Of a stretch of DNA of 32,308 nt, positions 1 to 32,308 are shown piece by piece. Every line of letters begins with the position of its first letter. Within the stretch, counting starts at the first letter, position 1. Source of the DNA: Sphingobacterium thalpophilum (GTDB lineage Bacteria > Bacteroidota > Bacteroidia > Chitinophagales > Chitinophagaceae); the NCBI GenBank assembly GCA_945871875.1, contig CAMBYC010000022.1, positions 1-32,308 on the forward strand, read 5' to 3'. The notes beneath the pieces are model-generated. The model was not told the origin of the DNA. It worked only from the letters and a program-made list of their open reading frames with translations, and did not search any database. Both the position numbers and the translations under genes were made by a program.

Positions 1-1767
1 TGTATAATTTTCATCTTCTTCCTCAATCAACAAATCATCTAAAAATTCATAACAACTATCATTGATGCTTTCAATCAATTGGTTTTTTAATTTGCCATGC
101 GTTTTTGCAAATTTTTCAACAGATTTAAAGGAAAGTGTGAATTCTTGTAAAGCAAACATTTTTAAAAGATTATCTTGTATCTCCGATAATGATATTTCCG
201 CTACATAGTGATTATATGATTGTTTCTCACTTTTTGGAATCGCAGTCTTTTCTATTTTTGTTTTTGATTTTACCTTTTCTTGATTTTTAATAGATAAATC
301 TTGCTCTTCATCTTTTAAATATTCACTCAACAAATTAACTGTATCTGCATGTTTACCTTGAACTTCATTTATTGTATCTAAATCAATATTAATTTTCTTT
401 CTCACAACTTCATAAATTGTTGGAATTGCTTTAGTAGCCTTTTCCAAATCTTTATCTATAATTAAATCATCTATGATTTTTTCATACTGTGCCAATTGAC
501 TTTTTTCTGAAAATAGCACTTTTGTATATTCTCTTGGGATTGGTTTTCTTTTAAAGATTCCAGTAAAATCATTTTGAAGGGCATATTGTAAGTATAATTT
601 TAAAGCAGTAAATCTATCGTGGTTAAGTATAAACTTCGAAGCATCTAAATAGATGCTTGCTATTTGTGGATGTTTGGAATTTTGTATACACAACTTATCA
701 ATAGCTTTGCAAAATAATTCTAGATTGCCATCAAAGTTGACTTTTAAGTTTTCAAATATTGATTTCCAACGATTAACATTGATATAATTTAAAGCAATTT
801 CATCTTCTTCACGTAAAGGTTCAATTTCATTAATATATGGTGCAATTGCTATTTCTATTTTTTGTAAGACTAAAGTTTCAAAGGCTTTTTTAGCTTCTAT
901 ATGATATGAATTTAATTTTTTTATGCTTTTGGGTTTTATAAAATATTTCTTTCTTACTTCATTTTCAGCTGCATAAAAGATACAATGAACAAATTCTTCC
1001 AATGAGGTGTCTATAGAATTAAAATAGTTTCTACTGCCATTTCTAAATCTATGGTTTTTTCTAGCAACAAGGTCTGCAACCGTTCCAAATGCTATTTCCA
1101 TTGATGTTTTTTCTTGTACAAATAATCTACCTAATGCACTATATGTCTTTAAATAAAGTTTAACAATTTCAATATGACAATGCGTAATATCAGTGAAATT
1201 GTTATTTTTAATATTTAATCTATTAAGGTGTATTACTTCGTGGTCTGATAGTTTTAATTTTATTTTATACCTGTAGCCCAATTTCCAATCGTTATCAAAT
1301 AGGCTTCTGTAATCTCCCTCTTTTTTTATTTCCGTAATAAGTTTTTCTAAACCAACATTATCTCCAACTTCTATTAATATTTGTCTAAGAAAAAAGTTGC
1401 AATACATTCTGCATACATCGTAATGTTTTTTAATAACAAAAACTCTTTGCTTAAGAAGGACTAAATTTTTATCTTTTTCATATTCATTTATAAAATCAAA
1501 AAGAAGTATAAAAACATAAGTAGGAGATCGGTAATCTAAAATTGTTAACTCACCCTTATAAAAGCGATCTTTAAATATTTTATAAAAATTGATTTGATTT
1601 TCGCTAGCAGTTTCAATAGCAGAATAAGTGAAAGTTGATAACAAGTTCCAAGAAGGGATGTACTTTTTTAATCCTATAAATTTTGCTTTTTGCAATAAAC
1701 TATATGATTGATTGGTTACATCAATTATAGATTCGTCATCAAAAAGGGATAGATTTTTATTGCTCAC
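1..1767 (-). CDS. TerB_N/TerB_C-type protein, 3' end outside window
   Basis: I translated the minus strand by hand. The frame is open from a GTG at 1767 to base 1, giving 589 codons with no stop; it is absent from the ORF track because it leaves the window. The N-terminal third contains 'NQINFYKIFKDRFYKGELTI' followed by an aromatic segment ending 'FDFINEYEK', which resembles the TerB_N pattern of a Q..WY.WR motif and an E/D-L/F-IN motif. The visible C-terminus, 'LIESINDSCYEFLDDLLIEE', resembles the INE...LIEED ending of TerB_C, so only a few residues are probably missing. A lysine- and glutamate-rich linker lies between. The family is linked by comparative genomics to tellurite/stress and DNA-processing or defence gene clusters, usually with an ATPase or helicase. 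No biochemical role can be assigned. GTG is chosen because no in-frame ATG exists upstream and a TAA lies about 30 bases before it; a TTG in between is the alternative. Confidence 0.62.
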   Translation of the reverse strand, partial: MSNKNLSLFDDESIIDVTNQSYSLLQKAKFIGLKKYIPSWNLLSTFTYSAIETASENQINFYKIFKDRFYKGELTILDYRSPTYVFILLFDFINEYEKDKNLVLLKQRVFVIKKHYDVCRMYCNFFLRQILIEVGDNVGLEKLITEIKKEGDYRSLFDNDWKLGYRYKIKLKLSDHEVIHLNRLNIKNNNFTDITHCHIEIVKLYLKTYSALGRLFVQEKTSMEIAFGTVADLVARKNHRFRNGSRNYFNSIDTSLEEFVHCIFYAAENEVRKKYFIKPKSIKKLNSYHIEAKKAFETLVLQKIEIAIAPYINEIEPLREEDEIALNYINVNRWKSIFENLKVNFDGNLELFCKAIDKLCIQNSKHPQIASIYLDASKFILNHDRFTALKLYLQYALQNDFTGIFKRKPIPREYTKVLFSEKSQLAQYEKIIDDLIIDKDLEKATKAIPTIYEVVRKKINIDLDTINEVQGKHADTVNLLSEYLKDEEQDLSIKNQEKVKSKTKIEKTAIPKSEKQSYNHYVAEISLSEIQDNLLKMFALQEFTLSFKSVEKFAKTHGKLKNQLIESINDSCYEFLDDLLIEEEDENYT

Positions 1768-2089
1768 CTTGAAATTCAAATTTTTGTAAATTTCAAATTA
1801 TTAGCTGGTAAAAATTGATTTTTATGATTTTATTTGTAAAACATTTTCCACAAAATCAATAATAAATAAATCATCTTACAGGTTTTGCTAAACTGATATT
1901 TATTGGCTAATTGTTTATATTATGTACGAGTGCAGCTTTAATTGATTCTGCAGATTGTATAATTACAATTGATTATCAAAAAAAATAAAATAAATCTTTT
2001 AATATTAAAATCTATTTTCTAAGTTTTGAGAAAAATGGATGATAAAATAACTGGCAATACAAAAAAGTATTATTTAAAATAGAACTGAA
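1768..2089. other. AT-rich intergenic gap at the accessory/core boundary
   Basis: These 322 bases contain no convincing ORF, tRNA or transposon end. Two inverted repeats are visible: one directly upstream of the TerB-type gene (listed separately) and a small one at 1954-1969 (ATTGTA-TAAT-TACAAT). An 8-bp direct repeat AATTGATT occurs at 1940 and 1967. The gap should hold the 3' end of the rng transcript and the promoter of the TerB-type gene, but I see no exact TAnnTTTG element upstream of that gene. Confidence 0.5.
1769..1796. promoter_or_regulatory. 8-bp inverted repeat abutting the GTG start
   Basis: Arms TTGAAATT (1769-1776) and AATTTCAA (1789-1796) are perfect complements separated by 12 bases. 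The repeat ends one base from the GTG start of the minus-strand TerB-type gene. It could be an operator or an RNA hairpin covering the ribosome entry site. In AT-rich DNA it could also be chance. Confidence 0.3.
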
Positions 2090-3637
2090 TTAGAGCCTAA
2101 TTTCTTCTTCATTTTTATCGTAGAAGTGCCATTCAGTAAGATGAAAGGTATTATTTGATTTTACATTCAAGGAAATTTTATGTTTCCAAGCCCATTTTCT
2201 ACGGATGGATAATAAACCTTTGGTCAAAAAGGCAAACATAATTGGATGCACAATCAGTGTTAGTGATTTGTGGTTTTGAAGTGATAAGTAACTGAGATTT
2301 TTTTCAATATCATCTTCAAGAATTAGGGCGGAAGATATTTTACCTGTACCATGACAAGAAGGGCAAACCTCTTGTGTGTTGATGTTGACTTCAGGTTTCA
2401 TCCTTTGTCTGGTGATCTGCATCAATCCAAACTTAGAAATTGCCAAAACTGCGTGTTTAGATCTGTCTGAAAGCATGAATTGCTCCATAGAATCTGCAAG
2501 TTTCTTTTTGTTGTCGGGGAGTTTCATATCAATAAAATCCACCACAATGATGCCACCTAAATCTCGAAGTCTTAACTGGCGAGCAATTTCTTCAGCAGCT
2601 TCAAGGTTTGTTTGCAATGCATTTTCTTCTTGGTTATTGCCTACGCTTTTGTAGCCACTATTTACATCAATTACGTGTAAAGCTTCAGTATGTTCTACAA
2701 TAAGATAAGCACCACTTGGAAGGTTAACGGTTTTGCCAAATGCACCTTTTACTTGTTTTGTAACGCCAAAATGATCAAAAATTGGAGTATTTCCAGTATA
2801 AAGGGTTACGATATCAAGCTTATCTGGAGCAATTTTTTGTATGTATGCTCTAGTATCACTGTAAATGGTTTTATCATTAACAATAATGCGATTAAAATCT
2901 TCATTCAACAAATCCCTAAGCATGCTTGTAGCTTTGGTTTGTTCGCTAAGAATTTTTTCTGGTGCAACAGCTCCTTTAAGATTTTTTTGAATTAGTTGCC
3001 AATTGGCTACAAGATTGTTTAAGTCTTGGTGAAGTTCAGATGTGTTTTTCCCTTCTGCAGCGGTTCTAACAATTACACCAAAGTTTTTAGGTTTGATGGA
3101 TTCTACAATCTTTTGCAAACGTTTTCTTTCTTCGGCAGAGTGAATTTTACGCGAAACTGCGATAATATCATTAAATGGAGTTACCACTACAAATCTACCT
3201 GGTAATGAAATTTCACAACTTAATCTAGGACCTTTGGCTGCAATTGGTTCTTTTAAAATTTGTACTAAAACATTAGGTTTTGAACCCAATACTTCTGTGA
3301 TTTTTCCAGTTTTTACAATTTCTGCTTCTACATTAAACTTAGAATAATCAAATCCATTGGCAGTTTTGTCGCTAATTGACAACTGTGTAAACTTGAGTAA
3401 AGATTTAGCGTAAGGGCTTAAATCTGTGTAGTGTAGAAAAGCATCTTTTTCAAAGCCTACATCAACAAATGCAGCATTTAGACCTGGAATAAGTTTTTTA
3501 ACTTTTCCCAGATATAAATCACCAACAGCGAAGCGGGCATCTGCTTTTTCATTGTGCATTTCCACCAATCGCTTGTCTTCTAACAAGGCTATTTCAACGC
3601 CTTGTGGTGCTACATTTATAATTAATTCTTTGTTCAA
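2090..3637 (-). CDS. rng: Ribonuclease G (Rne/Rng family)
   Basis: This is a 515-residue endoribonuclease of the RNase E/G family, acting in rRNA maturation and mRNA decay in the cytoplasm. The N-terminus 'MNKELIINV' is typical. An S1-like RNA-binding segment follows ('VGDLYLGKVKKLIPGLNAAF'). The catalytic aspartates lie in 'HVIDVNSG' and 'GGIIVVDFIDM', and the zinc-link motif is 'CPSCHGTG'. The length fits RNase G and there is no long RNase E scaffold tail. The start must be TTG: a TGA lies two codons upstream in frame and no in-frame ATG intervenes. It is the last gene of an HU-TPR-microprotein-rng series, separated from the microprotein by a terminator-like hairpin that would sit in its leader. 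Confidence 0.95.
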   Translation of the reverse strand: MNKELIINVAPQGVEIALLEDKRLVEMHNEKADARFAVGDLYLGKVKKLIPGLNAAFVDVGFEKDAFLHYTDLSPYAKSLLKFTQLSISDKTANGFDYSKFNVEAEIVKTGKITEVLGSKPNVLVQILKEPIAAKGPRLSCEISLPGRFVVVTPFNDIIAVSRKIHSAEERKRLQKIVESIKPKNFGVIVRTAAEGKNTSELHQDLNNLVANWQLIQKNLKGAVAPEKILSEQTKATSMLRDLLNEDFNRIIVNDKTIYSDTRAYIQKIAPDKLDIVTLYTGNTPIFDHFGVTKQVKGAFGKTVNLPSGAYLIVEHTEALHVIDVNSGYKSVGNNQEENALQTNLEAAEEIARQLRLRDLGGIIVVDFIDMKLPDNKKKLADSMEQFMLSDRSKHAVLAISKFGLMQITRQRMKPEVNINTQEVCPSCHGTGKISSALILEDDIEKNLSYLSLQNHKSLTLIVHPIMFAFLTKGLLSIRRKWAWKHKISLNVKSNNTFHLTEWHFYDKNEEEIRL

Positions 3638-3660
3638 ACGTCAAAACGCATTCATACTAA

Positions 3661-3700
3661 ATAAAAATAACCAACTGTCGGTAACAATTTACAGACAGTT
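3661..3700 (-). terminator. Hairpin with U-rich tail between microprotein and rng
   Basis: AACTGTC (3673-3679) pairs with GACAGTT (3694-3700). After one mismatch, four more base pairs extend the stem to a 4-base loop. Read on the minus strand, the stem is followed by TTATTTTTAT. It lies 27 bases after the microprotein stop and upstream of the rng start, so it may end or attenuate transcription between the two genes, or be a processing site. Confidence 0.55.
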
Positions 3701-3727
3701 AGCACATTACATAACCGGAGGAGAAAA

Positions 3728-3823
3728 TTACTTTTTTCCTTTTTTATGACGGTTCTTTCTTAAACGTTTTTTACGTTTGTGCGTTGCTATCTTATGACGT
3801 TTTCTTTTTTTACCACAAGGCAT
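3728..3823 (-). CDS. 31-residue highly basic microprotein, candidate Bacteroidota ribosomal protein
   Basis: This small ORF is not in the ORF track. It runs ATG (3821-3823) to TAA (3728-3730) and encodes 31 residues beginning 'MPCGKKRKRHKIATHKRKKR'. About two thirds of the residues are Lys, Arg or His, and there are no acidic residues. I recall near-identical 'MPCGKKRKRHKMATHKRKKRLRKNR' proteins, annotated as hypothetical, across the Bacteroidota. Such composition and conservation suggest rRNA binding. A Bacteroidota-specific large-subunit protein, bL38, was reported from the Flavobacterium johnsoniae ribosome structure; whether this is that protein I cannot verify. It does not match the 30S protein THX pattern that I know. 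It sits 27 bases downstream of the TPR gene and upstream of rng, so expression with an rRNA-processing enzyme is plausible. Confidence 0.8.
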   Translation of the reverse strand: MPCGKKRKRHKIATHKRKKRLRKNRHKKGKK

Positions 3824-3850
3824 ATTAATCTATTTATTGTATTATTGAAC

Positions 3851-4690
3851 TTAGTTTAAATTTTTTATCTTTTCGTCAATCGCCTTTATTAATTCGGGGT
3901 TTGTAACGAAAATTTTGCCTTTAAGATACCATTTTTTTGCATCAGCTGTTTGATTAGATCTTTCATAAGCTTCTGCTAGTAAAAAAATAGCTTCTAAATT
4001 GGCAGGTTGGCTTTTAACCACTCTATTCAATCGGTCTATGGCTTTGTCAAACTGTCCTGTTAACATTCCACCATATCCCAACATAAATTGAGCATACATG
4101 TTTGTGCTGTCTTTTTGAGCAACTTCCCTAATTTTTAGAATTCCTTCCATTGGAGAAGAGGTACCAGAAGCACCAAAAATGAATGTACTGCCCCAACCAA
4201 CTTTTGCTGAATCATTACCTGGATTTATAGCAAGAACAAGATCAAATAACTCTTTAGCCTGATTCGCCATCCAAGATTTCATTGATGGTTCTTGTTCAGA
4301 TTGCAATTCGCTCAAATAGGTTTGGGCGGCAAAGTTGAGACTTTTCTCGCTATTTTCCAATTTAGCTTTTTCAGATTGGTAAAAAAGATAAGGAATTCGG
4401 TTTTGAATTGAATCTTTCCAATACAAGGACAGAGCCTCATATTGTTGGAGCTTTTGATTTTTAAGGTCTCCGCGGGAGATAGTATTTTCTAATGTAATTA
4501 TCTTTGTAAGTTGCTGTTTATCAACTAATTGTTTTGCTTTTTCAAGCAATAAATCAAAGGTAATTACAGGGTTTACGGTTTCTTTTTCTGCAGGAATAGT
4601 ACCCTTTGAATGTGGTATTGTTCTACCAAAAAAAAATAATGAAAATAACAGGGCTATCGACCCTGTTATTATAAAAATTTGTTGCTTCAC
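3851..4690 (-). CDS. Membrane-anchored tetratricopeptide repeat protein
   Basis: The 279-residue protein has one N-terminal hydrophobic segment ('IFIITGSIALLFSLFFFG', residues 5-22) that acts as a signal anchor or uncleaved signal peptide, followed by a helical region and at least two TPR-like units in the C-terminal half ('SANMYAQFMLGYGG'-like and 'NLEAIFLLAEAYERSNQTAD'). The soluble part should face the periplasm. No enzyme motif is visible, so it is probably a scaffold. It lies 26 bases after the HU gene on the same strand. This HU-TPR-rng order, next to mutY, recurs in the Bacteroidota as far as I recall. Its partner and substrate are unknown. Confidence 0.8.
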   Translation of the reverse strand: MKQQIFIITGSIALLFSLFFFGRTIPHSKGTIPAEKETVNPVITFDLLLEKAKQLVDKQQLTKIITLENTISRGDLKNQKLQQYEALSLYWKDSIQNRIPYLFYQSEKAKLENSEKSLNFAAQTYLSELQSEQEPSMKSWMANQAKELFDLVLAINPGNDSAKVGWGSTFIFGASGTSSPMEGILKIREVAQKDSTNMYAQFMLGYGGMLTGQFDKAIDRLNRVVKSQPANLEAIFLLAEAYERSNQTADAKKWYLKGKIFVTNPELIKAIDEKIKNLN

Positions 4691-4716
4691 TTGGTTTTGT
4701 GTATTAATGCACGAAG

Positions 4717-5049
4717 TTAACGCACATCCATCATTTCTTCAGCACCATCTTCAATAATTGGCGTATTTAACTGCAATTTTTTTACTTCATGCATAAATTC
4801 TTTTGCAGGTTTGAATGCAGGAATAAAATGTGCAGGAATTTGTACTGCAGTGTTTTTCTTGATGTTTCTTCCAATTTTAGCAGCTCTTTTTTTGGTAATA
4901 AAACTACCAAATCCTCTGATGTAAATGTTTTCGCCTTTCGCAAGGGATTCCTTTACTTCTTTTAACATTGTTTCAATAGAAACTAAAACGTCAAGGCGTG
5001 GGATGCCCGTTTTTTCAGAAATGTTGTGAATCAAATCAGCTTTTCTCAT
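4717..5049 (-). CDS. HU/IHF-family DNA-binding protein
   Basis: This is a nucleoid-associated DNA-bending protein of about 110 residues. The N-terminal helices 'MRKADLIHNISEKTGIPRLD' form the dimer core. 'IYIRGFGSFITKKRAAKIGRN' is the HU signature, and 'IPAHFIPAFKPAKEFMHEV' closes the beta-arm fold. A short acidic tail ('EDGAEEMMDVR') follows, an addition compared with the roughly 90-residue E. coli HU. The ORF track starts 21 codons upstream, but the ATG at 5049 gives the normal family N-terminus, so I place the start there. It is divergent from mutY and probably heads the transcript into the TPR gene. Confidence 0.93.
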   Translation of the reverse strand: MRKADLIHNISEKTGIPRLDVLVSIETMLKEVKESLAKGENIYIRGFGSFITKKRAAKIGRNIKKNTAVQIPAHFIPAFKPAKEFMHEVKKLQLNTPIIEDGAEEMMDVR

Positions 5050-5204
5050 TGTGAGATTTTTTATGTGGTTTAGAGTTCTAAGGTAAATTATTAATAAAGT
5101 TAATGAAATCAAACTATTAGGATAATAATTACCATAATATGAAACGATATCTATTAAAAAAAATTGTAGCTTTTATACTTTCATACTACCTTCATTTTGT
5201 TAAA

Positions 5205-6272
5205 ATGGAAAATAAGCAACACAAATTTTTTGCCGATACCTTACTGCAATGGGATAATTTTAGCAATAAAAGGGCAATGCCCTGGAAGGGTGAAAAAGAT
5301 CCATACAAAATTTGGATTAGTGAAATTATGTTGCAGCAAACTCGCGTAGAACAAGGGATTGGATACTTTAATCGATTCATGGAAGTTTTTCCTACTATAG
5401 TAGATTTAGCTGATTCTGAAGATGATACAGTGTTTAAATTATGGGAGGGTTTGGGTTATTATTCAAGGTGTAAAAATATGCTTACAACCGCTCGTTTTAT
5501 TGTTTCAGAATATAAAGGTATTTTTCCTGATACATATCATTCTATCTTAAAACTTAAAGGAATTGGACCTTATACCGCTGCTGCAATTGCCTCTTTTGCA
5601 TTCAACTTACCTTATGCTGTTGTTGATGGTAATGTTTTAAGGGTTTTAAGTAGAGTATTTGGTATTTCTGAACCCATTGATGAACCGTCCTCAAGAAAAA
5701 TGTATGATGAATTGGCAAATAAATTGTTGTTAAGCCAAAATCCTGCTCAATACAATCAAGCCATAATGGATTTTGGTGCCACCATCTGTAAGCCTAAAGC
5801 TCCATTATGCAATTCTTGCCCTTTTCAAACTGATTGTATTGCTCTAAAAACCAATCTAGTGCAAAAATTGCCCATCAAATTAAAACGGTTAATCAAAAAA
5901 AATAGATTTTTTCACTATATTCTATTTAGACATCAAAATAAAATTTTATGTCGAAAAAGAACTGAAAAAGACATTTGGCAAAATTTGTTTGAATTTTATC
6001 TGTTAGAAGCTGATAAAATGCTATCAATTGCTGAACTTCTTGAAATAGATTCCATTTCTAAACTTTTGAAAGGTATAAATTATAAGTTAAATCGAGTTTC
6101 TATAATTTATAAACAACAACTTACTCATCAAATTATTAATGGAAGCTTCTATACAATAGATATTGAGTCAATTTTGCCAGTTGATGAAAGTTATTTTGCT
6201 GTAGAAGAGATCAACCTTCGCAGTTTACCCATGCCTAAATTTATCTTTTCTTTTTTAGATCAAAATTTGTAA
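5205..6272 (+). CDS. mutY: A/G-specific adenine glycosylase
   Basis: MutY removes adenine mispaired with 8-oxoguanine in base-excision repair. 'MPWKGEKDPYKIWISEIMLQQTRV' contains the catalytic glutamate. The helix-hairpin-helix 'LKGIGPYTAAAIASFAF' is followed by the catalytic aspartate in 'VVDGNVLR'. The 4Fe-4S loop is complete: 'CKPKAPLCNSCPFQTDC', spacing Cx6Cx2Cx5C. A NUDIX-like 8-oxoG recognition domain occupies the last 120 or so residues. The ORF track begins 22 codons earlier. I choose the ATG at 5205, giving 355 residues, because the family starts about 20 residues before the PW motif and the extra segment looks like a spurious hydrophobic extension. It is divergent from HU and followed by gldE. 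Confidence 0.95.
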   Translation: MENKQHKFFADTLLQWDNFSNKRAMPWKGEKDPYKIWISEIMLQQTRVEQGIGYFNRFMEVFPTIVDLADSEDDTVFKLWEGLGYYSRCKNMLTTARFIVSEYKGIFPDTYHSILKLKGIGPYTAAAIASFAFNLPYAVVDGNVLRVLSRVFGISEPIDEPSSRKMYDELANKLLLSQNPAQYNQAIMDFGATICKPKAPLCNSCPFQTDCIALKTNLVQKLPIKLKRLIKKNRFFHYILFRHQNKILCRKRTEKDIWQNLFEFYLLEADKMLSIAELLEIDSISKLLKGINYKLNRVSIIYKQQLTHQIINGSFYTIDIESILPVDESYFAVEEINLRSLPMPKFIFSFLDQNL

Positions 6273-6411
6273 TTTAGAGTATACTTACTTTTGAGTATTC
6301 AATTGCTTTAATTAATTGATTTTTAGATTCAAATCTATTGAATAAAACTGCTAATTATAATTAACTTGCATCTTATATTCCAGTAATAAAACTGCTATTT
6401 TGCTTCAAAAT
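6273..6411 (+). promoter_or_regulatory. mutY-gldE spacer with a 13-bp direct repeat
   Basis: AATAAAACTGCTA occurs exactly at 6341-6353 and 6385-6397, 44 bases apart start to start. The second copy lies just upstream of the gldE ATG. An imperfect hairpin-like ATTCAA/ATTGAAT pair is nearby. In many relatives ssb occupies this place; here only 139 bases remain, with no ORF. The repeats may be regulator sites, a duplicated promoter segment or a scar. Confidence 0.35.
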
Positions 6412-7752
6412 ATGGCATTTCTAAATACAATTTGTTTTTCATCAATACTTTTGCAGACGCAAATACCGCCTGCTGTAATTACCTCAATGGTTTTGATTTT
6501 ATTGATATTGTTGGTGCTTTCTTTCATGATTACAGGAGCTGAATCGGCTTTTTTTACACTGTCTTCTAAAGACATTGGTTTTATAAAAACCAAACAAAAT
6601 GACAATTCAAAGCGCATTTTAGAGTTATTGCAACACCCTAAATCATTTTTAGTTACTTTACACATTTCCAGCACTTTAATCAATATCGCCATAATAATAT
6701 TTTGCAATTTCTTGGCTGATAATCTACTTGGTGATAAGTTAATCCTCTTATTTGTTTTGCTCATAAAAGTAATAGGAATTGCCTTTATTTTAATCTTGTT
6801 TACCGAATTTCTACCTAAAATATGGGCTTCTAATAATGATTTAAGATTTGTATATAGTTCAGCTTTTTTGGTTGCTACTTTACATCAAATATTTGGACAA
6901 TTAAGTCGTGCTATACTTGGTTATACTGAAGGCATTGAACGATCTTTAGGGGGTGGAAATTCATCTATTATGAGTATGGAAGAATTGGATCAAGCCATTA
7001 ATCTTACAACCCCAAAAGATGCTACCGAAGAAGAAAAAAATATGCTGAAAGGCATTGTAAAATTTGGAAATATCACGGTTAGGCAAGTGATGAAAAGCAG
7101 GTTAGATGTTCAAGGTATAGACGACAATTCCAATTTTATTGAAGTTTTACAAAAAGTAGAAGCATTAGGTTATTCAAGATATCCTGTTTACAAGGAAAGT
7201 TTAGATCAAATTATCGGAATCTTACAAACGAAAGATTTAATTCCACATATTCATGAAAATCAAGATTTTGATTGGCATTCTTTGTTGCGACAACCACTTT
7301 TTGTTCATGAATATAAATTAATTGAAGATTTGCTCAAGGAATTGCAAATAAAGCGTGTCCATTTTGCAATTGTAGTTGATGAATTTGGTGGTACAGAAGG
7401 AATTATTACTTTAGAAGACATTATGGAAGAGGTAATTGGTGATATCCAAGATGAATTTGACGAGGAAGATTCGATTGGAAAAAAATTAGATGAAGAAAAT
7501 TATCTTTTTGAAGGGAAAGCTCCAATTATAGAAGTTTGTAGGTTTATTGATATTTCTCCGTTTACATTCGATAAATATCGTGGAGATAGTGAAACAATTG
7601 CAGGTTTGTTTTTAGAAATTATGGGAGAAATTCCAGCCATTAATAGTGAAATCACAATAGAAAATTGTACACTTACCGTTTTAGAGCTTGATAAAAACAG
7701 GATTAAGAAATTGAAGTTATCTGTGAAGCCTCAAAAAGTTGTTGTAAACTGA
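6412..7752 (+). CDS. gldE: GldE, gliding-motility CNNM/CorC-type membrane protein
   Basis: This 446-residue protein has an N-terminal DUF21 (CNNM) membrane domain of about four segments ('VLILLILLVLSFMITGAESAFF', 'TLHISSTLINIAIIIF'), a CBS pair ('VMKSRLDVQGID', 'YSRYPVYKESLDQIIGIL', 'DEFGGTEGIITLEDIMEEVIGDIQDE') and a C-terminal CorC_HlyC domain. GldE is required with GldD for gliding and type IX secretion in Flavobacterium, and CNNM/CorC proteins are otherwise linked to divalent cation transport. The identification as GldE rather than a generic hemolysin-like protein rests on gldD following directly with a one-base overlap (TGATG). I place the start at the ATG at 6412, four codons inside the TTG-initiated track ORF. 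Confidence 0.88.
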   Translation: MAFLNTICFSSILLQTQIPPAVITSMVLILLILLVLSFMITGAESAFFTLSSKDIGFIKTKQNDNSKRILELLQHPKSFLVTLHISSTLINIAIIIFCNFLADNLLGDKLILLFVLLIKVIGIAFILILFTEFLPKIWASNNDLRFVYSSAFLVATLHQIFGQLSRAILGYTEGIERSLGGGNSSIMSMEELDQAINLTTPKDATEEEKNMLKGIVKFGNITVRQVMKSRLDVQGIDDNSNFIEVLQKVEALGYSRYPVYKESLDQIIGILQTKDLIPHIHENQDFDWHSLLRQPLFVHEYKLIEDLLKELQIKRVHFAIVVDEFGGTEGIITLEDIMEEVIGDIQDEFDEEDSIGKKLDEENYLFEGKAPIIEVCRFIDISPFTFDKYRGDSETIAGLFLEIMGEIPAINSEITIENCTLTVLELDKNRIKKLKLSVKPQKVVVN

Positions 7753-8399
7753 TGAAAAAAATCCAATATTATTTAACATTACTTGTAATACTATTCGCGT
7801 CATGTAATTCACCTTTTATGCCCAAGCCAAGAGGTTATTTTGCAATTCCTTTTCCCAAGCATGAATACCGATCTTTTACAAAAGAAGGATTTCCTTATCA
7901 GTTCGAATACCCTCTGTATGCCAATATCACTCGTGATGGCATGTTATCAGACGATAATTCCGATAACCCTTATTGGTTTAATATTGATTTCCCACAATTT
8001 AATGGAAGAATCTATATCAGTTACAAAACAATCGGTGGATATTCTACTTACAAAATTAAAACAGCCTCTGGTTATAGAGATTCATTGGTTAAAAACACTT
8101 TTGAAGGATTAAGAGATGAGGCATTTAAAATGACGTTTAAACATACGTTGAGGGCAAGTTCTATTGAAGATTCTTTATTTCAAACTGCTAATGGCGTTAG
8201 TGGCGTGTATTTTAAAGTAGGGGGAAATGCTGCAACAGCCAACCAGTTTTTTGTTACTGATACGCTTCATCATTTTCTTCGTGGAGCATTGTATTTTGAT
8301 GCAGTTCCAAATTCCGATTCTATTAAACCTGTAGTCCAATTTCTTGAACAAGATTTGCACCACATTATTGAAAGTTTAAAGTGGAAGGAGATTAAATAA
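7752..8399 (+). CDS. gldD: GldD, gliding-motility lipoprotein
   Basis: The 215-residue protein carries a lipoprotein signal ending in 'LFASC' (Cys18; the -3 residue is Phe, not the ideal Leu). The mature N-terminus 'NSPFMPKPRGYFAIPFPKHEY' is the recognisable GldD signature. It is anchored in the cell envelope and needed, with GldE, for gliding and type IX secretion assembly in the Bacteroidota; its molecular action is not known. Translation is probably coupled to gldE through the TGATG overlap. Having gldD does not prove that this organism glides, because the gene also occurs in non-gliding relatives with a type IX system. Confidence 0.88.
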   Translation: MKKIQYYLTLLVILFASCNSPFMPKPRGYFAIPFPKHEYRSFTKEGFPYQFEYPLYANITRDGMLSDDNSDNPYWFNIDFPQFNGRIYISYKTIGGYSTYKIKTASGYRDSLVKNTFEGLRDEAFKMTFKHTLRASSIEDSLFQTANGVSGVYFKVGGNAATANQFFVTDTLHHFLRGALYFDAVPNSDSIKPVVQFLEQDLHHIIESLKWKEIK

Positions 8400-8414
8400 T
8401 TCTACTTTTACATT

Positions 8415-9014
8415 ATGATTGCAATTGAACATACCCTTGTGTCTGATGAAATAGTGGAAGAGCAATTTGTTTGTGATTTGAGCAAATGTAAAGGCGGCTG
8501 TTGTGAAGATGGTGATGCCGGTGCTCCTTTGCAAAATGCAGAACTTGATTCCATAAAAAATATATTTCAAACTATTTTGCCTTACCTCACAGAAGAAGGT
8601 AAAGCTGAAATTGATAGACAAGGAATTTATGTTTACCACGAAGAATATGGATGGGTTACTCCAACAATTGGTAGTGGAATTTGTGCTTATGGTTCTCGTG
8701 ATGATAAAGGAATTATTAAATGTGGTTTTGAACAAGCGTTTAATGATGGTAAAACCAACTGGAAAAAACCTATTTCCTGCCATTTATATCCTATTAAAGT
8801 ACATTCTAGCAGGGATGGTTCTTACGAAACCCTTAATTATGAACCCCGAGAATCCCTTTGCTCTCCTGGTTGTGCACTAGGCGAACAACTTAAAGTGCCT
8901 GTTTATACATTTTTAAAAGAACCTATTATTCGTAGATTTGGAGAAGCTTTTTATGAAGAATTGGATATCGTGGCTAAAGATTATTTTGAAGCTAAAAAAT
9001 CTTTCAAACCTTAA
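8415..9014 (+). CDS. DUF3109-family cysteine-rich protein
   Basis: This 199-residue soluble protein has an N-terminal cysteine cluster 'CDLSKCKGGCC' (Cys20, 25, 29, 30) and further cysteines in 'GSGICAYG', 'IIKCGFEQ', 'PISCHLYPIK' and 'SLCSPGCALG'. This pattern is the DUF3109 signature, related to YkgJ-type CxxxCCxxC proteins suspected of binding iron-sulfur or zinc. Its reaction is unknown. It follows gldD by 15 bases and precedes lutB by 9, so it is probably co-transcribed. Its cysteine richness and the neighbouring LutB iron-sulfur protein suggest metal-cluster biology, but that is only inference from position. Confidence 0.85.
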   Translation: MIAIEHTLVSDEIVEEQFVCDLSKCKGGCCEDGDAGAPLQNAELDSIKNIFQTILPYLTEEGKAEIDRQGIYVYHEEYGWVTPTIGSGICAYGSRDDKGIIKCGFEQAFNDGKTNWKKPISCHLYPIKVHSSRDGSYETLNYEPRESLCSPGCALGEQLKVPVYTFLKEPIIRRFGEAFYEELDIVAKDYFEAKKSFKP

Positions 9015-9023
9015 TCAATTCTA

Positions 9024-10391
9024 ATGCAGCAACAAGATATATTTTTAAAAGATAGTGGAGCTAAAGCTGCTAATCTGAAACATCGTAAAACGATAAATTT
9101 CAATATATCTAAATACAACAGCGTCGTTCCTATTGGTAAAACCCAGTTTATTGATGTAGATCTTGTTAGAGAAAAAGCCAAAAATCTTAAATGGGAATCT
9201 ATTGAACGGTTAGATGTTTATCTTGAACAGTTTGAAAAACAATTTACCGCAAACGGTGGTAAGATAATTTGGGCAGAAACCGTTGAACAAGCTCAAGAAG
9301 CTATTGCTGAAATCTGTAAAGCCAAAAATTGTACATCAGTTGTAAAAAGTAAAAGTATGGCAACTGAAGAAATTCATCTGAATGATTTCCTCAGTTCTAT
9401 CGGAATTGAAAGCGTTGAAACCGATTTGGGTGAATATATTCAACAATTAGACGGCGAAGCTCCTTACCACATTGTAACACCAGCAATGCACAAAAGTAAA
9501 GAAGATGTTGCACAACTCTTTGCAGAAAAATTGGGAACCCCGCCTAATCTTACTCCCACCGAATTAACATTAGTTGCAAGGGAAAAACTTAGAACCAAAT
9601 ATACTAAAGCTGAAATAGGTGTTACAGGGGCAAATTTCTTAATTGCAAATACTGGTTCAATCGCAATAACAGAAAATGAAGGTAACGCTCGTTTAACAGC
9701 CGCGTTCCCTAAAACCCATATCGTTATCGCTGGAATCGAAAAAATAATCCCTAATTTATCTGATCTCGCTCTTTTTTGGCCACTGCTCGCTACTTTCGGA
9801 ACCGGACAAAAACTAACGGTTTACAATTCTATCATTAGCGGTCCACGAAAACCAAATGAAACCGATGGTCCAGAGGAGATGTTTATAATTCTACTAGACA
9901 ATGGTAGAACCAATCTACTTGAATCTAATACCCGCGAAAGTTTATACTGTATAAGATGCGGAGCTTGTTTAAATGCTTGCCCAATTTATAAAAACATTGG
10001 TGGACATAGTTACGGAACCACTTACAGCGGACCAATTGGCAGCATAATTACGCCGCATCTTAAAAGTATGGAATCTTGGAAACACCTTAGTTTCGCATCT
10101 TCACTTTGTGGCAATTGCACCGAAGTTTGTGCAGTTAAAATCAACCTTCACGAATTGCTATTGCACAACAGAAAGGCTTCTGTTGATGAAAAATTAACTA
10201 CTTTATCAGAACGTGTGGCTTGGCGTTTGTGGCGAATGGCATCAACCAATAGAACAATGATGAATTTGGGAAATGCTGCCATCAAAAACAAAGTGATCAA
10301 TACTTTATTCAAAAGCTGGAATATCCATCGAGCACCACTTGATTTTGCTGGAAAAACTTTCAACCAGCAATGGCAAGAAAGGAAAAAATAA
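9024..10391 (+). CDS. lutB: LutB/LldF-family iron-sulfur protein
   Basis: The 455-residue protein combines an N-terminal LUD domain (around residues 65-290, with 'GVTGANFLIANTGSIAITENEGN') and a C-terminal ferredoxin-like domain. Its cysteines are 'CIRCGACLNACPIY' (Cys309, 312, 315, 319) and 'CGNCTEVC' (362, 365, 369), expected to bind two 4Fe-4S clusters. LutB works with LutA and LutC in L-lactate oxidation to pyruvate. A LutC homologue lies about 14 kb away in this window and no LutA is present. The function may therefore be lactate use or a related electron-transfer role. It lies between the DUF3109 gene and a deacetylase-like gene, with gaps of 9 and 3 bases. Confidence 0.88.
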   Translation: MQQQDIFLKDSGAKAANLKHRKTINFNISKYNSVVPIGKTQFIDVDLVREKAKNLKWESIERLDVYLEQFEKQFTANGGKIIWAETVEQAQEAIAEICKAKNCTSVVKSKSMATEEIHLNDFLSSIGIESVETDLGEYIQQLDGEAPYHIVTPAMHKSKEDVAQLFAEKLGTPPNLTPTELTLVAREKLRTKYTKAEIGVTGANFLIANTGSIAITENEGNARLTAAFPKTHIVIAGIEKIIPNLSDLALFWPLLATFGTGQKLTVYNSIISGPRKPNETDGPEEMFIILLDNGRTNLLESNTRESLYCIRCGACLNACPIYKNIGGHSYGTTYSGPIGSIITPHLKSMESWKHLSFASSLCGNCTEVCAVKINLHELLLHNRKASVDEKLTTLSERVAWRLWRMASTNRTMMNLGNAAIKNKVINTLFKSWNIHRAPLDFAGKTFNQQWQERKK

Positions 10392-10394
10392 CAA

Positions 10395-11702
10395 ATGGAT
10401 AATGCTATTTCCTCAAAATTATTAACCGTTGTTACCGACCAAAATGGTCCAAGATTGAATTATATTTTGGATTATATCCTAAAAGAACTTTGCGGGATTG
10501 ATTACAATATCGTTTATGACATACATCATATTCCTGTTGGACCAACTATTTTCTATTGCCAGCAATTGTCCTTTGAACAACATTTTCATATTGTTTCGGT
10601 TGGTTTGTTGAATGAAAACAATATAAAAATACAAAAAATTGAAATTGGCAATTGGCTAGGAAATACTACATTGTTTGCTACTGAAAAGGGGAATATTCCT
10701 TTTGATATTTTTTCTGCATCATTTTATTTGTTGAGTAGGTATGAAGAATATCTCGACCATCGGAAAGATAAGTTTGGCAGGTACTCACACTTCGATAGCA
10801 TTGCGTTTAACAAAAACTTTCTACATCTTCCATTGGTTAACATTTGGGCAAAGGAATTTCAGCATTTAATAATTAATACATTTCCCAGTTTGGAAGTTTC
10901 TGAAAGGGTTTCTAGATTTCTTCCAACTTATGATATCGATATTGCTTGGAAATATAAACATAAAGGCTGGAAAAGAACAATCGGTGGAATGATAAATTCA
11001 ATTGTAAAAGGTGAGTTTGCAGAAGTGATTAAACGTATTAAAGTGCTTTTTGGATTTGAAAAAGATCCTTATGATGTGTATGAATGGTTGGATGCATTGC
11101 ATTTGAATTATAATATTAATCCAGAATATTTTTATTTAATTGCAAACAAGATAATTGGGAAAGATAAAAACATACATCCAAGTAAAAAGGCTTATCAAGA
11201 TTTGATTGCGAAACAATCATCAATAAACAACGCTGGTATTCATCCTTCTTGGCAAAGTGGCGATGATGTTAATGTTCTGAAAGATGAACTTGCAACAATG
11301 GAAAAAATTACCGGAAAGCCGGTATATAAAAGTCGCTTTCATTATTTGCGATTTAACCTTCCTAATGATTACGAGAAATTAATTGATTTAGGGATTATAG
11401 AGGATTATTCAATGGGATATGGAACAATCAACGGTTTTAGAGCTTCTGTTTCTACTCCATTTTATTGGTACAATTTAAAAAATGAAACTGTTACACCTCT
11501 AAAGATTTATCCTTTTTGTTGGATGGATGCAACTTGTTATTACCAACTACATCATTCTGCAAAAGAAGCTTTTGAAGAATTGTCTGCGTTTAAAAATATT
11601 GTACATCAATGCAATGGAGATTTTATAATTCTTTCACACAATAATTTTTTTAGTGGAGAAATGGAATGGAAAATGAATTATGAGTTAGTAGTTAGTAGTT
11701 AA
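10395..11702 (+). CDS. Polysaccharide-deacetylase-like protein (DUF7033 type)
   Basis: This 435-residue protein begins 3 bases after lutB. The N-terminal part ('FSASFYLLSRYEEYLDHRKDKFGRY') resembles the DUF7033 module. 'FLPTYDIDIAWKYKHKGWKR' carries the D-x-D of carbohydrate esterase 4-like proteins, and 'GIHPSWQS' and 'SRFHYLRF' fit later barrel strands. It is probably cytoplasmic: there is no signal peptide. The family acts on N-acetylated sugars or related glycans, but no substrate can be named, and some members lack the full metal triad. The final residues 'ELVVSS' are encoded by the beginning of the TTAGTAGTTAG repeat that follows, so the native C-terminus may have been altered by the repeat. 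Confidence 0.72.
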   Translation: MDNAISSKLLTVVTDQNGPRLNYILDYILKELCGIDYNIVYDIHHIPVGPTIFYCQQLSFEQHFHIVSVGLLNENNIKIQKIEIGNWLGNTTLFATEKGNIPFDIFSASFYLLSRYEEYLDHRKDKFGRYSHFDSIAFNKNFLHLPLVNIWAKEFQHLIINTFPSLEVSERVSRFLPTYDIDIAWKYKHKGWKRTIGGMINSIVKGEFAEVIKRIKVLFGFEKDPYDVYEWLDALHLNYNINPEYFYLIANKIIGKDKNIHPSKKAYQDLIAKQSSINNAGIHPSWQSGDDVNVLKDELATMEKITGKPVYKSRFHYLRFNLPNDYEKLIDLGIIEDYSMGYGTINGFRASVSTPFYWYNLKNETVTPLKIYPFCWMDATCYYQLHHSAKEAFEELSAFKNIVHQCNGDFIILSHNNFFSGEMEWKMNYELVVSS

Positions 11703-11735
11703 TAGTTAGTTGTTAGTAGTTAGTTGTTAGTAATC
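11684..11735 (+). repeat. TTAGTAGTTAG-type dispersed repeat at a gene 3' end
   Basis: About 50 bases consist of repeated TTAGTAGTTAG/TTAGTTGTTAG units. They begin inside the last codons of the deacetylase-like gene and contain its TAA stop. Similar sequence recurs beside the carB stop (16070-16140) and, more loosely, at the bcp stop, so this is a dispersed family. No coding or structural role is evident here, as no opposite arm is present. Confidence 0.7.
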
Positions 11736-11750
11736 ATTATTGCAAAAAAT

Positions 11751-11850
11751 ATTATTCAAGCATTCGTGGCAAATAAATTTCAAATGCATTATTCGAGCAT
11801 TCGTGGCAAATAAATTACAAATCATTATTTGTGCATTCGTGGCAATTTTT
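11751..11850. repeat. Three tandem 36-37 bp repeats with GCATTCGTGGCAA core
   Basis: Three copies start at about 11751, 11788 and 11824. The first two share GCATTCGTGGCAAATAAATT and the third keeps GCATTCGTGGCAA before a T run. The third copy ends exactly at the eamA stop codon on the opposite strand. The copies directly abut each other apart from the varying bases, so there are no CRISPR-like spacers. The array fills the convergent spacer between the deacetylase-like gene and eamA. Confidence 0.8.
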
Positions 11851-12834
11851 TTAACTACCAACAGCCTTCGACCTCCTAATACCCATATTCACAAAATAAA
11901 CACCCATTAAGGTAACCAATGTGCCTACAATAATAGGGATTGTCAGTTCTTCATTGTTCAACAAAGCCCCAATGATTACAGCAACAATTGGATTGATATA
12001 GGCATATATCGATGATTGTGCTGGTGGTAATCTTTTAATTGCGTAAATAAATGCACCGAATGTTATTATTGAACCGATCACCACCAAATAACCAACTGAT
12101 AAATATGCTTCTAATGGAATTTGATTGAGTGGTTTAAAATTTCCTGTAACAAGAGAAATTACATTTAACATAATGCCACTCAAAAACATTTGCCAACCTA
12201 AACTAAAATATGCATTTAAATCTTTTGCATGTTTTACTGTATATAATGTGCCTAATGCCCAAGTCATGGTTGCTATCGTTCCTAAAATAATCCCAATCAA
12301 ATAACCACTATTGAATAATGTATTTATGTAATCAGAAAATATAACTAGAATTCCTGCAAATCCTACTATCAACCCAATTATTGTAATGGTATTCAATTTA
12401 GATTCTCTAAACATGAAAACGGAAAACAATGCAATCCAAACTGGTGTGATTGAGCCAATTACAGCACTCAATCCACTCGGTAAATAAGCTACCGACCAAG
12501 TGCTTAATCCATTGCTCAAAACAAACATTACAATGCTCATCCAGAAGATCTGAAAGAATTGTTGTTTTGTAGGAAATTTATATCCTTTTAAAAAAAAGTA
12601 CAAAACATATAAACTTCCTCCAATAAAATGCCGCATCCCCGATAATTGCAATGCCGGCACATATTTTACCCCTCTTTTTGATGCCAACCAAGTGGTTCCC
12701 CAAAAGAAACTCACCAATCCCAACGCCAGCAATGCTTTCGTTCGCTCTGAATGGCGTTTGGGATTAAAAAAAGATAATTCCGTATTTTTTTCTTGTTCTT
12801 GATTTATACCTTTTTGGTCATTTTCACTATTCAT
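11851..12834 (-). CDS. EamA/DMT-family membrane transporter
   Basis: The 327-residue protein has about ten hydrophobic segments in two EamA repeats. The first begins 'ALLALGLVSFFWGTTWLASKRG' and the second 'YLIGIILGTIATMTWALGTLYT', and 'PSGLSAVIGSITPVWIALFSV' is typical of the drug/metabolite exporter superfamily. A charged N-terminal extension of about 33 residues precedes the first helix. It probably exports a small metabolite across the inner membrane, but the substrate cannot be read from sequence. It starts 21 bases after purH ends, suggesting co-transcription. The stop codon abuts a tandem repeat array. Confidence 0.88.
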   Translation of the reverse strand: MNSENDQKGINQEQEKNTELSFFNPKRHSERTKALLALGLVSFFWGTTWLASKRGVKYVPALQLSGMRHFIGGSLYVLYFFLKGYKFPTKQQFFQIFWMSIVMFVLSNGLSTWSVAYLPSGLSAVIGSITPVWIALFSVFMFRESKLNTITIIGLIVGFAGILVIFSDYINTLFNSGYLIGIILGTIATMTWALGTLYTVKHAKDLNAYFSLGWQMFLSGIMLNVISLVTGNFKPLNQIPLEAYLSVGYLVVIGSIITFGAFIYAIKRLPPAQSSIYAYINPIVAVIIGALLNNEELTIPIIVGTLVTLMGVYFVNMGIRRSKAVGS

Positions 12835-12855
12835 TGGAGAAATCTAATATTGGTT

Positions 12856-14370
12856 TTAGTGGCGAAAATGCCTTTGTCCAGTCATCACCATTGCAAGATT
12901 ATGCGTCTTACAATAGTCTACCGAATCTTGATCTCTTATAGAACCCCCAGGTTGTATAAATGCATTGATTCCTACTTGATGCCCCATTTGTACACAATCA
13001 TTAAATGGAAAAAATGCATCGCTTGCCATTACTGCACCATGTAAATCGAAATTGAATTGTTTTGCTTTTTCAATAGCCTGGCGAAGTGAATCTACCCTTG
13101 ATGTTTGTCCACAACCTTTTCCAATCAATTGTCCATTTTTTACCAATGCAATTGCATTTGATTTTAAATGTTTACACACAAGATTTGCAAAATTTAAATC
13201 TTGTTTTTCGGTTTCCGTTGTATGTCTGCCACCAACTTCATCCCATTTATCTGTATTGCCTTTGTCTTGTTCTTGGGTAAGAACGCCGTTTAATACAGAA
13301 GAATACATCATTCCAAAAGGCAATTCTTTTGTTTGTTGTAATAGGATTCTGCTTTTTTTGGTTTGTAAAAGTGCTAGAGCATCTTCATCAAAACCTGGAG
13401 CTACTAGTACTTCAAAGAATATTTCGTTGATAGCTTCAGCAGTTTGTTTGTTGATGATTGCATTTGTAGCCAATACACCACCAAATGCACTTTCGGGATC
13501 GCCGGCAAGTGCATCTTGCCAAGCTTCCAAAACGGTTGTTCTAAGTGAAACTCCACAAACATTGGTATGTTTGATGATGGCAAAAACAGTTTGTGATTGG
13601 TCAAACTCACGGAGCAATTGCATTGCCGCTTCTGTATCTACAAGATTGTTGTAAGAAAGAGATTTGCCGTGCAATTTGGTAAACAATTCATCGGTATTGC
13701 CAAAGAAAACTGCTTTTTGGTGCGGATTTTCACCATAACGCATACTATGTGGCGAAGGCATTGATTCAAGGAAATATTCACCTTGAGGATTAAAATATTT
13801 TGCAATAGCAACATCATAATGGGCAACAATTTCAAAAGCTTGAGCAGCAAAAATTTTGCGTTGCTCCATTGAAGTTTCCATATCCTGTAGTGTAAGCATT
13901 TCTAAAACAGCAGGATATTGACTTCTAGATGCAACAACCAACAAATCGCGGAAGTTTTTAGCAGCAGCCCTTATCATTGATGGACCACCAACATCAATTT
14001 TTTCGATGATTAATTTTTCATTGTCGGTATTTGCAAGAGTTTCTTCAAAGGGATACAAATCAACCATCACCAAATCAAAAGCAGGAATCTTGTATTCTTT
14101 CATTTCATCTAAATCATGTTGTTCATTTCTTCTTCCCAAAATAGCACCAAACACTGAAGGATGTAATGTTTTAACCCGTCCCCCCAAAATGCTCGGATAA
14201 CCCGTAATGGTTTCTACCGCAACACATGGAATACCAAGTACTTCAATAAATTTCTGGGTTCCACCAGTTGAATATATTGTTACACCAGCTTCATTCAAAG
14301 CTTGCACAATTGGGGCTAATCCATCTTTATAAAAAACTGAAATTAGAGCTGATTTGATCTTCTTTTGCAT
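12856..14370 (-). CDS. purH: Bifunctional AICAR transformylase/IMP cyclohydrolase
   Basis: PurH catalyses the last two steps of IMP synthesis: formylation of AICAR by 10-formyl-THF and ring closure. The N-terminal IMP cyclohydrolase (MGS-fold) domain starts 'IKSALISVFYKDGLAPIVQAL' with 'YSTGGTQKFIE' and 'GRVKTLHPSVFGAILGRR'. The transformylase domain has 'SMRYGENPHQKAVFF', the catalytic 'IKHTNVCGVS' and the C-terminal 'GGSIRDQDSVDYCKTHNLAMVMTGQRHFRH'. At 504 residues it is full length. A TACCTTTG element about 40 bases upstream suggests its own promoter in addition to any read-through from comEC. Confidence 0.97.
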   Translation of the reverse strand: MQKKIKSALISVFYKDGLAPIVQALNEAGVTIYSTGGTQKFIEVLGIPCVAVETITGYPSILGGRVKTLHPSVFGAILGRRNEQHDLDEMKEYKIPAFDLVMVDLYPFEETLANTDNEKLIIEKIDVGGPSMIRAAAKNFRDLLVVASRSQYPAVLEMLTLQDMETSMEQRKIFAAQAFEIVAHYDVAIAKYFNPQGEYFLESMPSPHSMRYGENPHQKAVFFGNTDELFTKLHGKSLSYNNLVDTEAAMQLLREFDQSQTVFAIIKHTNVCGVSLRTTVLEAWQDALAGDPESAFGGVLATNAIINKQTAEAINEIFFEVLVAPGFDEDALALLQTKKSRILLQQTKELPFGMMYSSVLNGVLTQEQDKGNTDKWDEVGGRHTTETEKQDLNFANLVCKHLKSNAIALVKNGQLIGKGCGQTSRVDSLRQAIEKAKQFNFDLHGAVMASDAFFPFNDCVQMGHQVGINAFIQPGGSIRDQDSVDYCKTHNLAMVMTGQRHFRH

Positions 14371-14409
14371 ACAAACACTTTAATCTTTTTATCTAATTTT
14401 TAAGAGCCG

Positions 14410-14417
14410 CAAAGGTA
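14410..14417 (-). promoter_or_regulatory. Candidate Bacteroidota -7 element for purH
   Basis: On the minus strand the sequence is TACCTTTGCGGC, an exact match to the TAnnTTTG consensus of the Bacteroidota primary sigma factor. It would place transcription start about 33 bases before the purH ATG. No good -33 TTG is present at the usual distance. The same TACCTTTGC core occurs at carB. Confidence 0.5.
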
Positions 14418-14422
14418 ATGCA

Positions 14423-15988
14423 TTACATTAAACCTATAAGCCAAATCAGTATTATTACTAATGAAATGATTAAGCAAATGGGTAATTTATAACCAATCCA
14501 ATAGGTTAACCCAATTATTAATAAGTAACTGAAAATAAGACTTCGTATATCAAATGAAATGTGTTCAATCAATCCGAATGAGATATTACTCAGTCGTAAT
14601 ACTTGTGCATTCATCAATCTAATAAAAAAGCTGGTTGTAATTGCCAAGGGAGTTGCTACAATAGAAATACTGTTGCACAAGCAAACAAAAATCAGCAATA
14701 AAAGTACTAAGCTTGAAAGTGGTACTGCTATTAAGTTGGATAAAATAAACAAAGTTGGAAACTGTTTAAAATGAAACAATACAAGCGGTGTAGTTAATAT
14801 TTGTGCTGCAATTGATGTAGAAATAGCTTCCCAGGCAAAGGATAATAGTTTATTTTCTGGAATGAAAATTTGGCTAACAAATTTATTGTACAACATTAAA
14901 CTGCCAACTGCCGAATAGCTGAGCTGAAAGCCGATATCAAAGAGCATAACGGGTTGGTAGCAAAGCAATATAAAGGCAGAAGATGCTAAACCGTTTGCGG
15001 TTTTATTTTCTCTGGAGAACAATTCGGCAAACAAAATGCCTGAAAACATAACTGCACTTCTAACTACAGAAGGAGTAGCACCACATACAAAAGTAAACCC
15101 CCAAAGTGCCGTGAAAATTGCTATTGTTCTAATCCATTTTAGTGCAAAATGGTTTTTTAGTTTACCAAATAGCAAAGCCAACAAGCCATAAATCATTCCG
15201 AGATGCAATCCCGATATAGCAATGACGTGCACTACGCCTGTGTTGGTGTAAGCTGAAGTTAAAGATTTATCGATATCGGCTCTGTAGCCCAATAGCAATG
15301 CTTTAGCCATTGCATTTTCTTCTGAAGAAGGAATGGTTTTATCAATAATAGCAACAATATAATCTCGGGAACTTGAAATCCAGTCGTTAGATTTTGGAGC
15401 AGAATGGATGAAAATATATTGGTTTTGTTTCAGCGAAACTTGGTGATAAATGTTTTTTAGAGCAAGATAAGCACCGTAGTTAAAGCCGTTTTTATTGGGT
15501 AAGTTTTTGGTAGGCTTTATAGGTTTGTTTATAATTAAGACGCTGTTTTTGGGTGGGATGGAAAGCGATGTATCGAAGTGCAATCTGATATTGCCAGAAA
15601 CGGGTTGCCAATTGGCGGGGTGTTTCAATGCCATTATGGTGGCATCTGCATAATGTTGTTTAGGACCGTCGGGGTTGGTGTTTATTTTAACCATGATGGG
15701 AACTTGCTCCCATTTTTGGTGACCGATCCAAGAAGTTTCATTTCTACAATCGTATGCATACATCAACCCCCAACCAAATGCCAAAAGCAATAGGTGGAAA
15801 AACATTCCCGGTAAAACTTTAAGGTTAAATTGACGGTAAGCAGAGAGGTTTATCCAAACGATATAACCCAAAGTAGTCAATCCCAAAAGAATAAATACAG
15901 GCATTGCGGGAAGCCGGTGGTAAAAGAAAATACCAACTATTAAAGGAACAATCAATCTTAAAAACGGAGCTTCTTTCCACCACCACAT
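14423..15988 (-). CDS. comEC: ComEC/Rec2-family DNA-uptake channel without metallo-beta-lactamase domain
   Basis: This 521-residue inner-membrane protein has an N-terminal helical pair, a DUF4131-type periplasmic region (about residues 30-190) and the Competence domain with the hallmark 'GVVHVIAISGLHLGMIYGLL' followed by multiple membrane helices. ComEC carries single-stranded DNA across the inner membrane during transformation. Many homologues of 650 residues or more carry a further C-terminal domain; here the protein stops after the last helices ('LIISLVIILIWLIGLM'), and no leftover frame exists before purH, so this is not a simple frameshift. Presence does not prove natural competence. Confidence 0.88.
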   Translation of the reverse strand: MWWWKEAPFLRLIVPLIVGIFFYHRLPAMPVFILLGLTTLGYIVWINLSAYRQFNLKVLPGMFFHLLLLAFGWGLMYAYDCRNETSWIGHQKWEQVPIMVKINTNPDGPKQHYADATIMALKHPANWQPVSGNIRLHFDTSLSIPPKNSVLIINKPIKPTKNLPNKNGFNYGAYLALKNIYHQVSLKQNQYIFIHSAPKSNDWISSSRDYIVAIIDKTIPSSEENAMAKALLLGYRADIDKSLTSAYTNTGVVHVIAISGLHLGMIYGLLALLFGKLKNHFALKWIRTIAIFTALWGFTFVCGATPSVVRSAVMFSGILFAELFSRENKTANGLASSAFILLCYQPVMLFDIGFQLSYSAVGSLMLYNKFVSQIFIPENKLLSFAWEAISTSIAAQILTTPLVLFHFKQFPTLFILSNLIAVPLSSLVLLLLIFVCLCNSISIVATPLAITTSFFIRLMNAQVLRLSNISFGLIEHISFDIRSLIFSYLLIIGLTYWIGYKLPICLIISLVIILIWLIGLM

Positions 15989-16069
15989 TATCTTTTTTTT
16001 ACAAATTTCCGAAATCTGTAAAAAGGTGTTTCAGTGTTTTACGGTTATTTTAGTGGTGAAAAAACGGGG

Positions 16070-16140
16070 AAGTAGTAGTTAGTTGTTAGTAATTAGTAGT
16101 TAGGGGCTGATTTTCAAAAACTAACTACTAACTACTACTT
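16070..16140 (-). terminator. Repeat-derived hairpin at the carB stop codon
   Basis: The right arm (16121-16140, CTAACTACTAACTACTACTT) is complementary to TAGTAGTTAG-type sequence at 16070-16103, with about 17 bases of loop. Read on the minus strand, the stem starts at the carB TAG and is followed by CCCCGTTTTTT. It is probably a rho-independent terminator for carB built from a member of the dispersed repeat family. Confidence 0.6.
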
Positions 16141-18957
16141 GCTCAAATGCATACTTCTCTCCTTATACAACTGCCTAAAATAAGGATCTCTCAAATCTTT
16201 GATAAATCGAATGGCTTCTCCAGTTGATTTCATCTCTGGACCTAACTCTTTGTTTACTCCAGGGAACTTATCAAAACTGAAAACTGGTTCTTTTATGGCG
16301 AACCCTGTTAGTTTTTTCTCATACTCAAAATCAGTGAGCTTGTGTGTGCCCATCATAATTTTTGTTGCAATATTTAAATATGGTATTTGATATGCCTTGG
16401 CTATAAATGGCGTTGTTCTTGATGCTCTTGGATTTGCTTCTATCACATATACATTGGTGTTTTTTATCGCAAACTGTATATTGATTAATCCCTTTATGTT
16501 TAATGCTCTTGCAATCTTTTCTGCGTAATATTCCATAGTGGTAACTTCCATCGGACTCAAATTAAACGCCGGCAGCAAAGCATGTGAATCTCCACTATGA
16601 ATGCCCGCCGGTTCTATATGTTCCATCACGCCCATTACATGGAAATTCTCTCCGTCAAAAATACCGTCTATCTCCGCTTCTTGACATCTATCCAAGAAAT
16701 GATCTATCAATATTTTATTATCTGGCAAATGTTTTAATAAACTTACTACTGCCGATTCTAATTCATCATCGTTTATTACAATACGCATTCTTTGTCCGCC
16801 CAATACATAAGATGGACGAACCAAAACTGGGTAACCTACAGATTTTGCTACTTCTATGGCTTCATCTACCGTATAAGCAGTTCCGTAGTTTGGATATGGA
16901 ATGCTTAATTCTTTCAACATATCACTGAATCTGCCGCGATCTTCGGCTATATCCATATTGTCGAAAGATGTTCCAATTATCTTGATGCCTTTGTTGTGTA
17001 GTTTTTCTGCTAATTTTAGGGCTGTTTGTCCACCCAATTGAACAATTACACCTTCAGGTTTTTCGTGTTCTACAATTTCCCAAAGATTTTCCCAAAACAC
17101 TGGTTCAAAATACAATTTATCTGCAATGTCAAAATCTGTGGAAACGGTTTCTGGATTACAATTCACCATTATAGCTTCATAACCTGCTTCTTTAATAGCC
17201 AATAACCCATGAACACAACAATAATCAAATTCAATACCCTGACCAATTCTATTTGGCCCAGAACCTAGAACAATTATTTTTTTCTTTTCGGAAACGATAC
17301 TTTCGTTTTGTCCGCCATTTTCAAATGTGCTATAGAAATAAGGGGTTTTGGCTTCAAATTCTGCAGCACAAGTATCTACCATTTTAAATACCCTTGTAAT
17401 TCCAGCAGCTTTTCTTTTTTCGTAAAGAGTGTCTGCCGTTCCATCTCTCATAATCAAACAAATCTGTTCGTCAGAAAAACCATGTTGTTTGGCTTTTTTG
17501 ATCAAATTGGTTGGAATGGTTTCTAATTTATAACGTGCTATTTCTTTTTCAATAACACAAATCTTCTCTATTTCATATATAAACCAGCGGTCAATTAGAG
17601 TTGCTTGTACAATGGTTTTTACACTAATGCCCATCATTAAGGCATCTTTGATTCTAAAAATCCTGTCCCACTTTGGCACTTTCAGGTATTCAACAATTTC
17701 TTCTGCATGCATCATGCTTTTGCCGTAATAACCCAAACCAACAGCATTGTTTTCTAAACTTTGACAAGCTTTTTGCAAAGCCTCGGTAAAGCTTCTTCCA
17801 ATTGCCATTACTTCACCAACTGATTTCATTTGCAATCCGAGGGTATCGTCTGCACCTTTAAATTTATCAAAATTCCAGCGAGGTAGTTTTACAATCACAT
17901 AATCTAATGCCGGTTCAAAATATGCAGAGGTTGTTTGGGTAATCTGATTGCTCAATTCATCCAATGAAAACCCAAGTGCTAGTTTTGCAGCAATTTTAGC
18001 AATTGGGTATCCTGTGGCTTTTGATGCCAACGCTGAAGATCGACTAACCCTTGGATTAATTTCAATGGCAATAATTTCTTCAGTTTCGGGATTTAATGCA
18101 AATTGTACATTACATCCACCAGCAAAATTTCCTAAATCGCGCATCATTCTAATTGCTGTATTGCGCATCAATTGAAAAGCTGTATCGCTTAACGTCATCG
18201 CCGGTGCCACCGTAATGGAATCTCCAGTGTGCACGCCCATTGGATCAAAATTCTCAACTGTACATATAATTACTACATTGTCATTGGCATCTCTTAACAA
18301 TTCCAACTCAAATTCTTTCCAGCCTAAAACAGCTTTCTCAACCAATACTTCGTGAATTGGGGAAGCTGCCAAACCTCTTTTTAAAGCTTCATCTAAATCT
18401 TTCTTACCGTGAACAAATCCACCACCCGTTCCTCCAAGTGTAAATGATGGTCTAATAACCAATGGAAATCCAATTTCTTGTGCAAATTCTTTTCCTTCTA
18501 ACCAAGAATTTGCAGTGCGTGCTGGGGCAACCTGAATATCCATCGCAATCATCCATTGCCTAAACTTTTCACGATCTTCAGCTTTATCAATTGCTTTGAT
18601 GTCTACCCCAATCAATCTTACCCCATATTTTTCCCAAATGCCTAATTCGTCAGCTTCTTTGGCAAGATTCAACGCAGTTTGTCCACCCATAGTTGGCAAA
18701 ACTGCATCTATTTGATTTTCTTCTAATATTTGTTCTATCGATTCTACTTTCAAAGGCAGCAAATACACCTTATCTGCCATCATAGGATCGGTCATTATAG
18801 TAGCTGGATTGCTGTTTATCAATATCACTTTTACGCCTTCTTCACGTAAACTCCTCGCAGCCTGTGTACCAGAATAATCAAATTCACAAGCTTGTCCTAT
18901 AATAATTGGACCCGAACCGATAATCAATACTGATTGGATAGATTTGTCTTGTGGCAT
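16135..18957 (-). CDS. carB: Carbamoyl-phosphate synthase large subunit, no MGS domain
   Basis: CarB makes carbamoyl phosphate from ammonia (supplied by CarA from glutamine), bicarbonate and two ATP for pyrimidines and arginine. Both ATP-grasp halves are present: the first with 'SVLIIGSGPIIIGQACEFDYSG' and 'RPSFTLGGTGGG', the second with 'KKIIVLGSGPNRIGQGIEFDYC' and 'RPSYVLGGQRM'. The protein has 940 residues against about 1070 in E. coli and ends just after 'GPEMKSTGEAIRF', so the C-terminal MGS-like domain that binds UMP and ornithine is missing. I recall similarly short CarB proteins in other Bacteroidota, so this is probably a lineage trait. carA is not in the window. The stop codon lies in a dispersed repeat. 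Confidence 0.96.
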   Translation of the reverse strand: MPQDKSIQSVLIIGSGPIIIGQACEFDYSGTQAARSLREEGVKVILINSNPATIMTDPMMADKVYLLPLKVESIEQILEENQIDAVLPTMGGQTALNLAKEADELGIWEKYGVRLIGVDIKAIDKAEDREKFRQWMIAMDIQVAPARTANSWLEGKEFAQEIGFPLVIRPSFTLGGTGGGFVHGKKDLDEALKRGLAASPIHEVLVEKAVLGWKEFELELLRDANDNVVIICTVENFDPMGVHTGDSITVAPAMTLSDTAFQLMRNTAIRMMRDLGNFAGGCNVQFALNPETEEIIAIEINPRVSRSSALASKATGYPIAKIAAKLALGFSLDELSNQITQTTSAYFEPALDYVIVKLPRWNFDKFKGADDTLGLQMKSVGEVMAIGRSFTEALQKACQSLENNAVGLGYYGKSMMHAEEIVEYLKVPKWDRIFRIKDALMMGISVKTIVQATLIDRWFIYEIEKICVIEKEIARYKLETIPTNLIKKAKQHGFSDEQICLIMRDGTADTLYEKRKAAGITRVFKMVDTCAAEFEAKTPYFYSTFENGGQNESIVSEKKKIIVLGSGPNRIGQGIEFDYCCVHGLLAIKEAGYEAIMVNCNPETVSTDFDIADKLYFEPVFWENLWEIVEHEKPEGVIVQLGGQTALKLAEKLHNKGIKIIGTSFDNMDIAEDRGRFSDMLKELSIPYPNYGTAYTVDEAIEVAKSVGYPVLVRPSYVLGGQRMRIVINDDELESAVVSLLKHLPDNKILIDHFLDRCQEAEIDGIFDGENFHVMGVMEHIEPAGIHSGDSHALLPAFNLSPMEVTTMEYYAEKIARALNIKGLINIQFAIKNTNVYVIEANPRASRTTPFIAKAYQIPYLNIATKIMMGTHKLTDFEYEKKLTGFAIKEPVFSFDKFPGVNKELGPEMKSTGEAIRFIKDLRDPYFRQLYKERSMHLSK

Positions 18958-19020
18958 GTGTATTTAATTAAGACTTTAATAAAAAATAGACTTTGCCTTT
19001 GATGGCTTTTTTTTCGGCGG

Positions 19021-19050
19021 CAAAGGTAAGGGAATATAAAGTTTTTCAAT
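19021..19050 (-). promoter_or_regulatory. Near-consensus Bacteroidota promoter for carB
   Basis: On the minus strand ATTG (19047-19050) is followed after 18 bases by TACCTTTG (19021-19028), matching the TTTG-N19-TAnnTTTG pattern closely. Transcription would begin about 57 bases before the carB ATG. It is the best promoter in the window. Confidence 0.65.
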
Positions 19051-19131
19051 CAGTTTTAAGCTGTCATTGTACCTTAGTTGCATAAATAATTGTTTATTTT
19101 TCTGTATGTTTTTTTAAACCATAATTTATAA

Positions 19132-20817
19132 ATGAAGATTTCATTTTTTTTCTTGTTGATAATGATTGCTTTAAGCGGTGTTGCTCAAGTAAGTGAGGTA
19201 AAATTTGACACAAACTATTTTCGTTACCCATTGGATGGGGTTCCAAAGCTTAATTCAAATTTTGGTGAAATCAGACCTAACCATTTCCACATGGGTTTGG
19301 ATCTTAGTACGGGTGGCAAAGAAAACCTTCCAATTTATGCAGTTGCAGATGGATATGTTGGCAGAATCAAAATTGAAGAGGGTGGTTTTGGAAACGCTAT
19401 ATATATTTATCACCCTAATGGAACTTCTAGTTTGTACGCCCATCTTAATTTCTTTGCAAACCCAATAAGCCAATATGTTAAATTACAACAATATAAACTG
19501 GAATCTTGGTCGGTTGATTTGAAGCTTCCTTCAACTTTAATTCCAGTAAAAAAAGGTGATTTTATAGGCTATAGTGGCAATACGGGTGCATCTGAAGGTC
19601 CGCATGTTCATTTTGAAATAAGAAATGCTAAAACCGATGCTTGTTTTAATCCTTTATTGTTTGGATTTGGCATTAAGGATCTTTTAAATCCAATAGTTTA
19701 TAAACTTGCTGTGTATGATGCCAATTACAGTATATATGAACAAACGCCGATATTTGTTCCAATAATAGTATCAAAGAAAGGGTTAACTGCGAGTTATTTT
19801 AAAATTCAATCAGATAAAATTAGAATTGGAGTGATGGCTTCAGACTTGATATCTGGCTTTACCCGAAAATTTGGCATTTTTCAAACTGCATTGTTTGAAA
19901 ACGAAAAAACAATTGCTGGCTTTAAGTTGCAAGCCATCAGTTATGAAAAAACCCGTTATTTAAATGCACATGTGGATGTGCGAACGCTAAAAAGTGGAAA
20001 GGGTGCGTTTCAATCGCTTTTGACAAGTCCATCGGATAAATCTGGAATTTATACTACAGGATTGAATTCAATTGTATTTCCAGACAATCTTTTACGCAAT
20101 TTTAAATTGATTGTTTCAGATGTTGCAGGAAATAAAAAAGAGGTATTATTACAGCTTCAACGTTCATCTTCTCAATTAAAGAAATATTTTGTCAACAAGC
20201 AAAATGAAATGGTACCAAATGCAATAAATGTTTTTGAAACAACAGATTTGGAATTGTATTTGCCTGAAAATTGTTTATACGATACCATTCATTTTCAATA
20301 CAAATCAGTTCCCAATTCAATTGATGGGTCTTTTTCTAATAATCATATTTTGCATACCCCCACAGTGCTCTTGCAAGATAGTTTCACGGTTAGGATGAAA
20401 GCAAATAAAGCAATTCCAACTGGTTTAGAAAACAATATGGTTATGTTGATGAATATACCTGGGAAGCAGATTGCTCAAAAAGCAGTTTTAGCAAATGGAA
20501 TGTTTACATCTAAATTCAGAGATTTTGGCACTTGTTATTTGATGTTAGACAATATACCACCAGTGGTTTCAGGAATAATGAACAACGCCAATTTGTCAAG
20601 TGCTTCGCAGATTAATATTTTTGTTACAGACAATTATAAGAAAATTAAGTATTTCAGGGCAGAATTAGACGGCAAATTTTTGATGTTTAGCCAAAGGGGC
20701 AATAGATTTACTTATAATTTTGATGAAAATTGTGGAACTGGTGAACACATCCTAACCATAATTGTTAAAGATCTAGTAGAAAATACAACCGTAGAATCTG
20801 TTCACTTTAAAAGATAA
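19132..20817 (+). CDS. Secreted M23-family metallopeptidase
   Basis: The 561-residue protein has a cleavable signal peptide ('FFFLLIMIALSGVAQ'). A LytM/M23 domain follows at about residues 30-185: 'FHMGLDLS' gives the zinc His and Asp, and 'GPHVHFEI' the HxH. M23 domains cut peptidoglycan peptides or, when degenerate, regulate amidases; the zinc residues here look intact. The remaining roughly 370 residues form no domain I recognise and look beta-rich, ending 'EHILTIIVKDLVENTTVESV', which suggests a beta-sandwich. It acts in the periplasm or at the outer membrane. It is divergent from carB and is followed by bcp after 11 bases. Confidence 0.87.
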   Translation: MKISFFFLLIMIALSGVAQVSEVKFDTNYFRYPLDGVPKLNSNFGEIRPNHFHMGLDLSTGGKENLPIYAVADGYVGRIKIEEGGFGNAIYIYHPNGTSSLYAHLNFFANPISQYVKLQQYKLESWSVDLKLPSTLIPVKKGDFIGYSGNTGASEGPHVHFEIRNAKTDACFNPLLFGFGIKDLLNPIVYKLAVYDANYSIYEQTPIFVPIIVSKKGLTASYFKIQSDKIRIGVMASDLISGFTRKFGIFQTALFENEKTIAGFKLQAISYEKTRYLNAHVDVRTLKSGKGAFQSLLTSPSDKSGIYTTGLNSIVFPDNLLRNFKLIVSDVAGNKKEVLLQLQRSSSQLKKYFVNKQNEMVPNAINVFETTDLELYLPENCLYDTIHFQYKSVPNSIDGSFSNNHILHTPTVLLQDSFTVRMKANKAIPTGLENNMVMLMNIPGKQIAQKAVLANGMFTSKFRDFGTCYLMLDNIPPVVSGIMNNANLSSASQINIFVTDNYKKIKYFRAELDGKFLMFSQRGNRFTYNFDENCGTGEHILTIIVKDLVENTTVESVHFKR

Positions 20818-20828
20818 AAAATTACAAT

Positions 20829-21287
20829 ATGTTAGCAGTTGGTGAAAAAGCTCCTTCATTCAGTGGTTTAGACCAAAAAGGTATAGAAAAATCGCTTGAA
20901 GCTTATGCAGGTAAAAAGTTTGTTGTATTTTTTTATCCGGAGGATGATACCCCAACCTGCACAAAACAAGCCTGTAATTTGCGCGACAATTACCAATTGT
21001 TAAAAGACAATGGTTTTGAGGTTATAGGAGTTAGTCCAGACGAAGTAGCAAAACATGCAAAATACCAAGTGAAATACGAATTACCCTTCACATTAATAGC
21101 AGATCCAGAAAAAAAGATAATTGAAGCTTTCGGGGTTTGGGGCGAAAAAAACATGTATGGAAAAAAATATATGGGTTTACTGCGTACAACATTTGTAATC
21201 GATGAAAGCGGAACAATAATAGCGGTAATCAAAAAGCCAAGGGTTACAGAACATGCGGAGCAGATTTTGAAGGTAAGTATTAAGTAG
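20829..21287 (+). CDS. bcp: Thiol peroxidase, Bcp/PrxQ type
   Basis: This 152-residue peroxiredoxin reduces hydrogen and organic peroxides using thioredoxin. The N-terminus 'GEKAPSFSGLDQKG' and the active site 'FFYPEDDTPTCTKQACNLRD' are diagnostic: Cys44 is peroxidatic, and Cys49, five residues on, is the resolving cysteine of the atypical two-Cys Bcp class. 'GLLRTTFVIDESGTI' is the conserved C-terminal strand. It lies 11 bases after the M23 gene, probably in one transcript. The stop codon falls in a TAGTAAGTAG stretch of the dispersed repeat type. Confidence 0.95.
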   Translation: MLAVGEKAPSFSGLDQKGIEKSLEAYAGKKFVVFFYPEDDTPTCTKQACNLRDNYQLLKDNGFEVIGVSPDEVAKHAKYQVKYELPFTLIADPEKKIIEAFGVWGEKNMYGKKYMGLLRTTFVIDESGTIIAVIKKPRVTEHAEQILKVSIK

Positions 21288-21345
21288 TAAGTAGAATCTA
21301 CTACCCCCTGATTCCTAATTATTAATTCCTAATTAATAATTAATA
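21282..21345. repeat. Compound repeat filling the bcp/birA convergent spacer
   Basis: From the bcp stop the sequence reads AAGTAGTAAGTAGAATCTAC and continues into CCCCTG and repeated TAATTATTAATTCC-like units that include the birA stop codon. A small hairpin (AGTAG-AAT-CTACT) is present. The 45-base spacer between the genes is therefore all repeat-like, and probably serves as a terminator for both. Confidence 0.5.
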
Positions 21346-22070
21346 TAGTTTTCTCCATGGTTTAAAAACTCCGCTTCGGTGCTAAATACCTCCATTTGAC
21401 CATTGGCTGAAACACCTTTAATGGTTGCAGAAAAAACACGATTGTCTTTTTTGATGGTAACGACTTGTTCTTTTTTATACAATTTATTATTGTAATATTC
21501 CAAAACAGAAAGTTTACCTGTGTAAAGCTGGTTCCATCGAACTTGTAAACATTGAAACAAATTATTTAGCTGTTCCAAAAGATCAAATGTTTTTCCGGTA
21601 ATCTGCTTTAATGAAACAGGATTAGGTAAAATGGGGTCAAATTTTACTTCATTAATGTTAATTCCTATACCAATTACACAACGTTTCCAAGTTTGACCAG
21701 CAAATATGTTTTCAATTAATATTCCCCCTGCCTTTCTGTCACGCCAATAAATATCATTTGGCCATTTTATGCTTGTTTCTTCACCAGCTAGAGAACTAAA
21801 AAAATCGTAACAACCTGCAGCAATTGCTGCATTTCCTAAAAATATATCATTGATACTTAGGTTTTCAGGCTTTAATACAATTGAAACCATTATGTTTTGT
21901 CCAGCCTCACTCATCCATTTTTTACCTCTTTGTCCTTTGCCAGCAGTTTGTTCAAAAGTGAAATATGCTTGTCCATTTTTAGCCAAACCGTCAGTAACTT
22001 CTTGCATGGCATAAATGTTGGTACTATCAATGCTTGATAAGATTATGAGAGGTTTACCAATGTTAACCAT
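21333..22070 (-). CDS. birA: Biotin--[acetyl-CoA-carboxylase] ligase, catalytic form only
   Basis: BirA attaches biotin to the carrier domain of biotin-dependent carboxylases via biotinyl-AMP. 'IILSSIDSTNIYAMQ' is the conserved start of the ligase fold, 'TAGKGQRGKKWMSEAGQNIMVSI' corresponds to the GRGRRGR biotinyl-AMP loop, and 'SIKWPNDIYWRDRKAGGILIE' contains the catalytic lysine region. 'CVIGIGININ' follows. At 245 residues there is no N-terminal helix-turn-helix, so it should not act as a repressor like E. coli BirA. It is divergent from rsfS and convergent with bcp. Confidence 0.93.
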   Translation of the reverse strand: MVNIGKPLIILSSIDSTNIYAMQEVTDGLAKNGQAYFTFEQTAGKGQRGKKWMSEAGQNIMVSIVLKPENLSINDIFLGNAAIAAGCYDFFSSLAGEETSIKWPNDIYWRDRKAGGILIENIFAGQTWKRCVIGIGININEVKFDPILPNPVSLKQITGKTFDLLEQLNNLFQCLQVRWNQLYTGKLSVLEYYNNKLYKKEQVVTIKKDNRVFSATIKGVSANGQMEVFSTEAEFLNHGENYINY

Positions 22071-22174
22071 ATAATTTAGTAATAATTGATTAATTTTACA
22101 TGGAATTTATTATTATATTGTTTATAATCAGAAATTCTTATCAAAGCTTAGGTTAAAAAAATAAAATTATACAT

Positions 22175-22621
22175 TTGACAGAAGTACAATCAGTTAAAAC
22201 ACCGAGTAAAAAATCATCTCGGTTAACCAAAAGTAGTAAAATTTTAAAAGTTATCATTCAAGCAATTAAGGACAAAAAAGGTGAAAATATTGTTTCACTA
22301 GATTTGCGTCAAATTCCGGAAGCTGTTGCTGATTTCTTTATTATTTGTGAAGGTAGTGTAAATGTGCAGGTTAAAGCCATTGCAGATTATGTTGAGTACA
22401 AAGTGAAAGAAGAATGTGGTGAATCATCTTACAAACAAGAAGGATATCAATCTTTAGAGTGGGTTTTGGTTGATTATGTAAACGTTGTAGTACACGTTTT
22501 TCAAAGAGAACCTCGTAAGTTTTACCAATTAGAAGAGATGTGGAGCGATAGTGTTAGAGAAGAACATATTGATGAGCCGCCTCCAGCACGCAATTCGGAA
22601 TCAAAGAAACTAGTAAAATAA
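22175..22621 (+). CDS. rsfS: Ribosome silencing factor RsfS
   Basis: RsfS binds ribosomal protein uL14 and blocks subunit joining when nutrients are scarce. The Iojap-like domain is clear: '[38 protein letters not shown]' through '[39 protein letters not shown]'. A basic N-terminal extension and a polar tail flank it. The start is TTG at 22175: a TAA lies seven codons upstream and no ATG occurs before the domain. This TTG lies in TACATTTG, an exact -7 promoter consensus, so the start or the promoter reading needs checking. It leads into ftsH after 34 bases. Confidence 0.92.
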
Positions 22622-22655
22622 CTTTTTCAATTTTAAATACAGCACCGTAGAGCTC

Positions 22656-24752
22656 ATGTCAAAAGAACAAAATAAACCTAAACCTACTAAAGGTTCTGAT
22701 AACCAGGAAGATAAAAGTGGAATTAAAAATGGGCCTAAATTCAGTATTACATGGATTTATGCTGTAGTTGCGATTTTTATTCTAGGATATCAACTTGTGA
22801 GGGGTGTTACACCCGAGGCAAAAGAAATCAGCGAACTGCAATTTAGACGCGACATGTTGTTGAACAACGACGTGGAAAAGATTGAGCCTGTAATGAATAA
22901 AAACATTGTTAGGATTTATATTAAAAAAGAAAGCCTTAACAAAGATTATTACAAAAAATTATTAGGCGACAAATGGATACTGATTTCAAAAACCCAAGAA
23001 TTTCCTCATTTTGAATTCCAGTACTCTAAAGTTGATGATTACCAAAATACATTGGTAGATTACTTCAAAGCCAATCCACAAATAAATGAGGTACCAATAA
23101 ACCCAGTTTCTGAACCTGAATGGTTTGGTCCATTGGTAAATTTGTTGTTGCCATTGTTGATGTTTGGTCTCTTGTTTGTAGTAATGATGCGTAAAATGGG
23201 CGGCGGTGGAGCTCCAGGCGGCGGCGGACCAGGTGGTATTTTCAATATCGGAAAATCAAAAGCTCAATTGTTTGATAAAGGAACCAAAGTAAATATCACT
23301 TTCCAAGATGTTGCAGGTTTAGACGAAGCAAAGCAAGAAGTAATGGAAATTGTAGATTTCCTCAAGCATCCAAAGAAATATACTGCATTAGGGGGTAAAA
23401 TTCCTAAAGGTGCGTTATTGGTTGGCCCTCCAGGAACTGGTAAAACACTTTTGGCTAAAGCAATGGCTGGAGAAGCACAAGTTCCTTTTTTCTCACTTTC
23501 AGGTTCTGACTTTGTTGAATTGTTTGTGGGTGTAGGAGCCAGCAGGGTGCGTGATTTGTTTAAACAAGCTCGTGAAAAAGCTCCTTGTATCATCTTTATA
23601 GATGAAATTGATGCAATCGGTAGGGCAAGAGGTAAAAATATGATGATGAGCAACGATGAGCGTGAAAATACACTCAACCAATTGCTTGTTGAAATGGACG
23701 GTTTCGGTGGCGATAGCGGTATCATTATCCTTGCAGCAACCAATAGACCAGATGTTTTGGATAGTGCATTGTTACGTCCAGGTCGTTTTGACAGACAAAT
23801 TAGCATCGACAAACCAGATGTTGTTGGCCGTGAAGCTATTTTCCTCGTTCACTTAGGAATAATAAAGAAATCTGACAAACTTGATGTGCATAGACTTGCC
23901 GAATTAACACCTGGATTTGCTGGTGCTGATATCGCCAACGTTTGTAATGAAGCTGCTTTAATTGCAGCAAGAAAAGGCAAAACTGAAGTAGAAATGGATG
24001 ATTTTCAAGATGCTATCGACCGTGTAATTGGTGGATTGGAAAAGAAAAACAAAATCATTTCTCCAGAAGAAAAGAAAATAATCGCCTACCATGAAGCTGG
24101 TCACGCAGTTTGCGGTTGGTTTTTAGAACACGCTTATCCTCTTTTGAAAGTAACCATCGTTCCTAGGGGTGTTGCAGCACTTGGATATGCACAATATTCT
24201 CCAAAAGAACAATACCTCTACGATACTGAACAGTTAATGGATCAAATGTGTATGACTTTGGGCGGACGGGCAAGTGAAGATATTTTCTTCGGAAAAGTAT
24301 CTACCGGTGCTCAAAACGACTTACAGCAGATTACCAAAATGGCTTACAGCATGATTACCGTTTATGGTATGAACGACAAAATCGGTAACGTAAGTTTCTA
24401 TGATCCTACACAAGAAAATACCTTCACCAAACCTTACAGTGAAGAAACTGGCAAAATGATTGATAACGAAGTGAGATTGCTTATTGAAAAAGCTTATCAT
24501 CGTACAAAAGCTTTGTTAGAATCAAAACGCAAAGAGGTTGATGATTTGGCTCACGCTTTGCTAGACAAAGAAGTTTTACACCAACAAGATGTTGAATTGA
24601 TTATCGGTAAAAGACCTTACGAAGAAAAGAAAATGTTGTTAGACGAAGTTGTAAAAGTAGTAACAACAAATGAACCCGTTGTTCCTCCAGCTGAACCCGT
24701 AGTTCCTCCAACTGAACCTGTTGTTCCTCCAACTGAAATCTCTGAAGCATAA
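22656..24752 (+). CDS. ftsH: ATP-dependent zinc metalloprotease FtsH
   Basis: FtsH is the membrane-bound AAA+ protease that degrades misfolded membrane proteins and regulatory proteins. Two membrane helices (about residues 31-48 and 152-172) flank a periplasmic domain. The AAA module has '[13 protein letters not shown]' (Walker A, near 257-264), '[13 protein letters not shown]' (Walker B) and the second region of homology '[20 protein letters not shown]'. The zinc site is 'HEAGH' (479-483). A glycine-rich linker follows the second helix. The C-terminus carries three near-identical heptads, '[21 protein letters not shown]', not part of the conserved enzyme. It lies 34 bases after rsfS and 11 before lutC. 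Confidence 0.98.
24672..24734 (+). repeat. Three 21-bp in-frame repeats at the ftsH 3' end
   Basis: Units start at 24672, 24693 and 24714, each reading GAACC(C/T)GT(T/A)GTTCCTCCA followed by GCT or ACT. They encode EPVVPP(A/T) three times. The third base of codons varies slightly while the peptide is kept. Copy number could vary between strains by slippage without breaking the frame. Confidence 0.9.
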
Positions 24753-24763
24753 AATAATTTCTT

Positions 24764-25396
24764 ATGCAATCAACCGCAAAAGAAAATATACTTAGAAAAA
24801 TAAAAAAGGCACTGGAAATTCCAGTGCCTTTACCTTTTCCTGAATTAAATGCCATAAACACAATTTATCCATTCCCTTCTGATGATTTAAAAACCATTTT
24901 TACAACAGTTTTTACCAGTTTATTGGGGAAATTGCAATGGTTTGAGCATGAAGAAAATATGGTTCAACAGTTTTTATTAATGGCAGAAGCTCAGGGTTGG
25001 AAGGAAATTTACTGTGCAGAACCTCAACTGCGTGATATTTTTATAACCTATGGATTTTCAAGTTTCAGTGAAAAAAACATTGCTGATGTTGACGTTTCTA
25101 TCACATCTTGTGAAGCACTTGTTGCCCGAACTGGAACCATTTTGCTGAGTTCCAAATTGCCCGAAGGAAGAACGGCTTCAGTTTATGCACCCGTCCATGT
25201 TTGTGTGGCATTTACTCATCAAGTGGTTTATGACAATAGCGATGCTATTTTAATGATGCAAAACAAGTATCCAACACAACTTCCCACATTGTTGTGCTTT
25301 GCAACCGGACCCAGCAGAACTGCTGATATTGAAAAAACATTGGTTGTAGGGGTGCATGGACCAAAAGAAGTTTTTTGCTTAATAATTGACAAGTAA
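24764..25396 (+). CDS. lutC: LUD-domain protein, LutC/YkgG family
   Basis: The 210-residue protein begins 'TAKENILRKIKKALEIPVPLP', the usual LutC-type N-terminal helix, and continues into the LUD fold with 'DVSITSCEALVARTGTILLSS', 'VHVCVAFTHQVVYD' and 'FATGPSRTADIEKTLVVGVHGP', the last being the family hallmark. In the LutABC complex it supports L-lactate oxidation. Here it stands apart from lutB and follows ftsH by 11 bases, a position I recall for Bacteroidota LUD proteins; its true substrate may differ. A perfect 27-base inverted repeat spans codons 14-23, inside the conserved N-terminal region, so moving the start downstream would remove family sequence. Confidence 0.88.
   Translation: MQSTAKENILRKIKKALEIPVPLPFPELNAINTIYPFPSDDLKTIFTTVFTSLLGKLQWFEHEENMVQQFLLMAEAQGWKEIYCAEPQLRDIFITYGFSSFSEKNIADVDVSITSCEALVARTGTILLSSKLPEGRTASVYAPVHVCVAFTHQVVYDNSDAILMMQNKYPTQLPTLLCFATGPSRTADIEKTLVVGVHGPKEVFCLIIDK
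24805..24831 (+). terminator. Perfect 13-bp inverted repeat inside the lutC start, terminator-like
   Basis: AAAGGCACTGGAA (24805-24817) and TTCCAGTGCCTTT (24819-24831) are exact complements around a single A. As RNA the inner bases open to a small loop, giving a GC-containing stem of about 11-12 pairs followed by UUUACCUUUU. It lies 53 bases after the ftsH stop and within translated lutC codons. It could end part of the ftsH transcripts unless ribosomes translate lutC. Confidence 0.6.
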
Positions 25397-25418
25397 ATTT
25401 GTATTTCATTAGCCCACT

Positions 25419-26177
25419 ATGCATATAAATTCCGGAAAAAAAATATATTTCTTATCAGATTTTCACCTTGGAGTTCCTAACCACCAATCAAGTTTGGAAA
25501 GAGAAAAAAAGATTGTACGCTTCTTGGATTTGGCTAAACAAGATGCTGCGATGATTTTTATTGTTGGCGATTTGTTTGACTTCTGGTTTGAGTATAAAAA
25601 GGTTGTGCCAAAGGGCTTTGTACGAATTCTAGGAAAGCTTGCAGAAATTACTGACAGTGGAATACCAATTGAGTTTTTTGTTGGCAACCACGATATGTGG
25701 ATGAATGGCTATTTTGAAAATGAACTCAATATTCCTGTACATTATGAACATAAAACCTATCATTTCAATAATAAAACCTTTTTAGTTGGACATGGTGATG
25801 GTTTAGGTCCCGGAGATCATGGTTACAAATTGCTTAAAAAGATTTTTAGAAACCCTATTTGTAAGAAATTGTTCGGAATGATACCCCCTGTATTGGGAAT
25901 TGGCTTGGCAAACTATTCTAGCCAAGGTAGTAGGTCTATGACTGGTAATAGCGATGAAATATTTTTGGGTGAAGATAAAGAGTGGTTGATTCAATTTTGC
26001 AGAGAAGAATTAATGACTAACCCAATTGATTATTTTATTTTTGGTCACCGGCATCTTGCATTGGATTATCCTTTAAATGAGAAAAGTCGTTACATCAATT
26101 TAGGCGATTGGATTAAATATTATAGTTATGCAGTTTTTGATGGAAATGAACTTACTTTAAACTATTTCAAAGAATGA
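25419..26177 (+). CDS. lpxH: UDP-2,3-diacylglucosamine diphosphatase (LpxH type)
   Basis: This 252-residue calcineurin-like phosphoesterase carries all metal motifs: 'LSDFHLG' (Asp14, His16), 'VGDLFDFWFEY' (Asp51), 'VGNHDMW' (Asn90, His91), 'VGHGDG' (His125) and 'FGHRH' (His210, His212). The 'GDLFDFWFEY' form and the 'GPGDHGYKLLKKIFRNP' segment fit LpxH, which makes lipid X in lipid A synthesis on the cytoplasmic face of the inner membrane. Bacteroidota often encode more than one LpxH-like protein, so a related phosphatase activity is possible. Its last codons overlap the next gene by 4 bases (ATGA). Confidence 0.85.
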   Translation: MHINSGKKIYFLSDFHLGVPNHQSSLEREKKIVRFLDLAKQDAAMIFIVGDLFDFWFEYKKVVPKGFVRILGKLAEITDSGIPIEFFVGNHDMWMNGYFENELNIPVHYEHKTYHFNNKTFLVGHGDGLGPGDHGYKLLKKIFRNPICKKLFGMIPPVLGIGLANYSSQGSRSMTGNSDEIFLGEDKEWLIQFCREELMTNPIDYFIFGHRHLALDYPLNEKSRYINLGDWIKYYSYAVFDGNELTLNYFKE

Positions 26178-26992
26178 AATTTATAATCAATATAATATTT
26201 ATCGTATTGCTGTTTCCTGTTTTGCTTTTTGCACAGAAGCAACCATTGAAATTGGTGCAAACAATTCAAGGAGATTTTTCGCTTTTCTCAGCAGACAATC
26301 TTGGAAATTTATATTTATTACAAAAAAACGACCAGTTCAAAAAAAGAAATCCGCAAGGCGATTCAATGGGCGTTTTTAATGATGTAAGACGGTTTGGGAA
26401 AGTTTCATCTATAAATACATCCAATCCTTTGCGAACAATTGTTTTTTATAAGGATTATAGAAATATCGTGATGCTCGATCGTTTCTTCAGTGTAGTAAAT
26501 GTAATCGATTTAAGAAAGCAAAACCTTTTTCAAGTAAGTACAATTGGCAACTCTTTTGACAATAATCTTTGGATTTTTGACGAGCAGGAAAGTAAGTTGA
26601 AAAAAATTGGAGAAGACGGAAAGAAAATTATGGAAACCTCAGATCTAAGGGTTGGACTAGGCGAAGCAATAACTCCTGCGTATTTAGCAGATCAAAATGG
26701 CTTTGTTTATGTTTATGATCCCAAAAAGGGGATGTTTGTATTTGATTATTATGGAGCGTTAAAAACCAAAATTGCTTTATTGGATTGGAAAGATGTTCAA
26801 GTTATTGGCAATTCCATTTTTGGAAGAAAAGACAGCTCTTTAGTCTATTACGAAACAGGAAGTTTACAATTAAAAACAATCATTTTACCTAAAGAAATTC
26901 AAGAATCTACAAAAATGATTGTAATCCCTGGATTTTTGTTTTTTCTAACACAACATGGAATATTAAAATTTACGTTAAGGATTTATGAATGA
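26174..26992 (+). CDS. Secreted protein of unknown function, possibly beta-propeller
   Basis: I do not recognise this 272-residue protein. It has a signal peptide ('IINIIFIVLLFPVLLFAQ') and should be periplasmic or outer-membrane associated. The mature part shows spaced strand-like units such as 'SLFSADNLGNLYLLQKND', 'GNSFDNNLWIFDEQESKLKKIGEDGK' and 'LADQNGFVYVYDPKKGMFVFDYYGALKTKI', resembling the strand-turn pattern of beta-propeller sensor or scaffold proteins. It has no cysteine and no catalytic motif. It overlaps lpxH by 4 bases and mscS by 8, so the three are probably translated together. Confidence 0.8.
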   Translation: MKFIINIIFIVLLFPVLLFAQKQPLKLVQTIQGDFSLFSADNLGNLYLLQKNDQFKKRNPQGDSMGVFNDVRRFGKVSSINTSNPLRTIVFYKDYRNIVMLDRFFSVVNVIDLRKQNLFQVSTIGNSFDNNLWIFDEQESKLKKIGEDGKKIMETSDLRVGLGEAITPAYLADQNGFVYVYDPKKGMFVFDYYGALKTKIALLDWKDVQVIGNSIFGRKDSSLVYYETGSLQLKTIILPKEIQESTKMIVIPGFLFFLTQHGILKFTLRIYE

Positions 26993-28076
26993 GTTGAATT
27001 GGAATAGATTGTTTTTAGATAATTATTTATCACAATATTTCATAGTTGCGAGCATAGTTTTATTCACATTTACTATTAAAAAGTATGTAGGACAATTAGT
27101 AGCCAAATTGTTCTACAAGTTTTTGAAACGATTTGGAAAAAAGGTTGATGATAAATCATTTTCTCCCATTGTATTAAAGCGATTAGAACTATTTTTATTT
27201 CTAATAATAGCTTTTTCAGCAATTGATAGTTTAAATTTTCCTAAGGTTCTAAATACCGTAATTTTTAAAACCGATACAAAAACAATAGCTAATTCTATTG
27301 AATTAGGCATTTTAATCATTGTGTTTTTTTCCTTGTTTTTGCGATTTATAGACTATTTGGCAGGTGTTTTGGAAAGTAATGCAAAATTAGATTTAGCCGA
27401 AGACAACCAGTTGATCGTATTTTTTAAAGATTTTTTAAAAGTTATTGTTGTTATAATTGGGTTTTTAACAATTTTACAATTTGTTTTCCAACAAAATATT
27501 TCTCAAATATTAGCGGGTTTAAGTATTGTTGGTGCTGCAATAGCACTTTCTGCAAGGGAAAGTTTAGAAAATTTAATTGCCTCTTTTATAATCTTCTTTG
27601 ATAAGCCATTTGTAACTGGAGATTTGCTAAAAGTTAATAATATAACAGGATTTGTTGAAAAAATTGGATTGCGCAGCACACGCATTAGGACATTAGAAAA
27701 AACTACTGTCTCAGTTCCCAATAAGCAAATGGTTGACAGTGTTGTAGACAATTTAAGTCTTCGCACACACAGAAGATGCGAAATTAAACTCGAAATTGAA
27801 TCAGAAACTTCTTCTACCGTTTTAGAGTCCTTATTAAATAAGTGCAAAGAGTTGCTTAAAGTAGAAGAAATAACAGATTCTTCTGTTTTTTTAAGTGATA
27901 TCACACCTTCATCATTGGTAATATCAATAGAGTTTTTTACAACTCCTATAGCGATTAAAGAGTATTTTTTGGTAAAACAAACAATAAACTTAAAACTATT
28001 ACAAACCTTAGAAGGTTTATCCATTAAAATTGCAGGAAATCAAAAGGAAATTAAACTTTCTGTAAATCAGCAGTGA
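26985..28076 (+). CDS. MscS-family mechanosensitive ion channel
   Basis: The 363-residue protein has about four to five membrane segments; the last is the pore helix 'ISQILAGLSIVGAAIALSARESLENLIASF', which matches the MscS TM3 pattern of small residues. The beta domain follows with 'FDKPFVTGDLLKVNNITGFVEKIGLRSTRIRTLEKTTVSVPNKQMVDSVVDNLS'. Such channels release solutes on osmotic downshock. The N-terminal region has extra helices compared with E. coli MscS. The start overlaps the unknown secreted protein gene by 8 bases, and the 3' end overlaps the opposite merR gene by 26 bases. Confidence 0.92.
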   Translation: MNELNWNRLFLDNYLSQYFIVASIVLFTFTIKKYVGQLVAKLFYKFLKRFGKKVDDKSFSPIVLKRLELFLFLIIAFSAIDSLNFPKVLNTVIFKTDTKTIANSIELGILIIVFFSLFLRFIDYLAGVLESNAKLDLAEDNQLIVFFKDFLKVIVVIIGFLTILQFVFQQNISQILAGLSIVGAAIALSARESLENLIASFIIFFDKPFVTGDLLKVNNITGFVEKIGLRSTRIRTLEKTTVSVPNKQMVDSVVDNLSLRTHRRCEIKLEIESETSSTVLESLLNKCKELLKVEEITDSSVFLSDITPSSLVISIEFFTTPIAIKEYFLVKQTINLKLLQTLEGLSIKIAGNQKEIKLSVNQQ

Positions 28077-28851
28077 TTTGTAATAAAAAATGCTTTAACT
28101 GTTGCAATTGATTGATTACTTCAAATTTTTCTGAAGATTTTTTATTGTTGCGGAGATAATCTTTAGCTCCTTCAATTGTATATTTTTTCTCTCTAAGAAG
28201 GTGGTAAATCAATTGAACATTTTTAACATCATCTGCTTTAAAAAGACGATCGCCTTTGCCGTTTTTATGCGGTTTTATATTATCAAATTCATTTTCCCAA
28301 TATCTTATTAAAGAAGTATTCACCTTAAACATTAACGCAACTTCTCCGATGCTGTAATATCTTTTGGTATAAAGTTTATCGTCTTCAGGAATTTCAGGGT
28401 TATAACTTCCCGATTTATCTTCAGTTACCTTAATATTTTTATTGCTTTTTCTTGTGGTTTTTTGCTTTTCTTGCGGTTTTTCCTGAATAATTAATGTAGA
28501 TTTTTTTTCAAGCTGTTCACTAATCGTTTCGCTTGCTATAAATTCAAAAGGTTTTTCATTTTCAATCAATGGAATGGGTAAAGATTGTTGAAGTGAATTC
28601 TTTTGATCTATAATAGTATTCGGTTCAGCTTGTGGTTGAATTAAACTATTCTTTTGGATTTTAGGTTTTCCAACATTAATCTTTTCAGCTTCAATTTTTA
28701 AAATGTTTCTATTTTTTGGAGCTTCAACTGGTTCGGTCATAATAACAGAGGGTGGCACCAATTTCCTTGGCATCCTAACTATTATTGCAGGCGAAGACTG
28801 TTTAGATGGTTCCACCACGTAATCAAGAAAAAGTTCTAGTTGTTGTAGCAT
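28051..28851 (-). CDS. MerR-family regulator with long N-terminal extension
   Basis: The 266-residue protein has its MerR helix-turn-helix near the C-terminus, about residues 162-235: 'YYSIGEVALMFKVNTSLIRYWENEF', the wing 'NGKGDRLFKADDVKNVQLIYHLLREKKYTIEGAKDYLRNN'. MerR domains are usually N-terminal; here about 160 polar, lysine- and glutamate-rich residues precede it and are probably disordered. A short helical tail ('INQLQQLKHFLLQITADLQ') may mediate dimerisation. No metal-binding cysteines exist, so the ligand is unknown. A related architecture is common in Bacteroidota near M23 peptidase and alaS genes, as far as I recall. Its 3' end overlaps mscS. Confidence 0.85.
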   Translation of the reverse strand: MLQQLELFLDYVVEPSKQSSPAIIVRMPRKLVPPSVIMTEPVEAPKNRNILKIEAEKINVGKPKIQKNSLIQPQAEPNTIIDQKNSLQQSLPIPLIENEKPFEFIASETISEQLEKKSTLIIQEKPQEKQKTTRKSNKNIKVTEDKSGSYNPEIPEDDKLYTKRYYSIGEVALMFKVNTSLIRYWENEFDNIKPHKNGKGDRLFKADDVKNVQLIYHLLREKKYTIEGAKDYLRNNKKSSEKFEVINQLQQLKHFLLQITADLQKV

Positions 28852-28932
28852 TAATGCAAAGTAAAACCATCGATTTATAATAGTTAATAAACTTTATGCA
28901 CAAAAATGTTGGTCAAATGTGTATTATTTATG

Positions 28933-29904
28933 TTAGTCGAAGCTTTGGTTATTTGCAGTAGCCATTTTAAGGATTCTTTGGTATTCTTCTGGAGATAAAT
29001 CGTTGTAAAAGAAATAAATAGGATCTAAAGTGCGACCAGATTTGTGCACTTCATAATGGAGATGTGGACCAGTTGATTTACCAGTTGTTCCAACCCAACC
29101 GATAACTTGTCCTCGTTTAACCATTTGTCCTATTTTTGTTTTAATACGATACATGTGACCATACAAAGTTTCGTATCCAAATCCATGTGAAATAACAACA
29201 TGGTTTCCAAATCCATTGCCTAAGTTACCAGCAGTAATTACACGGCCATTTGCAGTAGCATAAACTGGAGTACCCTGAGGGGCTGAAAAATCTAATCCAG
29301 CATGAAACTTAGGGGTTTTATACAATGGGTCTATTCGAGTTCCAAAAAATGATGCAAGCCTTCTAAGGTTTTTGTTTCCAACAGGTTGAATGGCTGGAGT
29401 TGCAGCCAATAATTTTTCTTTATTCTTGATCATTCCTTCTATTTCTATATAAGAATCTTCTTGATGGCGGCTGCGAGTAACCATCATATTTAATGTATTG
29501 ATGATTGAATTGATCAATTCATCACCGTCCATTGAAGCTATAATACGAGCTTGTTGTTCTTTTTCGCTTTGTTTTTGGCGGGCACTATCTGGTAATGGAT
29601 CTGCCTCAAAAATAGAACGATAAACTTCATTGTCTTTAGTTTCTAGTTCTCTCAATCTACGATCCAATTCTTGTGTCTTTTTTTGAAGAAACACCATTTG
29701 TTGTTTAGATTGATCATATTGAAGACGCAACAACTTCTCTTTAGGGGAATCAAAATATTGAAATGCAACGGAAACAATCAATAATGCAGAAACTATTGCG
29801 GCAGCAATAAAACCTATAATACGAAACAGCTTTTGGTGCCAAGGCAATACCAATCGCTCATACCTTAAGGTCTGTGGATTATAATAAAATTTTTCTTTCT
29901 TCAT
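28933..29904 (-). CDS. Membrane-anchored M23 peptidase with coiled coil
   Basis: A cytoplasmic stretch 'KEKFYYNPQTLRYERL' precedes one membrane helix ('IIGFIAAAIVSALLIVSVAFQYF'), a periplasmic coiled coil of about 40 residues rich in Gln, Glu and Arg, and a LytM domain with 'KFHAGLDFSAPQGTPVYATANGRV' and 'GKSTGPHLHYEVHKSGRTLDP', which keep the zinc ligands. It probably cuts peptidoglycan crosslinks during growth or division; coiled-coil M23 proteins can also activate amidases. The track ORF starts at a TTG; I prefer the ATG at 29904, giving 323 residues. It is divergent from alaS. Confidence 0.9.
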   Translation of the reverse strand: MKKEKFYYNPQTLRYERLVLPWHQKLFRIIGFIAAAIVSALLIVSVAFQYFDSPKEKLLRLQYDQSKQQMVFLQKKTQELDRRLRELETKDNEVYRSIFEADPLPDSARQKQSEKEQQARIIASMDGDELINSIINTLNMMVTRSRHQEDSYIEIEGMIKNKEKLLAATPAIQPVGNKNLRRLASFFGTRIDPLYKTPKFHAGLDFSAPQGTPVYATANGRVITAGNLGNGFGNHVVISHGFGYETLYGHMYRIKTKIGQMVKRGQVIGWVGTTGKSTGPHLHYEVHKSGRTLDPIYFFYNDLSPEEYQRILKMATANNQSFD

Positions 29905-30007
29905 AACTCCCAATTATTGGTAGTGTACAATGGTTAATGGTAGAGAAGATATGCTTAATTTCATTATTCAAATAAGTATAGTGGCTAAATACCCCGTTGA
30001 AATAATG

Positions 30008-30015
30008 TATTTTTG
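30008..30015 (+). promoter_or_regulatory. Candidate -7 element upstream of alaS
   Basis: TATTTTTG matches TAnnTTTG exactly and would give a leader of about 70 bases before the alaS ATG. No clear -33 element is seen at the expected distance, and such matches arise by chance in AT-rich DNA. Confidence 0.35.
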
Positions 30016-30038
30016 CTATCAATTTAATTGTTTAGACA

Positions 30039-30067
30039 CAAATATAGCCTATTGCTTGGCAAATTTA
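30039..30067 (-). promoter_or_regulatory. Two candidate -7 elements for the divergent M23 gene
   Basis: On the minus strand TATATTTG (30039-30046) and TAAATTTG (30060-30067) both match TAnnTTTG. They lie 135-165 bases upstream of the peptidase start. Neither has a well-placed -33 element, so one or both may be chance. Confidence 0.3.
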
Positions 30068-30092
30068 GCTATAAAATAAACGAATTTAAGAT

Positions 30093-32308
30093 ATGACTTC
30101 TGCAGAAATTAGACATCATTTTTTATCATTTTTTGCTTCTCATCAACACCAAATTGTTCCGTCGGCACCAATAGTTATCAAAAATGATCCAACACTTTTG
30201 TTTACAAATGCTGGAATGAATCCGTTTAAAGATTTCTTTTTGGGCAACCGCGTATCCCCTTATTCACGTGTAACTGATACTCAAAAATGCCTTCGTGTAA
30301 GTGGAAAACACAACGATTTGGAAGAAGTAGGAGTTGATACCTACCACCACACAATGTTTGAAATGTTGGGCAATTGGAGTTTTGGTGATTATTTTAAAAA
30401 AGAAGCCATCGAATGGAGTTGGAAATTGCTTACAGAAGTTTACGGTATTTCACCCGATAAATTATACATCACCATTTTTGAAGGAGATGTAGCTGAAAAT
30501 ATCCCAAAAGACGAAGAAGCTTTAATAGAATGGCGGAAATGGGTTGCAGAAGATCGTATTTTGTTGGGCAAAAAGAAAGACAATTTCTGGGAAATGGGCG
30601 ATACTGGTCCTTGCGGACCTTGCTCTGAAATACATGTAGATTGCCGTTCAGAAGAAGAAAAATTATTAATTCCAGGAGCAACATTGGTAAATGCCGATCA
30701 CCCTCAAGTTATAGAAATTTGGAACAATGTATTCATTCAATTCAATAGATTAAAAAACGGAACTTTAGAGCCACTTCCTGCAAAACATGTTGATACTGGA
30801 ATGGGGCTAGAACGCCTAGTTAGGGTTTTACAAGGAAAACAATCAAATTATGACACCGATTTGTTTACCGGAACAATTGCTACAACAGAAAAAATAACTG
30901 GAAAACAATATCAATTTACTGATTCCAAAAAAGATATCGCTTTTAGAGTAATTGCAGATCATATTCGTGCCATTGCATTTACCATTGCTGATGGACAATT
31001 ACCGGCTAATACAGGTGCTGGATATGTAATCAGACGAATTCTTAGAAGAGCGGTAAGGTATTATTTCTCTTATCTCGATTACAAACAGCCTTTGTTGTTT
31101 GCACTTATGCCTCAACTTGCCGAACAGTTTAAAGATGTTTTTCCAGAATTGATCCAACAAATAGATTTCGTAACCAAAGTGGTTAAAGAAGAAGAATTAT
31201 CATTTTTAAATACGCTAGACAAAGGGTTAAAGAAAATTGGTGAATTAATCCAACCAGAATTAGAAGATAAAACCATTAAAGGTTCTTCAGCGTTTGAATT
31301 GTTGGATACTTATGGATTTCCAATAGATTTAACTCGATTGATTGCCCGTGAAAATGGATTTGACGTTGATGAGGCAGGTTTTGAAGAGGAAATGCTTCGC
31401 CAAAAATCTAGAAGCAGAGCTGCAACAGCAATAGATTCTGATGATTGGATTGTATTGGAAGATACAAATGCTTCAAGTTTTGTAGGTTACAATCAAACAG
31501 AAATCAATACATCCATTGTAAAATATCGAAAAGTAAAAGAAAAAGGAAAACAAAGTTTTCAAGTGGTTTTGAAAGAAACCCCTTTTTATGCAGAAAGCGG
31601 CGGACAAACAGGTGATAAAGGTTGGATTGTAATTGGCAAAAAGTCTTACTCAGTTGTTGATACCAAAAAGGAAAACAACCTCAGTTTGCACATAATGCCG
31701 GATTTTCCGCCTGAACCGGAACTCAATGTGTTTGCAAAAATCAATACAGCTTTGCGGAAAGCCACAACATTGCACCATTCTGCAACACATTTGCTTCATG
31801 CTGCTTTAAGGCAGGTATTAGGAAACCATGTTGCTCAAAAAGGCTCTATGGTAAATGACGAAACCCTACGTTTCGATTTCTCTCATTTTGCCAAAATGTC
31901 TGATGAAGAAATCGCATCAATTGAATCAATCGTTAACCTAAAAATCAGAGAAAATATACCAGTAGTAATTCGTGAAATGCCAAAAGATGAGGCTTTACAA
32001 CTCGGTGCAATGGCTTTGTTTGGAGAAAAATATGGCGACTTGGTAAGAGTAGTTGTTATGGACAATCAGTTTTCAACAGAACTTTGCGGAGGAACACACG
32101 TTGCATCAACTGGTGAATTGGGTTATTTTACCATTACTTCTGAATCTGCAGTAGCTGCAGGGGTAAGAAGGGTAGAAGCAGTTTGCGGAAAACCTGCTGA
32201 AAACTATCTCATCGATCAAATATCTACACTTAAAGCAATAAAAGCCAGTTTTAAAAATCCAAAGGATATACTTAAATCTGTTAGCAATTTGTTTCAAGAA
32301 AATGCAGA
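30093..32308 (+). CDS. alaS: Alanyl-tRNA synthetase, 3' end outside window
   Basis: I translated this frame by hand; the ORF track omits it because it runs off the right edge. It begins 'MTSAEIRHHFLSFFASHQH' and gives about 738 codons of an expected 870 or so. The class II catalytic core shows 'LFTNAGMNPFKDFFLG' and 'TGPCGPCSEIHVD', then 'KHVDTGMGLERLVRVLQG'. The editing domain has 'LHHSATHLLHAALRQVLG' (HxxxH) and 'TELCGGTHVASTG' (Cys and His), the zinc site that clears Ser- and Gly-tRNA(Ala). The C-Ala domain is outside the window. It is divergent from the M23 peptidase gene. Confidence 0.97.
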   Translation, partial: MTSAEIRHHFLSFFASHQHQIVPSAPIVIKNDPTLLFTNAGMNPFKDFFLGNRVSPYSRVTDTQKCLRVSGKHNDLEEVGVDTYHHTMFEMLGNWSFGDYFKKEAIEWSWKLLTEVYGISPDKLYITIFEGDVAENIPKDEEALIEWRKWVAEDRILLGKKKDNFWEMGDTGPCGPCSEIHVDCRSEEEKLLIPGATLVNADHPQVIEIWNNVFIQFNRLKNGTLEPLPAKHVDTGMGLERLVRVLQGKQSNYDTDLFTGTIATTEKITGKQYQFTDSKKDIAFRVIADHIRAIAFTIADGQLPANTGAGYVIRRILRRAVRYYFSYLDYKQPLLFALMPQLAEQFKDVFPELIQQIDFVTKVVKEEELSFLNTLDKGLKKIGELIQPELEDKTIKGSSAFELLDTYGFPIDLTRLIARENGFDVDEAGFEEEMLRQKSRSRAATAIDSDDWIVLEDTNASSFVGYNQTEINTSIVKYRKVKEKGKQSFQVVLKETPFYAESGGQTGDKGWIVIGKKSYSVVDTKKENNLSLHIMPDFPPEPELNVFAKINTALRKATTLHHSATHLLHAALRQVLGNHVAQKGSMVNDETLRFDFSHFAKMSDEEIASIESIVNLKIRENIPVVIREMPKDEALQLGAMALFGEKYGDLVRVVVMDNQFSTELCGGTHVASTGELGYFTITSESAVAAGVRRVEAVCGKPAENYLIDQISTLKAIKASFKNPKDILKSVSNLFQENA

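What the first reader, a model, noticed from the sequence alone, without database searches (positions are those of the whole stretch)
1..1767. TerB_N/TerB_C-type protein at the window edge, possible stress or defence module
A frame of at least 589 codons, absent from the ORF track, carries motifs resembling TerB_N near its start and TerB_C at its end. Proteins of this architecture are associated by comparative genomics with predicted DNA-processing, stress or phage-defence clusters, often beside an ATPase or helicase. It sits against housekeeping genes and so probably marks the edge of an accessory island. The long middle part has no domain I can name.
Basis: partly seen in the sequence, partly recalled or inferred. 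Interest (0 to 1): 0.62.

Follow-up and report, generated by a model that had tools for sequence, protein, structure and literature searches.

The report
Shango anti-phage operon cut by contig
The cut-off gene at the window's left edge is the first gene (sngA) of Shango, a three-gene bacterial system already known to protect against viruses; its other two genes sit on another small contig of the same genome, so this is an ordinary, if divergent, new member of a known kind.

Summary
Window 1-1767 (minus) is an open 589-codon frame, cut by the contig end, with a strong TerB_C domain (Pfam, E 4e-22). TerB_N is not detected by profile search (not even at E<=1) and survives only as a faint collinear resemblance. 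PADLOC names the protein SngA, first component of the Shango anti-phage system (E 1e-26). Each is the only SngA, SngB and SngC in the genome. The two contigs fit as one sngA-sngB-sngC operon with an assembly gap of about 0.5 kb; the join is inferred, not sequenced. The same order is contiguous in 13 of 14 strong relative loci. Placement is accessory: 2 of 60 relatives hold the protein, and none of 13 same-genus genomes has it next to rng. SngA diverges far faster than SngB and SngC and usually has an N-terminal membrane helix, which the window copy lacks. Verdict: Shango, divergent Bacteroidota branch; known kind, low interest.

The parts
1..1767 (-). sngA (Shango component A), 589 codons, C-terminal ~14 codons cut off by the contig end; start GTG 1767 or TTG 1779
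   Evidence: PADLOC SngA 1.1e-26, residues 81-589; 29-38% identical to 12 SngA relatives
4..414 (-). TerB_C domain (PF15615), residues 452-588
   Evidence: Pfam E 4.2e-22; genome search
1318..1686 (-). Divergent TerB_N-like stretch, residues ~28-150; not a significant match on its own
   Evidence: Collinear in profile-profile alignment with canonical SngA; not significant alone; predicted helices
1768..2089 (.). Spacer of 20.2% G+C between rng stop and sngA; holds an out-of-frame ATG at 1874 (MIYLLLILWKMFYK, then stop) where relatives encode an N-terminal membrane helix
   Evidence: Sequence read directly; composition; relatives
2090..3637 (-). Neighbour: Rne/Rng family ribonuclease (housekeeping anchor; not part of Shango)
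   Evidence: TIGR00757 1.1e-135; present in 35 of 36 relatives

Best explanation
The window gene is sngA of a Shango anti-phage operon (sngA-sngB-sngC) lying downstream of rng in a Chitinophagales-type genome and split by an assembly gap; the remainder is on contig C215. Shown here: family membership of all three proteins, single copies in the genome, gene order in relatives, accessory distribution. Known from the literature: Shango reduces plating of several phages. Inferred: SngC, a superfamily 2 helicase of the Lhr/BrxHI type, and SngB, an ATPase of the BrxC/BrxD family, form a machine directed at phage DNA or its replication; SngA is the mostly helical, fast-evolving partner that senses infection or positions the machine, usually held at the inner membrane by an N-terminal helix. 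In this genome SngA lacks the anchor, so the complex would be cytosolic or use another membrane contact.
For: PADLOC SngA 1.1e-26; on C215 SngB 2.5e-103 against 2.5e-18 for BrxD, and SngC 1.5e-205 against 1.2e-132 for BrxHI; BrxC_BrxD, DEAD and Helicase_C in Pfam. Only one SngA, one SngB and one full-length SngC in the genome. C22 ends in the last codons of sngA running outward and C215 begins about 161 codons into sngB running inward; sngB and sngC overlap by one base as in relatives. All three genes contiguous in 13 of 14 strong relative loci. Presence is patchy: 2 of 60 relatives, 17 of 399 genomes of the order. A relative's locus also carries CBASS-type effector and TRIP13 matches. sngA G+C is 26.6%, lowest of the window genes measured (window 33.7%). 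Shango activity: PMC10250203.
Against: The C22-C215 join is not sequenced. The TerB domain (PF05099) that gives Shango its usual description is not detected in the window SngA or its Bacteroidota relatives. The missing membrane helix could mean a damaged gene start. I found no phage assay for a Bacteroidota Shango in the papers read. No step of the mechanism was tested here.
Confidence: 0.9

Rival explanations
1. A decaying Shango copy: sngA has lost its N-terminal membrane helix through damage upstream of the present start, so the system no longer works.
For: All 12 nearest SngA relatives examined have an N-terminal helix and the window copy is the exception; it has no ATG start, and an out-of-frame ATG at 1874 encodes a short hydrophobic peptide followed by stops.
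Against: 589 sngA codons and 711 sngC codons are free of stops, with the SngC helicase motifs and the SngB DE motif present. Anchor-less SngA with intact operons exists elsewhere (L068, L069, L074, L079). A short hydrophobic peptide is expected by chance in 20% G+C DNA.
Confidence: 0.15
2. The gene belongs to a BREX-type system rather than Shango, since SngB and SngC resemble BrxC/BrxD and BrxHI.
For: Pfam names the ATPase family BrxC_BrxD; BrxHI matches SngC at 1.2e-132.
Against: Shango models score far better for both (344.5 against 64.4 bits; 683 against 442 bits), and a SngA is present.
Confidence: 0.03
3. A stress or metal-response Ter module unrelated to defence.
For: TerB-family domains were first linked to tellurite resistance and stress (established knowledge).
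Against: The gene set is the three-gene Shango arrangement with reported anti-phage activity; no other Ter genes were seen beside the operons read.
Confidence: 0.04
4. C215 is not linked to C22 (for instance a plasmid or a contaminating contig), and the window SngA stands alone.
For: The genome is in 216 contigs with 1.9% estimated contamination; the contig ends share no sequence.
Against: Complementary truncation, single copies, similar low G+C (27-31%) and the common operon order in relatives.
Confidence: 0.06

Closest known systems
Shango (SngABC; P. aeruginosa PA14 and E. coli; PMC10250203, Millman et al. 2022)
   Same: Same three genes: TerB-type SngA, SngB ATPase, SngC DEAD/DEAH helicase; PADLOC models hit all three
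   Different: Bacteroidota SngA shows only TerB_C by Pfam; TerB_N and central TerB are not detectable. The window copy also lacks the usual N-terminal membrane helix.
BREX proteins BrxC/BrxD and BrxHI
   Same: SngB is in the BrxC_BrxD Pfam family; SngC is a BrxHI-like helicase
   Different: Much weaker scores than the Shango models; a SngA is present
Lhr helicases (PDB 5v9x, 7lhl)
   Same: Closest solved structures to SngC by sequence, E 3.5e-29
   Different: SngC (711 residues) is shorter and encoded in a defence operon
Bunzi and other TerB-containing defence systems
   Same: TerB-type protein in a defence operon (PMC10952713)
   Different: Only the Shango set of ATPase and helicase partners was found here

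Membership tests
Shango | SngA, TerB-type protein as first gene | tested here: met
   PADLOC SngA 1.1e-26, TerB_C 4.2e-22
Shango | SngB ATPase | tested here: met
   C215:3-833, PADLOC SngB 2.5e-103, Pfam BrxC_BrxD 7e-88; the N-terminal third with the nucleotide-binding loop lies in the gap
Shango | SngC DEAD/DEAH helicase | tested here: met
   C215:833-2968, complete, PADLOC SngC 1.5e-205
Shango | The three genes adjacent on one strand | tested here: inconclusive
   sngB-sngC contiguous; the sngA-sngB junction falls in an assembly gap; contiguous in 13 of 14 strong relative loci
Shango | Central TerB domain (PF05099) in SngA | tested here: not met
   No Pfam match in window SngA or 12 relatives; above cut-off in 3 of 4 canonical SngA scanned. 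A descriptive domain; the PADLOC SngA model matches without it
Shango | Anti-phage activity | not testable with these tools
   Reported for PA14 Shango; not known for this branch
   No match at E<=1; weak collinear resemblance only
   E 4.2e-22
BREX | Better match to BREX than to Shango models | tested here: not met
   SngB 344.5 vs BrxD 64.4 bits; SngC 683 vs BrxHI 442 bits

The most novel reading that the evidence does not exclude
Bacteroidota Shango is a distinct branch in which SngA is a fast-evolving sensor, typically anchored in the inner membrane and sometimes with an SH3 domain on the far side that could read the cell wall, coupled to a well-conserved ATPase-helicase core; the window copy is an anchor-less form.
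Probability: 0.25. Interest if true: 0.45.

Novelty: new member of a known kind. Interest (0 to 1): 0.22.

Why it matters
It settles an unannotated edge gene as part of a known defence system and adds a divergent Bacteroidota branch. The comparison shows two testable features of Shango that I did not find reported in the papers read: SngA usually carries an N-terminal membrane helix (18 of 23 sampled, by hydropathy), and it diverges far faster than its partners (median identity 34% against 78% and 57%), as a sensor in an arms race might. A 2026 review still lists the mechanism of Shango as unknown (PMC12926258).

Tried and rejected
TerB_N search of the genome and at E<=1 in the protein: nothing. 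NCBIfam on SngA: nothing. Viral-contig scans for SngA and SngB of this branch: none, though the peptide patterns were narrow. Search of the own genome for a gene found downstream of rng in relatives, to locate the far flank: none. Rfam on the first 6 kb: none. Structure prediction from a four-sequence alignment gave an all-helical model of modest confidence (mean pLDDT 62.8, pTM 0.45) with TerB_C poorly modelled, and a PDB fold search without significant match, so no structural claim is made. PDB sequence search with the SngA profile gave nothing convincing. C22 and C215 ends share no k-mers, as expected for a real gap. A housekeeping reading was rejected because of the patchy distribution.

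Full report
What is there. The window is a complete contig, G000:C22:1-32308, so its left edge is an assembly break. On the minus strand a frame of 589 codons runs from that edge to GTG 1767 or TTG 1779. It carries TerB_C at its end (Pfam 4.2e-22) and is named SngA by PADLOC (1.1e-26, residues 81-589). TerB_N is not detected. SngA is a component of Shango, a three-gene anti-phage system of a TerB-like protein, an ATPase and a DEAD/DEAH helicase. In P. aeruginosa it gave 10-100-fold lower plating of many phages and strong protection in liquid culture (PMC10250203).

The missing partners. In the genus relative G020 (the same locus appears as Pollutibacter soli JS81) the homologue is followed at once by a 437-residue ATPase and a 710-residue helicase. 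Searching the window's own genome with that ATPase found one match, at the very start of contig C215 (76% identical, residues 163-437). C215 holds the rest of sngB, then a complete sngC overlapping it by one base. PADLOC calls them SngB (2.5e-103) and SngC (1.5e-205), well ahead of BREX BrxD and BrxHI; Pfam gives BrxC_BrxD, DEAD and Helicase_C. Each component occurs once in the genome (the other helicase matches are weak paralogues). The two contigs therefore fit as one operon with about 0.5 kb missing. That join is inference: the contig ends share no k-mers and no spanning sequence is held.

Relatives. Among 60 relatives only two, both in the same genus, have the protein. A profile search of 399 genomes of the order matched 17, some weakly. 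In 13 of 14 strong loci sngA, sngB and sngC are contiguous and tightly packed; in the fourteenth (L059) sngB is short (194 residues) and no sngC follows in the under 1 kb left to the contig end. Neighbours in G020 include CBASS-type effector and TRIP13 matches, consistent with a defence island. SngB relatives are found on 690 plasmid records, mainly Klebsiella and Salmonella; some may be BREX ATPases, but all eight loci opened had a large protein, the ATPase and a helicase in the Shango order.

Placement. rng is found in 35 of 36 relatives. In 13 same-genus loci the DNA downstream of rng holds other genes, many of them resembling SusD/SusC-type outer-membrane proteins by eye, and never sngA. 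G020 has its Shango on a different contig from rng. sngA has the lowest G+C of the window genes measured (26.6% against 33.7% overall). The genes of the window that were scanned are housekeeping or core: mutY, gldD/gldE, purH, carbamoyl-phosphate synthase, ftsH, alaS.

Anatomy of SngA. Canonical SngA proteins from Fusobacteriota and Pseudomonadota have TerB_N, mostly a central TerB, and TerB_C. The Bacteroidota branch has only TerB_C by Pfam (13 of 13). Whole-length profile alignment of the two groups is collinear, with window residues 28-150 lying over TerB_N (E 1.3e-6 overall), but TerB_C drives the significance: alone it gives 6.4e-8, while the other stretches are not significant. So a worn TerB_N is plausible and unproven. 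A predicted model is all-helical with modest confidence and no fold match.

Two comparative points. First, an N-terminal hydrophobic helix is present in the 12 nearest relatives and in 6 of 8 plasmid-borne ones, by a simple hydropathy scan; G020 and G033 also have an SH3 domain ahead of it, and L075 looks alike by eye. The window protein begins exactly where the conserved core begins and has no such helix; L068, L069, L074 and L079 also lack it. Whether this is loss, damage or a real soluble form cannot be told. Second, across 14 operons median pairwise identity is 34% for SngA, 78% for SngB and 57% for SngC. SngA is the variable part, which fits a sensor or a phage-facing component.

Mechanism. 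Shown: families, order, distribution. Known: Shango restricts phages; a 2026 review still lists its mechanism as unknown (PMC12926258). Inferred: SngB and SngC are an ATPase-helicase machine acting on phage DNA or its replication; SngA senses infection or positions the machine, often at the membrane.

Verdict. Interest is low apart from the SngA anchor and the rate asymmetry.

Noticed in passing
L006:8159-10681, L007:4710-7262 and L075:2325-4985: SngA of two genus relatives has a bacterial SH3 domain (Pfam SH3_3) before the membrane helix; Persicobacter L075 looks alike by eye. A possible cell-wall-reading sensor on an anti-phage protein.
   Followed up: partly
L006, L007, L041, L060-L069, L008 and window 1-1767: Strong rate asymmetry within the operon: median identity SngA 34%, SngB 78%, SngC 57% over 91 pairs.
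   Followed up: yes
window 1768-2089: A 322-base spacer of only 20% G+C between rng and sngA, with an out-of-frame short hydrophobic peptide that may be a remnant of a membrane helix or chance.
   Followed up: partly
L059:867-1451: In G350 the sngB frame next to sngA is only 194 residues and no sngC follows before the contig end: a possibly broken Shango copy.
   Followed up: no
L070:4464-6128 and L071:3671-5416: Proteins that share only a short stretch with the TerB_N-like part of SngA and otherwise look repeat-rich; no SngB or SngC beside them in the DNA held.
   Followed up: no
window 16135-18957: The carbamoyl-phosphate synthase large subunit frame is 940 residues and ends near model position 924-931 of 1052-1058, so it looks short at its C-terminus.
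   Followed up: no
L006:16642-19340: CBASS-type SAVED/peptidase effector and TRIP13-like ATPase matches about 2.5 kb beyond the Shango operon of the Pollutibacter soli locus.
   Followed up: no
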